Below, piece by piece: positions 1-64,000 of a stretch of 64,000 nt of DNA. The stretch's first letter is position 1. Every line of letters starts with the position of its first letter. This DNA comes from Limimaricola cinnabarinus (GTDB taxonomy: Bacteria; Pseudomonadota; Alphaproteobacteria; Rhodobacterales; Rhodobacteraceae): positions 63,362 through 127,361 of the forward strand of contig NZ_KZ304953.1 in the NCBI RefSeq assembly GCF_002723615.1, written 5' to 3'. Both the position numbers and the translations under genes were made by a program. The notes below the pieces were generated by a model, which did not search any database, was not told where the DNA came from, and saw only the letters and a program-made list of their open reading frames with translations.

Positions 1-545
1 AGAAGACCCTTTTCCTCGCCCAGCACGTCGCAGGTCTGCTGCAAGGAGGGCGCCTCGGCCCGGTCATGCGCATAGGAGACGACGCCGACCTGCGCGCCTG
101 CGACGACTGTCTCCACCGTCTCGAAGGGGGTGATGCGGGCCGAGCGGATCGGCTGCGACAATTCGAGCAGCGCCACGTCCTCGGCGCTTGCGGCGCCCGA
201 GCCGGTGCCGACGAAGGCATAGCCTTCGGGCGTCATGGCCCGGCGCACGCCGCGGTAAGCCAGCGCCCGGCCGCCGCGCATCCCGGCCTTGAATTCGATC
301 TCGGCGGGGTCGATGCGCTCGCCGCTGTCGCGGTCATAAAGGCAATGCGCGGCGGTGAGCACGAGATCGGTGGCGATCAGCGCGCCGGTGCAAAAGCCGC
401 GACCACCAAGGTCGAGCCGGCCCACGGCCTCCCAGCCGCGCGCGTCGTCGCCGGTCACCATCAAGGTGAGGTCGTGCCGGTCTGCACGCACCGGCAAGGA
501 CAGGGCCACGAGCACCAGCAGGGCCACCGCGATCGCGTGCTGCAT
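1..545 (-). CDS. Trypsin-like serine protease (S1 family), 3' end outside window
   Basis: Reading the minus strand from the ATG at 545 gives an open frame of about 181 residues that runs off the left edge. It begins with a signal peptide (hydrophobic stretch ALLVLVALSLP, then ARAD-like cleavage region), so the product is probably periplasmic or exported. The catalytic histidine is seen in TAAHC, with a cysteine 16 residues earlier (FCTGALIATD), and the catalytic aspartate in EDVALLEL. The serine (GDSGG) would lie outside the window. The family is trypsin-like endopeptidases; the substrate cannot be inferred. It is transcribed in the same direction as glcDEF but separated by about 80 bases. 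Confidence 0.8.
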   Translation of the reverse strand, partial: MQHAIAVALLVLVALSLPVRADRHDLTLMVTGDDARGWEAVGRLDLGGRGFCTGALIATDLVLTAAHCLYDRDSGERIDPAEIEFKAGMRGGRALAYRGVRRAMTPEGYAFVGTGSGAASAEDVALLELSQPIRSARITPFETVETVVAGAQVGVVSYAHDRAEAPSLQQTCDVLGEEKGL

Positions 546-627
546 TCGTCCTCCGCATCCGGGCCGGGCGGGGATCGCTCGACCCAGGCGCGAGACTAGG
601 ACAGCGCGGCGCGGCTTCATAGGGTAT

Positions 628-1917
<1,290 letters not shown>

Positions 1918-1927
1918 GGGGTCTCCG

Positions 1928-3037
1928 TCAGGCGGCGAGGATGCCGCGCGGGTCGAACTTGTCGCGCAGGCCGCGGGTCAACGCCTGCAGCGCCGGGGGC
2001 TCGGGCTGCAGCGTATGCAGCCGCGCATGGGTTTCGGGGGCGGCGCGCACCAGCGTGGCGTGGCCGTCATAGCGGCCCAGCCGGGCGCGCAAATCGGTTC
2101 CTTCCGGCAGGCGCAGCCAGACGAGGCCGCCGCCCCAGTCGTAGAAGACCTGATCGGCATCCGCGCGGGCCGCGATCTCCGCGGCCTCGCTCGGGCGCGC
2201 CGAGACGCGCCAGACGTCGCCCGTGGTGCCGTGGAAGGCCGCCACGTCGCGGATGCCGCGCCACGCGGCGCGCACCGTCTCGCGGTCGTCCTCAATCTCC
2301 CAAGCGCCATGCGGGGCCAGCGCCTCGATGAGCGCCTTGGCGCGGTAGGCCACCGAAGCGGCGAAGCCCTCGATCCGAAGCACGGTGCGCGGCCCGTCCG
2401 CAGCGTGCGGGTCATGCGCGGCGCCCGTCACCTCAAAGGGCGTGCCGAGGGCCGCCGACATCGCCCGCACCGCCGCCGCGTCGTCGAGGCCGCGCGCCAC
2501 GAGGCTGGCGCAGCTCTCGGTGCCGGGCAGCACCTTGAGCGCCACCTCGGTGATCGCGCCGAGCGCGCCGCGGCTGCCCGCGACGAGGCGGGCGAGGTCG
2601 TAGCCGGTGACGTTCTTCATCACCCGGCCGCCATTCTTGACGATCGTGCCCTCGCCATCGACGAAACGCAGCCCGAGCAGATGATCGCGCGCCGCCCCCA
2701 CCAGCACCCGGCGGGGCCCCGAGACATTGGCCGCCACCACGCCGCCGATGGTCGGCGTGCCGGTGCTGCCCAGAAGCGCGCGGTGATCCATCGGCTCGAA
2801 GGCGAGGCGCTGGTTGGTCTCGGCCAGCGCGGCTTCGATCTCCTCCACCGGCGTGCCCGCCCGCGCCACCAGTGTCAGCGCGGCGGGGTCGTGCAGGGTG
2901 ATGCCGGTCAGCCCGGCGGTGGTGATGGCCGTGCCCTCGGGCAGGGGCCCGCGCGTGCCGCCGCCGCGCAGCGAGAGGGGGCCGTCCGCGTCGCGGATGG
3001 CTTGGGCCAGCTCGGCCTCGGAGCCAGGGCGGATCAT
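1928..3037 (-). CDS. glcE: Glycolate oxidase FAD-binding subunit GlcE
   Basis: The protein has about 369 residues and a PCMH-type FAD-binding domain (FAD_binding_4). The domain includes TIGGVVAANVSGPRR, RDHLLGLRFVDGEG and the GGRVMKNVTGYDLARL segment characteristic of GlcE. I chose the ATG at 3037 (MIRPGSEAELA) rather than the upstream extension because it overlaps the glcD stop codon as ATGA, the usual translational-coupling arrangement. GlcE works with GlcD as the flavin part of membrane-associated glycolate dehydrogenase, feeding electrons through GlcF. Confidence 0.94.
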   Translation of the reverse strand: MIRPGSEAELAQAIRDADGPLSLRGGGTRGPLPEGTAITTAGLTGITLHDPAALTLVARAGTPVEEIEAALAETNQRLAFEPMDHRALLGSTGTPTIGGVVAANVSGPRRVLVGAARDHLLGLRFVDGEGTIVKNGGRVMKNVTGYDLARLVAGSRGALGAITEVALKVLPGTESCASLVARGLDDAAAVRAMSAALGTPFEVTGAAHDPHAADGPRTVLRIEGFAASVAYRAKALIEALAPHGAWEIEDDRETVRAAWRGIRDVAAFHGTTGDVWRVSARPSEAAEIAARADADQVFYDWGGGLVWLRLPEGTDLRARLGRYDGHATLVRAAPETHARLHTLQPEPPALQALTRGLRDKFDPRGILAA

Positions 3038-4464
3038 GCCCGCCGCCCTTCGCTTACCGAGAGCGGGAAGACCTTGGCGGGGTTGAGGAGCCATTTGGGG
3101 TCGAACACGTCCTTCACCTTCATCTGCGCCTCGAGGTCCTCGGGCGCGAACTGCACCGTCATCAGGTCGCGCTTCTCGACGCCGACGCCGTGCTCACCGG
3201 TCAGGCAGCCGCCCACCTCGACGCAGAGCTTCAGCACATCGGCGCCCATCGCCTCGCATTTCTCCAGATCGCCCTCCTTGTTCGCGTCGAACAGGATCAG
3301 CGGATGCATGTTGCCGTCGCCCGCGTGGAACACGTTGGCCACGCCGAGGCCGTACTCGTCGCTCAGCTCGCCGATGCGGCGCAGCACCTCGGGCAGGGCC
3401 GAGACCGGGATCGTGCCGTCGAGGCACATGTAGTCGTTGATCTGCCCCATCGCGCCGAAGGCCGATTTGCGCCCGAGCCAGATCCGCGCCGCCTCGTCGG
3501 AATCCTGCGCCGCGCGGATTTCCACCGGATCATGGTCGCGGGCGATCTTCAGGATGGTCTCCAGCTGGTGATTGATCTCGTCGGCCGAACCCTCGACCTC
3601 GACGATCAGCAGCGCCTCGCAGTCGGGATAGCCCGCATGGGCGAAGGCCTCGCAGGCGCGGATGCAGGGGCGGTCCATGTATTCGATCGCCACCGGCAGC
3701 ACGCCCGCCTCGATGATGTCGGCCACGCAGGCGCCCGCCGCTTCGGCGCTGTCATAGCCCAGCATGACGGGCAGCGCGCCCTCGGGCTTGGGCAGGATGC
3801 GCAAGGTCGCCTCGGTGACGACGCCGAGCTGGCCCTCGGAGCCGCAGATCACGCCCAGAAGGTCGAGCCCGCCCGCATCCATATGCGCCCCGCCGATCTC
3901 GACCACCGTGCCATCCATCTGCACCATGGTCACGCCGAGCAGGTTGTTGGTCGTCACGCCGTATTTCAGGCAATGCGCCCCGCCCGAGTTCATCGCGATG
4001 TTGCCCGCGATGGCGCAGGCGAGCTGGCTCGACGGGTCGGGGGCGTAGAAGAAGCCCAGCTCCTCGACAGCGCCGGTGACGGAGAGGTTGGTGCGCCCGG
4101 TCTGGACCCGGATGATCCGGTCGGCCGTGTCCGTCTCCAGCACCCGGTTCATCCGCGACACGCCGAGGATCACCGAATCGGCGGTGGGCAGCGCCCCGCC
4201 CGCGAGCGAGGTGCCCGAGCCGCGCGGCACCACCGGCACGCCCTCCTCGTGGCAGACCTTCAGCGCCGCCGAGACCTCCTCGGTCGTGGCGGGCAGCACC
4301 ACGCAAAGCGGCGGGCAGCGATAGGCGGTGAGCGCGTCGCATTCATAGGCGCGGGTCTCGGCAGGGTCGTGGATCACGCCGCGATCGCCCAGAACCTGCG
4401 CCAGCCGGGCGACGACCTGCGCCTTGCGGGCCATGATGCGGGCATCGGGAGATGGCATCTGCAT
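3034..4464 (-). CDS. glcD: Glycolate oxidase FAD-linked subunit GlcD
   Basis: The start is ATG at 4464, giving 476 residues, preceded by a strong ribosome site (AGGAGG about 8 bases upstream). The open frame continues about 890 bases upstream, but that part is antisense to a DUF599 gene. The FAD_binding_4 domain is visible in VVPRGSGTSLAGGALP, AGNIAMNSGGAHCLKYG and GSEGQLGVVTEATLRILP. The C-terminal FAD-oxidase domain has FHAGDGNMHPLILFD and GEHGVGVEKRD. It is the catalytic flavin subunit oxidising glycolate (possibly other 2-hydroxyacids) to glyoxylate, and the first gene of glcDEF. No glcC-type regulator is adjacent. Confidence 0.96.
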   Translation of the reverse strand: MQMPSPDARIMARKAQVVARLAQVLGDRGVIHDPAETRAYECDALTAYRCPPLCVVLPATTEEVSAALKVCHEEGVPVVPRGSGTSLAGGALPTADSVILGVSRMNRVLETDTADRIIRVQTGRTNLSVTGAVEELGFFYAPDPSSQLACAIAGNIAMNSGGAHCLKYGVTTNNLLGVTMVQMDGTVVEIGGAHMDAGGLDLLGVICGSEGQLGVVTEATLRILPKPEGALPVMLGYDSAEAAGACVADIIEAGVLPVAIEYMDRPCIRACEAFAHAGYPDCEALLIVEVEGSADEINHQLETILKIARDHDPVEIRAAQDSDEAARIWLGRKSAFGAMGQINDYMCLDGTIPVSALPEVLRRIGELSDEYGLGVANVFHAGDGNMHPLILFDANKEGDLEKCEAMGADVLKLCVEVGGCLTGEHGVGVEKRDLMTVQFAPEDLEAQMKVKDVFDPKWLLNPAKVFPLSVSEGRRA

Positions 4465-4566
4465 GGGTCGTTCCTCCTGCCCATGGGCGTGACGTGGGAT
4501 TGGTAAGGAAATATAACCAAAACCGCCCCATGGCAAGCGCGCGCGGGCGGGGCTAGGGTGCCACGC

Positions 4567-5259
4567 ATGGATACGCTGTCCCGACTGACCCTTCTGACCC
4601 TCCCCGACATCGCCGCGTTGGCCTTGCTGGCGCTGAGCTACTGGGGGATCGGCTGGCGAATCGAGCATCCGGGGCGGCGGCCTTCGGTGACGGTATTGAT
4701 GGCGGAATACCGCCGCGAATGGATGCGCGGCTTCGTGGAGCGCGATCCGCGCATCTTCGACGCGCAGATCGTCGCCAGCCTGCGGCAGGGCACCTCGTTC
4801 CTCGCTTCGACCTGCCTTCTGGCGGTGGGCGGCGTGCTGGCGCTGATCGGCAATGTGGAGCCGTTGCAGGGCGTGGCCGAGGGGCTGGGTGGCGACACGC
4901 TCCCGGCGCTGCTGTGGCAGATCAAGCTGGTGCCGGTGGCGCTGCTGCTGACCCATGCCTTCCTGAAATTCGTCTGGGCGCAGCGGGTCTTCGGCTATTG
5001 TTCGGTGATGATGGCGGCGGTGCCCAATGACCCCGCCGATCCGCGCGCGATGCCGCGCGCGATGCAGGCGGCGGAGCTCAACATCCGCGCGGCGTGGAAC
5101 TTCAACCGCGGGCTGCGGGCGATGTATTTCGCGCTGGGCGCGGTGGTGTGGCTCCTTGGGCCATGGGCGCTGATGGCGGCGACGCTGGCGGTGCTGTGGC
5201 TGGTCTGGAGCCGGGAGTTCGCCTCCGTGCCCCGGGCGGTGCTCTTGGGCGAGGGCTGA
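4567..5259 (+). CDS. DUF599 family integral membrane protein
   Basis: The 230-residue protein has about four hydrophobic segments: residues about 14-30, 80-95, 115-132 and a pair near 185-220. The pattern of a short N-terminal helix, an RREWMR-containing cytoplasmic stretch and the FGYCSVMMAAVPN region matches the DUF599 family of small inner-membrane proteins. No biochemical function is known. I prefer the ATG at 4567 (MDTLSRLTLL) to the one at 4558 because it directly precedes the membrane helix. It is divergent from glcD (about 100 bases between starts) and converges with the membrane-protein operon, with a palindromic repeat between them. Confidence 0.85.
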   Translation: MDTLSRLTLLTLPDIAALALLALSYWGIGWRIEHPGRRPSVTVLMAEYRREWMRGFVERDPRIFDAQIVASLRQGTSFLASTCLLAVGGVLALIGNVEPLQGVAEGLGGDTLPALLWQIKLVPVALLLTHAFLKFVWAQRVFGYCSVMMAAVPNDPADPRAMPRAMQAAELNIRAAWNFNRGLRAMYFALGAVVWLLGPWALMAATLAVLWLVWSREFASVPRAVLLGEG

Positions 5260-5295
5260 GGGGGCTGCCGCCCCCGCCGCTGCGCGGCCCCCCGC

Positions 5296-5358
5296 GCGTA
5301 TTTGGCGAAAGATGAACAGGAGGGCGCGACGCCCCCGTTCATCTTTCTTCAAATACGC
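5296..5358. repeat. Palindromic repeat element, copy 1 (convergent junction)
   Basis: Left arm 5296-5317 (GCGTATTTG...GAAAGATGAAC) and right arm 5337-5358 are reverse complements over 22 bases with two mismatches. They are separated by about 19 bases that include a small GC hairpin. The right arm is followed by an ATCCCGACTTCTCCGC-like tail also found after copy 3. The element sits exactly between the stop codons of two convergent genes, so it could act as a bidirectional terminator or mRNA-end structure. It lacks a T-tract. Confidence 0.85.
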
Positions 5359-5376
5359 AGATCCCGACTTCTCCGC

Positions 5377-7452
5377 CTAGCGCCGCGCCTCGCGCAGCCA
5401 GGCGCCGATCATCAACGTCGCGGCGAAGATCAGCCAGAGCCAGGCCGGGAGCAGCGGCGTCACCGTGAGGTCGAGCGTGCGGTAGGCGCCGCGCGGGGTC
5501 AGCCCGATCCAGCCGCGCCCGGCGGCGGGGCGCCCCGCGCGCACCTCGCGCAAGGCCGGCAGCCCCTCCTCGATGCGCTTGATACCGCCGCGGGTCGGCG
5601 CGGTGATCTCTTCGAGCGCGTCGCCGCTTGCGATGGTTTCCTCGAACTCGCGCGGTGCCGCGGGGCCGAGCGCGATCACCGCCTCCTGATCGCGCTCCGA
5701 AAGACGGTAGAGCCCCATGCGCGGCGTGGCCCAGAGCGCCTCGAACCGGCCCGGTTCGACCTCTTCGAGCGGCACTTCCGTCTCATCGCCCTCCGGCCCG
5801 GTGACGGTGACGGGACCGATCTGTTCGGAAAGCGAGCGGCGCACGATCCGCATGGTCAGCCCCGAGGGCTCGGCCCAGAGCGCCTCTTCCTCGAGCTCGG
5901 GCTCCTTCATCATCCAGTGCGCCAGGCGGCGCAGCAGGTCGAGCTGGGGGCCGCCGCCATCATAGCCGCGCCCCCAGAGCCAGACCTGGTCCGAGGCCAG
6001 CAGCGCCACACGCCCCTCTCCCACGCGGTCGAGCGCGAGAAGCGGGCGTTCGCCCGGCCCGGTGAGGGCGATGGTGGCGCTCTGGGTCGGGTCGATTTCC
6101 ACCTGCCGGAACCAGCGGCCCCAGCCGGGCTTGAGCGGATCGCCCTCGGCATCGCGCCACGGATCGGCGAGGCCCGAGGTGACGGGGTGGCGCGTGCCAA
6201 GCTCGGTCAGCTCGGGGCGGAACGCCCGCTCGACCACCCGCGCGCTGGGCGCGCCCGGAAGCACGAAGCCCAGGGGGCTGCGGAAGATGCTCTCGGCACC
6301 CGCATATTCCGGCCCGGCGGTGACCAGCACCGCGCCGCCCTCTTCGACATAGCGGCCGACATTGGCGAAATATTCCGACGGCAGGATGCCGCGCCTGCGG
6401 TAGCGGTCGAAGACGATCAGGTCGAACTCGTCGATCTTCTCGATGAACAGCTCGCGGGTCGGAAAGGCGATGAGCGACAGCTCCTCGACCGGGACGCCGT
6501 CCTGCTTTTCGGGCGGGCGCAGGATGGTGAAATGCACCAGATCGACCGAAGGGTCGGATTTCAGCAGGTTGCGCCATGTCCGCTCGCCGGCATAGGGCTC
6601 GCCCGAGACCAGCAGCACCCGCAGCCTGTCGCGCACGCCGTTGATCTGCACCACGCTTTCGTTGTTGCGCGGCGTCAGCTCGCCCTCCACCTCCGGCGTG
6701 GCGAATTGCAGCACGTTCATGCCGCCATGCGGCAGCGCCACCGGCAGGCGGATGTCGCGCCCGAGCGGCACCTCGAAGCGCATCGGCTCGGCCCCGTCCA
6801 CGGCGATGGTGAGCGGCACGGGACCGGCGGCTTCGGGGGCGGCGCCGCTGTCCTCGATGCGCAGCGTCAGCTCCACTTCCTCCCCGAGGATCGCGAAGGC
6901 CGGGGCGTTGCGCACCACGAGGCGGCGGTCCCAGTCGCCCTCGCGCCCGCTGAGCAGAACATGGGCCGGGGCGGGCAGGTCGGGGGCGCGCGCGGCGTCG
7001 TGCAGGCGCCCATCGGTCAGAAGGACGATGCCCGCGACGCGGCCCAGGGGCTCTTCGGCCAGCGCCTCGGACAGCGCGGTCATCAGCCGCGTGCCGCCAT
7101 CCTGCGGCGCATCGCCGAGGCGCACCACCCGCAGCTCGGTGTTCTCGCGCGCGGCGATCTTCGCCGTGAGGTCGTCGAGCATGGCCTCGGTCTGCGCGGC
7201 GCGGTCCGAAAGGGTCTGGCTCGCGCTTTCGTCGACCACGGCGACCACGATGTCCGACAGGGGCTGACGCTCCTCGCGCTGCAGCGCCGGGTTGGCCAGA
7301 CCGGCGATCAGCGCGGCCCCGGCGAGGGCGCGCAGCCACCAGCCCGGCAGGCCGCGCCACAGCGCCAGCGCCACCACCAGCACCGTCAGCGCGACGAGTG
7401 CCCAGAGCGCGGGCCAGGGCAGGAGCGGATCGAAGATCACCGTGCCGGTCAT
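5377..7452 (-). CDS. Membrane-anchored VWA / amidotransferase-like protein of the MoxR operon
   Basis: This 691-residue protein has two hydrophobic N-terminal helices (about residues 13-32 and 38-52). Next comes a von Willebrand A-like stretch (IVVAVVDESASQ, GIVLLTDGRLHD), then a region resembling a class I glutamine-amidotransferase fold (LRVLLVSGEPYAGERTWRN, EEGGAVLVTAGPEY), and one C-terminal helix (LLPAWLWLIFAATLMIGAWL). The DESAS sequence replaces the canonical DxSxS metal site, so metal binding is uncertain. It is the last gene of moxR / DUF58 / DUF4159 / this gene and overlaps the DUF4159 stop. Such operons are thought to act in envelope or chaperone processes, but the role here is unknown. 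Confidence 0.75.
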   Translation of the reverse strand: MTGTVIFDPLLPWPALWALVALTVLVVALALWRGLPGWWLRALAGAALIAGLANPALQREERQPLSDIVVAVVDESASQTLSDRAAQTEAMLDDLTAKIAARENTELRVVRLGDAPQDGGTRLMTALSEALAEEPLGRVAGIVLLTDGRLHDAARAPDLPAPAHVLLSGREGDWDRRLVVRNAPAFAILGEEVELTLRIEDSGAAPEAAGPVPLTIAVDGAEPMRFEVPLGRDIRLPVALPHGGMNVLQFATPEVEGELTPRNNESVVQINGVRDRLRVLLVSGEPYAGERTWRNLLKSDPSVDLVHFTILRPPEKQDGVPVEELSLIAFPTRELFIEKIDEFDLIVFDRYRRRGILPSEYFANVGRYVEEGGAVLVTAGPEYAGAESIFRSPLGFVLPGAPSARVVERAFRPELTELGTRHPVTSGLADPWRDAEGDPLKPGWGRWFRQVEIDPTQSATIALTGPGERPLLALDRVGEGRVALLASDQVWLWGRGYDGGGPQLDLLRRLAHWMMKEPELEEEALWAEPSGLTMRIVRRSLSEQIGPVTVTGPEGDETEVPLEEVEPGRFEALWATPRMGLYRLSERDQEAVIALGPAAPREFEETIASGDALEEITAPTRGGIKRIEEGLPALREVRAGRPAAGRGWIGLTPRGAYRTLDLTVTPLLPAWLWLIFAATLMIGAWLREARR

Positions 7453-10223
7453 TGGCCGAGCCTTTCGAGCAGGGCGGGCACATGGACCTGATCGGATTTG
7501 TAGTTGCCGGTGAGCACATGCATCACGAGGTTCACCCCGAAGCGGTAAGCCATCTCGCGCTGCCGTTCACCGGCCATGCCGCGCCCGACCGGGTAGAGCG
7601 GCATGCCGACCGGGTTCATCGCCCAGGCCGAGGCCCAGTCATTGCCGCCGATCACCACCGGCGTGACGTTGTCGTTGAGGTTGCGAAACGGCATGCCGGG
7701 GGTCGGCTCCTCGTCGGGTGCGGCCTCGACCCAGACGTCGCGGCCCTGATGGCGGCCGGGAAAATCCTGCAGCAGGTAGAAGGTGCGGGTCAGCACGTGA
7801 TCCTCGGGGACGGGCGAGAGCGGCGGCACGTCGAGCGGGCGGGCGATGGTTTGCAGGCGGCGGCCCTCGGGCGTGGTCCTGCCGAAGCCCGCGATCCCGG
7901 CGTCGCGCGTGTCGAAGACGATCATGCCGCCGCCGCGCAGATAGGCGTTGAGCTTGTCATAGGCCGCGCCCGAGGGGATCGGCGTCTGATCCGTGATCGG
8001 CCAGTAGAGCAGCGGGAAGAAGGCCAGCTCGTCGGTCTCGGGATCGACCGCCATCGGGGCGGCGGGCTCGACCGAGGTGCGCTGCCACAGCGTGCGCCCG
8101 AGGCCCTCCAGCCCCTGCCGCGCCACCTCGTCGACCTGCGCGTCGCCCGACAGGATATGCCCCAGCACGACCGACCCGGTCGCGGCCTGCGCGAAAGCCT
8201 CGTCCTGCGCCGAGATCGGCGGCGCGGCGTCCTGCGCCCGCGCGCCGGGAACCGGCGGCAGCAGCAAAGCCGCGAGCAGCAGCGCCGCGCCCGCGCGAAG
8301 CCGCCCGCCCACCGCGAGCGAGGCCAGCGCGTCGAGCGCCATCAGCGCCACGGCGAGCGCCAGCAGCAGCCCGCCCAAGGGCCGCTCGGCCGGGCGTGTC
8401 AGCCCCTCGACCGCAATGCGCGCGGGCCAGCGCGCAGGCGCGAGGCTGGTGTCGGCGCGGGTGACGTTGAGCGCAAAGCGCCCCGCCTCGCCCGCATAGA
8501 GCCCCGGCGGCAGGTCGGGGCCCAGATCGCCTGCCGCGAGATCCTCGCCCGCGACGGCGGCGCGGGTATCGGTCTCGGTCAGGCGGCCTTCGGCATCCAT
8601 CACCTCGACCGGCTGCCATGTCGTGCCCGCGAGGTCGGCGGCGGCATCGGCGCCGCCGCGCGCCGAGATGGCGAGCCGCTCCAGCATCGACACGAACAGC
8701 CCCGAAAGCGGCAGCGAGGACCATTCGGCATTGGCGGTGACATGAACGAGCACGACCTGCCCCTCGCCGAGGCCCTTGCGGGTGACCAGCGGCGTGCCGT
8801 CGGAAAGCTGCGCGATGACCCGATCGGCGAGGTCGGGGCCGGGCTGGGCCACGACCTGCGCGCGCACGGTGACATCCTCCGGCACCGGCAGGCCGAAGAA
8901 GGGGCTGTCGCTCTCGAAGGGGGCGATGGTCTTGGGCTCGCCCCAGCTCATCGTGCCGCCGACCGAGCGGGCCGCGGCGCGCAGCCGCACCGGCATCAGC
9001 GGATCGCCCCCGTCGCGCCCCGCCTCGGAAGCCGCGAGGCGCGGTCCGGCGAAGCGCAGAAGAAGCCCGCCTTCCTCGACCCAAGCCTGCAGCGCCTCGG
9101 CCTCGGCGGGCGGCAGGCTGCCCGCATCGGCCAGCACGATCACGTCCGGCCTGGCGGGGATCAGCGCGGAGAGATCGCCCGAGAGCAGATCGGCCTGCGG
9201 CTCCAGCGCCACGCGCAGGTAATGCAGCGGCGACATCAGCTCGGTCGTCTCGCGCGCCTCGCGGCTTTCGACGAGGGCCACCTCGCGCCGCCGCAGCGCA
9301 TCGTCGCCCAGCGCCACGGCGGCGGCGGAGCGCGCGCCCTCGATCTCGAAGCGGGTGACCCGGTTGCGCAGTTCGGGCGGCAGCGCCAGAGCGGCGGAGG
9401 CCGTGGCCTCGCCCGGCGCAAAGTCGAGCGTCGCGGTGGCGAGGCGGCGTTCGACCCCGGCGGGATCGAGGCCATGGGCGGCGATGATGGCCTGCGCCGC
9501 GCCCCCGGTGGGGGTGCGCACCGCCTCCAGCGCGATCTGCGCGCCGTCGAGCAGCGGCGGGCGCAGCGCGAGGATGCGGCGCGGCGTCTGGATCACCCGC
9601 ACCGGGCCGTGGGATTCGAGCGCATCGAGCAGGGGGGCGCGGCTGTCGCGCGCGAGGCCGTCCGACAGCCAGACCGTCTCGAACCGGCCTTCGAGAGCCT
9701 CGGCCCAGTCGGCCAGCGCCGCCGCATCGGGCTGCCATGGCCGCGGGGTGAGGCCGGGCAGGGCGGACAGCACCGCCTCGGCGGGGTCGAAGCGGATCTC
9801 GCCGGGAAGGTCGGTCAGCACGGCGGCGGCGGCGGGGCGGCCCGCGCGCCGGGCCTCGCCCAAGAGCGCCTCGATCCGCGCGCTACGGGCAGGCCAGTCG
9901 CGCGCATCGGCCCATGTGCCGTCGGCGAGGATCAGGAGCGGCCCCGTGCCGGGGGCGGGCCGGTCGGTCGGGTTCAGCACCGGGCCTGCAAAGCCCACGA
10001 TAACCGCCGCGACGGCGAGGATGCGCAGCAGCAAAAGCCACCACGGCGTGCGGTCCGACTGGCTCTCGCGGTCATCGAGCCCCAGAAGCAGCGCCACGCC
10101 GGGAAAGCGGCGGCGCAGCGGCGCGGGCGGCACGGCGCGCAGGATCAGCCACAACACCGGCAGCAGCACCAGCCCGGCCAGCAGCCATGGCGAGAGAAAG
10201 CCGACGGGGCCGAGGCTCCACAT
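7449..10223 (-). CDS. DUF4159 protein with N-terminal BatA-type membrane domain
   Basis: The start ATG at 10223 overlaps the DUF58 stop by one base (TGATG) and gives MWSLGPVGFLSPWLL, the typical BatA/TIGR02226 N-terminus with two helices within the first 80 residues. The length is 924 residues. The middle contains a VWA-like and an amidotransferase-like region (DVIVLADAGSLPPAEA, EEGGLLLRFAGPRL) and a further helix pair near residues 615-660. The C-terminal 220 residues (GHILSGDAQVDEVARQGLEG, YLRGGGMIVFDTRDAGIAG) fit DUF4159. It is probably an inner-membrane partner of the MoxR ATPase and DUF58 protein; the exact function is unknown. Confidence 0.82.
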   Translation of the reverse strand: MWSLGPVGFLSPWLLAGLVLLPVLWLILRAVPPAPLRRRFPGVALLLGLDDRESQSDRTPWWLLLLRILAVAAVIVGFAGPVLNPTDRPAPGTGPLLILADGTWADARDWPARSARIEALLGEARRAGRPAAAAVLTDLPGEIRFDPAEAVLSALPGLTPRPWQPDAAALADWAEALEGRFETVWLSDGLARDSRAPLLDALESHGPVRVIQTPRRILALRPPLLDGAQIALEAVRTPTGGAAQAIIAAHGLDPAGVERRLATATLDFAPGEATASAALALPPELRNRVTRFEIEGARSAAAVALGDDALRRREVALVESREARETTELMSPLHYLRVALEPQADLLSGDLSALIPARPDVIVLADAGSLPPAEAEALQAWVEEGGLLLRFAGPRLAASEAGRDGGDPLMPVRLRAAARSVGGTMSWGEPKTIAPFESDSPFFGLPVPEDVTVRAQVVAQPGPDLADRVIAQLSDGTPLVTRKGLGEGQVVLVHVTANAEWSSLPLSGLFVSMLERLAISARGGADAAADLAGTTWQPVEVMDAEGRLTETDTRAAVAGEDLAAGDLGPDLPPGLYAGEAGRFALNVTRADTSLAPARWPARIAVEGLTRPAERPLGGLLLALAVALMALDALASLAVGGRLRAGAALLLAALLLPPVPGARAQDAAPPISAQDEAFAQAATGSVVLGHILSGDAQVDEVARQGLEGLGRTLWQRTSVEPAAPMAVDPETDELAFFPLLYWPITDQTPIPSGAAYDKLNAYLRGGGMIVFDTRDAGIAGFGRTTPEGRRLQTIARPLDVPPLSPVPEDHVLTRTFYLLQDFPGRHQGRDVWVEAAPDEEPTPGMPFRNLNDNVTPVVIGGNDWASAWAMNPVGMPLYPVGRGMAGERQREMAYRFGVNLVMHVLTGNYKSDQVHVPALLERLGQ

Positions 10224-11109
10224 CAGCGCCGCTCCAGCGCGGTGTGGAGCCACAAAAGCGCCGAGACCGCGCTTTCGGAGGTGCGGTGGGTCGAGAGCTG
10301 CCAGCCGGTGGCATGGGCGAGGGCGGCAAGATGCGCGCGGCGCGCAGCGAGGCGTTCGAGATAGCGGTCCTTCAGATCGCCCGCCTTCAGCGTCTCGTGG
10401 CGCAGCGCGCCGGACATGCTTTCGAAGATGGTGCGCCCGTCATAGGGAAACGCCTCCTCGGCGGGGTCGAGCACCTGCAAGAGCGCGCCGCGCACGCCGC
10501 GATCGGCGGCCGCGGTGAGCATTGCCTCGACCGGCTCGATGGGGCCGAGGAAATCCGAGATCAGCACGGCGCGGCTTTGCGGCGCGAGGCCGCCCGCCTC
10601 GGGCGCGCCGTGATCCTCGCCCCGCTCCTGCGACAGGATCTGCGCCAGCCGCGCCAGCTGCCCGCGCCCCCGGCGCGGCGGCAGCCGCGCATCGGTGAGC
10701 CCGACCCGTTCGCCGCCGCGGTTCAGCACCACGGCGAGCGCCAGCGCGATGAGCCGCGCGCGGTCGGATTTGGGGGGGAGCCTGGGCGTCGAGGCAAAGC
10801 CCATGGCGGCCCCGTCATCGACCCAGAGCGCCACGCTCTGGGCGATCTGCCATTCCTTTTCCTGCACGAAGGCCTGATCGGCGCGGCCCGAGCGGCGCCA
10901 GTCGATGGCGCGCGCGGTGTCATGCGGCTGGGCGGCGCGGTATTGCCAGAAATTGCTGCCCGCGCCCGCGCGCCTGCGGCCATGCTCGCCCATCAGCACG
11001 GTCTGGGCGAGCTGCTCGGCCTCGGCCAGAAGCGGCGGCAGCGGGGCGGCGAGGTCTTCGGCCCGGCCGCGCAGGCCGAGCGGGGTGCTGTCCGGGGCGG
11101 GGCCTGCGA

Positions 11110-11113
<4 letters not shown>
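10223..11113 (-). CDS. DUF58 domain-containing protein
   Basis: The 296-residue protein carries the DUF58 signature around residues 50-80 (NFWQYRAAQPHDTARAIDWRRSGRADQAFVQEKEWQ), followed by a VWA-like fold (VALWVDDGAAMGF, AVLISDFLGPIEPVEAML). DUF58 proteins are the usual second partner of MoxR ATPases and are thought to act as VWA-type adaptors. The gene overlaps moxR by four bases (ATGA) and the DUF4159 gene by one base, indicating one translationally coupled unit. No membrane segments are seen. Confidence 0.9.
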
Positions 11114-12126
<1,013 letters not shown>

Positions 12127-12184
12127 GACAGCCTTCCCGTTCTAGTCTAGATTGCAGTTCCAGCAGATACCGTGGCGGCTCCCG

Positions 12185-12772
12185 ATGGCAAACACAAAGA
12201 ACGGTGAAGGAAATGGCGGCCCTTCGGCGGAAAGCCTCGCATCGGCAGCGAGCCGGGCGGGGGCGCGCGGGCCCGCGCCGGTGCATCTGTGGGATCCGCC
12301 GTTCTGCGGCGATCTCGACATGCGCATCGCCCGCGACGGCACGTGGTTCCACGAGGGCACGCCGATCGGGCGTGAGCGGATGGTCAAGCTCTTCGCCTCG
12401 ATCCTCAAGCGGGAGGGCGACAGGCACTACCTCGTCACCCCGGTCGAGAAGGTCGGTATCACCGTGGACGACGCGCCATTCGTCGCGGTCGATGTGGTGC
12501 GCGAGGGCGAGGATCTGCTGTTCACGACCAATCTCGGCGAGACGGCGCTGGCGGGCCCCGATCACCCAATCCGGGTGGTGCGCGAGCCCGAGACGGGCGA
12601 GCCCGCCCCCTATGTCGAGATCCGCTCCGGGCTGGAGGCGCTGATCGACCGCAAGAGCTTCTACCGGCTGGTCGAGCTGGGCGAGACCGCGCCGCATGAG
12701 GGCGCGGACTGGTTCGGCGTGCGCTCGGGCGGGGTGTTCTTTCCGATCATTCCGGCAGCGGAGCTGCGCTGA
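12185..12772 (+). CDS. DUF1285 domain-containing protein
   Basis: The 195-residue protein has the DUF1285 core from PVHLWDPPFCGDLDMRIARDG through RERMVKLFASILKREGDRHYLVTPVEKVGI. The family is small, soluble and of unknown function, widespread in alphaproteobacteria. The in-frame ATG at 12152 is an alternative start adding 11 residues; the ATG at 12185 gives MANTKNGEG, a more typical N-terminus, but neither has a clear ribosome site. It is divergent from the moxR operon, suggesting a shared control region of only 58 bases. Confidence 0.87.
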   Translation: MANTKNGEGNGGPSAESLASAASRAGARGPAPVHLWDPPFCGDLDMRIARDGTWFHEGTPIGRERMVKLFASILKREGDRHYLVTPVEKVGITVDDAPFVAVDVVREGEDLLFTTNLGETALAGPDHPIRVVREPETGEPAPYVEIRSGLEALIDRKSFYRLVELGETAPHEGADWFGVRSGGVFFPIIPAAELR

Positions 12773-12799
12773 GGGTTCCGCCCGGCGCTCGGTGCGAAC

Positions 12800-12839
12800 G
12801 TGTCACTCGTCATCAAGCCGTGACGCCACGGCGTGACAC
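12800..12839. other. Nested inverted repeat after the DUF1285 gene
   Basis: The outer arms GTGTCAC (12800-12806) and GTGACAC (12833-12839) enclose an inner perfect repeat GCCGTG-ACGC-CACGGC (12817-12832). It lies in the 218-base gap between the convergent DUF1285 and gabD genes. There is no T-tract, so it could be a weak terminator or a protein-binding palindrome. I see no gene in this gap. Nearer gabD, arms GGGGGCGG (12950-12957) and CCGCCCCC (12966-12973) form another hairpin without T-tract. Confidence 0.45.
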
Positions 12840-12990
12840 CGGACGCCGCCTTCAGGCTAGGCACGGAATGCGACATGGTTGCGACCCGCTCGGACAACCG
12901 CCCGGCCGACCGCATTTTCGGCGCGTCACGGCCCCGGCTGCACGATCGGGGGGGCGGCGCCCGAACCGCCCCCGCCATGGCCGCAGGCCC

Positions 12991-14469
12991 TCAGACCGAG
13001 GCGCAGATGTATTTCATCTCCAGGTAATCCTCGATCCCGTGGCGCGAGCCCTCGCGGCCCAGCCCCGACTGCTTGACCCCGCCGAAGGGCGCGACCTCGG
13101 TCGAGATGATGCCGGTGTTGATCCCGACGATGCCGTATTCCAGCGCCTCGGCGACCTTGGTCACGCGGGACAAATCCTTGGCATAGAAATACGAGGCCAG
13201 CCCGAAGATCGTGTCATTGGCCATCTCGATCACCTCCTCCTCGTCCTCGAAGGCGAAGAGCGGGGCGAAGGGGCCGAAGGTTTCTTCATGCGCGACCTTC
13301 ATGCCCTGCTTGGCGCCGGTGACGACGGTGGGCTGGAAGAACTGGCCGCCGAGGTCATGCGCTTCGCCGCCCGTGAGCAGGGTCGCGCCCTGATCGAGCG
13401 CGTCCTTGAGGTGATCGCGCACCTTCTCGATCGCCGAGGGTTCGATCAGCGGGCCGAGATCGGTGCCGTCAGACAGGCCGTCGCCGACATGCAGCTTCTC
13501 CACCGCCGCCTTCAGGCGCTTGGCGAACTCGTCATAGACGCCCTTTTGCACGTAGATCCGGTTGGCGCAGACGCAGGTCTGGCCGTTGTTGCGGAACTTG
13601 CACTGGATCGCGCCCTCGACCGCGGCATCGAGATCGGCGTCGTCGAAGACGATGAAGGGCGCGTTGCCCCCGAGCTCCATCGAGCATTTCATCACCTGGT
13701 CGGCGGCCTGGCGCAGCAGGATGCGGCCCACCTCGGTCGAGCCAGTGAAGGTCAGCTTGCGCACAACCGGGTTCTCGCAGAATTCCTTGCCGATCTCGGA
13801 AGCCGAGGAGGAGGTGACCACCGAGAACACCCCCTCGGGCACGCCCGCTTCCTCGGCCAGCACCGCCATGGCCAGAGCCGAAAGCGGCGTCTGCGAGGCG
13901 GGGCGGATCACGAAGGAGCAGCCCGCCGCCAGCGCCGGGGCCACCTTGCGGGCGATCATCGCGTTGGGGAAGTTCCACGGGGTGATCCCGGCGGCGACGC
14001 CGATCGGCTGCTTGATCACGGTGATCCGCTTGTCGGGCATGTGGCCGGGGATGGTCTCGCCGTAAACGCGCTTGGCCTCCTCGCCGAACCATTCGATGAA
14101 GCTCGCGCCGTAAGCCACCTCGCCGCGGCTTTCATGCAGCGGCTTGCCCTGCTCGGCGGTCATCAGGATGGCGAGATCCTCTTGGTGCTCCATCAGCAGG
14201 TCGAACCAGCGGCGCAGGATCTTCGCGCGCTCCTTGCCGGTCTTCGCGGCCCAGGGCTTCTGCGCCTTGCGGGCGATGTCGATGGCGCGGGCGACCTCCT
14301 CGCGCGACAGATCGGCCACCGAGGCCAGAACGTCGCCGCGCGCGGGGTTGGTGACCTCGAAGGTCGCGCCACCTTCGGCCGAAACCCATTTGCCGCCGAG
14401 AAAGGCCTTGTCGCGGATGAGATCGGGGCGGCTGAGCAGTGACTTGATGTCGGTGCGGTCGTCGAGCAT
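12991..14469 (-). CDS. gabD: NAD(P)-dependent succinate-semialdehyde dehydrogenase
   Basis: The start ATG at 14469 has a good ribosome site (GGAGGAGAAGTC just upstream) and gives 492 residues. The frame continues far upstream, but only as antisense to the hydrolase gene. The aldehyde dehydrogenase fold shows the Rossmann-like segment TFTGSTEVGRIL, the general-base glutamate in MELGGNAPF and the nucleophile cysteine in NNGQTCVCANR. The sequence ITPWNFPNAMIARKVAPALAAGCSFVIRPASQTPLSA is typical of GabD. It oxidises succinate semialdehyde to succinate, an entry to the TCA cycle from GABA. Related aldehyde substrates cannot be excluded. Confidence 0.88.
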   Translation of the reverse strand: MLDDRTDIKSLLSRPDLIRDKAFLGGKWVSAEGGATFEVTNPARGDVLASVADLSREEVARAIDIARKAQKPWAAKTGKERAKILRRWFDLLMEHQEDLAILMTAEQGKPLHESRGEVAYGASFIEWFGEEAKRVYGETIPGHMPDKRITVIKQPIGVAAGITPWNFPNAMIARKVAPALAAGCSFVIRPASQTPLSALAMAVLAEEAGVPEGVFSVVTSSSASEIGKEFCENPVVRKLTFTGSTEVGRILLRQAADQVMKCSMELGGNAPFIVFDDADLDAAVEGAIQCKFRNNGQTCVCANRIYVQKGVYDEFAKRLKAAVEKLHVGDGLSDGTDLGPLIEPSAIEKVRDHLKDALDQGATLLTGGEAHDLGGQFFQPTVVTGAKQGMKVAHEETFGPFAPLFAFEDEEEVIEMANDTIFGLASYFYAKDLSRVTKVAEALEYGIVGINTGIISTEVAPFGGVKQSGLGREGSRHGIEDYLEMKYICASV

Positions 14470-14559
14470 GACTTCTCCTCCAGGTGTTCGGGCGCATCCT
14501 TGACCGCGAGGGTAGTGCGGGTCCAGCCCTCGAACAGCGGGCATGACAGGGAGAGAGAC

Positions 14560-15345
14560 ATGACAGACAGCCGTGCCGCGATCGACGTGGCCTATGCCAA
14601 TGCCAGCCATATCCCCGGCGGCATGGAATATCCCGCGCGCTGGGCCGAGGCGGCGGCGGCGTTTCGCGAGCGCCATCCGCCCGAGGAGATCGCCTATGGG
14701 GCAGGCGCGCGCCAGCGGCTCGACCTGTTTCGCCCCGAAGGCGAAGCGAAGGGCGCGGTGATCTTCGTGCATGGCGGCTTCTGGAGGGCCTTCGACAAGT
14801 CGAGCTGGTCGCATCTCGCCGAAGGCGCGCTGGCGCATGGCTGGGCGGTGGCGATGCCCTCCTACACGCTGGCGCCAGAGGCGCGGATCGCGGCCATGAC
14901 CCGCGAGATCGAGGCGGCGATCGGCGCGGTGGCCGAAGCCGTGCCGGGGCCGCTGCGGCTTGCGGGTCATTCGGCGGGCGGGCATCTGGTGGCGCGCATG
15001 GCCTGCGCCGATCTTTCGCCGCCCTGGCGCGACCGGGTGGCGCGGATCGTGCCGATCTCGCCGCTGTCGGACCTGCGCCCGCTCATGGGGGCGACGATGA
15101 ACGACGACCTGCGGCTCGACCGGGAGGAGGCCGAGGCCGAAAGCCCGCTTTTGTGCGAGCAGGTCGATCTGCCGATGACGGTCTGGGTCGGCGCGGCGGA
15201 GCGGCCCGCCTTCATCGATCAGGCCCGCTGGCTGGCCGAGCGGCGCGGCTGCGAGCTGGTGGAAGCGCCGGGGCGGCACCATTTCGACGTGATCGAGGAG
15301 CTGGCCGAACCCGACAGCCCGCTGACCGAGACGCTGTTGGGCTGA
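14560..15345 (+). CDS. Alpha/beta hydrolase, esterase / kynurenine-formamidase-like
   Basis: From the ATG at 14560 (ribosome site GGGAGAG) the protein has 261 residues. It shows an oxyanion-hole motif HGGFWRAF, the nucleophile elbow GHSAGGH, and a catalytic histidine in RHHFDVIEEL near the C-terminus. The HGG(F/Y)W, GHSAG and HHFD combination resembles the hormone-sensitive-lipase-like kynurenine formamidases, but no kyn genes are nearby, so the substrate is open. It is divergent from gabD and convergent with the P1 peptidase across a palindromic repeat. Confidence 0.82.
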   Translation: MTDSRAAIDVAYANASHIPGGMEYPARWAEAAAAFRERHPPEEIAYGAGARQRLDLFRPEGEAKGAVIFVHGGFWRAFDKSSWSHLAEGALAHGWAVAMPSYTLAPEARIAAMTREIEAAIGAVAEAVPGPLRLAGHSAGGHLVARMACADLSPPWRDRVARIVPISPLSDLRPLMGATMNDDLRLDREEAEAESPLLCEQVDLPMTVWVGAAERPAFIDQARWLAERRGCELVEAPGRHHFDVIEELAEPDSPLTETLLG

Positions 15346-15357
15346 GCGCCGCCCCTG

Positions 15358-15446
15358 GTTCATCTTTCCGAAAATACGCATCGCCCGACCCGCCACGGGG
15401 CGCTCCGGTTCAATGTCGGGATTTGCGTATTTGAAGAAAGATGAAA
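15358..15446. repeat. Palindromic repeat element, copy 2 (arms in opposite order)
   Basis: The left arm 15358-15379 reads GTTCATCTTTC...AAATACGC and the right arm 15425-15446 reads GCGTATTTGAAGAAAGATGAA. The same arm is therefore used as in copies 1 and 3, but with the GATGAA ends facing outwards and a 45-base spacer. The TCGGGATTT block next to the right arm is also conserved beside the other copies. It lies between the stop codons of the convergent hydrolase and P1 peptidase genes. Confidence 0.82.
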
Positions 15447-15450
15447 GGGA

Positions 15451-16434
15451 TCAGCGCCCGAACCGCTCCTGCCAGGAGGGCAGCGGCCCGCCGGGGGCCG
15501 CGTGATACACCGCGCGCGCGATGGCGCGGGCAAGGCAGGTGGAGGCGGCATGGCCGAGCCAGAGCGCCTCGGCGGGGCCGCCGAGCGGGCGCGCCCCGGT
15601 CGAGGCGGCAAAGACCAGATCGCCGTCGAAGGGGGTATGCGCCGGGACCAGCGCCCGCGCGATGCCGTCCTGCGCCGCGACCGCCATGCGCCGGCAGCCC
15701 GCCTTGTCGAGCGCGGCGTCGGTGGCGACGATGGCGAGGGTCGTGGCCTCGCCGGGTGCGGCGAGCTTGGTGGGCGGCGGGCCAGGGGGCGGCATCGCAG
15801 AGCCCAGCCCACCGAACTCGGCCCCGATCTCCCATGGCGCCGCCCAGAAATGCGGGCCACCGCCGACCGTGGCCGAGCCGACCGCGTTCACCGCCACCAG
15901 CGCGCCGACGCGGTGCCCGCTCTCCAGCACCAGCGAGGCGGTGCCGATGCCGCCCGCCAGCGTGGCCGTGGTGGCGCCATGGCCCGCGCCGTGGCTGCCT
16001 TCGGCGACATCCGCCCCCGCCATCTCCAGCGCCTTGCGCCCCAACGTGGCGTAGGGGTTCGCCGTCCAGCCCTTGTCGCCGCCATTGCCGAGATCGAACA
16101 GGATCGCCGCCGGCACGATCGGCACGCGCTGCCCCGCCGCCTCGAAGCCGCGCCCCATGGCGCGCAGCCCCTCGGCCACGCCCGAGGCGGCATCGAGCCC
16201 GAAGGCGGAGCCCCCCGACAGCACCAGCGCATCCACCGCCGGAACGAGCCGGTCGGGGGCCAGAAGCTCGGTCTCGCGCGTGCCGGGCGCGCCGCCCATC
16301 ACGTCGACCGCGGCGGCAAAGGGCGCGCGGGCCGTCAGCACCGTCACGCCCGAGCGCAGCGCCGCGTCATGCGCCTGTCCGACCAGCAGGCCCGGAACAT
16401 CGGTGATCGCATCGCGCGGACCGGGCCGCATCAT
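15451..16434 (-). CDS. P1 family peptidase (DmpA / NylC-type N-terminal nucleophile hydrolase)
   Basis: The start ATG at 16434 (MMRPGPRDAITDVPGLLVGQ, with GAGG upstream) gives 327 residues. The ITDVPG(L)VGQA N-terminus, LSGGSAFGLDAASGV and TANPYATLGRKALEMAG are hallmarks of the P1/DmpA family. The nucleophile threonine of the self-cleavage site is in GEATTLAIVATDA. Members are aminopeptidases or cyclic-amide hydrolases made as autoprocessed alpha/beta chains; the specificity is not predictable here. No signal peptide is seen. Confidence 0.9.
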   Translation of the reverse strand: MMRPGPRDAITDVPGLLVGQAHDAALRSGVTVLTARAPFAAAVDVMGGAPGTRETELLAPDRLVPAVDALVLSGGSAFGLDAASGVAEGLRAMGRGFEAAGQRVPIVPAAILFDLGNGGDKGWTANPYATLGRKALEMAGADVAEGSHGAGHGATTATLAGGIGTASLVLESGHRVGALVAVNAVGSATVGGGPHFWAAPWEIGAEFGGLGSAMPPPGPPPTKLAAPGEATTLAIVATDAALDKAGCRRMAVAAQDGIARALVPAHTPFDGDLVFAASTGARPLGGPAEALWLGHAASTCLARAIARAVYHAAPGGPLPSWQERFGR

Positions 16435-16650
16435 GCGCGCCTCAAGCGGATGTGAGAGACCATGTGGCTTAGGCACGCGTGATTCGTGCCATGGGCTCTG
16501 TCGCAAGCTGTTGATCTCAATGCCATTCTTCCTCCGGGCGGGATGTAATGCCCCGGTCGTGGGCTGGCACCGCCCCGCAGGGTGCCGAGATTGCGGTTCC
16601 GGCGCGTGATGATAGGTTGGCGCGAACCCTTGCGTCAAAGGCTGCCATTC

Positions 16651-17493
16651 ATGAAGTTCACCCCTACCGCGCTCACGCGTCGCCGGCTGCTGACCGGCGC
16701 GGCCGCGCTGTCCGTCCTTCCCGCCTGCGCCGCCCGTATCCCGTCCTCCGCCGCCCCCGCCGCCGAGCGCGAGATCGGCGGCGTGCCGATGAGCCAGATC
16801 GTCGATGGCTACGGGCTGATCGAGGATGCGGGCTACCGCCTGCCGCCGGTGCCGCCGAAATACCTGACCGGGCTGAACCGCCGCGCCTACGTGTCCTATC
16901 CGGGCTACGAATCGAGCGGCACGATCGAGGCCGACCTGCATGCCAAGCTGCTCTACTGGATCGAGCCGGGCGGCATGGCGTGGCGCTTTCCGGTCGGCGT
17001 CGGCCGTCAGGGCCTGTCGATGTCCTACGACACCACGATCAAGCGCAAGGAAAAGTGGCCGAGCTGGACGCCGACGCAGAACATGATCCGGCGCGAGCCC
17101 GAGATCTACGCCGAATATGCGGGCGGCGTGCCCGGCGGCCTGGCCAACCCCCTGGGCGCGCGGGCGCTCTATCTCTACCAGGGCAACCGCGACACCTATT
17201 ACCGGATCCACGGCACCAACGATCTCGCCTCGATCGGCAATTCCGGCTCGGCGGGCTGCATCCGCATGTTCAACCACGACGCCATCTTCCTCTTCCCGAA
17301 AGTGCCGCTCGGCACGCGGGTGGTGATCCGCGACTATGCCGATTCGGTCGCGATCGAGGGCGAGGCCGTGGCCAACCGGGGCCGCGAGCTGCCGCCGACC
17401 TATGTGCCGCCCGAAGAGCTCTATGCCGCCGCCGAGGCGAGCGGGCCGCCGCAATTCGGCGATGCGTCGCGCATCGAGAGCTTCGGCTACTGA
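16651..17493 (+). CDS. L,D-transpeptidase (YkuD domain), exported
   Basis: The ATG at 16651 starts a 280-residue protein with a twin-arginine-like signal (TRRRLLTGAAALSVLPAC). The cysteine after LPA could be a lipobox, so it may be a lipoprotein. The catalytic motif of the YkuD fold is clear: IHGTND followed by SGSAGCIRMFNHD, with the nucleophile cysteine and supporting histidine. It is expected to make 3-3 peptidoglycan cross-links or attach proteins to peptidoglycan in the periplasm. It is divergent from the P1 peptidase. The 216-base gap holds a small hairpin at 16472-16490 (GGCACG/CGTGCC) and nothing else I recognise. Confidence 0.9.
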   Translation: MKFTPTALTRRRLLTGAAALSVLPACAARIPSSAAPAAEREIGGVPMSQIVDGYGLIEDAGYRLPPVPPKYLTGLNRRAYVSYPGYESSGTIEADLHAKLLYWIEPGGMAWRFPVGVGRQGLSMSYDTTIKRKEKWPSWTPTQNMIRREPEIYAEYAGGVPGGLANPLGARALYLYQGNRDTYYRIHGTNDLASIGNSGSAGCIRMFNHDAIFLFPKVPLGTRVVIRDYADSVAIEGEAVANRGRELPPTYVPPEELYAAAEASGPPQFGDASRIESFGY

Positions 17494-17557
17494 GGCAGGC
17501 CTGGGGCGGGCCGCTGGCTTTGGCGGCGGCCCGGGATGATGCGCAAGGAGTGATGCG

Positions 17558-18196
17558 ATGCGCTGGATATCATGGATCTTCTGGGGCGTGGTGCTGGCGC
17601 TGCTCGCCGCGCTGCTGCACTACAACCTGCCGCGCCGCGAGATCGTCCGGATCACCGGCGTCGAGATCAAGCTCGAGCGGATCGACCCGGATTCGGTGTT
17701 TTGGGCGGCTTCCGAGAACGACGCCGCCACCACCGGCCCGGTGGAGCGCGACGTGCGCTTCATCGACACGGTGCGCGCGGATGGCGATGTCATGGTGTTT
17801 CGCAACGAGGACACGGGCGGCGGCTGGCCGCCTTATTTCAAGTTCGACAGCGCCAACCTGCAGGCCGAGGCGCGCAGCCTCGTCTCCTCGGCCACGGCAC
17901 CGCAATGGGTGGCGATGCGCTATTACGGCTGGCGGCTGCCATGGCTCTCGGTCTATCCCAACGCGCTGTCGGTCAAGCCGGTGGCCGGGCCCGAGGTGCG
18001 GCTGATCCCGTGGTTCAACATCGTGGTGCTGGTGCTTCTCGCGGCGCTGGTCTGGGGCGTGGGCGTGCGGCTGCGGCGCTGGTCGCGGCGCCATGTCTCG
18101 CCCTGGCTCGACCGGGGCGACCGGCGCGTCGCGATCTGGAGCGAAGCGATCCGCAACCGCCGCGCGGCGCGGGCCGAGCGCAAGGAGCCGCGCTAG
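17558..18196 (+). CDS. DUF1523 family membrane protein
   Basis: The 212-residue protein has an N-terminal helix (WISWIFWGVVLALLAALL) followed directly by HYNLPRREIVRITGVEIK, which matches the DUF1523 family signature in Rhodobacteraceae. A second helix lies near residues 150-172 (FNIVVLVLLAALVWGVGV), with a basic tail. The soluble domain between the helices is probably periplasmic. The function is unknown. It follows the L,D-transpeptidase by 64 bases on the same strand and shares a CTAG stop palindrome with the convergent AraC gene. Confidence 0.85.
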   Translation: MRWISWIFWGVVLALLAALLHYNLPRREIVRITGVEIKLERIDPDSVFWAASENDAATTGPVERDVRFIDTVRADGDVMVFRNEDTGGGWPPYFKFDSANLQAEARSLVSSATAPQWVAMRYYGWRLPWLSVYPNALSVKPVAGPEVRLIPWFNIVVLVLLAALVWGVGVRLRRWSRRHVSPWLDRGDRRVAIWSEAIRNRRAARAERKEPR

Positions 18197-19041
18197 CCGG
18201 GCTGCACCACGTCGCGCTGGCGCGCCCGGCGAAACCGCTGCGGGGTTTCGCCATGGGCCTGCCGGAACAGCTTGTGGAAATGCGACAGGTTCGGCACGCC
18301 GCATTCGGCCGCGATCTCCGACAGGCTGTCGGCGCTGCCGGTCAGCCTGCGGGCGGCGTAATCCATGCGCTGCGCGTTGATCCAGTCCGAGGGCGACATG
18401 TCGAGAAAGCGCCGCATCGAGCGGCTGACATGCGGATGCGCCTTGCCCGCGACACGCGCGAAGCCCGAGGCGCCGTCATGAAACACGTCGGGCGCGCGCG
18501 AGGCGGCGCAGGCCCGCGCGAGCCAGTCCGGCGCCTCGGCGGGCAGCGGCGCGGTTTCCTCGGTCAGCGCGCAGAGCAGCGGCAGCAGGAAGGCCTCGGC
18601 CCCCAGCGCGTCGCGCCGCCCGCGCTCGAGCCGCAGCGCCGCGCGGTTCAGCTCCGCCATCTGCCGGCTGTCGCGCCTCAGCCGCAGCGGCGCGGGCGCA
18701 TCGGCCCAGAACAGCCGCCCCGCCAGCGCCGGATGCCGCGCCCCCAGATCGGCGATGAGCGCCGGGTGCAGGGTCACGGAGACCAGCAGCGCATCCGCGC
18801 CGCGCCCTTGCAGCCCGTGCAGGTGCTTCGGGCCTGCAAAGATCACGTCGCCCTCGACGAGATCCTCGCGCCCCTCGGGCAGGTGATGGCGCACCCGCCC
18901 GTTCTGCACCCAGGCCAGCTCGTAGAAGTCGTGGCCGTGCAGCGCGGGGCGGGCAGGGGTGAGCGCGGCGCGGGTCAGCGCGGCGCAAGCGCCGGGGGCG
19001 AGAATATCAGCATGCGAGAGGATCACGGGCGGGCGTTGCAT
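18193..19041 (-). CDS. AraC-family transcriptional regulator with cupin sensor
   Basis: From the ATG at 19041 (MQRPPVILSHADIL) the product is 282 residues. The N-terminal half looks like a cupin ligand domain (HGHDFYELAWVQNGRVRHHL, GDVIFAGPKHLHGLQG), and the C-terminal half has two helix-turn-helix motifs. The second includes SLSEIAAECGVPNLSHFHKLFRQAHGETPQRFR, a classic AraC signature. It resembles the ChbR/sugar-responsive subgroup in layout. Targets are unknown; rpe starts 113 bases away on the other strand. Confidence 0.88.
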   Translation of the reverse strand: MQRPPVILSHADILAPGACAALTRAALTPARPALHGHDFYELAWVQNGRVRHHLPEGREDLVEGDVIFAGPKHLHGLQGRGADALLVSVTLHPALIADLGARHPALAGRLFWADAPAPLRLRRDSRQMAELNRAALRLERGRRDALGAEAFLLPLLCALTEETAPLPAEAPDWLARACAASRAPDVFHDGASGFARVAGKAHPHVSRSMRRFLDMSPSDWINAQRMDYAARRLTGSADSLSEIAAECGVPNLSHFHKLFRQAHGETPQRFRRARQRDVVQPG

Positions 19042-19154
19042 GACGCTAGGGTAGCAGGGTTTTCTGCGGATGCGAGAGGCGGGGCGCGAGGGCCGGGTGA
19101 CGCGGACGAATTTTCGCGCTAGGGCAGGGCGCATCTGCATGAGGAGCCCTGCCG

Positions 19155-19841
19155 ATGACCGCTTTCGACCGCACTCTCAAGATCGCCCCCTCGATCCTCT
19201 CCGCCGATTTCGCGGATTTCGGCGCGGAGGTCCGCGCCATCGAGGCGCAGGGCGCCGACTGGGTCCATGTCGACGTGATGGACGGGCATTTCGTGCCCAA
19301 CATCACCTTCGGCCCGCAGCTCGTCCGCGCGATCCGGCCGCATGTGAAGACGGTGATGGACGTGCATCTGATGATCGCGCCGGTCGATCCCTATATCGAC
19401 GCCTTCGCCGATGCAGGCACCGACATCCTGACCGCCCATGTCGAGGCGGGGCCGCACATCCACCGCACGCTGCAGGCGATCCGCGCGGCGGGGATGAAGG
19501 CGGGCGTCGCGCTCAACCCCGGCACGCCCGCGGAGGCTGTGGCGCCGCTGCTCGACGACGTGGATCTCGTGCTGGCCATGACCGTGAACCCGGGCTTTGG
19601 CGGGCAGAAGTTCATCCATGCCACGCTCGACAAGATCGCTGCCCTGCGGGAGATGATCGGCGACCGGGAGATCCATCTCGAGGTGGATGGCGGCGTCGAT
19701 ACGAGCACCGCGCCGCTGGTGGCTAGGGCGGGGGCCGACGCGTTGGTCGCGGGCTCGGCGGTGTTTCGCGGCGGCTCGGTCGAAGCGGCGCAGGTCTACG
19801 GCGAAAACATCGCGGCGATCCGCGCCGCGGCGCAGGGCTGA
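19155..19841 (+). CDS. rpe: Ribulose-phosphate 3-epimerase
   Basis: The 228-residue TIM-barrel protein shows [15 protein letters not shown] at the N-terminus, [19 protein letters not shown] with metal ligands, [25 protein letters not shown] and a C-terminal [11 protein letters not shown] phosphate-binding segment. These are all standard for Rpe. It interconverts ribulose-5-phosphate and xylulose-5-phosphate in the pentose phosphate pathway (and the Calvin cycle where present). The length is usual for the family. The gene stands alone and ends at a palindromic repeat. Confidence 0.97.
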
Positions 19842-19854
19842 GACCGCGCGCCAT

Positions 19855-19918
19855 GCGTATTTGAGAAAAGATGAAAGGGAAGGGCGCGCCATCCCCTTCA
19901 TCTTTCTTAGAAATACGC
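19855..19918. repeat. Palindromic repeat element, copy 3 (convergent junction)
   Basis: Left arm 19855-19876 (GCGTATTTG...AAAAGATGAA) and right arm 19897-19918 (TTCATCTTTC...AAATACGC) form an inverted repeat in the same order as copy 1, with about 20 bases between them. The right arm is followed by AAATCCCGGCCTCTCCGC, close to the tail of copy 1. The element lies between the stops of rpe and the uronate dehydrogenase gene. Confidence 0.85.
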
Positions 19919-19963
19919 AAATCCCGGCCTCTCCGCTGGCGCAAGGCCGGGGGTGGAGCGCCG

Positions 19964-20797
19964 TCAGCTCCCCTCGCTCATCCGCCGGATCGCCTCGACC
20001 CCGCTTTCGCCCAGCGGCACCACCGCGAAGGGACCGCCGAGCGAGCGCTGCGCCCGGTCCGAGGGGTCGGGCGTCCTTTGCGGCGGCAGCAGCCGGTCGG
20101 CCCAATCCTCGGCATTGTCGCGTGGCCGGTAGCCGAGAAACGAGACCTTGTGATTCGAAACCGAGGCCCGGCTGTTGGCCGAGACGCCCCAGGCGACGGT
20201 GAAACCGGTGACCGGCGTGGTGATAGAGGCCTCGACCAGCCGCGCCAGATCGCCGTAGGAGAGCCATGTGTGCAGTGCCCGCGCGTTCTGCGGCTCGGGC
20301 GTGCAGGACATGATCCGCAGGCAGACCGCCTCCAGCCCCCGCTTCTCCCAGAACATCCCGGCCATGTCCTCGGCAAAGCATTTCGACAGGCCGTAGAAGC
20401 TGTCGGGCTTGTGAGCCACGTCCGTGTCATGGCCGGCCATCGTCTCCTGCAGGCCCACGGCATGGACCGAGGAGGCATAGACCACGCGGCGCGCGCCTGC
20501 GCGATGCGCCGCCTCCCAGACCGTGTAGGCGCCGATGTAGTTCGGGCCGAGCAGTTCCTCGAAGGGCCGCTCGTCGGGGATCGCGCCGAAATGCACGACC
20601 ATCTCGGCCCCCTCCATCAGCGACTCGATCGCCGCGAGATCGGCGAGGTCGGCCTGCACGAAACGCTCGTTTCCCAGCAGCTCGGCCGGGGCTTCGGCGA
20701 TGTCGGTGGACAAAAGCTCGCGGGCGAGCTTCGAGAGCGGCTCGCGCAGCTGCGAGCCGAGCGCGCCGCAGGCGCCGGTGAGGACGATCTTCTTCAT
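19964..20797 (-). CDS. NAD-dependent uronate dehydrogenase-like oxidoreductase
   Basis: The 277-residue SDR/epimerase-fold protein has nucleotide-binding TGACGALGSQLR, the active-site YGLSK motif (SFYGLSKCFAEDMA) and the characteristic CLRIMSCTPEPQNARAL segment. The blocks PNYIGAYTVWEAA, VVYASSVHAVG and LSYGDLARLVEAS align well with the bacterial uronate dehydrogenase Udh, which oxidises glucuronate or galacturonate to the aldarolactone. The pairing with a FAD oxidase gene 9 bases upstream is unusual for a uronate pathway, so the true substrate is uncertain. Confidence 0.75.
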   Translation of the reverse strand: MKKIVLTGACGALGSQLREPLSKLARELLSTDIAEAPAELLGNERFVQADLADLAAIESLMEGAEMVVHFGAIPDERPFEELLGPNYIGAYTVWEAAHRAGARRVVYASSVHAVGLQETMAGHDTDVAHKPDSFYGLSKCFAEDMAGMFWEKRGLEAVCLRIMSCTPEPQNARALHTWLSYGDLARLVEASITTPVTGFTVAWGVSANSRASVSNHKVSFLGYRPRDNAEDWADRLLPPQRTPDPSDRAQRSLGGPFAVVPLGESGVEAIRRMSEGS

Positions 20798-20806
20798 GGA
20801 TACTCC

Positions 20807-21994
20807 CTAGATCACCGCCGCCTCGGTCAACGGCGCCCCTTCGACGAGGCGCGCCACCGAGAGCGGCGAAAGGTCGAGGCTGCGCCAGCCTCCGTGGATG
20901 ATGTGCTCGGCGATGCCGCGCCCCACCGCCGGGGCCTGCTGCAGCCCGTGGCCGGAAAAGCCGTTGGCAAAGAGCAGGTTGTCGCAGCCCGGATGCAGGC
21001 CCAGAAGCGCGTTCTGGTCGAGCGTGTTGTAGGCATAGTGGCCGACCCAGGAATTGCGCAGCCGGATGCGCTCGAATGCGGGAATGCGTTCGGCCAGGGC
21101 GGGCCAGACGCGCTCCTCCCAGATGGCGTGATCCATCTCGAAATCCTCCGCATCGCAGGGGCCGTCGGTCTCGGGCGGGCAGCCCGCCATGTAGAGCCCG
21201 CCATCGGTGCGGTAGTGGATGCCGCAGGGATCGACCGTCAGCGGCAGGCGGCGCGGCAGCTTGTCCTCGGCCTCGAAGATGAAGGTGTAGCGCTTGCGCG
21301 GCTCGACCGGCAGCACGATCCCGGCCATCGCCGCCACCGTGGCGGCGCGCGGCCCCGCGGCGTTGACGACATGGCCGCAGGCGACGCTGCTGCCGTCCGA
21401 CAGCTCGACATGGGTCACGCGACCGCCCGCCATCCGCAGCCCCGTGGCCTCGGCGCGCGCCTCCTCGACCCCCATCTTGCGGGCGCGGCGGCGGAACTCC
21501 GAAAACATCGTGCCGCCGTCGAAGCAGCCCTCTTCGCCGGGGTTGTGGCTGCCGAGAATCACGTCGTCGAAGCGCATGAAGGGAAAGGCCGCGCGCAGCT
21601 GGCCGGACGAGAGCAGCTTCGTGCCCGCGCCCATGCGCGCCTGCAGCGCCTGCGCGGTGCGCAGCCGGTCGGCGGCGGGTTCGTCGCGGGCGAGGTAGAG
21701 ATAGCCGAAATCGTCGAGATGAATCTCGGGCGCGTCCTCGCCCGCGAACTCGCGGAACGATCCTATGAACTCCAGCCCGAAGCGGCTGATCGCGACGTTG
21801 ATCTTGGTGCCGAACTGCATGCGGATGCAGGAATTGGTGTGGCTGGTGGAGGCGAACTCGAAGGAGGGATCGCGCTCGATGACGAGGATGCTGCCATCGA
21901 AATCGCGATCGCGCGCGAGCCACCAGGCCACGGCGCTGCCGATCATCGCGCCGCCGATGATCACCACGTCGAATGAGGAGCGCTCGCCAGTCAT
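20807..21994 (-). CDS. FAD-dependent oxidoreductase of the DAO / sarcosine-oxidase-like family
   Basis: The 395-residue protein begins with a Rossmann FAD-binding motif (FDVVIIGGAMIGSAVAWWLARD) and continues with the acidic end of the second strand (LVIERDPSFEFAST). VNAAGPRAATVAAMAG and the C-terminal FANGFSGHGLQQAPAVGRGIAEHII are typical of the DAO family (sarcosine oxidase, FOXRED1, D-amino acid dehydrogenase). The physiological substrate is not evident. It is the first gene of a two-gene unit with the Udh-like dehydrogenase. Confidence 0.8.
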   Translation of the reverse strand: MTGERSSFDVVIIGGAMIGSAVAWWLARDRDFDGSILVIERDPSFEFASTSHTNSCIRMQFGTKINVAISRFGLEFIGSFREFAGEDAPEIHLDDFGYLYLARDEPAADRLRTAQALQARMGAGTKLLSSGQLRAAFPFMRFDDVILGSHNPGEEGCFDGGTMFSEFRRRARKMGVEEARAEATGLRMAGGRVTHVELSDGSSVACGHVVNAAGPRAATVAAMAGIVLPVEPRKRYTFIFEAEDKLPRRLPLTVDPCGIHYRTDGGLYMAGCPPETDGPCDAEDFEMDHAIWEERVWPALAERIPAFERIRLRNSWVGHYAYNTLDQNALLGLHPGCDNLLFANGFSGHGLQQAPAVGRGIAEHIIHGGWRSLDLSPLSVARLVEGAPLTEAAVI

Positions 21995-22044
21995 ACCGGA
22001 AGGCTAGGGGCTGGGGCGGCGCGGCGAAAGAGGCTTCCTGCAAG

Positions 22045-22070
22045 AAAAAAAGCGCTCCCGAAGGAGCGCT
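22045..22070 (-). terminator. Rho-independent terminator of the 109-residue orphan gene
   Basis: On the minus strand a perfect 8-bp stem AGCGCTCC/GGAGCGCT with a TTCG tetraloop is followed by six to seven T residues. It lies about 40 bases after the stop codon at 22111 and before the start of the FAD oxidase gene at 21994, and so insulates the two. Confidence 0.9.
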
Positions 22071-22110
22071 GAAGTCGGTTCGGGCGCGAGGTCCCGAAGG
22101 GGCAAGATGG

Positions 22111-22440
22111 TCAGACCGGTCGCAGGGCTGCGCCCCGGTCCGTGCGGTGCATCAGCACCGCGAGGTCGAGCGCCATGCCGGCGAGCCGGTTGCGCAAGGC
22201 ACCGGGACGGGAATGGATGCGGCGCGGCAGGCTGACGAGCAGCGTTTCGCGGCGCACCGGCAGGGCGGGGTGGTAGCGGAAGGTCACGGTCACCATGGCC
22301 TCGACACCGCTCGAAAAACGATGCCGCCGGACCTGCGAGAACCGGCTCGAGACAAGCTCGACATTGCGCGAAAGCGCAGGGTTCCGCGACGGGGCGGAGG
22401 CGGCGTCGGAAGCCGAAAAAGCGTTTACCTGATGATACAT
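22111..22440 (-). CDS. Conserved-looking orphan protein of unknown function (109 aa)
   Basis: I do not recognise this protein. From the ATG at 22440 it has 109 residues, starting MYHQVNAFSASDAAS. It has no signal peptide or membrane segment, and a strongly basic C-terminal half with arginines spread through LVSLPRRIHSRPGALRNRL. An in-frame ATG at 22509 would add 23 residues. The case that it is real rests on context: a strong terminator just downstream, a promoter-like pair just upstream and no competing gene on the other strand. A role in nucleic acid or membrane surface binding is only a guess from charge. Confidence 0.55.
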   Translation of the reverse strand: MYHQVNAFSASDAASAPSRNPALSRNVELVSSRFSQVRRHRFSSGVEAMVTVTFRYHPALPVRRETLLVSLPRRIHSRPGALRNRLAGMALDLAVLMHRTDRGAALRPV

Positions 22441-22469
22441 GACGCCATCCCATGAGCTGGTCTGTGAGC

Positions 22470-22497
22470 TGGATAGTTGGTTCGATAAACTGATCAA
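22470..22497 (-). promoter_or_regulatory. Candidate promoter for the 109-residue orphan gene
   Basis: On the minus strand TTGATC (22497-22492) and TATCCA (22475-22470) are separated by 16 bases, a plausible sigma-70 pair. Initiation would fall about 20-25 bases before the ATG at 22440. The area 22440-22620, including a very AT-rich patch at 22580-22615, holds no other feature I can name. Confidence 0.35.
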
Positions 22498-22785
22498 TCG
22501 CGAGAACATGATCCGTTTCGGGGCCGATTGTGGCGGGAATGAGGCAGGTCTGCGCCGCCTCATCGGAACCTCACGTCGTCATTATTTCGACCCAACGTAA
22601 AAAATATATGTGTCCTCTCAACAGGTTACTGGACCTATCCGAAAGAGGTGCCGTCGGGATTTGCCGCATGGGCCGGGGCCGAGCTGGGGCCGTGCGCGGC
22701 CCGCCATTCACCGCTCCCTCCGGCAGATGGGGGGCGTGGCTGTTCTAGATCGAGGGCGGCGCGCGGATCGCCCGCGCGCCTGCGT

Positions 22786-23256
22786 TCAATGCAGCCGCCG
22801 GCCGATCCCGGCGCGGCGCAGGCCGAGCCCCAGCGCCTGGGCCAGATGCGCGGCCTCCGCCACCGCATCGGGACGCAGGAAGGCCATGGCGAGCATCATC
22901 GCCTCCTCGCGCTCGGCCAGCGCACCGTGGCCGACGAGCCGCGCGAACCAGGCCTCGTCCGCGCCCAGGCAGGCGCATTGCGCGGCGTGGCGCATCAGCG
23001 GCCGCCGCCCGGTGGCACCGCATAGCCGCAACAGCGCATCGAGCGCGCGGCTGGCCGCGCGGGCGGGGCCGGGATCGAGATCGGGGGCGAGGCGCGCCTC
23101 GACCGCGCCCGGCCCGGCATCGCACCACAGCCTGAGCAGCCGCACGGCGCGCGCCTCCAGCGCACCGAGATCGTCGATATGGCCGACCGGCGCGCCACCA
23201 GGCGGCGCGCGGCGGGTGTCGTCCGTGGGGAAATCTTCGGGAAAGTCGCGGGGCAT
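22786..23256 (-). CDS. Hypothetical alpha-helical protein (156 aa)
   Basis: The ATG at 23256 gives MPRDFPEDFPTDD, followed by a largely helical, alanine- and leucine-rich protein of 156 residues. It has four cysteines, one in LRLWCDAGPGAVEARL, one in LLRLCGATGRR and a pair in HAAQCACLGADEAW. There is no signal peptide. I do not recognise a family; the composition and codon bias fit a real gene on this strand, and the antisense frames look like shadows. It is followed by about 320 bases (22441-22785) without a recognisable gene. Confidence 0.5.
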   Translation of the reverse strand: MPRDFPEDFPTDDTRRAPPGGAPVGHIDDLGALEARAVRLLRLWCDAGPGAVEARLAPDLDPGPARAASRALDALLRLCGATGRRPLMRHAAQCACLGADEAWFARLVGHGALAEREEAMMLAMAFLRPDAVAEAAHLAQALGLGLRRAGIGRRLH

Positions 23257-23348
23257 GGCGGGCCTCGATGGTCCTGAACGCATCCGGCTTGCGACGGGCG
23301 GGCCGTCGTGGCTGGCCTATTCCTGACAATAAATGTCGGAATAGTCAA

Positions 23349-24008
23349 TCACCCCTTGAGCAGCCGCAGCCCCTGCGTCACGTCGGTCCGCACCGCGAGC
23401 CTGAGCCCCGGCTCGTCTCCCGCGCGGAGCGCGGCGAGGATGAGCTTGTGGTGATAGGGCGGCTCGGTGCGCCGCAGCCGCCCGTAGAGCGCGCGCATGG
23501 TGGGGCCGAGCTGCAGCCAGACGGTCTCGGTCATGGCGAGGATCGCGGGCGATTGGGCGCGCAGATAGAGCGTGCGGTGAAATTCGAGGTTCATGCGGAT
23601 GTAGCCGGTCGCGTCATGCCGCGCGACCATCTGGCTGACCCCGGCATTGATCGCCTCCAGCCGGTCGATCAGCGCGAAATGCGCCCGCGGCAGGGCGCGC
23701 GAGGCAAGCTCGGGCTCCAGCATGGCGCGCAAGCTCGCCAGCTCCTCGATCCGCTCATTGGTGAGCGCGGGCGTGGCCACCCGGCCCGAGGAAGAGAGCG
23801 TGAGCGCGCCCTCGGCCACCAGCCGCCGCACCGCTTCGCGCGCGGGCGTCATGGAGACGCCGAACAGCTTGCCGATGCCGCGCAGGGTCAGCGATTCCCC
23901 GGGCTCCATCTCGCCATGCAGGATGCGCGTCCTGAGCGCGCGGTAGACCCGGTCATGCGCGGCGCCGGTCGGGTCGGGCAGGCGCGGGCTCGCATTGGCG
24001 GGGATCAT
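23349..24008 (-). CDS. GntR-family transcriptional regulator (FCD subgroup)
   Basis: The 219-residue protein has an N-terminal winged helix-turn-helix (RVYRALRTRILHGEMEPGES, GKLFGVSMTPAREAVRRLVAEGAL) and a C-terminal helical FCD ligand domain. FCD metal-ligand positions are suggested by RMNLEFHRTLY and the later YHHKLILAAL. Such regulators usually respond to organic acids or related metabolites. The start overlaps the stop of the upstream metallopeptidase gene as ATGA, so the two appear translationally coupled although their functions seem unrelated. Confidence 0.9.
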   Translation of the reverse strand: MIPANASPRLPDPTGAAHDRVYRALRTRILHGEMEPGESLTLRGIGKLFGVSMTPAREAVRRLVAEGALTLSSSGRVATPALTNERIEELASLRAMLEPELASRALPRAHFALIDRLEAINAGVSQMVARHDATGYIRMNLEFHRTLYLRAQSPAILAMTETVWLQLGPTMRALYGRLRRTEPPYHHKLILAALRAGDEPGLRLAVRTDVTQGLRLLKG

Positions 24009-24739
24009 GCGAGCGTCTCGGCGGGGGCGGGGGCGGGGGCGGGGGCAGGGACGGAGAACTCGATCCGCTGCAGGCTGTCGCCACGTGTCCGAAGCCAGTC
24101 GCGCGCGGCGCGGTGATCGGGGTAGAGCCGCACGCAGACGGCCCAGAAGGCGGCGGAGTGATTCATCTCGGCCAGGTGGGCGACCTCGTGTGCGGCGACG
24201 TAATCGCCGATCTCGGGCGGCGCCATGACGAGCCGCCACGACAGCATGATGTCGCCCCGCGCGCTGCACGAGCCCCAGCGCGAGCGCGTGTCGCGCAGGC
24301 TCAGCCGCCGCACCGGGCGGCCCAGCGCCGCGGCGTGGCGGTCCACCGCCGCCGAGAGCCGGTCGCGGGCGCGGTCCTTGAGAAAGGCCATGATGCGCGC
24401 GGGCGCGCGGGCCGCGTCGTCGGGCAGGAGCAGCGTATCGCCATCAAGCGTCGCGCGGCGCACGGGGCCGGGGCGCAGCGCGATCTCGCGGCCCAGATAG
24501 GGCAGGCTGCCGCCAAGCCGCACCGGCCGCGCGGGGGCCACCTGTTCGAGATGCCCGCGCACCCAGGCCTCGCGCGCCTGCAGGAAGGCCAGCGCCTCGG
24601 TCTCGGGCGTGCGGCGCGGCAGGGTCAGCGTCACCCGGCCGTCGCGATGCGACACGCGCAGCGTGATCCGCCGCGCCCGGTCCGAACGGCGCAGCGCCAC
24701 CGTCAGGGGCGGATCGCCCGGCAGCACATGTTCTCCCAT
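24005..24739 (-). CDS. YgjP/DUF45-type M48-like metallopeptidase
   Basis: The ATG at 24739 (MGEHVLPGDPPLTV) yields 244 residues. The zinc site is visible in VAAHEVAHLAEMNHSAAFW (HExxH plus a downstream histidine), preceded by RDTRSRWGSCSARGDIMLSWRL, a segment diagnostic of the YgjP/DUF45 family. The C-terminus is an Ala-Pro repeat encoded by a GGGGGC-type microsatellite at 24023-24045. The function of YgjP proteins is uncertain. The gene is divergent from the FYDLN gene (147 bases between starts) and coupled to gntR downstream. Confidence 0.88.
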   Translation of the reverse strand: MGEHVLPGDPPLTVALRRSDRARRITLRVSHRDGRVTLTLPRRTPETEALAFLQAREAWVRGHLEQVAPARPVRLGGSLPYLGREIALRPGPVRRATLDGDTLLLPDDAARAPARIMAFLKDRARDRLSAAVDRHAAALGRPVRRLSLRDTRSRWGSCSARGDIMLSWRLVMAPPEIGDYVAAHEVAHLAEMNHSAAFWAVCVRLYPDHRAARDWLRTRGDSLQRIEFSVPAPAPAPAPAETLA

Positions 24740-24886
24740 CACCCGGTCGCTCCCTTCGGCCAAAGCCTTTGACACCTCTGCGCGCTTATGGCAGGGGAGC
24801 GCGATCCGCCGCAAGGCCGAGGCGCTTTTCGCGCCCGGGCCGGCGCGCCCGCCGATCATCGCCGCACGGAACTGGAAGGACAGCCC

Positions 24887-25225
24887 ATGCCGAAGGAAGA
24901 ATGGGGAACCAAGCGCATCTGCCCGACCACGGGCAAGCGCTTCTACGACCTGAACGCCAACCCGATCATCAGCCCCTACACGGGCGAGGTCGTCACGCTC
25001 GACACCGGCAAGCACCGCACCATGGTCGCGGATGCCGAGGATGCGCAGAGCAAGAAGGCCAAGAAATCCTCGGAGGATGACGAGGAGCTGCTGCTCGACG
25101 ACAGCGACGACGAGGATGACGACAACGTCGATCTGGGCGACGACGTGCTCGACGATGACGACGATGACAGCAACGAGGTCTCCCTCGACGAGCTGGCCGA
25201 TGTCCCGGCCGAAGACGACGAATAA
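24887..25225 (+). CDS. TIGR02300 family protein (FYDLN acid domain)
   Basis: The 112-residue protein begins MPKEEWGTKRICPTTGKRFYDLN, which is the FYDLN_acid (PF09538) signature including a short zinc-ribbon-like start. The rest is an extremely acidic tail of Asp, Glu and Ser residues (about residues 60-112) that should be disordered. The family is conserved in alphaproteobacteria and its function is unknown. The ribosome site AAGGA is about 8 bases before the ATG. It is followed by the tRNA-Ala gene. Confidence 0.92.
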   Translation: MPKEEWGTKRICPTTGKRFYDLNANPIISPYTGEVVTLDTGKHRTMVADAEDAQSKKAKKSSEDDEELLLDDSDDEDDDNVDLGDDVLDDDDDDSNEVSLDELADVPAEDDE

Positions 25226-25254
25226 GAAAATCGGCCCGGGCGTGTGTTTTCCGC

Positions 25255-25282
25255 TTGCACCCGCCCGGCCCCACCCTTAGAG
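25255..25282 (+). promoter_or_regulatory. Candidate promoter of tRNA-Ala
   Basis: TTGCAC at 25255-25260 (preceded by C, as in many alphaproteobacterial stable-RNA promoters) and TTAGAG at 25277-25282 are 16 bases apart. Initiation would fall about 45 bases before the mature tRNA. The assignment rests on sequence resemblance only. Confidence 0.45.
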
Positions 25283-25335
25283 AGCGGCACACGGGCAGCG
25301 ACGCTGACCGACACGGCGGAAACGCCGGACATGAT

Positions 25336-25411
25336 GGGGCCTTAGCTCAGCTGGGAGAGCGCCTGCATGGCATGCAGGAGGTCAGGGGTTCGATCCCCCT
25401 AGGCTCCACCA
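25336..25411 (+). tRNA. tRNA-Ala (anticodon GGC)
   Basis: The 76-base gene folds into a full cloverleaf. The acceptor stem GGGGCCT pairs with AGGCTCC (one G-T pair), the D-arm contains AGCTCAGCTGGGAGAGC, and the anticodon stem CCTGC/GCAGG holds the loop ATGGCAT with GGC at positions 34-36. The T-arm is GGGGTTCGATCCCCC. The discriminator is A and the CCA end is encoded (25409-25411). The isoacceptor reads GCC and GCU. Confidence 0.97.
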
Positions 25412-25657
25412 TCACCCTCCTGTCATAGATCTCGGACCTGCTCCGAACCCCGGTCTGCCCGGCATCTCGCATGGATATGCGGGGTCTGCCTAACCGGAGC
25501 TCATCGCCTTGCCCTCTGCTACGGCATGCAAGCTGCATCCGGCCCAGACTCGCAATGCGTTGCCAAAAATCAGCACGAGTTGTGAAAGATCATGGGTTTG
25601 TTGCCTGGGGTTGTGCGCGCCCTTACCCATGGCATGCAAACAACCGAGGGTCTTTAG

Positions 25658-26950
25658 ATGGCTAGACACGACACGAAGCAGACATTCGAGGCAATACCCG
25701 CCGAAAGCAGTGTCGTGCACCGGATCCACCTCGAAGCCGGGATCAGCTATAACTGGATCAGGGGCGACGTGACCACGGGTCGCAACGCGGACCCCAGGGT
25801 GCAGGTCCTCGACAGCATCACCGGAATCGCATCCTACAACAGGTCCGCCGTGCTCTCCGGGTCTTGGCAGCAATCCACCGGCGGCGCGTTCGATGTGCGG
25901 ATCGATACGACGAGCACCCAGGTCAAATATGGTTACGGATACAGGCTGACGCTGGACCGCAGCGATTTCGTGCGCGGGGACACCCATACCAAGGCCAAGA
26001 TCTTCGACGGCGGCAGGGTCGAAGGGCGGCTCGACAACAAGAGCGATGCCGACATGTATGCCCTCAAGGTGGAGGAGGGGCGCACCTACAGCTTCGTGCT
26101 CGATACCGATCTCGACGACCCGATCGGTCAGACCCAGTGGGGCATCCGGGATTCGTCGGGCAGCTGGATTCGGATGAATGACAAATACGACCCGAGCGAG
26201 TTCAGCTACGAGGCCGACGCCGACCAGAAGATCTTCCTTTCTGTGGAAGTGCCCTCGGGGTATCCGGTCGATCCGATTGGCGATTTCAGGCTTTCGGTCA
26301 CCTCGGATGCCGAAAACATCACCGGCACCCGCAAGGGCGATGAACTGTACGGCTCCGAGATCGACAACTACATCCAGGGCTATAATGGCCGCGACACGAT
26401 CCATGCCGGCGGCGGCGACGATCGGGTGGTCGGTGGCCGTGGCAAGGACGTGCTGCATGGCGGCGAGGGCGAGGATACGCTGGTGCATGTCGGGCGCCAC
26501 GGCGTTGTCGTCAACATGGACAAGGGCGTCTCGCGCACCAAGGGCCTGGGCGATCGCGACAGGTTCGATGGCTTCGAGAATGTCGAGGGCACGCGCGGCA
26601 AGGACAAGCTGATCGGCTCGGCCGAGGACAACATGCTCTCCGGTGGCCGGGGCCGGGACGTGATCAAGGGGCAGGGCGGCAACGATGTCATCGATGGCGG
26701 CCGCGGCAAGGACAAGCTGACCGGCGGTCTCGGCGGCGACGAGTTCGTCTTCGACGCCAGGTTCGGCAAGGATGTCATCAAGGACTTCAATGTCGACGTC
26801 GATCACATCACCTTCCGGCACCACGCGGAAGGCAAGATCGAATTGACGGATCGCAGGGGCGACACCGTGATCGATTTCGGCGGCCGTGACAGCGTCAAGA
26901 TCCTCGACGTGTCCTCCGACGATCTCGAGGACGCATTGTTCTTCGGCTGA
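25658..26950 (+). CDS. RTX-type calcium-binding protein, probably type I secreted
   Basis: The 430-residue protein lacks a signal peptide. Residues about 20-105 and 110-225 look like two beta-sandwich domains of the pre-peptidase C-terminal (PPC) kind (DNKSDADMYALKVEEGRTYSF is the clearest). Residues about 235-375 hold RTX nonapeptides such as GGGDDRVVGGRGKD, GGRGRDVIKGQGGNDVIDGG and LTGGLGGDEFVF, which bind calcium after export. The C-terminus resembles a type I secretion signal region. No peptidase or lipase domain is seen. The start follows GAGGG at good spacing. No type I secretion genes are nearby. The 246 bases before it hold nothing recognisable. Confidence 0.88.
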   Translation: MARHDTKQTFEAIPAESSVVHRIHLEAGISYNWIRGDVTTGRNADPRVQVLDSITGIASYNRSAVLSGSWQQSTGGAFDVRIDTTSTQVKYGYGYRLTLDRSDFVRGDTHTKAKIFDGGRVEGRLDNKSDADMYALKVEEGRTYSFVLDTDLDDPIGQTQWGIRDSSGSWIRMNDKYDPSEFSYEADADQKIFLSVEVPSGYPVDPIGDFRLSVTSDAENITGTRKGDELYGSEIDNYIQGYNGRDTIHAGGGDDRVVGGRGKDVLHGGEGEDTLVHVGRHGVVVNMDKGVSRTKGLGDRDRFDGFENVEGTRGKDKLIGSAEDNMLSGGRGRDVIKGQGGNDVIDGGRGKDKLTGGLGGDEFVFDARFGKDVIKDFNVDVDHITFRHHAEGKIELTDRRGDTVIDFGGRDSVKILDVSSDDLEDALFFG

Positions 26951-27005
26951 GATCCGCCATGGCCGGGCTTCGGCCCGGCGCCGCGAAGACCCCCGCCACA
27001 TGACG

Positions 27006-27032
27006 ACGGCCGCCCCGAGGGGCGGCCGTTTT
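27006..27032 (+). terminator. Rho-independent terminator after the RTX gene
   Basis: ACGGCCGCC pairs with GGCGGCCGT around a CCGAGG-type loop, followed by TTTT on the plus strand. It lies between the convergent RTX and lpd genes, 55 bases after the RTX stop. Confidence 0.85.
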
Positions 27033-27056
27033 CGATCGGGGCGGGGGGAGAGGGGG

Positions 27057-28445
27057 TCAGGCGTGGATCGCGCCGTCGCCCAGCGCCAGCGCCGCCTCGC
27101 GCACGGCTTCCGAATAGGTCGGATGGGCGTGGCAGGTGCGGGCCAGATCCTCGGCCGCGGCGCCGAACTCCATCGCCACGCAGACCTCGTGGATGAGGTC
27201 GCCCGCCATCGGGCCGATGATATGCGCGCCGAGGATGCGATCGGTCTCCTTGTCGGCGAGGATCTTCACGAAGCCCTCGGCCGAATGGTTGGCCTTGGCG
27301 CGCGCATTGCCCAGGAAGGGGAACTTGCCGACGCGGTAGCCGCGGCCCTCTTCCTTGAGCTGCTCCTCGGTCTTGCCGACGGTCGCCACCTCGGGGTGGG
27401 TGTAGACCACGCCCGGGATCACCTCGTAGTTCACATGGCCCTTCTGTCCGGCGAGGATCTCGGCGATCGCCACGCCCTCATCCTCGGCCTTGTGCGCCAG
27501 CATCAGCCCCGGCACCGCGTCACCGATGGCATAGACGCCGTCGACGCTGGTCTTGAAGTGGTCGTCGATCCTGATCTGGCCGCGCTCGGTCATCTCGACG
27601 CCGAGCTCTTCGAGGCCGAGTCCCTCGACGTAAGGTTTCCGCCCCGTGGCCACGAGCACGGTGTCGACGGTGAGGCTCTCCTCGCTGTCATCCTTGCGGC
27701 TCTTCCAGGTGACCTTGGCCTTGTCGCCCTCGACCGTCACGCCCTGCACCGCCGCGCCGAGCACGAATTTCAGCCCCTGCTTGGTCAGGATCTTCTGGAA
27801 GTTGCGGGCGACCTCGGCATCCATGCCGGGCGTGATCGCGTCGAGATATTCGACCACGGTCACTTCCGCGCCCAGACGGCGATAGACCGAGCCCAGCTCC
27901 AGCCCGATCACGCCCGCGCCGATCACCACCATCTTCTCGGGGATCTTCTTGAGCTCCAGCGCGCCGGTGGAATCGACGACGATCTCGTTGTCGACCTCGA
28001 CATTCGGGATCGAGGAGGGGACGCTGCCGCTCGCGATCACGATGTTCTTGGCCTCGTGCGTCTCCTCGCCGACCTTGACCTTGCCCGCCTCGGGGATCGA
28101 GCCCCAGCCCTTGAGCCAGTCAATCTTGTTCTTCTTGAACAGGAACTCGATGCCGCCGGTGTTCTGACCGATGCTGTCGTTCTTGTAGGAGAGCATCTGC
28201 TGCCAATCGACGGTCGGCGTCTCGGCCTTCAGCCCCATCTTGGCAAAGTTGTGCTCGGCCTCGTGCAGCGCGTGGGTGGCGTGCAACAGCGCCTTGGAGG
28301 GGATGCAGCCGACATTGAGGCAGGTGCCGCCCAGCGTCTCGCGCCCCTCGACCACCGCGGTCTTGAGGCCGAGCTGGGCCGCCTTGATGGCGCAGACATA
28401 GCCGCCGGGGCCGGAGCCGATGACGATGAGATCGTAGGATGCCAT
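27057..28445 (-). CDS. lpdA: Dihydrolipoyl dehydrogenase (E3)
   Basis: The 462-residue flavoprotein has an N-terminal FAD motif ([22 protein letters not shown]), the redox-active disulfide [16 protein letters not shown], an NAD-binding motif ([21 protein letters not shown]) and a C-terminal interface domain with the active-site [15 protein letters not shown]. It reoxidises dihydrolipoamide on E2 and reduces NAD. The position downstream of odhA-odhB marks it as the E3 of the 2-oxoglutarate dehydrogenase complex, although it may serve other complexes too. Confidence 0.97.
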
Positions 28446-28464
28446 GGAGTGTCTCCTGTGGGTG

Positions 28465-28875
28465 TCAGACGAGGGCCAGGCCGATCATGCCGATGGTGGC
28501 GAGAAACCCCACCAGCCAGATCAGCGAGCGCCAAGGGCGCAGCCCGAAGAAATAGGCGGGCACGTAGACGATGCGCGCGCCCAGATAGGTCCAGGCCAGA
28601 AGGCCCGACAGACCGGTGGTCTTGTCGCCGAGGATCAGCACGACGACCGCGAGGGTGAAGAGGATCAGCCCCTCGAAATGGTTGTTGAGCGCCCTGTAGA
28701 GCCGCCCTGTCCGCACGCTCGCCTGTTCCTCGAGCGGGCGGCCGAGCCGCTGCGGATCGCGCGGGGAGAGCGTCTTGCCGAAGCCGAGCTCCATGTTGGC
28801 GCGCAGCGACAGCCAGCCGAACTGCGCGCCCTGCAGCAGCCCCGCATAGGCCAGCGCCTGCAATTCGGGCGCCAT
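28465..28875 (-). CDS. MAPEG family membrane protein
   Basis: The 136-residue protein has four predicted helices and the MAPEG pattern [21 protein letters not shown] followed by [24 protein letters not shown] proteins include glutathione-dependent enzymes acting on lipophilic substrates, but many bacterial members are uncharacterised. It lies between lpdA (19 bases) and a second MAPEG gene (16 bases) on the same strand, within the 2-oxoglutarate dehydrogenase gene run. Confidence 0.87.
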
Positions 28876-28891
28876 CAGCGCGGGCCCCGGC

Positions 28892-29278
28892 TCAGAGGGC
28901 GGCGATGTAGAGATAGAGCGTGGCGAGAAAGCCCAAGGCCCAGACGCCGGTGCGCAGCCAGGGGATGCCCGCCGGGTAGATCACCGCATAGGCCGCCCGT
29001 GCGAGCAGGAAGAGCTGTGCCGCCATAAGCGTGCCGCCCCCCGTGGCCTCGCGCAGCACGAGGATCAGCACCGCGGGCGCGAAGAGCGCCATGGCCACGA
29101 CCGAATTGGACAGGCAGCGCTCCATCCGCCCGGCCATGCCGGTCAGCCGGGGCATGTCGTCGCGCGGGCGCGCCAGCATGGGCAGGCCGACCTGCGCCCA
29201 TGCCGTCAGCACCTGCACCACGAGAATGATCAGAACGAGCAGCCCGTAAAGCGCCAGAATCCCGAGTTCGCCGGACAT
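28892..29278 (-). CDS. MAPEG family membrane protein (second copy)
   Basis: The 128-residue protein has four helices and a MAPEG-like core (GRMERCLSNSVVAMALFAPAVLIL, ARAAYAVIYPAGIPWLRTGVWALGF). It is clearly divergent from its neighbour but of the same family, with the conserved asparagine and arginine positions of the second helix. The enzymatic activity is unknown. The two genes are adjacent and same-strand, so the products may act together. Confidence 0.85.
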   Translation of the reverse strand: MSGELGILALYGLLVLIILVVQVLTAWAQVGLPMLARPRDDMPRLTGMAGRMERCLSNSVVAMALFAPAVLILVLREATGGGTLMAAQLFLLARAAYAVIYPAGIPWLRTGVWALGFLATLYLYIAAL

Positions 29279-29359
29279 GATGAGCCTCCCACGACCGATA
29301 CATCCCCGACGAGCATAGCACGATCGGGCGCATTTCGCGTATCGGGGCGGGAAGGGGCA

Positions 29360-29602
29360 TCAGGCGGTCTCTAGGAAGGTGCAGGTCATGGCGCCGCCAA
29401 AGCCCTGCTCCTTGGCGATCCAGCCTTCGGCGCGCTTGCGGTCGTTGACGTCGAACAGCACCAGCACGGTCGAGCCGTGATCGGCGTCGCGCCAGATCTG
29501 CAGCTGGCTGAGGCCCGCCTGCATCCGCGTCTCGTAATCATCGTCGAAGGCGGTCTTCCACGAGGCGTAGTCGGGGGTGTCGATCTGGCAGAGCATCTGC
29601 AT
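29360..29602 (-). CDS. Small conserved protein, dimeric alpha-beta barrel-like (80 aa)
   Basis: The 80-residue protein (MQMLCQIDTPDYASWKTAFD, then STVLVLFDVNDRKRAEGWIA) has the beta-alpha-beta pattern of small ferredoxin-like or antibiotic-monooxygenase-type folds. I cannot assign a named family with confidence. It lies between odhB (57 bases) and the MAPEG genes on the same strand, inside the complex's gene run. No cofactor motif is visible. Confidence 0.65.
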   Translation of the reverse strand: MQMLCQIDTPDYASWKTAFDDDYETRMQAGLSQLQIWRDADHGSTVLVLFDVNDRKRAEGWIAKEQGFGGAMTCTFLETA

Positions 29603-29659
29603 GGCGCGCGCCTTTCTTGAACAACGGGGCCGGGCTCAACGCCCGGCCCCGCGCGGAGT

Positions 29660-30904
29660 TCAGAGGTCCATCAGCAGGCGGCGCGGGTCTTCCAGCGCCT
29701 CCTTGACGCGCACGAGGAAGGTCACCGCGCCCTTGCCGTCGACGATGCGGTGATCATAGCTCAGCGCCAGATACATCATCGGCCGGATCTCGACCTTGCC
29801 GTTGATCGCCATCGGGCGTTCCTGGATCTTGTGCATCCCGAGGATGCCCGACTGCGGCGGGTTGAGGATCGGCGAGGACATCAGCGAGCCGTAGACGCCG
29901 CCATTCGAGATGGTGAAGGAGCCGCCCTGCATGTCGGCCATGCCGAGCTTGCCGTCGCGCGCCTTCACGCCCATCTCGGCGATCGACTTCTCGATCTCGG
30001 CAAAGCCCATGCTGTCGGCGTTGCGGATCACCGGCACGACGAGGCCGCTCGGCGTGCCGACGGCGACGCCCATGTGGACGTAGTTCTTGTAGACCACGTG
30101 ATCGCCGTCGATCTCGGCGTTGACGTCCGGCACCTCCTTCAGAGCATGCACGCAGGCCTTGGTGAAGAAGGACATGAAGCCGAGCTTCACGCCGTGCTTC
30201 TTCTCGAACAGCGCCTTGTACTCGTTGCGCAGTTCCATCACCGCGGTCATGTCCACCTCGTTGTAGGTGGTCAGCATCGCGGCGGTGTTCTGCGCCTCCT
30301 TGAGGCGGCGGGCGATGGTCTGGCGCAGGCGGGTCATCTTGACCCGCTCCTCGCGGTCGGCATCATCCGATGAGACGGGGCCACGGGCGGCGGGCTTGGA
30401 GGTCTCGGCCTTCTTCGGCGCGTTGAGCGCCTTCAGCACGTCCTCCTTCATGACCCGGCCATCCTTGCCGGTGCCCTTGACGTCGCCTTCCTTGAGGTCG
30501 TTCTCGGCCATCAGCTTCTTGGCCGAGGGCGCGTCCTCGGTGTCGCCTTTCGCCTCGCCCTTTTCGGCGGGCTCGCCCTCGGGCTCACCGGAGACATTGG
30601 TGGCCTCCTGCTGCTCCTTGGGACCGTCTTCCTTCGGAGCCTCGGGCTCGGCCTTCTCGGGCGCGTCGCCCTCGGAGACCTGCGCCAGCAGCGCGTCGAC
30701 GCCGACGGTGTCGCCTTCATTGGCGACGATCTCCGACAGCGTGCCGGCGACGGGAGAGGGGACCTCCACCGTCACCTTGTCGGTTTCGAGCTCGCACAGC
30801 ATCTCGTCCACCGCGACGGCATCGCCGGGCTTCTTGAACCAGGTGGCGACGGTCGCTTCCGAGACGCTCTCGCCGAGGGTGGGGACGCGGACTTCGGTGC
30901 TCAT
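29660..30904 (-). CDS. odhB: 2-oxoglutarate dehydrogenase E2, dihydrolipoyl succinyltransferase
   Basis: From the ATG at 30904 the protein has 414 residues. Residues 1-77 form one lipoyl domain with the lipoylated lysine in [11 protein letters not shown] proline/glutamate-rich linker follows, then an E3-binding domain ([20 protein letters not shown]) near residue 125. The catalytic domain ends [20 protein letters not shown], with the active-site histidine and aspartate. The single lipoyl domain and the LSYDHR.VDG form fit the succinyl transferase (SucB/OdhB) rather than pyruvate dehydrogenase E2. It starts two bases after odhA ends. Confidence 0.96.
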
Positions 30905-30906
30905 TC

Positions 30907-33870
30907 TCAGTTTCCTTCGATGCTCAGCGCTTCGTTCACCAGCGCTTCCTGTTGGGCCTTGTGCTGGCTGGCGAGGCCGGTCGCGGGCGAGGCGCTCGCG
31001 TGGCGGCCGACGTAACGGGGCCGCTTGTGCGCGGCGTCGATCCGGCTCAGCACCCATTCGATATTGGGCTCGATGAAGCTCCAGGCGCCCTGGTTCTTGG
31101 GCTCCTCCTGGCACCAGACCATCTCCGCCCCCTTGAACCGCTCAAGCTCCTTGACGAGCGACAGCGCCGGGAAGGGATAGAACTGCTCGATCCGCATCAG
31201 GTAGACGTCGTCGAGCCCGCGCGCGTCGCGCTCTTCCAAGAGGTCGTAATAGACCTTGCCCGAGCACATGACGACGCGCTTGATCTCTGCATCCGGCTTC
31301 AGCTCGGTGTCCGAATGGCCCTTCTCGGCATCGTCCCACAGCACGCGGTGGAAGGAGGAGCCGGTGGTGAAGTCCTCGGCATCCGAGATCGCCATCTTGT
31401 GGCGCAGGAGCGACTTGGGCGTCATCAGCACCAGAGGCTTGCGGAAGGTGCGGTGCAGCTGCCGGCGCAGGATGTGGAAGTAGTTCGCCGGCGTCGAGCA
31501 GTTGGCCACGATCCAGTTGTCGCCGCCGCACATCTGCAGGAAGCGCTCGAGCCGGGCCGAGCTATGCTCGGGGCCCTGGCCCTCATAGCCATGCGGCAGC
31601 AGCATCACGAGGCCCGACATGCGCAGCCACTTGGATTCGCCCGAGGAGATGAACTGGTCGAACATGATCTGCGCGCCATTGGCGAAATCGCCGAACTGCG
31701 CCTCCCACATCACCAGCGCGTTGGGCTCGGCCAGGGTGTAGCCGTATTCGAAGCCCAGCACCGCGTATTCCGAAAGCATCGAGTCGATGGCCTCGAACCG
31801 GGCCTGCCCCTCGCGGATGTGGTTGAGCGGGTAGTAGCGGTCCTCGTTCTCCTGGTTGATGAAGGCCGAGTGGCGCTGCGAGAAGGTGCCGCGGGTGCTG
31901 TCCTGCCCCGAGAGGCGAACCGGGTAGCCCTCGGTCAGAAGCGAGCCGAAGGCGATCGCCTCGGCCGTGGCCCAGTCGAAGCCGCGGCCGCTCTCGAACA
32001 TCTTGCCCTTGGCGTCGAGCAGGCGGCTGACGGTGCGGTGCAGCGGGAAGCCCTCGGGCGCGCGGGTGATGGCGCGGCCGATCTCGGTCATGGTCTTCTC
32101 GTCGATCGCCGTCTGGCCGCGCTGGTAGCTTTCGTGGTCGCGCCGGTCGAGATGGCTCCAGCGCCCGTCGAGCCAGTCGGCCTTGTTCGGGCGGTAGGAT
32201 TTCCCGGCCTCGAACTCGTCGCCGAGCATGGCCTGGAACTGGGTCTTCATGTCCTCGATCTCGCCCTCGGGGATCAGCCCGTCCTTGACGAGCCGCTCGG
32301 TGTAGAGCGTGAGCGTGGTCTTCTGGTTCTTGATCTTCTTGTACATCACCGGGTTGGTGAACATGGGCTCGTCGCCCTCGTTGTGACCGAAGCGGCGGTA
32401 GCAGAAGATGTCGATCACCACGTCCTTGTGGAACTTCTGCCGGAACTCGGTCGCCACCTTGGCGGCGTGCACCACCGCCTCGGGGTCGTCGCCGTTGACG
32501 TGGAAGATCGGCGCCTCGACCATCAGCGCGATGTCGGTGGGGTAGGGCGAGGAGCGCGAGAAATGCGGCGCGGTGGTGAAGCCGATCTGGTTGTTCACCA
32601 CGATATGCATGGTGCCGCCGGTGCGGTGCCCGGTCAGGCCCGACAGGCCGAAGCCCTCGGCCACGACGCCCTGGCCCGCGAAGGCCGCGTCGCCATGCAG
32701 CAGGATCGGCAGCACCTGGGTGCGCTCGGTATCGCCGAGCTGGCTCTGCTTGGCGCGCACCTTGCCGAGCACGACCGGGTTCACCGCCTCGAGATGCGAG
32801 GGGTTCGCGGTCAGCGACAGGTGCACCTTGTTGCCGTCGAACTCGCGGTCGGACGAGGCGCCGAGATGGTATTTCACGTCGCCCGAACCGTCGACCTCCT
32901 CGGGCTTGAAGCTGCCGCCCTGGAACTCGTGGAAGATCGCGCGGTAGGGCTTCTGCATGACATTGGCGAGCACCGAGAGGCGGCCGCGATGCGGCATGCC
33001 GATCACGATGTCCTTCACCCCGAGGCTGCCGCCGCGCTTGATGATCTGCTCCATCGCCGGGATCAGCGCCTCGCCGCCATCGAGGCCGAAGCGCTTGGTG
33101 CCCATGTATTTCACATGCAGGAACTTCTCGAAGCCCTCGGCCTCGACCAGCTTGTTGAGGATGGCGCGGCGGCCTTCCTCGGTGAACTTCACCTCCTTGC
33201 CATAGCCCTCGATCCGCTCCTTGAGCCAGGCCGACTGCTCGGGGTCCGAGATGTGCATGTATTGCAGCGCGAAGGTGCCGCAATAGGTGCGCTTCACCAG
33301 AGCGAGGATCTCGTTCATCGAGGCGATCTCGAGCCCGAGCACGTTGTCGATGAAGATCGGGCGATCCATGTCGGCCTTGGTGAAGCCGTAATTCGCGGGG
33401 TCGAGTTCGGGATGCGCGGTTTCCTCGCGCAGGCCCAGCGGGTCGAGATCGGCGGCGAGATGGCCGCGGATGCGGTAGGCGCGGATGATCATCAGCGCGC
33501 GGATGCTGTCGAGCACGGCGGCGCGCAGCTGTTCCTGGCTCAGCCCCACGCCCTTTTCGGCGGCCTTGGCGACGATCTTGTCGCGCGCGCCCTTGGCCTC
33601 GGCGGGGGCGGCCCACTGGCCGTCGAGCGCGGCGGTCAGGTCGTCATTGGGCTGCATCGGCCAGTCGGCGCGCGCCCAGGAGGGGCCGGCCGCTTCGGCA
33701 CGGGCGTCCGAGCCGGTGTCGCCGAGGCTGCGGAAGAACTCCTGCCACGCCTCGTCGACGCTCGAGGGATTCTCGGCATAGCGCGCGTGAAGCTGCTCGA
33801 TATAGTCGGCGTTCGTGCCTTGCAGGAAGCTGGAGGCGTGGAACACGTCGTTGGGGCTTTGATCGGTCAT
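30907..33870 (-). CDS. odhA: 2-oxoglutarate dehydrogenase E1 component
   Basis: The ATG at 33870 gives 987 residues, usual for E1o. The N-terminus contains the E1o linker to E2 ([23 protein letters not shown]). Catalytic and thiamine-diphosphate features are visible: [48 protein letters not shown] and [14 protein letters not shown]. It decarboxylates 2-oxoglutarate and passes the succinyl group to OdhB. It is co-directional with sucD, 109 bases downstream of it. That gap shows no strong terminator. Also called sucA. Confidence 0.97.
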
Positions 33871-33979
33871 GGCAGGATCCTCGATCCTCGGGGCAATAAC
33901 TCTGGATGCGCCGGCCCAGATAGGGCGCGCGGCGCGGATGTCAGGGGCGGGGGCCCGAAGGTCCCCGCCCAAACCGGTT

Positions 33980-34861
33980 TCAGCCGATGGCCTTCTTGAC
34001 CGCTTCGCCCAGCGTGGCGGGGCTGTCGGCGACCACGATCCCGGCGGATTTCATCGCCTCGATCTTGCTCTCCGCGTCGCCCTTGCCGCCCGACACGATG
34101 GCGCCGGCATGGCCCATGCGGCGGCCCGGAGGCGCGGTGCGCCCGGCGATGAAGCCGGCGGTGGGCTTCCAGCGGCCCTTCTTGCGCTGCTCGGCGAGGA
34201 ACTCGGCGGCCTCTTCCTCGGCGGTGCCGCCGATCTCGCCGATCATGATGATCGACTGGGTCTCGTCGTCGTCGAGGAACATGTCGAGGATGTCGATATG
34301 CTCGGAACCCTTGATCGGGTCGCCGCCGATGCCGACGGCCGTCGACTGGCCGAGGCCCATGTCGGAGGTCTGCTTGACCGCCTCATAGGTCAGCGTGCCC
34401 GAGCGGGACACGACGCCCACCGAGCCGCGCTTGTGGATGTGGCCGGGCATGATGCCGATCTTGCAGGCGTCCGGCGTGATGACACCGGGGCAGTTCGGCC
34501 CGATCAGCCGGGTCCTGGAGTTCTCCAGCGCCCGCTTGACCTTCATCATGTCGAGCACCGGGATGCCCTCGGTGATGCAGATCACCAGCTCCATCTCGGC
34601 GTCGATCGCCTCCATGATGCTGTCGGCGGCAAACGGCGGCGGCACGTAGATGACCGACGCATTGGCCTCGGTCCTGGCCTTGGCCTCGTGCACGCTGTCG
34701 AACACGGGCAGGTCGAGATGCGTCTGGCCGCCCTTGCCCGGCGTGACGCCGCCGACCATCTTGGTGCCGTAGGCGATCGCCTGCTCGGTGTGGAAGGTGC
34801 CCTGGCTGCCGGTCAGGCCCTGGCAGATGACCTTGGTGTTTTCGTCGACGAGAATCGCCAT
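33980..34861 (-). CDS. sucD: Succinyl-CoA synthetase alpha subunit
   Basis: The 293-residue protein has a CoA-binding Rossmann start ([21 protein letters not shown]), the [20 protein letters not shown] segment and the phospho-histidine in [16 protein letters not shown]. With SucC it converts succinyl-CoA to succinate while making ATP or GTP. The start lies 5 bases after the sucC stop, indicating one operon. Confidence 0.98.
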
Positions 34862-34866
34862 TGCTG

Positions 34867-36060
34867 TTATCCCTTCACCGCTTTGACGATCTTCTCGGCG
34901 GCGTCGGACAGGTTGTCCGCCGCGATCACGTCGAGACCGGAATTGTTGATGATCTCCTTGCCCTGATCGACATTCGTCCCTTCGAGACGCACGACCAGCG
35001 GCACCTGCAGACCGACTTCCTTGACGGCCGCGATCACGCCCTCGGCGATGACGTCGCAGCGCATGATGCCGCCGAAGATGTTGACGAGGATGCCTTTGAC
35101 GTTCTCGTCCGAGGTGATGATCTTGAACGCCTCGGTCACCTTCTCCTTGGTCGCGCCGCCGCCCACGTCGAGGAAGTTGGCGGGCTCGGCACCCTTGAGC
35201 TTGATGATGTCCATCGTCGCCATGGCGAGGCCCGCGCCGTTGACCATGCAGCCGATCTCGCCGTCGAGCGCGATGTAGTTCAGGTCATACTTGGAGGCGG
35301 CCAGCTCCTTGCTGTCCTCCTCGGTCTCGTCGCGCAGCGCGGCGATGTCGTCATGGCGGTAGATCGCGTTGCCGTCGAAGCCCATCTTGGCGTCGAGGCA
35401 TTTCAGATCGCCCTTGTCGGTGACGATCAGCGGGTTGATCTCCAGCATCTCCATGTCCTTCTCGAGGAAGAGACGGTAGAGCGTGTCCATCAGCTTGACG
35501 CACTGTTTCACCTGCTGGCCTTTCAGCCCCAGCGAAAAGGCAATGCGGCGGCCGTGATAGGGCTGGTAGCCGGTGGCCGGATCGACGGAGAAGGACAGGA
35601 TCTTCTCGGGCGTCTTCTCGGCGACCTCCTCGATGTCCATGCCGCCCTCGGTCGAGCAGACGAAGGAGACGCGGGAGGTGGCGCGGTCGACCAGCAGCGC
35701 GAGGTAGAGCTCGGTCTCGATCTCCGAGCCGTCCTCGATGTAGATGCGGTTGACCTGCTTGCCCGCCGGGCCGGTCTGATGCGTGACCAGCGTGCGGCCG
35801 AGCATCTTCTTGGCCTCTTCGGCGGCTTCCTCGACCGATTTGGCAAGGCGGACGCCGCCCTTTTCGCCGGCATCGGCTTCCTTGAAGCTGCCCTTGCCGC
35901 GGCCGCCCGCGTGGATCTGCGCCTTCACGACCCAAAGCGGGCCGTCGAGCTCGCCCGCCGCGGTCTTCGCCTCTTCCGCACGCATCACCGGACGCCCGTC
36001 GGAAACGGGCGCGCCGTAGCTGCGCAGAAGGGCCTTGGCCTGATATTCGTGGATGTTCAT
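34867..36060 (-). CDS. sucC: Succinyl-CoA synthetase beta subunit
   Basis: The ATG at 36060 ([20 protein letters not shown]) yields 397 residues, the standard length. The ATP-grasp features include [20 protein letters not shown] and [20 protein letters not shown]. The C-terminal domain has [20 protein letters not shown] and [14 protein letters not shown]. It leads the run sucC-sucD-odhA-odhB. Its upstream region contains a pair of GTGATCAC boxes about 100-125 bases before the start that also occur before sdhC. Confidence 0.98.
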
Positions 36061-36157
36061 GGACCGGTCCTCGGTTGCCGTGATTTGGCCCTTTGAACCA
36101 TACCGCGCGCCACAGAAGAACCGGTTTGTGCCGCCGACACCCGAAAAACCCACCGTT

Positions 36158-36186
36158 GTGATCACGCGAAAAATTCATGTGATCAC
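36158..36186. promoter_or_regulatory. Paired GTGATCAC operator-like boxes upstream of sucC
   Basis: Two perfect 8-bp palindromes GTGATCAC lie at 36158-36165 and 36179-36186, exactly 21 bp start to start. The flanks TTGTGATCACG and ATGTGATCACAA extend the similarity. They are 98-126 bases before the sucC ATG in the 231-base gap to the upstream glycosyltransferase gene. The same pair with the same spacing occurs before sdhC. The spacing is two helical turns, so two dimers could bind the same face. The regulator is unknown. Confidence 0.75.
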
Positions 36187-36291
36187 AATAGGCGCGGGCC
36201 GGGCAGTCGGGGAGGAGCGCTTTGGGGAAAGGGGCGTGTGCCTGCGCGAATCCCGGCCTCGGCCCCCCTTGCTCGGCGGGCCTGACAGCGG

Positions 36292-37170
36292 TCAGGCGCT
36301 CTTGAGCCGGTTCAGCCGCCTGCGCAGTCCCTTCTTGATCTGCTTGCCCTTGCTGACCACCGCCTTGCCGGCGGTGGGCTTCTTTTTCGCGGGCATGCGC
36401 GGCAGGCCGATGGGCTGGTCCTTCAAGGACCAGTCGCGGGTCAGCAGGCGGCGGGCATGGCGGTAGATCTTCGGCTCCACGCATTCCTTGAGATCGAAGG
36501 GCTGGGTCGGATCGCCCGGCTCCATCTTGTCGAGCCGCATCAGGTGCAGAATTCGCGGCGCGCCCATCTTCGGCTCCCGCCGGTCGAGCGCGGGGACATG
36601 CATCATGTTGTATTCGACCGGCAGCGCCACGAAGCGCAGATCCGATTCATAGAGCATGCGGCGGAAGGTCGGCTGGTCGAGATTGGCCTCCGAATCCCGC
36701 ACCGCATCTTCCCAGCGCTGCAGGAAATCGGTCAGGGCCGGGGTGCGGCGCAAGGCCAGCACGCCGGTATTGATCACCGGAAAGCTGCGCGGCACGTCGG
36801 CATCGGCATAGCCCATGCCGCGCCGGCGCACATTGCCGTGGCAGCCCGCGAATTCGAAGCGGTCGAGAATGTCGAACAGCTCCCAGACCGGGGCGAGAAA
36901 GATGAGATCGGCATCGAGCATGACCGTCCGCTCGAAGCGCGACCGCCGCATCGCCTCCATCTTGGGGCGGTGCCAGACATGCTCGACCTTGTGGATCTGG
37001 TCGAACACCGGATCGTCGATGTCCTGGTCGGTGAAGAGATCGACCTGCGCTTCCGGCATCACCATGCGCAGATTGCGCGCCGCGCGCTGCGCCATGATGG
37101 TGTAGCGCGGGCTTGTCGCGGCAAAGACGAAACCGCGATCGGAGGGCGCGGCGGCGGGCTGAGAAGTCAT
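36292..37170 (-). CDS. Glycosyltransferase-like protein (GT-A fold, paralogue 1)
   Basis: The 292-residue protein begins with GFVFAATSPRYTIMAQRAARNL and has the metal-binding DxD motif in ERTVMLDADLIFLAP, with INTGVLALRR and a conserved EYNMMHVP later. This layout matches GT-A nucleotide-sugar transferases (GT8-like). The last 40 residues are strongly basic. It is a paralogue of the next gene, 23 bases away. The acceptor is unknown, and no polysaccharide genes are nearby. Confidence 0.75.
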   Translation of the reverse strand: MTSQPAAAPSDRGFVFAATSPRYTIMAQRAARNLRMVMPEAQVDLFTDQDIDDPVFDQIHKVEHVWHRPKMEAMRRSRFERTVMLDADLIFLAPVWELFDILDRFEFAGCHGNVRRRGMGYADADVPRSFPVINTGVLALRRTPALTDFLQRWEDAVRDSEANLDQPTFRRMLYESDLRFVALPVEYNMMHVPALDRREPKMGAPRILHLMRLDKMEPGDPTQPFDLKECVEPKIYRHARRLLTRDWSLKDQPIGLPRMPAKKKPTAGKAVVSKGKQIKKGLRRRLNRLKSA

Positions 37171-37193
37171 GTCGAGGTCCTGGAATGAGGGGC

Positions 37194-38039
37194 TCAGATG
37201 GCGCGGCGCTTGAGATTGCCGAGAAATGTCCGCCAGCCGGTCTTGCGCGGGGTCGGCTTGACCGGATCGCCGCCGGTGACCGGAACGTAGTGCGACAATG
37301 TCTGATCGCCATCGAGCATTTCCGCAAGCTTCTTGATCTGCGGCGGCGCGAGGATCTCGCCCAGCTGGAAGGGCCGGGTCGGGTCGCCCGCCTCCCGCTG
37401 GTGCAGCTTGGGCTCGTGCAGCAGGCGCGGCGCGGTGAAGCCGGTGCCATTGAGCATGAAGGGCCTGAAGAACATCACGTTGTATTCGTCGGGCAGGATG
37501 TGAAGCCGCAGCGTGCCTTCGTAGAGCAGCACCCGCAGGGAGGGCTGGTCGAATTTCTGGGTGCCGTCATGCACCATGCGGTGCCAGTCGGCGAGAAGGG
37601 CGTCGGTCCGGGCCGACCGCCGGACCGCCATCACGCCGCTGTTCATCTGCGGAAAGGCGGGCGGCACCGGATGACCGGGCAGCTGTTCGCGGTTGCGGCG
37701 GTCGTTGCGGCGCTGGCTGGGAACGAGCGCGAGGTCGAAGCGATCGAGGATGTCGAAGACGTCGTCGATCGGTGCGAGCACCGCGATATCGGCATCGAGA
37801 TAGATCGTCCGCTCGAAGCGCGACCGCTGCATCGCCTCGATCTTGGGGCGGCGCGAGGCATGTTCGAGCAGATGCACCCGGTCGAAGATCTCGTCGTCGA
37901 TCTCGGCATCGGTGAACAGGTCGACCTGGCAGCGCGGCATGGCCTGCTTGAGATTGCGCGCCGCGCGGCGCGCAAGCGTGACATAGTCGTGGCCGGTGGC
38001 GGCGAAGACGAAGCCGCGATCTGGCGTGGAAGCGGTCAT
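37194..38039 (-). CDS. Glycosyltransferase-like protein (GT-A fold, paralogue 2)
   Basis: The 281-residue product from the ATG at 38039 shares with its neighbour the start DRGFVFAATGHDYVTLARRAARN, the SRFERTIYLDADIAVLAP motif with DxD, MNSGVMAVRR and EYNVMFFRP. The two arose by tandem duplication and are now quite diverged. It lies 58 bases after mdh on the same strand, between mdh and sucC. No signal peptide or membrane helix is seen, so it probably acts in the cytoplasm or peripherally. Confidence 0.75.
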   Translation of the reverse strand: MTASTPDRGFVFAATGHDYVTLARRAARNLKQAMPRCQVDLFTDAEIDDEIFDRVHLLEHASRRPKIEAMQRSRFERTIYLDADIAVLAPIDDVFDILDRFDLALVPSQRRNDRRNREQLPGHPVPPAFPQMNSGVMAVRRSARTDALLADWHRMVHDGTQKFDQPSLRVLLYEGTLRLHILPDEYNVMFFRPFMLNGTGFTAPRLLHEPKLHQREAGDPTRPFQLGEILAPPQIKKLAEMLDGDQTLSHYVPVTGGDPVKPTPRKTGWRTFLGNLKRRAI

Positions 38040-38097
38040 GGCGGCGCGGCTCCTTGGCGGAGCGGCCCGAAGGCGGGCCGCTCCCTTTGGCTCAGGA

Positions 38098-40348
<2,251 letters not shown>

Positions 40349-40489
40349 CTTTCAGAACCTTTCGTCCTAATGCCGGGTCTGCGGCCGCCCTTTGGACGCC
40401 GCCCCGGTTCTGAGCCGGAAACCCCCCAGCCGGGGGAAGGTTGCACCCTTCGAGAGCTATATTTGCATGAGGCCAGTGGGCGATGATCG

Positions 40490-40539
40490 ACCGGCCGGTT
40501 CCGGCCGATCGCAGCGCGCGAAACCGGCCGAATCCGGCC
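40490..40539. promoter_or_regulatory. Two direct repeats, each palindromic, upstream of the malyl-CoA thioesterase gene
   Basis: ACCGGCCGGTTCCGGCC (40490-40506) and ACCGGCCGAATCCGGCC (40523-40539) differ at two positions and are 33 bp apart start to start. Each contains an imperfect palindrome around GGCCG...CGGCC. They lie 82-131 bases before the start at 40621 in the 272-base divergent gap to the PRC-barrel gene. A tandem operator is possible. The sequence is GC-rich enough that chance is a real alternative. Confidence 0.4.
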
Positions 40540-40620
40540 TGTTTCATACCCCGCCGCGGCGATTGCGGCGGGCCGCGTATCGGGGCAGGTTGGAGGCGCT
40601 CTTGCCACGAAGGACCCCTC

Positions 40621-41460
40621 ATGCCGCTGCGCTCCATGCTCTACGTGCCCGCCTCCAATGCCCGCGCCCTGGCCAAGGCGCGCGACCTGCCTTGCGACGC
40701 GCTGATTCTCGATCTCGAGGACGCGGTCGCCCCGGCGGCCAAGCAGGAAGCACGCGCGGCGCTGGGCGCGGCGCTTGCGGAAAGGGGGAGGGCGGCGCAG
40801 CTCCGGCTGGTGCGGATCAACGGGCTCGGCACACCCTGGGGCGCCGAGGATCTCGCGGCGCAGGCGGGCTGGGAGTGCGACGGCATCGTGGTGCCGAAGG
40901 TCGATGAGGCGGCGGATCTCGACGCGGTGGCGGCCCGGACGGAGCGGCCGCTCTGGGCGATGATCGAGACCGCCCGCGGCGTGCTGCGCGCGGCCGAGAT
41001 CTGCGCGCATCCGCGGCTGTCGGGGATCGTGATGGGCACCAATGATCTGGGGCGCGAGATCGGCCTGAGGCCGACCGCCGACCGCTTCGCGCTCCTGACC
41101 GCGTTGCAGGGCGCGCTTCTGGCCGCGCGCGCGCATGGCGTCGCCGCGATCGACGGGGTCTGCAACGCGCTGGACGATGCCGCGCGGCTCGAGGCCGAAT
41201 GCGCGCAGGGGCGCGATCTGGGTTTCGACGGCAAGAGCCTCATCCATCCCGCGCAGATCGCCGCCGCCAATGCCGCCTTCGCGCCCGGCGCGGAAGAGAT
41301 CGATCTCGCCCGCCGCCGCATCGCCGCCTTCGAGGCGGTGCTGGCCGAGGGGCAGGGGGTGGCCGTGGTCGATGGCGAGATCGTCGAGGCGCTGCATGTC
41401 GAGGCCGCGCGGGCGCTGCTCGATCTGGCGCGGAAGCTGGAGGAGGGCCGGGCTTCCTGA
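40621..41460 (+). CDS. mcl2: HpcH/HpaI-family CoA lyase homologue, probable (3S)-malyl-CoA thioesterase
   Basis: The 279-residue protein has the citrate-lyase-beta-like fold: RSMLYVPASNARALAKA, DALILDLEDAVAP with metal-site residues, ARGVLRAAEICAHPRLSGIVMGTNDLGREIG and IDGVCNAL. The length of about 280 and the position beside mdh and sdh match, from memory, the Rhodobacter sphaeroides Mcl2 thioesterase rather than the longer Mcl1 lyase. Mcl2 hydrolyses malyl-CoA to malate in the ethylmalonyl-CoA pathway. A general CitE-like lyase is the alternative. Confidence 0.75.
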   Translation: MPLRSMLYVPASNARALAKARDLPCDALILDLEDAVAPAAKQEARAALGAALAERGRAAQLRLVRINGLGTPWGAEDLAAQAGWECDGIVVPKVDEAADLDAVAARTERPLWAMIETARGVLRAAEICAHPRLSGIVMGTNDLGREIGLRPTADRFALLTALQGALLAARAHGVAAIDGVCNALDDAARLEAECAQGRDLGFDGKSLIHPAQIAAANAAFAPGAEEIDLARRRIAAFEAVLAEGQGVAVVDGEIVEALHVEAARALLDLARKLEEGRAS

Positions 41461-41564
41461 TCCGGCCTTCCCGCCCGGCGGCGGCCTCGTGGCGCCGGGT
41501 GGTTTTCATCCCCCGCGCGCTGGTGCAAGTCTGGCCCGAACCTTTCTTGCTTCGGAGCCATGCC

Positions 41565-41768
41565 ATGATGATCTACCGCCTTCTTACCGCCGACGACACC
41601 TCGGCCTTCTGCCACAAGGTGACCGAAGCCCTGTCGAAGGGATGGGAGCTCTACGGCCAGCCGACCTATGCCTTCGACGCCGCCAATGGCGTGATGCGCT
41701 GCGGGCAGGCCGTGACCAAGGAGGCCGATGTCGAGTATTCCGCCGATCTGAAGCTCGGCCAGCTCTGA
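41565..41768 (+). CDS. DUF1737 domain-containing small protein
   Basis: The 67-residue protein (MMIYRLLTADDTSAFCHKVTEAL, then GWELYGQPTYAFD) carries the short DUF1737 motif centred on the GWELYG sequence. The function is unknown; the domain often occurs as a small stand-alone protein. GGAG lies about 9 bases before the start. It lies between the malyl-CoA thioesterase gene and the sdh control region. Confidence 0.8.
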   Translation: MMIYRLLTADDTSAFCHKVTEALSKGWELYGQPTYAFDAANGVMRCGQAVTKEADVEYSADLKLGQL

Positions 41769-41818
41769 GGCTGCGCGGATCGCCGCGGCCTTCGAGATTC
41801 CGCATCCGCCCGGCATCC

Positions 41819-41847
41819 GTGATCACAGCCTTCGGGAGTGTGATCAC
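41819..41847. promoter_or_regulatory. Paired GTGATCAC operator-like boxes upstream of sdhC
   Basis: GTGATCAC occurs at 41819-41826 and 41840-41847, 21 bp start to start, identical in sequence and spacing to the pair before sucC. The boxes are flanked by CCGCCCGGC (41806-41814) and GCCGGGCGG (41848-41856), so the whole region forms an extended inverted repeat with a four-base bulge. They are 142-170 bases before the sdhC ATG in the 220-base gap after the DUF1737 gene. Confidence 0.75.
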
Positions 41848-41988
41848 GCCGGGCGGAATCCTGCCTGATTCCGGGATTTTTCAGCATTCAGCAGCGTCGT
41901 GGCGGGTGACAGGCCGCGCAAAATCGCTAGGGATAGGCCAGCCGGGGCCGCGGCAACGCAGGCCCGCACGCCAGATAAGGACGACGCC

Positions 41989-42372
41989 ATGGCCGATGTG
42001 AACCGGGGCAACCGCCCTCTTTCGCCCCATATCACCATCTACCGCCCGCAGATCACCTCGATCACCTCGATCCTGACGCGGATCACCGGCAACGCGATGA
42101 TCGTCGCCGCCGCGCTGATCGTCTGGTGGTTTGCCGCTGCTGCCGCCGGCCCGGCGAGCTTCGCCACCGCCGACGGCTTCCTGCGCAGCTGGTTCGGCGA
42201 TCTGGTGCTGTTCTTCTCGGTGCTGGGCCTGTGGTACCACACGCTGGCGGGCATCCGGCACCTGATCTGGGACGAGGTGAAGATGCTCGAGATCGACAAG
42301 GCCGAGCTTCTGGGCCAGATCATCCTGATCGTCTCGGTCCTGCTCACCATCTTCACCGTCGTCGTTCTCTGA
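41989..42372 (+). CDS. sdhC: Succinate dehydrogenase cytochrome b556 subunit
   Basis: The ATG at 41989 (MADVNRGNRPLSPHITIYRPQ) gives 127 residues with three helices. RPLSPHITIYRPQITSITSILTRITG is the SdhC signature, and WYHTLAGIRHLIWDE contains the haem-ligand histidine. It anchors complex II and takes part in quinone binding. It is first in sdhC-sdhD-sdhA-lipoprotein-sdhB, 11 bases before sdhD. Confidence 0.96.
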   Translation: MADVNRGNRPLSPHITIYRPQITSITSILTRITGNAMIVAAALIVWWFAAAAAGPASFATADGFLRSWFGDLVLFFSVLGLWYHTLAGIRHLIWDEVKMLEIDKAELLGQIILIVSVLLTIFTVVVL

Positions 42373-42383
42373 AGGGGCAACCA

Positions 42384-42755
42384 ATGGCTTACCTGACCGA
42401 CCGCAAGCGCGCGCACGGCCTCGGCGCCTCGCATTCCGGGACCCGCCAGCACTGGCGCATGAGCATGTCCTCGGTGGCGCTGGCCGTGCTGATTCCGCTC
42501 TTCGTCTTTACCTTCGGCGCGGTGCTGGGCGGCACCTATGAAGAGGTGGTGATCTACTACCAGCGTCCGATTCCGGCGGCGATCGCCGTGCTGACCTTCA
42601 TCGTCGGCTTCTGGCATTTCCGCGCCGGCGCCCAGGTGATGATCGAGGATTACGCGCAGGGCTTCGCCCGCCGCGCGCTGATCATCGGCGTGACCTGCCT
42701 TTCCTATGCTCTGGCCGCGATCGGCGTTCTCGCCCTGATCCGCCTCGCCCTCTGA
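42384..42755 (+). CDS. sdhD: Succinate dehydrogenase membrane anchor subunit
   Basis: The 123-residue protein has three helices ([56 protein letters not shown]) and the SdhD motif [13 protein letters not shown], with haem- and quinone-site residues. It forms the membrane dimer of complex II with SdhC. The start is 11 bases after sdhC and the stop 13 bases before sdhA. Confidence 0.95.
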
Positions 42756-42768
42756 TCGGAGACCCCTG

Positions 42769-44574
42769 ATGGCAGCCTACGAATACGAAACCCACGAATA
42801 CGACGTGGTGGTGGTCGGCGCCGGCGGCGCGGGCCTGCGCGCGACCCTCGGCATGGCCGAGCAGGGCCTGCGCACCGCCTGCATCTCCAAGGTCTTCCCG
42901 ACCCGCAGCCACACCGTCGCGGCGCAGGGCGGCATCGCCGCCTCCCTGGGCAACATGGGCCCCGACAGCTGGCAGTGGCACATGTACGACACGGTGAAGG
43001 GCTCCGACTGGCTCGGCGACACCGACGCCATGGAATACCTCGCCCGCGAGGCCCCCAAGGCGGTCTACGAGCTGGAGCATTACGGCGTGCCGTTTTCGCG
43101 CACCGAAGAGGGCAAGATCTACCAGCGCCCCTTTGGCGGCCACACCACCGAATACGGCGAAGGCCCGCCGGTGCAGCGCACCTGCGCCGCCGCCGACCGC
43201 ACCGGCCACGCGATCCTGCACACGCTCTACGGACAAAGCCTCAAGCAGAAGGCCGAGTTCTACATCGAGTATTTCGCCATCGACCTGCTGATGGATGATG
43301 ACGGCACCTGCCGCGGCGTTCTGGCGTGGAAGCTCGATGACGGCACCATGCATGTCTTCGCCGCCAAGACCGTGGTTCTGGCCACGGGCGGCTATGGCCG
43401 GGCCTATTTCTCGGCGACCTCGGCCCATACCTGCACCGGCGATGGCGGCGGCATGGTGGCGCGGGCGGGCCTGCCGCTGCAGGACATGGAGTTCGTGCAG
43501 TTCCACCCGACCGGCATCTACGGCGCGGGCTGCCTCATCACCGAAGGCGCGCGCGGCGAGGGCGGCTACCTCACCAACTCCGAGGGCGAGCGCTTCATGG
43601 AGCGCTACGCACCCACCTACAAGGATCTCGCCTCGCGCGACGTGGTCTCGCGCTGCATGACCATGGAGATCCGCGAGGGGCGCGGCGTCGGCAAGGATGG
43701 CGACCATATCCATCTGCACCTCAACCACCTGCCGCCCGAGACCCTCGCCGAGCGCCTGCCCGGCATCTCGGAATCGGCGCGGATCTTTGCGGGCGTGGAC
43801 CTCACGAAAGAGCCGATCCCGGTTCTGCCGACCGTGCATTACAACATGGGCGGCATTCCCACGAACTACTGGGGCGAGGTGCTCAACCCGACGAGCGACA
43901 ACCCCGATGCCGTCACGCCCGGCCTGATGGCCGTGGGCGAGGCGGGCTGCGCCAGCGTGCACGGCGCCAACCGTCTGGGCTCCAACTCGCTGATCGACCT
44001 CGTGGTCTTCGGCCGCGCCGCAGCGATCCGCGCGCGCGAGGTGGTCGATCCCGCGACCGCCGTGAAGGCCCCGGCCAAGGCCGCGATCGAGAAGGCGTTC
44101 GACCGCTTCGACGGGCTGCGCCATGCCAAGGGCGGCGTGCCCACCGCCGAGCTGCGCATCGAGATGCAGCGCAACATGCAGGCCGACGCGGCGGTGTTCC
44201 GCACCGACAAGACGCTGGCGGAAGGCATGAAGAAGATGCAGGCCACGGCGGCGAAGATGGACGATCTGCATGTCACCGACCGCAGCCTCGTGTGGAACTC
44301 CGACCTGATGGAGACGCTGGAGTTGGCGAACCTGATGCCCAACGCGCTGGCCACCATCACCGCCGCCGAGGCGCGCAAGGAGAGCCGCGGCGCCCATGCG
44401 CATGAGGACTACCCCGACCGCGACGACGAGACTTGGCGCAAGCACTCGCTCGCCTGGGTCGAGGGCAACAGCGCGCGGCTCGACTACCGGCCGGTGCATC
44501 TCGATCCGCTGACCGAAGAATCGGATGGCGGCATCGAGATCAAGAAGATCGCGCCCAAGGCGCGGGTCTACTGA
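42769..44574 (+). CDS. sdhA: Succinate dehydrogenase flavoprotein subunit
   Basis: The 601-residue protein has the FAD motif [23 protein letters not shown] and the covalent-flavin histidine in [18 protein letters not shown]. It also has the substrate-site segments [27 protein letters not shown] and [27 protein letters not shown]. It oxidises succinate to fumarate on the cytoplasmic face of complex II. The stop overlaps the next start by one base (TGATG). Confidence 0.98.
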
Positions 44575-44861
44575 TGCGCTCCGCGCTGCTCCTCGTACTG
44601 CCCCTTCTGGCGGCGGCCTGCACCCAGGCCCCGCTGTCGCCGCTCGACGCGGCGCGGGTCTGCGAGGAGCGGGCGCGGGCGGCACAGGCGCCGACCGGCG
44701 CCGTCAGCATCGGCGCCAGCTCGCGCAGCGGGCTGTCGACCGGGCTTTCGATCGGCGTCAGCGGCGACTATCTGCGCGGGCGCGATCCGCTCGCCGTCTA
44801 CGAAGACTGCGTCCTGTCCCGCAGCGGCCAGCTCCCCGTGCGCCCGCCACGTCTGAGATGA
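44574..44861 (+). CDS. Small lipoprotein encoded between sdhA and sdhB
   Basis: The 95-residue product starts [20 protein letters not shown], a lipoprotein signal with the lipobox LAAAC. The mature part is about 80 residues: [18 protein letters not shown], then a serine/glycine-rich stretch ([20 protein letters not shown]) and [10 protein letters not shown], with two cysteines that could form a disulfide. It is translationally coupled to sdhA. The function is unknown; placement suggests a link to complex II or the envelope. From memory a hypothetical gene sits in the same place in R. sphaeroides. Confidence 0.85.
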
Positions 44862-44925
44862 CCAGATCCCATGCGACGACGACCGGGGCCCCGCGCCCCG
44901 GCGCTTTCCCCAAGGAGACCTGACC

Positions 44926-45705
44926 ATGGTCCAGCTCACCCTGCCCAAGAACAGCCGCATCACCCACGGCAAGACCTGGCCCAAGCCCGAAGGGGCCAAG
45001 TCGCTCAAGAAGATCCAGATCTACCGCTGGAACCCCGATGACGGGAAGAACCCGCGCGTCGACACCTATTTCATCGATCTCGACGATTGCGGGCCGATGA
45101 TTCTCGATGCGCTGATCAAGATCAAATCCGAGATCGACCCGACCCTGACCTTCCGCCGCTCCTGCCGCGAGGGGATCTGCGGCTCCTGCGCGATGAACAT
45201 CGACGGGATCAACACGCTGGCCTGCACCTACGGGCTCGACGAGGTCGCGGGCGACATCAAGATCTACCCGCTGCCGCACATGCCGGTGGTCAAGGACCTG
45301 ATCCCCGACCTCACGCATTTCTACGCGCAGCACGCCTCGATCAAGCCCTGGCTCGAGACCGAGACCAACACGCCCGCCAAGGAATGGCGCCAGTCGATCG
45401 AGGACCGCAAGAAGCTCGACGGTCTTTACGAGTGCATCATGTGCGCGTCCTGCTCGACGGCCTGCCCCTCCTACTGGTGGAACGGCGACCGCTATCTCGG
45501 GCCGGCGGCGCTTCTGCACGCCTATCGCTGGATCGTCGACAGCCGCGACGAGGCGACGGGCGAGCGGCTCGACGATCTCGAGGACGAGTTCAAGCTCTAC
45601 CGCTGCCACACCATCATGAACTGCGCCAAGACCTGCCCCAAGGGGCTGAACCCGGCCAAGGCGATCCAGTCGATCAAGCACATGATGGTCGAGCGCGCCG
45701 TCTGA
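44926..45705 (+). CDS. sdhB: Succinate dehydrogenase iron-sulfur subunit
   Basis: The 259-residue protein has the 2Fe-2S motif [16 protein letters not shown] plus a later cysteine (TLACTYG), the 4Fe-4S motif [17 protein letters not shown], and the 3Fe-4S region [17 protein letters not shown]. It carries electrons from SdhA to quinone in SdhCD. It starts 64 bases after the lipoprotein gene with AAGGAG upstream, and ends the sdh operon before a hairpin. Confidence 0.98.
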
Positions 45706-45712
45706 CAAGACC

Positions 45713-45743
45713 ATCGCCCGGCGCGGGAAGCGCGCCGGGCGAT
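45713..45743. terminator. Perfect 13-bp hairpin between sdhB and deoD
   Basis: ATCGCCCGGCGCG (45713-45725) and its perfect complement (45731-45743) surround a 5-base loop. It begins 8 bases after the sdhB stop. There is no T-tract, but its position between convergent genes suggests a bidirectional transcript-end structure. Confidence 0.7.
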
Positions 45744-45813
45744 CATCGTATCCGCGCGCCGGGCGAGGCCGCGGCACCGCTGCCATGGGCAGGGGTACGG
45801 CGGTACGGGGGCC

Positions 45814-46518
45814 TCAGGCGAAAGCGGCTTCCAGCGCGATCTCCACCATCTCTCCGAAGCTCTGCTCGCGCTCGATGGCGGGCAGGTCCTCGCCGGTGAC
45901 GAGGTGGTCCGACACGGTCAGCACCGCGAGCGCGCGCCGCTTGTGCCGCGCGGCCAGCGTGTAAAGCTCCGCCGCCTCCATCTCCACCGCCAAGATGCCG
46001 TGCCGCACCATCTGCTCATGCAGGTCGGGGCGCTCGTCATAGAAGGTGTCCGAGGAATAGATCCCGCCCACATGGGTGGCCGTGCCCCGCTTGGATGCGG
46101 CCTCATGCGCGGCGCGCAACAGCCCGAAATCGGCATGCGGCGCGTAATGGATCTCGCGCAGCATCGCCCGCGAGGGGTTGCCCACGCTCGACGCCGTCAT
46201 GGCGAGGATCACGTCGCGCACCGCGATATCGGCCTGCATCGCGCCGCAGGAGCCGATGCGGATCAGCGTCTGCGCGTCATAGTCGCGGATCAGCTCGTTG
46301 GCATAGATCGACAGCGACGGCATGCCCATGCCGGAGCCCTGGATGGTCACCGGGTTGCCGCGCCATGTCCCGGTGAAGCCGAGCATGCCGCGCACCTCGT
46401 TGATGCATTCCGGGGCGTCGAGGAAATTCTGCGCGGCCCATTTCGCGCGCAGCGGGTCGCCGGGCATGAGAACGGTCGGGGCGATATCGCCCGCCTTTGC
46501 GCCGATATGCGTGCTCAT
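45814..46518 (-). CDS. deoD: Purine-nucleoside phosphorylase, DeoD type
   Basis: The 234-residue protein starts [29 protein letters not shown], the usual DeoD N-terminus. It also has [26 protein letters not shown] and the C-terminal [13 protein letters not shown] followed by [10 protein letters not shown], typical of hexameric bacterial PNPs. It cleaves purine nucleosides with phosphate to ribose-1-phosphate and base. The ribosome site GGAAGGA lies upstream of the ATG at 46518. A trimeric-type PNP is encoded separately at 53834-54637. Confidence 0.95.
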
Positions 46519-46538
46519 TCTCTGTCCTTCCAAGGATG

Positions 46539-46566
46539 AAAAAAGGCCGGGCTGCAAAGCCCGGCC
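46539..46566 (-). terminator. Rho-independent terminator of the H-NS-like gene
   Basis: On the minus strand a perfect 9-bp stem GGCCGGGCT/AGCCCGGCC with a four-base loop is followed by six T residues. It begins 8 bases after the stop codon of the H-NS-like gene and precedes the deoD ribosome site. Confidence 0.92.
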
Positions 46567-46573
46567 CCGACAT

Positions 46574-46894
46574 TCAGATCTCGAAATCCGACAGCGGTCG
46601 CCCGGCAGCCTCGGCTTCGTTGATCCAGCGCGGTTTGCGGCCGCGGCCCGACCAGGTCTGGGTCGGATCTTCGGGATTGCGGTATTTGGGCGGGTTCTTG
46701 GTCTTGGATTTCTTGCCCTTGCTTGCGGAGTCCGCAAGATCGGCCAGGGAAAACCCGTGTTCGGCGGCTGCGCGTTCCGCGGCTTCCAGGGCGGCTTTGC
46801 GCTCGCGTTGCGAAACGGTGGACAATGCCTCGTCGATCTCCTTGCGAAGCTTTTCGAGATCCTGACGGGACATCTCGTTCAGGTTGTGATCCAT
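46574..46894 (-). CDS. H-NS family nucleoid-associated protein (HvrA-like)
   Basis: The 106-residue protein has an N-terminal coiled-coil region ([36 protein letters not shown]). The C-terminal H-NS DNA-binding motif is [21 protein letters not shown], with the conserved WSGRGRKP core that inserts into the minor groove of AT-rich DNA. In Rhodobacter, HvrA/Spb are members of this family. The upstream region (46895-46980) is strikingly AT-rich. A TTGAAC (46953-46948), 17 bases, TCAATA (46930-46925) pair is a possible promoter, and such DNA would also suit self-binding. Confidence 0.93.
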
Positions 46895-46979
46895 CTGGTT
46901 GATCTTTCTGTTGAATAGAAGCCGTATTGACTACTCTTTATTGCAATGTTCAACAAAAAGCTACGAGTTATCCTAAAGG

Positions 46980-48545
46980 TTAGGTCGGGTGACGGCGTGG
47001 CAATGCATTTCCCGAAACCACCATGTGAGATAGATCATCGAGAAACGTCTCGGCTGTCGTCTCGTGAATGTTTCGTAACGTCACGCTTTCGTGCAATTCG
47101 CCGAGCAGGGGCGGAGCGGCATCGAATGCAACGAGGCCAAGCATTGGAATGGGCCCGAAACCGGCCTTTTGCAGCTCCATGACCGTGCTATTCGCCATTC
47201 GGATAGATTGCGCATTCGAAAGGCCGAAGATCAGCACATGGGGCTTGTCGCGATAGGCGAGGGGGACGATTTCGGCAGGCATCCGGCGCGCGCCGCAATC
47301 GCATAATGAGACACCGCAATCCTGCGCGGCGCGCAAAAGCGGATGACCGGACCAGGGGCGGGCATCGAGACCGGGGCGCACCAGCAGCATGGTCATCGGC
47401 CGCGACAGGCCGCGCATTGCCGCATCGAGCCGCGCGCAGGCCGCCATCCGCTCGCCTCGGGGGGGCGGGGCCGTGACAGGAGCAGGGGCAGGGGCGGGCG
47501 CGGCCGCCCGGGGCAGGGCGCCGCCCAGCGTGGCGGCCCATTCGCCCGTGGTCACCCCCGCCTTGGCGCAGGCGACCGACGGCCCCATGACATTGATGCC
47601 GCGCTTGGCCGCCTCGCGCAGCGCCAGCAGCGATTTCTGTACGGCATTGCCGTCGCGCTCCCGGCGCCAGCGGGCCAGCGCCGCGTTTCGACCGGCGTCG
47701 ATCTCCTGCGGTGCGGAGGGCGGGGCCATTGTCGCCGCGGGGCGCGACAGCCAGGCCGCCGCGCCCTCGGCCGTTTCCCGCTGCGACAGCGCGGCGCGCA
47801 GCGCATCGCATCCCGGCACGGCGGCATCGACAAAGCTCGGCGCGTCGCGGCCATCCGGGTAGAGCACCAGATCCTCGGGCAGCGCGAAGCCCGGCCCGTG
47901 GCGTTCGACCAGAAGCGCGCGCCACAGCTGCGACAGGAGGGCCCCCGCCGCGCGGTCGCCGGGGCCGTTGCCCGGCATGAGAAACTCCACCCCCGTCGCC
48001 GCGGCGCGCAGATGCTGCGGCCGCTCGCGCCGCGCCGTCGCCGCCAGAAGCGCCAGCCCCGAATGCAGCGCCGCCACGAGCGGGCGCAGCGCATCGCCCT
48101 CGACCGGTGCCGCGACCCGCAGCCGCGCGCCGCGCAGCCCCGGCAGGGCGCGCCGGCTCCATGAGAGGGTATCGGCCGCAAGATCGAGCGCGGCCTCGCT
48201 CGACCATGACGGCGCGGCAGGGCCGCGATAGAGATCGAGCGCATCGTTGCACAGCGCCCCGCGCAGCGCGCCCGTGCCGCCGGGCCAGGCTTCGGCCAGC
48301 GCCACGAGCATGGCCAGAAGCCACGGCCCCGTCGCATCGGCGTCGATCACCACAGGCCCGGTGGCGGGGCGCGCCAGCAGCGCCGCCAGATCGCCCAGAT
48401 GGGCGATGGCCGGGCCTTCCCGGCCCACCAGCCCGCATGCCAGCGGATGATCGGAATCAAAGCCCGCGCGCGTCGGCAGATCGGGGCGAAGCCGGATCGG
48501 CGCGGGGCCGTCCTTCGGCCGGGGCAGGGGGGAAGGCTTGGTCAT
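46980..48545 (-). CDS. Truncated, diverged methylmalonyl-CoA-mutase-like protein (probable pseudoenzyme)
   Basis: The 521-residue protein aligns with the mutase large-subunit barrel from LPTRAGFDSDHPLACGLVG (compare GYDSDHPR..GDVG in true mutases), through ALRGALCNDALDLY (compare LSGTIQNDILKEY), to NAVQKSLLALREAAKRGINVMGP..AGVTTGEW. It ends with a B12-domain-like fold (MTMLLVRPGLDARPWSGHPL). It lacks the N-terminal segment with the catalytic tyrosine (TMYAGRPWTIRQYAG in true enzymes), and the DxHxxG cobalamin motif reads DARPWSG with no histidine ligand. It is therefore unlikely to catalyse radical rearrangement. The 292-base gap upstream holds no gene I recognise. Confidence 0.7.
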   Translation of the reverse strand: MTKPSPLPRPKDGPAPIRLRPDLPTRAGFDSDHPLACGLVGREGPAIAHLGDLAALLARPATGPVVIDADATGPWLLAMLVALAEAWPGGTGALRGALCNDALDLYRGPAAPSWSSEAALDLAADTLSWSRRALPGLRGARLRVAAPVEGDALRPLVAALHSGLALLAATARRERPQHLRAAATGVEFLMPGNGPGDRAAGALLSQLWRALLVERHGPGFALPEDLVLYPDGRDAPSFVDAAVPGCDALRAALSQRETAEGAAAWLSRPAATMAPPSAPQEIDAGRNAALARWRRERDGNAVQKSLLALREAAKRGINVMGPSVACAKAGVTTGEWAATLGGALPRAAAPAPAPAPVTAPPPRGERMAACARLDAAMRGLSRPMTMLLVRPGLDARPWSGHPLLRAAQDCGVSLCDCGARRMPAEIVPLAYRDKPHVLIFGLSNAQSIRMANSTVMELQKAGFGPIPMLGLVAFDAAPPLLGELHESVTLRNIHETTAETFLDDLSHMVVSGNALPRRHPT

Positions 48546-48837
48546 GGCAAGGTCCGGTTCGTGGCGGCGAGATCGATCACCGCCCCCAAACCGGGCCGAG
48601 ATCGCGTTTCATCCTTGGCGGGAAACTCCCGCCTTCTGCGGGCCCTCATGATGGGCCTTCCATCCGCGAGCGTCCAGACCGGGCCGACCGCTCCGGCCGC
48701 CTCGGGGGCATTTGCGCGGGATCGGCCCCGCGAGGTGTGGTCAAAACGCATCGTCCGGGCCGCTGCGGCGCAATGCCGGTATGGCCACGCGCATCTCGGC
48801 GCTACCCTCTGCCGCCCGATTGCGGCAGGGTCGGGCC

Positions 48838-50253
48838 ATGTTCCGCCCCGTCGAGATCCCGCTCTGGCTTCTGGTGCTGATCGTGCTTTTCGCCACGGTC
48901 ACCTTCGCCTCGCATTTTCTATTTCCCTCGGTCCGCTGGTTCTTTCGCAAGCGGATGGAGCGCGCGGTGGCGCGGCTCAACACCCGGCTCGCGCGGCCGA
49001 TCGAGCCGTTCAAGCTGGCGCGCCGCCACGACATGATCCAGCGGCTGATCTACGATCCGGCGGTGGCGCAGGCGATCGTCGAGCACGCGCAAAGCCACGG
49101 CGTGCCCGAGAACGTGGCTTTCGAGCTGGCCGGGGATTATGCGCGCGAGATCGTGCCTTCCTTTTCGGCCACGGCCTATTTCACCTTCGGCACGCGGGCG
49201 GCGAAATGGCTCAGCCGGGCGCTCTACCGGATCCGGCTCGGGGCCTTCGACCGCGACGCGCTCGACGCGATCGACGCCGATGCGGCGGTGGTCTTCGTGA
49301 TGAACCACCGCTCCAACATGGATTACGTGCTGGTGACATGGCTCGCCGCGCGCACCTCGGCGCTCTCCTACGCGGTGGGCGAATGGGCGCGGGTCTGGCC
49401 GCTGGCGCCGCTGATCCGGGCGATGGGGGCCTATTTCATCCGCCGCCGGGATCGCGGCGCGCTCTATCGCCGGGTGTTGCAGCGCTATGTGCAGATGGCG
49501 ACGGCGGGGGGCGTGACGCAGGCGATCTTTCCCGAGGGGGGCCTGAGCCTCACCGGCCGGATGGCACCCCCGAAGACGGGGCTTCTGGGCCATATCGTCG
49601 AGGATTTCGGCAACCATCCGCGCGACGTGATCTTCGTGCCGGTGGCGCTGAATTACGACCGGGTGCTCGAGGACCGGGTGCTGATCGGCGCCGGTGCGGC
49701 GGGCAACCGGCGGTTTCGCGTGCCGCCCGCGCGGCTGGCGGGCGCGGTGCTGGGGCATCTGGGCCAGCGGCTGACGGGGCGGTTTCGCGGCTTCGGCACG
49801 GCCTCGGTGGGTTTCGGCGCGCCATTGTCGCTGGCCGAATTCCTGGGCGGAGCCGCGCCGCAGCCGCAGGATACGGCGCGGCTGTCGCGCGAGATGATGT
49901 CGCGGATCGAGGAGGTGATGCCGGTGCTGCCGGTGCCGCTGGTGGCGGGCATCCTGCTCGATGTCTCGCCGCTGCCGCCCGAGCGGATCGAGATCCGCGT
50001 CGCCGCCTGCCTCGGCATGCTGCATGCGCGCGGCGTCGCCCTGCCGCGCCGCGACGCCGCCCGGATCACCGCCGATGCGCTCGACAACCTGCTGCGGCGC
50101 GGGCTGCTGGTCGAGGGCGGCGAGGGGCTGCGCCCGGCCCCCGGCGCGGAGCCGGTGCTGCGCTTTTACGCGGCCTCGGTCGCGCATCATTTCGAGCCCG
50201 CGCGCCTTGCCGCGGCAGCACCCGATCTCAGCCCTCCGACGCCGGGGCGCTGA
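48838..50253 (+). CDS. PlsB-like glycerol-3-phosphate acyltransferase
   Basis: From the ATG at 48838 the protein has 471 residues with an N-terminal helix (PLWLLVLIVLFATVTFASHFLF). The four acyltransferase blocks are clear: NHRSNMDYVLVTWL (HxxxxD), GAYFIRRRDRG, IFPEGGLSLTGRMAPPKTG and FVPVALNYDRVLED. The order and wording match the PlsB family more closely than PlsC, though it is much shorter than E. coli PlsB (about 800 residues). It should acylate glycerol-3-phosphate or a related lysolipid at the inner membrane. Its 3' end overlaps the convergent helicase gene by 26 bases. An in-frame ATG at 48781 is an alternative start. Confidence 0.8.
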   Translation: MFRPVEIPLWLLVLIVLFATVTFASHFLFPSVRWFFRKRMERAVARLNTRLARPIEPFKLARRHDMIQRLIYDPAVAQAIVEHAQSHGVPENVAFELAGDYAREIVPSFSATAYFTFGTRAAKWLSRALYRIRLGAFDRDALDAIDADAAVVFVMNHRSNMDYVLVTWLAARTSALSYAVGEWARVWPLAPLIRAMGAYFIRRRDRGALYRRVLQRYVQMATAGGVTQAIFPEGGLSLTGRMAPPKTGLLGHIVEDFGNHPRDVIFVPVALNYDRVLEDRVLIGAGAAGNRRFRVPPARLAGAVLGHLGQRLTGRFRGFGTASVGFGAPLSLAEFLGGAAPQPQDTARLSREMMSRIEEVMPVLPVPLVAGILLDVSPLPPERIEIRVAACLGMLHARGVALPRRDAARITADALDNLLRRGLLVEGGEGLRPAPGAEPVLRFYAASVAHHFEPARLAAAAPDLSPPTPGR

Positions 50254-51763
50254 GCGTGAAGGGCGCGGCGGGCGCCACCAGATCATCGGTGCCGAGGCTG
50301 TCGGTCGGCTTGGCCAGCATCGAGCGGACCACCCAGCGCAGCTCGCGCTCGGCGCGGGTGATCGCCACATAGGCCAGCCGCTTCCACAAGGGCTGCCCGG
50401 CTTCGACGCGCCCCATGCGCGAGGCGATCTCGATATCGGGGGCAAAGACCTGCACCGTGTCCCATTGCGAGCCTTGGGCCTTGTGGATCGTCACGGCGGC
50501 GCCGTGCAGGAAGGTCGCGCCCATCCGCGCGGCATAGGGAATGAAGGGCTCGGCGTCGCCCTCCTGCTCGATCCGCACGATCGAGGCGGCCGAAAGCTGC
50601 GGCTCGGGCGCGCCCATCACGTGCAGCCGCGAAAACCCCGGCTTGCGACCGGGGCCCATATAGACCACCTGCGCCCCCTTGATCAGGCCGCGCGCTTCCA
50701 GATCGAGCCGCTTCTTGCGGTGCTTCAGGGGCAGCTCGATGCCGTCGCAGATGAGCGGCTCGCCCGGCAGCAGGTCGCCCTCGGGCGCGCCGTAAGCGGC
50801 GCGGAAGGCGTGAATGAGGCGGATGCGCGTGGCGTTGCGCCACACCAGCACCGGGCTGCGCGCCATCAGCTCGGCCTCGACCCGGCGCGCCATCACCACG
50901 CGCTCGTCGCGGCTCGCGGCCTCCTGCACCAGCCGCTCGAAGGCATAGAAATCGACCTGCGGATCGGCCAGCGCATGGGCCAGATCGAGAATCGGGTTGT
51001 CGGCATCCTGCCGGTGGATGCGGTGCAGCACGTGCTTGTCGGCATCCTTCATCGCGTCGAACACCATCCCGCCCGAGGACTGCACGGGCGGCAGCTGCGC
51101 CGGATCGCCGAACAGCACCAGCGTCGGGAAGATCTCTTTCAGATCCTCGACCTGCTTTTCGTCGAGCATCGAGGATTCGTCGATGAAGCCGATGTCGAGC
51201 GGCTCCTCGCGGCGCTTCCAGCCGGTGATGAAATCCGAACCCCTGAGCCCCGCGGCCGCGAGTGCTGCGGGCACCGAGCCATGGGTGGCGAAGGCGGAAG
51301 CGGCGCGGGCCAGCGCCTCCTCGGTGAGGCCCTCAATATTGGGCTTTTCGCCATCGCCGCCGAGCCATTCGGCGATCTTCTCGTATTCGGGGTCGTAGAC
51401 CGGGGTGTAGAGGATGCGGTGGATCGTGGTGGCGGGAACGCCGCGATTGCGCAGCACGCTCGCCGCCTTGTTGGTCGGCGCGAGAATGGCCAGCGTGCGC
51501 CGGTCCTTTTTCCTGCGCCCCTCCCAATCGCCCGAAACGATGTCGACGCCCGCCTCCTTGAGCTTTCGCGTGAGTTCCGCCAGCAGCAGCGTCTTGCCCG
51601 AGCCGGCCTTGCCGATCACGGCGATGGCGCGGCGGGCATCCGAGGCGGGCGCGCTCAGAAGCTCGTCATCGAGATCCACGCCGGTCGAGCGCAGAAGCTG
51701 CGTCACGGCATCCCAGGCTTCGGCCTGGTCGGAGGAGAAGGTCACGGCGGCAGGAAGGGTCAT
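50228..51763 (-). CDS. RecD-like ATP-dependent DNA helicase (superfamily 1B)
   Basis: The 511-residue protein has Walker A VIGKAGSGKTLLLAEL, motif Ia (ILAPTNKAASVLR), Walker B (IGFIDESSMLD), motif III (LVLFGDPAQLPPV) and UvrD/RecD C-terminal motifs (TIHKAQGSQWDTVQVF and AYVAITRAERELRW). This is a stand-alone RecD-like helicase without the RecD2 N-terminal helix-hairpin-helix domain. It probably acts 5'-3' in DNA repair; no RecBC or AddAB gene is adjacent. A small protein gene lies 50 bases upstream on the same strand. Confidence 0.9.
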   Translation of the reverse strand: MTLPAAVTFSSDQAEAWDAVTQLLRSTGVDLDDELLSAPASDARRAIAVIGKAGSGKTLLLAELTRKLKEAGVDIVSGDWEGRRKKDRRTLAILAPTNKAASVLRNRGVPATTIHRILYTPVYDPEYEKIAEWLGGDGEKPNIEGLTEEALARAASAFATHGSVPAALAAAGLRGSDFITGWKRREEPLDIGFIDESSMLDEKQVEDLKEIFPTLVLFGDPAQLPPVQSSGGMVFDAMKDADKHVLHRIHRQDADNPILDLAHALADPQVDFYAFERLVQEAASRDERVVMARRVEAELMARSPVLVWRNATRIRLIHAFRAAYGAPEGDLLPGEPLICDGIELPLKHRKKRLDLEARGLIKGAQVVYMGPGRKPGFSRLHVMGAPEPQLSAASIVRIEQEGDAEPFIPYAARMGATFLHGAAVTIHKAQGSQWDTVQVFAPDIEIASRMGRVEAGQPLWKRLAYVAITRAERELRWVVRSMLAKPTDSLGTDDLVAPAAPFTLSAPASEG

Positions 51764-51813
51764 GGCGCGACCCTATCCGCGCGCCGCGGCGGGGGCCAGA
51801 GGCGGTGCGGCGC

Positions 51814-51981
51814 CTATTCGGCGCGGTGCGGCGCCTTGCCCGGCTCATCGGGGGCGGTGGCAAGCTCGCGCGCCGCCTGTCCCGCCGCCTCGGAGAGCCT
51901 CTGGGCGAATTGCGGCAGCCCGTTGCGGCGGGCATAGGTTTCAAGATCGGTCAATACGTCGAACATCCAGCGATGGGACAT
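51814..51981 (-). CDS. Small conserved hypothetical protein (55 aa)
   Basis: The ATG at 51981 begins MSHRWMFDVLTDLETYARRNGLPQFA, a short helical protein of 55 residues ending in an Ala/Glu/Pro-rich tail (QRLSEAAGQAARELATAPDE). Its first half resembles small proteins I recall from other Rhodobacteraceae, but no family name is assigned. AGGAG lies just upstream of the start. It precedes the helicase gene by 50 bases on the same strand. Confidence 0.6.
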   Translation of the reverse strand: MSHRWMFDVLTDLETYARRNGLPQFAQRLSEAAGQAARELATAPDEPGKAPHRAE

Positions 51982-52078
51982 CGGTGCTCCTCTTCGCCTG
52001 CTACCGCTCACCGGGATCAACCTAGCATGGCGCAGCCCCGCGGCGGGAGGGGCGGAATAGCGGGGATTTTAGCGGCCT

Positions 52079-52831
52079 TCAGCGCCGCCACCCGGCAAAG
52101 GCCGCCGAGGCCGCCCAGCCCGCCGCGATCGCCAGAACGAGCGACAGGAGCCCGTAGAGCGGCGCGCGCTCCTGCGCGAAGTCGAACATCCAGCGCTCGA
52201 TGCCGACCTTGCGCACGCCGATCACCGTCTCGTAGCTGTTGATCACCTTACCGCCGCGCGTCAGGAAGATGCGGGTGGTGTAATTGCCGGCGACCAGGTC
52301 GGCGGGCAGGGCCAGCGCCGTGCGAAACAGCGTCTCGCGGTCGAGATCCACCGCCCCCTCCTGCAGCCGGTAGACCCCCTGCGCCTCGCGGATTCGCACC
52401 AGCGCCGCGACGTGATCGGCCGTCTCGAAGGCGCGGTTGCCCGCCGCGCGGATCGCGCGGGAGGTCGAGATCGCCAGCCGCAGATCCTCGGTGATGCCCA
52501 GCACATCGTCCAAGGGGCCGGTGGTGGCGACGGCGTAGAAGGTCGGCGCGCCCTTGATCGTCACCGGATCGGTGTTGACCCAGATGCCCGCGCGCCGCTC
52601 CTTGCGATGCACGACCGCGGTCTCGGAAGGGCCCGCCACGGTGACCACGACCTCGAGCGGATCGGCGTTCACCGGCGGCGGCGCCTCGCGGTGGACCGCG
52701 CCGAAGATCAGGATGTCGGAGCCGTCGAAGGTCGCGGTGATGGCGACCTGGTCGCGGCTCAGCCCGAGCACGATCTCCTCGGCGCGGGCGGGAGAGGCGA
52801 GCGCCAGAAGCAGGAGCGCCAGTCGGATCAT
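52079..52831 (-). CDS. TIGR02186 family exported transmembrane protein
   Basis: The ATG at 52829-52831 overlaps the stop of the TSUP gene as ATGA. The 250-residue product has a signal peptide (RLALLLLALASPARA) and then EEIVLGLSRDQVAITATFDGSDILIFGAV, the conserved start of the TIGR02186/PF09608 family. A single C-terminal helix (YGLLSLVLAIAAGWAASAAFAGW) follows. It is predicted to be a periplasmic domain anchored by the C-terminal helix. Function unknown; the pairing with TSUP suggests an accessory role to that exporter. Confidence 0.9.
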   Translation of the reverse strand: MIRLALLLLALASPARAEEIVLGLSRDQVAITATFDGSDILIFGAVHREAPPPVNADPLEVVVTVAGPSETAVVHRKERRAGIWVNTDPVTIKGAPTFYAVATTGPLDDVLGITEDLRLAISTSRAIRAAGNRAFETADHVAALVRIREAQGVYRLQEGAVDLDRETLFRTALALPADLVAGNYTTRIFLTRGGKVINSYETVIGVRKVGIERWMFDFAQERAPLYGLLSLVLAIAAGWAASAAFAGWRR

Positions 52832-53745
52832 TGCGCCGTCACCGGCTGGATCTCGTAAAGCTCGGAGGGCTCCAGCACCAGCCCCAGCGCCAGCTGCCCG
52901 CAGACCGCGAGCACAAGGAGCGCCAGCAGGATGCGCAGCTGCTCGGCCTTCATCCGCGCGCCGATGCGGGTGCCGAACTGCGCCCCGATCACCCCGCCCG
53001 CGATCAGCAGGAGCGCCAGCGCGATATCGACCGTCTGGTTGGTCACCGCGTGCAGCATGGTGGTGAAGCCGGTGACGAAGATGATCTGGAACAGCGAGGT
53101 GCCGATCACGACCTTGGTGGGCATGCCGAGGAGGTAGATCATCGCCGGCACCATGACGAAGCCGCCGCCCACCCCCATGATCGCCGCCAGAACGCCGACC
53201 GAAAGCCCCACGAGCAGGGGTGGGATCGCCGAAATGTAGAGCCCCGAGACGCGGAACTTCATCTTCAGGGGCAGCGCATGGACCCAGTAATGCTTGCGCC
53301 GCTTGGGCCGCGCGCCGGGGCGGCGCGACTTGATCAGCGCGTTCAGGCTCTCGACGAACATCATCGCGCCGACCGTGCCGAGAAAGATCACGTAGCTCAG
53401 CTCGACCAGCAGATCGACCTGACCGCGCGCCTTGAGCCAGTTGAACACCACGATCCCGAGCGCCGACCCCATCAGGCCGCCCGCGAGCAGCACCGATCCC
53501 ATCGCGATATCGACGGTGCGCCGCCGCAGATGGCCCAAGAGCGCCGAGAAGGAGGAGGCGACGATCTGGTTGGTCGAGGTGGCGACGGCCACGGCGGGCG
53601 GGATGCCCGCGAGAAACAGCAGCGGCGTGATGAGAAAGCCGCCGCCGACGCCGAACATCCCCGACAGCACGCCGACCAGACCGCCGAGGCCGAGGATCAG
53701 GAAGATGTTGACCGAAACCTCGGCGATGGGGAGGTAGAGCTGCAT
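52828..53745 (-). CDS. TSUP family transporter (TauE/SafE-like anion exporter)
   Basis: The 305-residue membrane protein has about eight helices with the inverted-repeat TSUP motifs: GLVGVLSGMFGVGGGFLITPLL in the first half and VLAAIMGVGGGFVMVPAMIYLLG in the second. TSUP members export or import sulfite, sulfonates or other organic anions. The partner protein TIGR02186 follows with a four-base overlap. There is no sulfur-metabolism gene in the window to fix the substrate. Confidence 0.92.
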   Translation of the reverse strand: MQLYLPIAEVSVNIFLILGLGGLVGVLSGMFGVGGGFLITPLLFLAGIPPAVAVATSTNQIVASSFSALLGHLRRRTVDIAMGSVLLAGGLMGSALGIVVFNWLKARGQVDLLVELSYVIFLGTVGAMMFVESLNALIKSRRPGARPKRRKHYWVHALPLKMKFRVSGLYISAIPPLLVGLSVGVLAAIMGVGGGFVMVPAMIYLLGMPTKVVIGTSLFQIIFVTGFTTMLHAVTNQTVDIALALLLIAGGVIGAQFGTRIGARMKAEQLRILLALLVLAVCGQLALGLVLEPSELYEIQPVTAQ

Positions 53746-53833
53746 GGCATGCCTTTTGCGACGGGGCGATTAAGTCAGCCCCCGGGGGGATTTCCAAGCC
53801 CCCCGGCGCAAAGAATGCCGCGACGCGGCATAA

Positions 53834-54637
53834 TCAGCCCATGTCGCGCAGCATCCGCCGCAGCACCTGTTCGAGCTTGGCCGCGCCCAAGGGCGCCATG
53901 GCCTTTGTGTGCTCATGGCCGATCTTCTCGTCGGACATGCCGGCGGCCATGTTGGTGATCGCCGAGACGGCAAGCGCGCGCAGCCCCATGAAGCGCGCGA
54001 GGATCACCTCGGGCACGGTCGACATGCCGACCGCATCGGCGCCCAGCGTACGGATCGCGCGGATTTCGGCCGGGGTCTCGAAGGAGGGGCCGGAATACCA
54101 GGCATAGACGCCCTCATGCATCTCGACCTCCTCGGCCTTGGCCGCGGCATGCAGCAGCGCCCGCAGATCGGCGTCATGCGCGTCGCCCATCGGCACGAAG
54201 CGCCGGTCGGTCTGCTCTCCGATCAGGGGGTTCATCCCCGAGAAGTTGATGTGATCCGACAGCGCCATGATCGAGCCGGTGGGCATTTCCGAGCGCAGCG
54301 AGCCCGCGGCATTGGTCAGGATCACCGCCTCGGCGCCGAGCTCCTTGAGCACTTCGAGCGGCAGGCGCATCTCGTTGGGATTGCCGCGCTCGTAGTAATG
54401 CGCCCGCCCGCCGAAGACGGCGACGCGCTGGCCTTCGAGTTCGCCAATGGCGAGCACCGGGTTGTGGCCCGACACGCCCGCATGGGGAAAGCCCGAAAGC
54501 TGGTCATAGGGGATGGTCACGCCGTCCACGGCGCCCGCGATATGGCCCAGCCCCGAGCCGAGGATCAGCCCGTATTTGACGGGCTCGGATCCGGCCTGGG
54601 CCTTGATCAGGCCCGCGAGTTCAACGCTCTTTGACAT
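53834..54637 (-). CDS. Purine-nucleoside phosphorylase, trimeric type
   Basis: The 267-residue protein has GLILGSGLGHIAGAV, GRAHYYERGNPNEMRLPLEVLKELGAEAVILTNAAGSL, GVYAWYSGPSFETPAEIRAIRTLGADAVGMSTVPEVI and ITNMAAGM. These are all hallmarks of the low-molecular-weight (trimeric) PNP family. The asparagine in ITNMAAG fits guanosine/inosine-type specificity. Its start overlaps the upstream permease gene by 17 bases, so uptake and cleavage of purine nucleosides are probably co-produced. Confidence 0.94.
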   Translation of the reverse strand: MSKSVELAGLIKAQAGSEPVKYGLILGSGLGHIAGAVDGVTIPYDQLSGFPHAGVSGHNPVLAIGELEGQRVAVFGGRAHYYERGNPNEMRLPLEVLKELGAEAVILTNAAGSLRSEMPTGSIMALSDHINFSGMNPLIGEQTDRRFVPMGDAHDADLRALLHAAAKAEEVEMHEGVYAWYSGPSFETPAEIRAIRTLGADAVGMSTVPEVILARFMGLRALAVSAITNMAAGMSDEKIGHEHTKAMAPLGAAKLEQVLRRMLRDMG

Positions 54638-55589
54638 AGGGTTCGCCTCCGGCGCGGGGCGGGATCGCGCGGCCGACGAAGCCCGCGAGGATCACCACCG
54701 TGAGAATATAGGGAAGGGCGTCGAGAAGCTGCACGCCCACTTCGAAGCCGAGCGTGCCCTCGATCACGTCGGGGCGCAGGGCGATCGCCTGCAGGAAGCC
54801 GAACAGCAGGCAGGCGCCGAGCGCGTACCAGGGCCGCCACTTGGCGAAGATCAGCGCCGCGAGCGCGATGTAGCCGCGCCCCGCCGTCATGTCCTTGACG
54901 AAGCCCGCCTGAAGCCCGGTCGAGAGATAGGCGCCGGCGAGGCCGGTCAGCAGGCCGCAGATCGCCACGGCGGCAAAGCGCAGGCCCACCACCGAGACGC
55001 CGGCGGTGTCGACGGCGGCGGGGTTCTCGCCCACCGCGCGCAGCCGCAGGCCGAAGCGGGTGCGAAACAGCACCCACCAGGTCAGCGGCACCATCAGGAG
55101 GCCGACATAGACCAGCAGCGTGTGGCCCGAGATCAGCTCGGCATAGATCGGGCCGAGGATGGGAATGTCGCGCATCTCGGCGGCGAGCGGCAGGTCGATC
55201 GTCTCGAAACGGGCATTGCCCGACAGCTGCGGCGTGCGGCCGCCCTGTCCGAACCAGCTTTGCGCCACCACCACCGTGAGACCGGCGGCGAGGAAGTTGA
55301 TCGCGACGCCGGAGATCAGCTGGTTGCCGCGGAAGGTGATCGAGGCGAGGCCATGCACGCCCGAAAGCGCCAGCGCCGCACCGATGCCCGCAACCGTGCC
55401 GATCAGCACCGAGCCGCTGGCCGCGGCCACGGCGGCGGTGAGAAAGGCCGAGGCCAGCATCTTGCCTTCGAGGCCGATGTCGAAGATGCCCGCGCGCTCG
55501 GAAAACAGCCCCGCGAGACAGGCCAGAAGCAGCGGCGTGGCAAGGCGGATGGTGGTGTCGAGCACCTGCAGAAGGGTCAGGAAATCCAT
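54621..55589 (-). CDS. Nucleoside-type ABC transporter permease 2
   Basis: The 322-residue protein has about nine to ten hydrophobic segments and the BPD_transp_2 pattern (AGIFDIGLEGKMLASAFLTA, GLRLRAVGENPAAVDTAGVSV, GRGYIALAALIFAKWRPWYA). This second permease of the BmpABCD/nucleoside family lies directly downstream of permease 1, separated by 4 bases, and overlaps the PNP gene. With the BMP-family binding protein and the double-domain ATPase it forms a complete importer. Confidence 0.93.
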   Translation of the reverse strand: MDFLTLLQVLDTTIRLATPLLLACLAGLFSERAGIFDIGLEGKMLASAFLTAAVAAASGSVLIGTVAGIGAALALSGVHGLASITFRGNQLISGVAINFLAAGLTVVVAQSWFGQGGRTPQLSGNARFETIDLPLAAEMRDIPILGPIYAELISGHTLLVYVGLLMVPLTWWVLFRTRFGLRLRAVGENPAAVDTAGVSVVGLRFAAVAICGLLTGLAGAYLSTGLQAGFVKDMTAGRGYIALAALIFAKWRPWYALGACLLFGFLQAIALRPDVIEGTLGFEVGVQLLDALPYILTVVILAGFVGRAIPPRAGGEPYVKER

Positions 55590-55593
55590 GGGC

Positions 55594-56715
55594 TCACTCC
55601 GCCGGTTCGGTCTTGCGGGCGGGCTTCGGCGCGGGCCTAAGCCTCAGGAACATCGCCTCCAGCGGCATGCGGACCATGTTGTCGAGCGCACCGGTGAAGA
55701 GGATCACGAGGGCCTGGATCACCACGATCAGCTCGCGCGGGATCGAGGTCCACAGCGCCAGCTCGGCGCCGCCCTGGTAGAGAAAGCCGAAGAGCAGCGC
55801 CGCGAGCAGCACGCCGAAGGGGTGGCTGCGCCCCATCAGCGCCACGGCGATGCCGATGAAGCCCGCGCCCTCGACCGCGTTCAGGACCAGCCGCTCGGCT
55901 TCGCCCATGACGTTGTTGATCGCCATCATCCCCGCGAGCCCGCCGGAAATCAGCATGGTGACCACGATGATCCGGGTGGGCGAGATGCCCGCGTATTTCG
56001 CCGCCGATTCCGACTGGCCGAAGGCGCGGATCTCGTAGCCCAGCCGGGTGCGCCAGATCAGCGCCCAGACCGCGACGCAGGCGATCAGCGCCACGAAGAA
56101 CGACACGTTCACCGGCGCGCCGCGAAACAGCGCGGTCTCGGCGGTCGAGAACATGTCCTGGAAGGTCGGCAGATGCGTCGCCTCGGGGAAGCGGCCGGTG
56201 GCGGGCTCCATCGAGCCCGAAGGCTTGAGCGCGCCGATCAGCAGGTAGTTCAGCAGCGCCGCGGCGATGAAGTTGAACATGATCGTGGTGATCACGATAT
56301 GGCTGCCGCGCTTGGCCTGAAGCCAGGCCGGGATCAGCGCCCAGGCCGCCCCGAACAGCGCCGCGCCCACCGCGCCGCCCAAAAGCGCCAGCGTCCAGTG
56401 CGGCCAGGGGATGTAGAGCGCGATCAGCGCCACGCCCAAGCCGCCCAGCATCGCCTGGCCCTCGCCGCCGATGTTGAACAGCCGCGCATGGATGGCGATC
56501 GCCACGGCAAGGCCGGTGAAGATGAAGTTGGTCGCGTAGTAGAGCGTGTAGCCCCAGGCATAGGTCGAGCCCATCGAGCCATCGACCATCAGCTTGAGCG
56601 CGGCCCAGGGGTTCTCGCCGATGGCGAGGATCACCAGCGCCGAGAGAATGGCGGCGAGAAGCAGGCTGATCAGCGGGATCAGCACCACATCCGCCCATTG
56701 CGGCATCTTCTGCAT
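55594..56715 (-). CDS. Nucleoside-type ABC transporter permease 1
   Basis: The ATG at 56715 (MQKMPQWADVVLIPL) yields 373 residues with about ten helices. FNIGGEGQAMLGGLGVALI and GLAVAIAIHARLFN are typical of branched-chain-type inner-membrane permeases of the nucleoside/simple-sugar group. It starts one base after the ATPase stop codon. The basic C-terminal tail (LRPAPKPARKTEPAE) is cytoplasmic. Confidence 0.92.
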   Translation of the reverse strand: MQKMPQWADVVLIPLISLLLAAILSALVILAIGENPWAALKLMVDGSMGSTYAWGYTLYYATNFIFTGLAVAIAIHARLFNIGGEGQAMLGGLGVALIALYIPWPHWTLALLGGAVGAALFGAAWALIPAWLQAKRGSHIVITTIMFNFIAAALLNYLLIGALKPSGSMEPATGRFPEATHLPTFQDMFSTAETALFRGAPVNVSFFVALIACVAVWALIWRTRLGYEIRAFGQSESAAKYAGISPTRIIVVTMLISGGLAGMMAINNVMGEAERLVLNAVEGAGFIGIAVALMGRSHPFGVLLAALLFGFLYQGGAELALWTSIPRELIVVIQALVILFTGALDNMVRMPLEAMFLRLRPAPKPARKTEPAE

Positions 56716-56716
56716 C

Positions 56717-58318
<1,602 letters not shown>

Positions 58319-58345
58319 GGGATGTCCGGTCCTCAACTGCGAAAC

Positions 58346-58371
58346 GGGGCCGCGCTTTGCGGCGCGGCCCC
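58346..58371. other. Hairpin between the binding-protein gene and the ATPase gene
   Basis: GGGGCCGCG and CGCGGCCCC form a 9-bp stem with a short loop in the 76-base gap after the BMP stop codon. There is no T-tract. Such intercistronic stems often stabilise the upstream binding-protein message and reduce read-through, which would give more binding protein than ATPase. Confidence 0.6.
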
Positions 58372-58394
58372 TCGTGTCATGCTTTGCGGGGCGA

Positions 58395-59393
58395 TCAGAA
58401 ATCGAGCGAGGGGCAGCCTTCGTCGCTCATGTAATCATGCACCTCGATCTCGCCCGAGGCGATCTTGGCCTTGGCGTCCTCGACCGCGGCGGTCATCTCC
58501 TCGGTCACCAGCGCCTCGTTGTGCTCGTCGACGGCGATGCCCACGCCCTCGTTGTTCACGCCCATGACGTTGATGCCGGTCTCGATGTCGGTGCCCGCCT
58601 CGAAGGCGTCATAGACCGCGTTGTCGACCCGCTTGACCATCGAGGTCAGCACCTTGCCCGGCTGCAGGTAGTTCTGGTTGCTGTCGACGCCGATCGACAG
58701 GATGTCCTGGTCGGCGGCGGTCTGCAGCACGCCGATGCCGGTGCCGCCCGCGGCGGCATAGATCACGTCCGCGCCCTGGGAGATCTGCGCCTGGGTCAGC
58801 TCCGAGCCCTTCACCGGGTCGTTCCAGGCGGCGGGGGTGGTGCCGGTCATGTTCGACAGAACGGTGATGTCGGGGTTCACCGCCTGCGCGCCCTGGGCAT
58901 AGCCGCAGGCGAACTTGCGAATGAGCGGGATGTCCATGCCGCCGATGAAGCCGACGGTGCCGGTCTCGGAAGCCATCGCCGCCATCTGGCCGACGAGGTA
59001 GGAGCCCTCGTGCTCGTTGAAGATCACCGAGCGGACATTGGGCTGATCGACCACGCCGTCGATGATCACGAACTTGGTGTCGGGATAATCGGTGGCGATC
59101 TCTTCGAGCGGCGTCATGAAGGAGAAGCCGACGGTGACGATCGGGTTGTTGCCGGCCTCGGCGAAGCGGCGCAGCGCCTGCTCGCGCTGGGCGTCGGACT
59201 GCAGCTCGACCTCGGCGTAGGAATTGCCGGTTTCCTCGGCCCAGCGGGTCGCGCCGTTATGCGCGCTCTCGTTGAACGACTTGTCGAACTTGCCGCCCAG
59301 ATCGTAGATCAGCGCCGGGTCGGCCAGGGCGGCGCCCGCCGAGAGGGCGAGGGCTGCGGTCGCGCCGAGGAATTTCGCGAGATGGGTCATCAA
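58395..59393 (-). CDS. BMP-family substrate-binding protein of a nucleoside ABC importer
   Basis: The 332-residue protein has a signal peptide (LAKFLGATAALALSAGAALAD) and the BMP/PnrA-like fold: IYDLGGKFDKSFNESAHNGATRWAEE, NEHEGSYLVGQMAAMASETGTVGFIGGMDIPLIRKFACGYAQGA and YAAAGGTGIGVLQTA. PnrA-like proteins bind purine nucleosides. It is the first gene of the five-gene import and phosphorolysis unit. It has two adjacent ATG codons (59393 and 59390). The 131-base region upstream contains TTGACC as a possible -35 but no convincing -10. Confidence 0.93.
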   Translation of the reverse strand: MMTHLAKFLGATAALALSAGAALADPALIYDLGGKFDKSFNESAHNGATRWAEETGNSYAEVELQSDAQREQALRRFAEAGNNPIVTVGFSFMTPLEEIATDYPDTKFVIIDGVVDQPNVRSVIFNEHEGSYLVGQMAAMASETGTVGFIGGMDIPLIRKFACGYAQGAQAVNPDITVLSNMTGTTPAAWNDPVKGSELTQAQISQGADVIYAAAGGTGIGVLQTAADQDILSIGVDSNQNYLQPGKVLTSMVKRVDNAVYDAFEAGTDIETGINVMGVNNEGVGIAVDEHNEALVTEEMTAAVEDAKAKIASGEIEVHDYMSDEGCPSLDF

Positions 59394-59524
59394 TAGCTCC
59401 CTGTCAGGTCACGACGCGGGGTGAGGGATCACGCCGCGCCTGCCGGTCACGCGCCGGCTCATGGCAGGATAAGGCCTTGTCAGGGCCTCGGGGGTCAACT
59501 GATTTTTCCTTGATTTGCGCCAAG

Positions 59525-60001
59525 TCACCGCGCCGTCTGACGCTGCGTAGCCTCCGGATCGGCGTCCGGGCCGGGGGCATCGCGGCCCGATAATGCGCGC
59601 GTGAGGATCAGCGCCGCCACCGGCGCGCGCCCCTGGCGGGCGTAGTAGCCCGGCCTGCGCCCGGCCTGCGCATAGCCCCATGCGGCATAGAGCGCGCGGG
59701 CCGCCGTATTATCCTCGGCCACCTCGAGAAAGGCCATGCGCGCGCCCGCCGCATGGGCGGCGGCATGAAAGGCCGCGAGCGCGCGCCCGGCATGGCCCAA
59801 GCGGAGGTGATCGGGATGGGTCGCCAAGGTCAGGATCTCGGCCTCGTCGAGCGTCACCCGGCCCAGAACGAAGCTCGTCGCATCGCCCGAAAGGATCGTT
59901 CCGGGGGCCGAGAGCAGCCCTTCGAATTCCTCCGCGCTCCAGCCCCGTTCGCCGCGAAAGGCCGCGGCATGGGTCAGGGCCAATGCCGCGGGCGCGGTCA
60001 T
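59525..60001 (-). CDS. rimI: Ribosomal-protein-alanine N-acetyltransferase RimI
   Basis: The 158-residue GNAT protein contains EAEILTLATHPDHLRLGHAGRALAAF, with the acetyl-CoA-binding R/Q-x-x-G-x-A pattern, and MAFLEVAEDNTAARALYAAWGYAQAGRRPGYY, characteristic of RimI. It acetylates the N-terminal alanine of ribosomal protein S18. The start overlaps the tsaB stop (ATGA), the standard tsaB-rimI pairing. Confidence 0.9.
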   Translation of the reverse strand: MTAPAALALTHAAAFRGERGWSAEEFEGLLSAPGTILSGDATSFVLGRVTLDEAEILTLATHPDHLRLGHAGRALAAFHAAAHAAGARMAFLEVAEDNTAARALYAAWGYAQAGRRPGYYARQGRAPVAALILTRALSGRDAPGPDADPEATQRQTAR

Positions 60002-60576
60002 CCGATCAGCACGGGCGCGGGATCGCGCGGCGGCGCGGCATCGGCGGGGCGGACATAGAGCGGCGCCGGGCGCGGCTGCGGCGTCGTCGCCCGGCCTTGG
60101 GCGATCTCGGCGATGGCGCGCACCAGCGTCTCCGCATCGGGGGCGTGTGGCACCTCTCCCGCCTCGGAGGCGGGGGCAAGGCGGGGCGGCTCGGCGCCGG
60201 TTTCGGTCAGGCGCTGCAGCCAGAGATGATCGCGCGGGGCGGGCAGGGCGATGGTGACGGGGCGCGGATGGCCCAGCCCCGCCGCCTCGAAGCCGGTGAC
60301 GCCGACCGCCGGGATGCCCAAGCCCAGCGCCAGGCCGCGCGCGGCCGAGACGCCGATCCTGAGCCCGGTGAAATTGCCGGGGCCGCAGCCGACGCCTATC
60401 GCCGCGAGGTCCTTGAAACCAAGGCCCTCGGCGGCCAGAAGCTCTTCGAGAAAGGGCATCAGCCGCTCGGCCTGCCCCTTGGCCATCGGCTCGATGCGGG
60501 CGACGGTCCGCCCCTCAAGACGCAGAGCGGCCGCGCAATGCGCGGCCGATGTGTCGATCGCCAGAAGCGGTGTCAT
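59998..60576 (-). CDS. tsaB: tRNA threonylcarbamoyladenosine biosynthesis protein TsaB
   Basis: The 192-residue ASKHA-fold protein starts MTPLLAIDTSAAHCAAAL and has LAAIGVGCGPGNFTGLRIGVSAARGLALGLGIPAVGVTGFEA, the TsaB signature. It supports TsaD in making the t6A modification at tRNA position 37. Its start overlaps the nfu stop by one base (TGATG) and its stop overlaps rimI, so three genes are coupled. Confidence 0.93.
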   Translation of the reverse strand: MTPLLAIDTSAAHCAAALRLEGRTVARIEPMAKGQAERLMPFLEELLAAEGLGFKDLAAIGVGCGPGNFTGLRIGVSAARGLALGLGIPAVGVTGFEAAGLGHPRPVTIALPAPRDHLWLQRLTETGAEPPRLAPASEAGEVPHAPDAETLVRAIAEIAQGRATTPQPRPAPLYVRPADAAPPRDPAPVLIG

Positions 60577-61148
60577 CAGGCCGCGACCGGCCGCACCTCG
60601 ACCACCTCGGGGATGTAGTGGCGCAGCAGGTTCTCGATGCCCATCTTGAGCGTCAGGGTCGAGGAGGGGCAACCCGCGCAGGCCCCCTGCATGTGCAGGT
60701 AGACCACGCCGCGGTCGAAGCCGTGGAAGGTGATGTCGCCGCCATCCTGCGCCACAGCCGGGCGCACGCGGGTGTCGAGCAGCTCCTTGATCTGCTCGAC
60801 GATCGCGCCGTCCTCGCCGGTGTGCTCGGCATGTCCGCCCGCGGTCGCGCTGCTCGGCGTGCCGTCGTCGATCGCCGGGGCGCCGGACTGGAAATGCTCC
60901 ATCACCGCGCCCAGCACGGCGGGCTTGATGTGGTCCCACTCGACGGCGTCGGTCTTGGTCACGGTGACGAAGTCCGAGCCGAGGAACACGCCCGCCACGC
61001 CGCCGGTCGAAAAGATGCGGCGCGCCAGCGGGCTGGCCTGCGCGGCCTCCTCGGAGGGAAAATCGGCCGTGCCCATCTCGAGCACGGTCTGCCCCGGCAG
61101 GAACTTCAGCGTCGCGGGGTTCGGCGTGGATTCGGTCTGGATGAACAT
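60576..61148 (-). CDS. NifU-like iron-sulfur carrier protein (Nfu type)
   Basis: The start is ATG at 61148 with AGGTGG about 7 bases upstream (an in-frame GTG at 61157 is less likely), giving 190 residues. The N-terminal Nfu_N domain shows FIQTESTPNPATLKFLPG and FLGSDFVTVTKTD. The C-terminal NifU domain contains LHMQGACAGCPSSTLTLK with the cluster-binding CxxC. It delivers 4Fe-4S clusters to target proteins, relevant to the aconitase and dehydrogenase clusters of this cell. It is first in nfu-tsaB-rimI. Confidence 0.93.
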   Translation of the reverse strand: MFIQTESTPNPATLKFLPGQTVLEMGTADFPSEEAAQASPLARRIFSTGGVAGVFLGSDFVTVTKTDAVEWDHIKPAVLGAVMEHFQSGAPAIDDGTPSSATAGGHAEHTGEDGAIVEQIKELLDTRVRPAVAQDGGDITFHGFDRGVVYLHMQGACAGCPSSTLTLKMGIENLLRHYIPEVVEVRPVAA

Positions 61149-61230
61149 CGGGACCACCTTTCGTTTCAGGCTCCCGATATGCGCCCTGACCGGCCCGAAG
61201 TCAAGATTTGGAACGGTTCTAAATGAACGG

Positions 61231-61686
61231 TCAGGTGATCGCCTCGAGCCGCTCCTTGGAGATGTCGCCCGGCACGATGGTGATCGGCACGGGCAGGCTG
61301 CCCGCCTCGCGCGTCAGCTGGCTCACCAGCGGGCCCGGCCCCTTGCGGTCGGCGCCCGCGCCGAGCACCAGGATGCCGATCTCCTCGTCCTCGCGGATCT
61401 GGGCGAGAATCTCGGGCACGGTCTCGCCCTCGCGGATCACGAGGGTGGGGTGGACGTTCTGGCGGTCGCGCATCCACTTGGCGAAGACCTCGAAATGCAC
61501 CTCGATCCGCTCGCGCGCCTCGGCGCGCATGATCTCGCCCACCCCGACCCAGTGGTTGAACTCGTCGGGCGGGATCACCGACAGGATGGTGACGCCGCCG
61601 CCGGTCTTGCCCGCACGCATCGCGGCAAAGCGCATGGCGTTGAGACATTCACGGGTGTCGTCGAGGATCACGAGGAACTTGCGCAT
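61231..61686 (-). CDS. Universal stress protein family protein
   Basis: The 151-residue protein has the UspA fold: MRKFLVILDDTRECLNAMRFAAMRAGKTGG at the N-terminus, and the C-terminal ILVLGAGADRKGPGPLVSQL in place of the typical GxxGxGxxS nucleotide loop. The loop deviates, so ATP binding is uncertain. It follows the membrane-protein gene by 9 bases on the same strand. Confidence 0.87.
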   Translation of the reverse strand: MRKFLVILDDTRECLNAMRFAAMRAGKTGGGVTILSVIPPDEFNHWVGVGEIMRAEARERIEVHFEVFAKWMRDRQNVHPTLVIREGETVPEILAQIREDEEIGILVLGAGADRKGPGPLVSQLTREAGSLPVPITIVPGDISKERLEAIT

Positions 61687-61695
61687 GGGGTCTTC

Positions 61696-62907
61696 CTATT
61701 CGGCCGCAGTCTGGCTCAGGACGGGGTGCGGCACAACGGGGCGGCGCAGGGGCGGGTCGGGGCGCAGCCGCGGCTGCGGCCGGGTCAGCGGCGGCTCGGC
61801 GCGCAGCGAGGCGGGGGCGGGGGGCACCGCGGCGCGGGCCTGCGCGCGCAGCGGGGCGCGCAACAGCGCCAACAGCAGGCGGCCGATGCGCTCACCCACG
61901 AGGATCAGCAGCTGCCCGGCCAGCAGCCAGACCAGCGCCGCCGCCCCGATGGCGAGATCCGACAGCCGCACCAGCGCCCGAAAGGCGCGGCCCTTGCCGA
62001 GAATGTCGAGCGTGGCGCGGGTCTCGGGCCCGGCGGCATCCGACAGCCGCGCCAGACGGCGCGCATCGGCGGCATCATCGACATGCTCCAGCATCAGCAC
62101 CGCGTCGGTCAGGGAGGTCTTGGCCGCGACATGGCCCAGATCGGAGGCCAGCTCGCCCACCCGAGCGAGCTTCGCGGCATCCGCCACCTCGTCGATGCCG
62201 ACCCGGCCCAGCGCCAGATCGTCGAGCCTGTCGGGGCGAAAGCCCACATCCGAGAGCCGGCGCAGCTCGGCGGCGAAGCCTTCGCTGACCTTGCCCATCC
62301 TGCGCGCCAGCCTGAGCGCGGTGGCGCCGACCTTCACGGTGGCGCTGGTCCCGCCGGAGGCCAGCACCAGCCCGGTCGCGCCGAGGCCCACGCCCGCCAG
62401 CGCCACCTCGATCCGGTCGATCTCCTCGCCCGCGATCGCGGCCTGGCCCGCGCGGCGCAGCGCGTTGAGATCGCCCAAGGGCGTCATCTCCACCGTGACG
62501 CCGCACATCGCAAGAAGCGCCACGCGCGGGCAGGCGGTGATGTCGGCGGCGCAGACCGCGCAATCGCGCGCCGCGGCCAGCGCCCCGGTCTCGCGCGCCT
62601 CCAGCGCCTGCATCCGGCCCAGAAGCGCGGGCGAGGGCGCGATGCCGTGCCGCGCGCCGGTGGCCGCGATCATGCGCATCGCGTCGAGATCCTCGGCCAG
62701 AAGCGCGCGGTCCATTCCGGCCACGTACCAGTCCGGCGTCACCTCGCGTGCCAGCGCCGCGCGCAGCTCCAGCGCCACGGCTTCGGTGCCGCGCTCCAGA
62801 TAGGGCGCGGCAAAGGGATTCTGCGACAGCAGCAGCGCCAGCGCCAGCGCCGTCAGCCCCAGCGGCAGGACCGCCAGCAGCCGGTCGAGAAGGCGCCAGA
62901 GCCGCAT
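61696..62907 (-). CDS. Conserved hypothetical membrane protein (403 aa)
   Basis: I cannot name a family. The protein has an N-terminal helix (LLAVLPLGLTALALALLLSQ) and a second helix near residue 315-345 (LAIGAAALVWLLAGQLLILVG). Between them is a mostly helical domain with a cysteine cluster (CAVCAADITACPRVALLAMCG). The last 55 residues form a Pro/Arg-rich tail that is probably disordered. It starts one base before the ilvE stop and is followed by the stress-protein gene, so it belongs to an ilvE / this gene / usp run. Confidence 0.7.
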   Translation of the reverse strand: MRLWRLLDRLLAVLPLGLTALALALLLSQNPFAAPYLERGTEAVALELRAALAREVTPDWYVAGMDRALLAEDLDAMRMIAATGARHGIAPSPALLGRMQALEARETGALAAARDCAVCAADITACPRVALLAMCGVTVEMTPLGDLNALRRAGQAAIAGEEIDRIEVALAGVGLGATGLVLASGGTSATVKVGATALRLARRMGKVSEGFAAELRRLSDVGFRPDRLDDLALGRVGIDEVADAAKLARVGELASDLGHVAAKTSLTDAVLMLEHVDDAADARRLARLSDAAGPETRATLDILGKGRAFRALVRLSDLAIGAAALVWLLAGQLLILVGERIGRLLLALLRAPLRAQARAAVPPAPASLRAEPPLTRPQPRLRPDPPLRRPVVPHPVLSQTAAE

Positions 62908-62908
62908 T

Positions 62909-63772
62909 TCAGCCCGCCGTCGCCGCCCAGTCCCAGTACATCTCGCGCACCCGCTTCGTCACCGGGCCGATCTCGTAGCGGGTCTCGTCGAAGGCGGTGA
63001 CCGGGGTGACCTTGTGCATGTTGCCCGACAAGAAGACCTCGTCGGCGGCGTGCACGTCCTCGAAGGACATCGTCACCTCATGCACCCTTACCCCGTCGGC
63101 TCGCAGGTTGGCGATGTGGCGCGCGCGGGTGATGCCCGCGAGGAAGGTGCCGTTGGGCACCGGCGTGAAGACCTCGCCATCCTTCACGATGAAGACGTTG
63201 GAGCTGGCGCTTTCGGCGACATTGCCGAGCGCGTCGGCCACCAGCGCGTTGCCGAAGCCCTTGGCGCGGGCCTCGGCGATCATGCGCGCATTGTTGGGGT
63301 AGAGGCAGCCCGCCTTGGCGTTGACCACCGCATCCTCCATCACGGGGCGGCGGAAGCGGGTGGTGGTCAGCGTCGTCGCGGCCTCCGGCGGGGCCATCGG
63401 GATCGCTTCGAGCGCGATGGCGAAGCCGGTCGGCCCCTGCTCGGGCAGGATGCCCAAGGGGCCGCCATCGAGCGCCCAGTACATCGGCCGGATGTAGATC
63501 GCCGCATCCTTCGGGCAGGCGGCGAGCCCTTCGCGGACGATGTCGACCATCTCCTGCGCCGAGACGGTGGGGGTGATCATCAGCGCCTTTGCCGAGGCAT
63601 TGGTGCGGGCGCAGTGCTTGTCGAGATCGGGCGTCAGCCCATGCGCGTAGCGCGCCCCGTCGAACACCGTGGTGCCGAGCCATGCGCCGTGGTCCGAGGC
63701 GCGGATCACCGCGATGTCCCCCTCGTGCCAGCGCCCGTCGTGATAGGTCCGGATATCGGTGCCCGTCGCCAT
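62909..63772 (-). CDS. ilvE: Branched-chain amino acid aminotransferase
   Basis: From the ATG at 63772 (GGAGG about 6 bases upstream) the 287-residue protein has a fold-type IV PLP enzyme pattern: TVFDGARYAHG, the PLP lysine in MEDAVVNAKAGCLYPNNARMI, EARAKGFGNALVADALGNVAESASSNVFIV, and the phosphate-binding LAGITRARHI. It transaminates leucine, isoleucine and valine with 2-oxoglutarate. Other class IV transaminases are possible but less likely. Confidence 0.92.
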   Translation of the reverse strand: MATGTDIRTYHDGRWHEGDIAVIRASDHGAWLGTTVFDGARYAHGLTPDLDKHCARTNASAKALMITPTVSAQEMVDIVREGLAACPKDAAIYIRPMYWALDGGPLGILPEQGPTGFAIALEAIPMAPPEAATTLTTTRFRRPVMEDAVVNAKAGCLYPNNARMIAEARAKGFGNALVADALGNVAESASSNVFIVKDGEVFTPVPNGTFLAGITRARHIANLRADGVRVHEVTMSFEDVHAADEVFLSGNMHKVTPVTAFDETRYEIGPVTKRVREMYWDWAATAG

Positions 63773-63912
63773 GCCTGTCCTCCGCTTTGGCTCGCAGGCT
63801 AGGCCAGCGGCACGAAGCGGTCGAGAGGCCTCGGGGCCGCGCGGGCCACGGGGCGTCCGGACGTTGCCGCCGCGCCTCGGATCGAGCGCGCCGCGCGGCT
63901 TGCCCGGCACGG

Positions 63913-63928
63913 CATCGTTGCAACAATG
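63913..63928. promoter_or_regulatory. Palindrome CATCGTTGCAACAATG in the divergent region upstream of ilvE
   Basis: A 16-base near-perfect palindrome with GTTGCAAC core lies 141 bases before the ilvE start and about 70 bases before the probable start of a plus-strand gene outside the window. The size suits a MarR- or TetR-type operator. I infer this from symmetry only. The stretch 63773-63912 shows no gene I would support. Confidence 0.4.
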
Positions 63929-63983
63929 CGCGGCGGCGATGCCCCGGCTCGCGTCGTCGTGAGTTGATCCTCGCGCCCCGGAC

Positions 63984-64000
63984 GCGGAAGGAGAGGCAAA
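63984..64000 (+). promoter_or_regulatory. Ribosome binding site of a plus-strand gene starting beyond the window
   Basis: GCGGAAGGAGAGGCAAA at the right edge contains a strong AAGGAG at normal spacing for a start codon just outside the window. This implies a gene divergent from ilvE. Confidence 0.5.

What the first reader, a model, noticed from the sequence alone, without database searches (positions are those of the whole stretch)
5296..5358. Recurrent palindromic element located at convergent gene junctions
Three copies (5296-5358, 15358-15446, 19855-19918) share a 22-base arm and a conserved CCCGA-containing tail, and all three sit between convergent stop codons. Of eight convergent junctions in the window, three have this element, three have ordinary hairpins and two have overlapping genes. 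This argues for a dispersed repeat acting as bidirectional terminator or mRNA 3' stabiliser, rather than random sequence. The AT-rich arm stands out strongly in this GC-rich genome.
Basis: partly seen in the sequence, partly recalled or inferred. Interest (0 to 1): 0.62.

Follow-up and report, generated by a model that had tools for sequence, protein, structure and literature searches.

The report
Gene-end repeats matching small-RNA guide
About seventy short DNA signs, mostly near the ends of genes in this marine bacterium, carry a ten-letter word that differs between related species and changes together with the exposed stretch of a small structured RNA-like locus, which suggests an undescribed RNA-linked marking system in bacterial chromosomes.

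Summary
The three window copies are real and belong to a family: 92 arms at 69 sites in the 3.8 Mb genome, core GCGTATTT-N3-GAAAGATGAA; reversed-pattern control 0. The family is enriched between convergent genes (25 of 69) and depleted between divergent genes, but 36 sites are codirectional. It is not a plain terminator: spacers of paired arms do not match, element-bearing ends do not lack ordinary terminators, and relatives do not keep the T-rich tract. A congener (G003) has the element at 51 orthologous junctions with the ten-letter block rewritten to GAATGGTGAA almost everywhere. A structured-RNA-like locus, not in Rfam and detected in 158 of 248 family genomes, carries the matching word next to a covarying hairpin. 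In 49 of 51 loci the word could be compared with a nearby arm: usually one A-to-G change, which leaves a G.U pair. Seven of 12 genomes with a listed dispersed word match a guide fully. Best reading: cognate sites of an RNA-linked recognition system with GTATTT as constant anchor. Transcription, effector and effect are not shown.

The parts
5296..5316 (+). site 1, first arm GCGTATTT-GGC-GAAAGATGAA
5317..5337 (.). site 1, GC-rich centre between the arms
5338..5358 (-). site 1, second arm (read on the minus strand), spacer GAA
15359..15379 (-). site 2, first arm (read on the minus strand), spacer TCG; arms in the opposite order to sites 1 and 3
15425..15445 (+). site 2, second arm, spacer GAA
19855..19875 (+). 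site 3, first arm GCGTATTT-GAG-AAAAGATGAA (one mismatch)
19897..19918 (-). site 3, second arm (read on the minus strand), spacer one base longer
4699..5259 (+). gene left of site 1, DUF599 protein
5377..7452 (-). gene right of site 1, 691 residues, no Pfam match
14560..15345 (+). gene left of site 2, alpha/beta hydrolase
15451..16434 (-). gene right of site 2, peptidase S58 family
19155..19841 (+). gene left of site 3, ribulose-phosphate 3-epimerase family
19964..20797 (-). gene right of site 3, NAD-dependent epimerase/dehydratase family

Best explanation
The element is one of about 70 chromosomal cognate sites of an RNA-linked recognition system of Rhodobacterales. Each site has a constant anchor (GTATTT), a free three-base spacer and a ten-base word that is nearly uniform within a genome but differs between genomes. 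The same word, usually with one A-to-G change, forms the stretch between two hairpins of a conserved small-RNA-like locus, which in many cases lies behind a box like that of the regulator CtrA. Shown here: the sites, their fixed positions, the coordinated rewriting of the word, the covarying hairpin, and the match of RNA word and sites. Inferred: that the RNA is made, that it pairs with the TTCATC strand of the site (the A-to-G changes become G.U pairs), that a protein reads GTATTT, and that binding punctuates or insulates transcription at gene ends.
For: 86 exact of 96 listed places over 18 fixed bases, control 0. Positions kept: 24 of 24 element junctions shared with G001, 51 shared with G003. 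Between G000 and G003 arm positions 12 and 14 changed in 61 and 56 of 64 arms, other core positions in at most 8, spacer 91 of 192, flanks 23-32%. RNA-like locus in 158 of 248 family genomes; hairpin paired in 459 of 459 cells, compensatory change at two pairs, 20 G.U cells that fix the strand. RNA word against nearby arm in 49 of 51 loci: 42 with one difference, 3 with none, 4 with two; 47 of 50 differences are arm A, RNA G; own arms match better than those of other loci, p 5e-5. Dispersed word against guide: 7 of 12 genomes pair fully with G.U, total not reached in 20000 permutations. CtrA-like box in 30 of 51 loci, 35 of 1020 shuffles.
Against: No transcript data. Five of 12 genomes (G005, G058, G096, G018, G115) have no fully matching guide among those read. 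Related genomes are not independent, so the permutation values overstate certainty. In loci with arms on both sides the match could come from a stem within one transcript. In G000 one of three RNA-like copies was read. The effect on gene ends rests on position alone.
Confidence: 0.45

Rival explanations
1. A DNA-binding protein alone, with changing specificity, reads both blocks of the site; the RNA-like locus carries the word because the RNA is a decoy for that protein or because the word there has another role.
For: Constant GTATTT plus a word at fixed spacing looks like a bipartite protein site; sites are orientation-free (17 and 9 of 26 codirectional single sites in the two senses, hand count); the RNA word has the same sense as one strand of the site.
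Against: Does not predict that 47 of 50 RNA-site differences are A to G, which keeps pairing through G.U, nor several RNA-like loci with different words in one genome, each matching its own arms.
Confidence: 0.22
2. Bidirectional terminator or 3' stabiliser; sequence identity reflects what RNA polymerase or a 3'-end factor prefers.
For: Convergent enrichment and closeness to stops; some arms directly follow strong hairpins; at one window junction two relatives without the element have other hairpins there.
Against: 36 of 69 codirectional; no lack of ordinary terminators at element ends; T tract not kept in other dialects; spacers of paired arms differ in 15 of 16 pairs.
Confidence: 0.15
3. A repeat family kept uniform by drive: a mobile palindrome, short-tract conversion, or an uptake-sequence-like process with dialects; the RNA-like locus is the full-length member flanked by the same arms.
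For: Genome-wide dialects differing by a few bases, exact copies far outnumber near-misses; 48 of 51 RNA-like loci have arms close by, in many cases on both sides.
Against: Positions are conserved across the genus (51 junctions; 24 of 24 with G001); N3 inside the repeat is not homogenised; no Y1 transposase in seven of eight genus genomes, G000 and G003 among the seven; about one site per 55 kb, far fewer than uptake sequences (their numbers recalled).
Confidence: 0.13

Closest known systems
DNA uptake sequence dialects of Neisseriaceae (recalled)
   Same: Short motif nearly exact within a genome, differing by one or two bases between relatives; often in inverted pairs at gene ends.
   Different: About 90 arms here against more than a thousand (recalled); nearly all intergenic; a free spacer inside; a matching small-RNA-like locus.
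REP/BIME elements with RAYT transposases (recalled)
   Same: Intergenic, singles and inverted pairs, enriched at gene ends.
   Different: A single arm does not fold on itself; no Y1 transposase in seven of eight genus genomes; word rewritten in place at conserved positions.
RNA-guided DNA recognition of the TnpB/TldR/Cas12 kind (recalled)
   Same: Works alike on paper: constant motif 5' of the matched word in DNA, scaffold 5' and guide 3' in the RNA, short guide.
   Different: No such protein was found or sought; three free bases between anchor and matched word; tens of native sites; usually one G.U pair.
CtrA-controlled trans-acting small RNAs of alphaproteobacteria (recalled)
   Same: Hairpin, about 11 bases unpaired in many predicted folds, hairpin; CtrA-like box upstream in 30 of 51 loci.
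   Different: Partner sites are dispersed DNA repeats in both orientations; 17 of 26 codirectional single sites would give an mRNA that cannot pair with the RNA (hand count).

Membership tests
REP/BIME with RAYT | Y1 tyrosine transposase in the genome | tested here: not met
   PF01797 in 1 of 8 genus genomes (G007 only); control genomes ring
REP/BIME with RAYT | each single unit is a self-folding palindrome | tested here: not met
   46 of 69 sites are single arms whose core is not self-complementary
Intrinsic terminator | GC-rich hairpin followed by a T tract | tested here: inconclusive
   met by a subset; mean hairpin z -0.63 to -0.81 for gene-end-sense arms, control -0.39; T tract not kept in other dialects
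DNA uptake sequence | dialects uniform within a genome | tested here: met
DNA uptake sequence | hundreds to thousands of copies | tested here: not met
   92 arms in G000, at most 113 in any genome listed
DNA uptake sequence | biased uptake by a receptor | not testable with these tools
   needs transformation assays
TnpB/TldR/Cas12-like RNA-guided system | constant motif 5' of a DNA word that has the sense of the guide; scaffold 5', guide 3' | tested here: met
   orientation
TnpB/TldR/Cas12-like RNA-guided system | RuvC-type effector protein encoded in the genome | not tested
Known RNA families | match to a covariance model of Rfam 15 | tested here: not met
   no match up to E 1 for the G000 RNA-like locus; in the window only a tRNA
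Mobile MITE | recent insertions, differing positions between close relatives | tested here: inconclusive
   24 of 24 shared with G001 and 51 with G003, but regions were chosen around elements of the relative

The most novel reading that the evidence does not exclude
Rhodobacterales chromosomes are punctuated by an RNA-guided ribonucleoprotein: small RNAs, some likely CtrA-controlled, each with a guide of about ten bases, direct a protein that reads GTATTT to tens of gene-end sites. Several guide-site pairs can coexist in one genome, and guide and sites change together, helped by G.U pairs.
Probability: 0.28. Interest if true: 0.95.

Novelty: categorically new. Interest (0 to 1): 0.8.

Why it matters
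A two-part code (constant anchor plus a word shared with a small RNA) that is rewritten across a genome while its sites stay in place has, to my knowledge, no described counterpart. If the RNA is made and needed, it would be an endogenous RNA-directed way of marking bacterial gene ends, with natural orthogonal variants in related species. Even if the RNA link turns out to be indirect, the coordinated rewriting at 51 orthologous junctions between two congeners is a clean case of co-evolution between many sites and a common recogniser, and it can be tested in cultured relatives such as Paracoccus denitrificans.

Tried and rejected
Plain terminator: tested by a canonical-terminator scan, hairpins next to arms and dialects at orthologous junctions; fits a subset only. 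RAYT-REP: Y1_Tnp search, rejected. Gene conversion as sole cause: rejected because N3 inside the arm is not homogenised. RepC search to decide whether contigs without sites are plasmids: no match, so no statement on plasmids. Phage origin: the own-dialect pattern in 5 stretches of the viral contigs, the exact scaffold pattern in none, the RNA-like locus of G166 not in the phage collection. An unrooted five-protein tree of the genus does not group genomes by dialect; too small to interpret. Literature: ten searches; no listed title or abstract start concerned this repeat, and no listed paper printed the scaffold words except one CRISPR-Cas13b paper with an 11-base chance match. Of PMC5107571 and PMC12306157 I saw passages only, of the others only listings. 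Most subscription papers are not held, so absence from print is not shown.

Counting notes. One search prints an orientation count of 21 to 13 that wrongly includes paired sites; I use the hand count (17 to 9, single arms in codirectional gaps). Two of 69 sites fall inside called genes (C6:63858, C10:81872). For G003, 100 of its 112 arms were listed; of 65 stretches planned, 60 were fetched, two were left out as already largely in L180 and three were dropped; so 51 shared junctions is a lower bound, and the absence of G000-only junctions follows from choosing G003 stretches by its elements. For G001, 20 stretches around most of its 40 listed of 77 arms were fetched. Two of 51 RNA-like loci were dropped (no arm found); one of the 49 kept (L319) has its compared arm about 210 bases away and may be chance. 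For G005 and G115 the dispersed words are mixed, and one of them was typed as reference word. The 48 of 51 loci with arms close by is a reading.

Full report
Observation. The three copies in the window are as described. Each consists of two arms GCGTATTT-N3-GAAAGATGAA in inverted order; copies 1 and 3 have the anchor GTATTT outside and a GC-rich centre, copy 2 has the arms in the opposite order with a long loop. All three lie in convergent junctions, three of eight in the window. Flanking genes are a DUF599 protein and a 691-residue protein without a Pfam match, an alpha/beta hydrolase and a peptidase S58, and a ribulose-phosphate epimerase and an NAD-dependent epimerase.

Genome-wide. GTATTT-N4-AAAGATGAA has 88 exact places in the 3.8 Mb genome, none in the reversed control. 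Allowing five spacer bases or one mismatch gives 92 arms at 69 sites: 46 single, 16 pairs with the anchor outside, 7 pairs in the other order. Over 18 fixed bases 86 places are exact, 4 have one mismatch, 5 have two (4 of these a minor form GGGAAAATGAA) and 1 has three. The spacer is free: GAA, GGA, GAG, TCG and others. So the sequence outside the spacer is strictly kept, and the unit is the arm.

Gene context. With a simple codon-usage gene caller, 25 sites are convergent, 36 codirectional, 8 divergent. Expected from intergenic length of junctions without the element: 5.6, 35.8 and 27.6 (this background leaves out element junctions and so overstates the convergent excess, which by my arithmetic stays above two-fold with the window alone as background). 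In codirectional gaps the element is nearer the upstream stop in 26 of 35. The family is thus mainly a gene-end element, but not only a convergent one.

Not a plain terminator. Paired arms share the same spacer in 1 of 16 pairs, so a perfect stem is not kept (read). Ends with the element do not lack ordinary terminators. Hairpins directly before the TTCATC side are only weakly stronger than control, with clear cases in a subset. At orthologous junctions relatives carry TTCACCATTC or CACTTCACTC instead of TTCATCTTTC.

Rewriting in place. G001 shares the element at 24 of 24 compared junctions that have it in G000. Over 30 arms the core had 0 changes in 480 cells, the spacer 19 of 90, flanks 11-17%. 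G003 has 112 arms, nearly all listed ones with one word, GAATGGTGAA. Of 272 orthologous junction pairs examined, 51 have the element in both, 2 in G003 only, 219 in neither (G003 stretches were chosen by its elements). Arm positions 12 and 14 changed in 61 and 56 of 64 arms, other core positions in at most 8 of 64, spacer 91 of 192, flanks 23-32%. At one of the two junctions scored as G003 only, G000 has the minor form. G005 and G002 carry further words. Across family and order, genomes have other words, for example CAAAAATGAA in G137 and GAAAAAAGAA in G363, and many genomes have none that my patterns detect.

The RNA-like locus. One site, G000 C21:6436-6628, holds about 150 bases between its arms. 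Inside is a third copy of the word that changed with the dialect (GGAAGATGAA in G000, GAGTGGTGAA in G003), next to a stretch identical in both. The inner part finds matches in 158 of 248 family genomes at E 0.01, one to three per genome (at most three candidates were scored per genome). In 51 loci read one strand gives CGGUACAGGCUGGNGAGCCGAUGACCG, a hairpin with an asymmetric inner loop, then about 11 bases, then a strong hairpin (mean z -2.0, below -1 in 35 of 51). The first hairpin is paired in 459 of 459 cells with compensatory changes at two pairs and 20 G.U cells, which fixes the strand. A box TTAA-N7-TTAA, like the CtrA site (recalled), lies within 60 bases upstream, mostly at -38, with at most one mismatch in 30 of 51 loci, 35 of 1020 shuffles. 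Rfam has no match. Loci sit in different gene contexts, commonly beside acyl-CoA dehydrogenase, glutathione transferase and thiolase genes or beside an ABC transporter gene (families for the G000 neighbours, the others named by my reading of the sequence). A Paracoccus denitrificans replicon has it with arm word GAACGAAGAAG and RNA word GAACGGAGAAG; an Azospirillum replicon has the hairpin without arms in the stretch shown.

The link. In 49 of 51 RNA-like loci the ten bases after the hairpin can be compared with a GTATTT arm. They differ at exactly one base in 42, at none in 3, at two in 4; 47 of 50 differences are arm A, RNA G. Loci match their own arms better than those of others (9.76 against 7.54 of 11; p 5e-5). 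Pairing inside one locus does not cover the dispersed sites: of 12 genomes whose dispersed word was listed, 7 have a read guide that pairs at all ten bases counting G.U, and no permutation of 20000 reaches the observed total. The five others (G005, G058, G096, G018, G115) are misses; for some of them only one of several RNA-like copies was read. Related genomes are not independent.

Mechanism. The site has a part that does not change with dialect (GTATTT), a free part (N3) and a part shared with the RNA. The RNA has the sense of the GTATTT strand, so it could pair with the TTCATC strand, and each A-to-G difference becomes a G.U pair. Sites occur in both directions relative to genes, and in codirectional gaps 17 of 26 single sites would give an mRNA unable to pair (hand count), which speaks against those mRNAs as the partner and for DNA. 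The order anchor, then word, and the order scaffold, then guide, are those of TnpB/Cas12-type systems (recalled), but no protein was found or sought. The step from binding to an effect on transcription is inferred from position alone. One G.U place in most loci may mean that a full match is harmful, or that perfect inverted repeats in DNA are avoided; I cannot tell.

Verdict. Observation confirmed; the terminator reading is partly supported; the finding leads to a two-part family, dispersed sites and a small-RNA-like locus, that change together. I rate it categorically new with interest 0.8, and give 0.45 to the RNA-linked reading and 0.28 to its boldest form.

Noticed in passing
window 5260-5297; also G000 C19:51017, C13:46881, C16:26177: A second GC-rich inverted repeat (GGGGGCTGCCGCCCCC-like) abuts the anchor side of some arms.
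   Followed up: no
G000 C1:646037, C3:51132, C9:114427, C11:68025: Minor form of the arm, GCGTATTT-NN-GGGAAAATGAA, at least at two places as partner of an ordinary arm.
   Followed up: partly
L280 and L315 (G005): One genome with two RNA-like loci bearing different words, each matching its own arms; the second is close to one of the dispersed words.
   Followed up: partly
L114 4209-4379: Small ORF of 56 residues beside the RNA-like locus, with relatives at 13 of the 30 loci L279-L308, no Pfam match.
   Followed up: no
G006 and G007 at window junctions 5259 and 19841: Same dialect as G000 but with changed arms and fewer exact copies (39 and 27), as if constraint were relaxed; in G007 both arms of one site changed together.
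   Followed up: no
G000 contigs C5 and C8: Neither of these two large contigs has a site; whether they are plasmids was not settled.
   Followed up: partly
L330 (Azospirillum brasilense replicon): The RNA scaffold occurs outside Rhodobacterales, without GTATTT arms in the stretch shown and with a hairpin downstream, so the RNA may be older than the site system.
   Followed up: partly
window 25336-25411: tRNA-Ala (anticodon GGC).
   Followed up: no

Follow-up and report, generated by a model that had tools for sequence, protein, structure and literature searches.

A conserved pair of palindromic boxes, predicted to form a two-site operator, precedes the suc and sdh operons of Rhodobacteraceae

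Introduction

Control of TCA-cycle genes by a regulator of the GntR family has been proposed for Rhodobacter (Cereibacter) sphaeroides, where cluster 48 of the network of Imam et al. 2015 predicts that RSP_0981 controls sucCD, sucAB-lpd and sdh (PMC4344238) and where, according to the same paper, no CRP or ArcAB analogues are predicted (PMC4344238). This regulon resembles the one described below in its GntR-family regulator and in its suc, sdh and 2-oxoglutarate dehydrogenase targets, and differs from it in being a computed network, the text of which gives no operator architecture. An experimental test of the RSP_0981 prediction was not found in the literature searched, most subscription journals lying outside the search, and among the papers covered RSP_0981 is named by Imam et al. 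2015 alone, and literature string searches with GTGATCAC and TGTGATCACA returned nothing relevant.

Other described systems share part of these features. PdhR of Shewanellaceae is a GntR regulator with a reconstructed regulon including sdhCDAB and other TCA genes (PMC5343134), but it is pyruvate-responsive, belongs to another group and gives a short, weak match to the GntR protein considered here (5kvr, E 7e-4). The ScfR regulators (PccR, RamB, PrpR) act on operators of two near-identical short boxes (PMC10370305), but they are of the XRE family, recognize other boxes and are missing from some genomes carrying the present operator. The closest solved structure by sequence is McbR (YncC) of Escherichia coli (PDB 4p9f, E 2.4e-18), which likewise combines a GntR helix-turn-helix with an FCD domain. 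McbR is devoid, however, of the NLEFH motif common to 31 of 31 compared GntR orthologs. Its role concerns colanic acid and biofilm genes, unlike the TCA role proposed here.

Here we describe two pairs of palindromic boxes in a 64,000-nucleotide stretch of the Limimaricola cinnabarinus genome (hereafter, the window). Judging from sequence comparison, the pair is very probably a two-site DNA operator bound by the GntR/FCD protein encoded at 23349-24008, which would co-regulate suc and sdh.

Results

The spaced pair GTGATCAC-N13-GTGATCAC is present in the window as exact copies at 36158-36186 and 41819-41847, in agreement with the original prediction of identical pairs with 21-bp spacing before sucC and sdhC. 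The relevant features are the following:

36158..36186, minus strand: predicted operator pair, 97 bp 5' of sucC (exact match; 77 fetched loci have this sequence in the same place)
41819..41847, plus strand: predicted operator pair, 141 bp 5' of sdhC (exact match; 55 fetched loci have a pair in the same place, ahead of the sdh operon)
36061..36157, minus strand: sucC leader/promoter region (family A/T tracts phased at ~10 bp to the boxes and a TATA-rich element ~70-73 bp past the pair, from pooled sequences)
34867..36060, minus strand: sucC, succinyl-CoA synthetase beta, first gene of the sucCD-sucAB-lpd cluster (translation and tblastn matches to relatives)
33980..34861, minus strand: sucD
30907..33870, minus strand: sucA, 2-oxoglutarate dehydrogenase E1 (start near 33870)
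29660..30901, minus strand: sucB, dihydrolipoyl succinyltransferase (start near 30901)
27057..28445, minus strand: lpd, dihydrolipoamide dehydrogenase (Pfam)
41989..42372, plus strand: sdhC, first gene of sdhCDAB
42390..45705, plus strand: sdhD, sdhA and sdhB
23349..24008, minus strand: GntR/FCD transcription factor, proposed regulator (Pfam GntR 3e-14, FCD 1.2e-19; co-occurrence; conserved position)
24005..24739, minus strand: gene for a YgjP-like metallopeptidase, the conserved upstream neighbour of gntR (Pfam; ygjP-gntR pair in 10 of 10 relatives examined)

The distances are counted from the ATG start codons of sucC (36060, minus strand) and sdhC (41989, plus strand), with 97 and 141 bases, respectively, between pair and ATG. 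The single box GTGATCAC occurs five times in the window against 0.82 expected, a number reached in 0 of 100 shuffles, the fifth copy (56288) being a lone one within a coding frame. No other exact spaced pair is present in the window, where the next best places have 3 mismatches, in line with the original prediction, which had noted no other pair. In the whole genome (3,798,789 bp), matches with 0-1 mismatch are found only at the sucC and sdhC pairs, and the genome scan proposed with the original prediction thus retrieves the exact pair nowhere else in 3.8 Mb; five further places match with 2 mismatches.

The sdhC-side pair sits inside a longer inverted repeat (41792-41866; GATTCCG..CCGCCCGGC .. 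GCCGGGCGGAATC), for which a strong hairpin with a TTCG loop is predicted. This repeat may be the terminator of the small gene upstream, and the family consensus shows no comparable symmetry around the boxes. Between sucC and mdh lie two tandem glycosyltransferase-like genes (36292-38132, one with a PF03407 match), unlike the arrangement of several relatives, in which mdh directly adjoins the sucC operator. An acidic low-complexity exported protein with two PRC-barrel domains is encoded at 39227-40348, between mdh and a citE-like gene.

Conservation was evaluated in a Rhodobacteraceae sample of 198 genomes, one per genus except for two from the window's own genus. Allowing at most one mismatch at 21-bp spacing, the pair was found in 172 of 198 genomes, and the exact pair at 20- or 21-bp spacing in 174 of 198, the reversed control pattern giving 0 in both cases. 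Outside the family, matches were limited to two genomes of a class sample of 385. In a collection of named genomes at least 120 stretches matched, and those among the matches listed were mostly from Rhodobacteraceae (Phaeobacter, Ruegeria, Sulfitobacter, Paracoccus, Defluviimonas, Jannaschia, Roseovarius and many other genera).

The 166 exact pairs in the fetched loci were located before sucC in 77 cases, before the sdh operon in 55, before fumC in one and before sucA in one, at a distance from the gene of mostly 108-115 bp for sucC and 115-155 bp for sdhC. The 33 pairs left unassigned were, in Rhodobacteraceae, mostly sucC or sdhC sites with the gene past the contig end or with too diverged an sdhC; elsewhere, most of them fell within open frames of unrelated bacteria. 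Variations on the theme included a third pair 5' of fumC (fumarase) in G042 (L021), and, in G177 (L024), a locus with mdh followed by sucA rather than sucC, with the pair 5' of sucA. Both refuting conditions named with the original prediction turned out in its favour: within Rhodobacteraceae, the pair is uncommon inside genes or 5' of unrelated ones, and it is kept at the sucC and sdhC promoters of relatives across the family. As far as sequence comparison goes, the double palindromes appear to be real switch sites before the same two Krebs-cycle operons in almost the whole family.

Intergenic GTGATCAC-like units repeated about every 21 bp (AAGTGATCAC...) were also noticed at 2550-2720 of L146 and 3800-3930 of L132, neither of which is a sucC or sdhC locus; these resemble mobile-element ends and are probably unrelated to the operator.

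The consensus of 131 sites reads TTTGTGATCACAC-(AT-rich)-GTGTGATCACAAA, with half-sites that abut within each 8-mer, TTTGTGATCAC ... GTGATCACAAA. The 21-bp spacing that was predicted holds in L. cinnabarinus and is not universal, since at least seven relatives have 20 bp and some have three boxes. Indeed, G009, G055, G066, G087, G133 and G151, apparently negative, carry a pair in the same place at 20-bp spacing, and an exact pair emerged in G158 once both spacings were allowed. A scan of the apparent negatives over spacings of 17-26 bp turned up only 20 bp, the family otherwise having 21. In G135 and G191, three boxes with a 21-bp period are found 5' of sucC. Boxes placed two helical turns apart (20/21 bp), the spacing needed for proteins to cooperate on a single DNA face, would thus allow dimers to sit on the same side of the helix, probably cooperatively.

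In pooled sequences of both promoter sets, A/T-rich tracts recur about every 10 bp over the 70-90 bp from the boxes towards the gene, with peaks at about 1, 10.5, 21, 30.5 and 41 bp past the pair, and beyond. The amplitude at 10-10.5 bp was 8.2 for sucC and 8.7 for sdh, whereas 500 randomly shifted controls did not exceed 2.5 and 3.2, respectively; upstream of the boxes it was about 3.3 (sucC) and 2.0 (sdh). The sucC and sdh A/T profiles correlate with r = 0.55 over 91 positions, above all 90 circular shifts. The tracts are weak in the window, which is GC-rich. The sucC set has a TATA-containing element with its peak 70-73 bp past the pair and a C/G-TTTA element at 45-50, which we read as putative -10 and -35 regions. 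On this reading, the centre of the operator would lie ~95-100 bp upstream of the presumed sucC start site, and the boxes ~45 bp upstream of the presumed -35 region, with no promoter overlap.

These positions bear on the sign of the regulation. A tentative and, taken as a whole, rather unlikely reading is that the boxes and the A/T array form one evolved curved-DNA module, in which GntR dimers on two or three boxes spaced by two turns would engage or wrap the 70-90 bp of phased DNA, activating RNA polymerase at suc and sdh; this would set the system apart from GntR/FCD proteins in general, which usually act by simple promoter blocking. A serious contender, to which we give somewhat less than an even chance, is that the same GntR represses suc and sdh from afar, by looping or by blocking, and that a TCA metabolite releases it. 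Phased tracts would favour a repression loop too, and many characterised GntR/FCD proteins are repressors, whereas the distance of the boxes from the presumed -35 region speaks against this variant. Activation by the GntR/FCD protein is slightly favoured over repression by looping, because the presumed promoter lies well downstream of the operator and the phased tracts suggest that the DNA is bent.

The proposed regulator is encoded past the far end of the sucCDAB-lpd cluster and has an N-terminal GntR winged helix-turn-helix (PF00392, 52.9 bits, cut-off 27) and a C-terminal FCD domain (PF07729, 71.4 bits, cut-off 24.3). With a strong ortholog defined by E below 1e-55, ortholog and exact operator were both present in 171 of the 198 genomes and both absent in 18, with the operator only in 3 and GntR only in 6 (Fisher p = 1e-17, a value that overstates independence, as the genomes lacking both include divergent lineages). 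Restricting the comparison to genomes at least 90% complete gave 155, 15, 2 and 3, respectively (p = 6e-17). On the SucC tree, the site trait changes 5 times and gntR 6, and well-supported branches yield just 2 independent pairs, a number insufficient for testing.

As for the discordant genomes, those with the operator and no strong ortholog are G019, G096 and G114, two of them 91% and 77% complete and the third in about 320 contigs. Among those with GntR only, one-mismatch pairs are present in G040, G155 and G166, the sucC match of G061 is a mere fragment, and the completeness of G122 and G147 is 76% and 73%, respectively.

Gene neighbourhood is stronger evidence than co-occurrence for the assignment. 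The ygjP-gntR pair adjoins lpd in G012, G042, G066, G093, G124, G154 and G197, directly after sdhB in G051, and elsewhere in G009 and G041. In G090, a small operator-bearing genome with only three GntR genes and no ScfR, the GntR ortholog is encoded next to lpd, and that contig also carries the operator. The only intergenic match outside the family in the class sample (G344, L038) consists of three boxes within the promoter of a gene for a GntR/FCD protein that shares 33% identity with the window GntR (E 1e-28). The triple box is absent from the other four genomes of that family, and thus remains a single case. No operator was found at gntR itself, so that autoregulation does not back the assignment.

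The usual FCD metal-ligand set is Asp-x3-His ... His ... His. In 31 orthologs of the window GntR, N140-x3-H144, H187 and D209 are invariant, the first and last ligands thus differing from that set; a single-sequence model (pLDDT 54.7) was too poor to place them. Such a variant of the metal-binding set would, as a conjecture, suit a carboxylate effector.

It is improbable that a different regulator binds the operator and that GntR is a core-lineage gene linked to it by chance. This alternative draws on the fact that presence profiles are confounded by phylogeny, most site-lacking genomes being divergent, and that GntR and ScfR were the only families profiled; it is countered by the positional linkage of GntR on either side of the cluster, by the three boxes 5' of a related GntR gene in another family and by the independent prediction in R. 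sphaeroides (PMC4344238).

Binding by ScfR, the XRE-family short-chain fatty acyl-CoA regulator whose tetramers sense CoA esters and whose known operators are near-identical box pairs such as TTTGCAAA, was an attractive candidate, given that ScfR operators consist of two nearly identical boxes (RamB, PMC10370305), that PrpR is a tetramer (PMC6765138) and that the window genome has three ScfRs, the PccR-like one with two TTTGCAAA boxes, 32 bp apart, near its start. It is now most improbable, being largely refuted by genome distribution: G090 and G136 carry the operator and no ScfR (no PF09856 protein), strong ScfRs occur in G017, G054 and G194, which lack the operator, and the ScfR box sequence differs from GTGATCAC.

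The two TTTGCAAA boxes of the PccR-like ScfR gene (L165, 2905-2944, 32 bp apart) are next to a propionyl-CoA carboxylase gene and fit an ScfR operator, as expected. A divergent ScfR-like XRE protein lacking the IrrE-like (M78) domain is encoded in L167 (1-2800), where its gene adjoins those for a single-domain response regulator and a sodium:solute-symporter-type sensor, in a CbrA-like layout.

Other known factors were also considered. The original prediction had described the palindrome as GntR- or CRP/FNR-like in form; of these two factor types, GntR is supported and is narrowed, by co-occurrence and neighbourhood, to one gene of the window, whereas a CRP/FNR operator needs half-sites about 11 bp apart (TGTGA-N6-TCACA or TTGAT-N4-ATCAA), and here they abut. 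The RedB motif is a non-palindromic AT-rich 12-mer and its TCA effects are indirect, those of PrrA are likewise described as indirect, and FnrL and CrpK, weighed from the R. capsulatus and R. sphaeroides papers, were rejected.

Finally, that the boxes act at the RNA level, as a hairpin (attenuator, terminator or stability element), rather than as a DNA operator is scarcely credible: the two 8-mers can pair mutually and the window sdhC copy lies in the inverted repeat noted above, but a spacing fixed at 20/21 bp is needless for a hairpin loop, triple boxes exist, the sucC pair is upstream of the likely -10 element, and flanking positions pair hardly above independence (for example, 0.71 vs 0.66 and 0.43 vs 0.50), so that an RNA stem is not what is conserved and the attenuator was rejected.

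Discussion

The mechanism we propose is that a GntR/FCD dimer would bind each 8-bp palindrome through the half-site GTGA, with the dimers on one face of the DNA and probably cooperating across two turns. The same protein and operator before sucC and sdhC would place 2-oxoglutarate dehydrogenase, succinyl-CoA synthetase and succinate dehydrogenase under joint control, i.e., the 2-oxoglutarate-to-fumarate arc of the TCA cycle, which fumC may join in one relative. In the activation variant, curved DNA would bring the bound regulator to RNA polymerase. The signal would probably be a TCA-related carboxylate held in the FCD domain. That one regulator serves both operons, as had been suggested from the window, is strongly supported on computational grounds by the family-wide conservation at both promoters.

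Genome G051, which we take to be R. sphaeroides 2.4.1 and in which RSP_0981 would be expected just after sdhB, carries in that very place a GntR 74% identical to the window GntR, together with operator pairs before sucC and sdhC. The window GntR is thus an apparent ortholog of RSP_0981. In view of the earlier prediction for RSP_0981, the original prediction had rediscovered, from raw sequence, the operator of a computationally proposed regulon. What is new here is the exact operator architecture, its family-wide conservation, the strict two-turn spacing and the phased A/T tracts, which, being common to two unrelated promoters, suggest that DNA geometry takes part in the mechanism.

Abundant marine roseobacters and model phototrophs both belong to Rhodobacteraceae, a family in which the tuning of the TCA cycle is poorly known. 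With the exact operator kept in nearly nine out of ten sampled genera, the network prediction becomes a directly testable question, on what would be a clean, family-wide regulon of central metabolism with an unusual phased-DNA feature.
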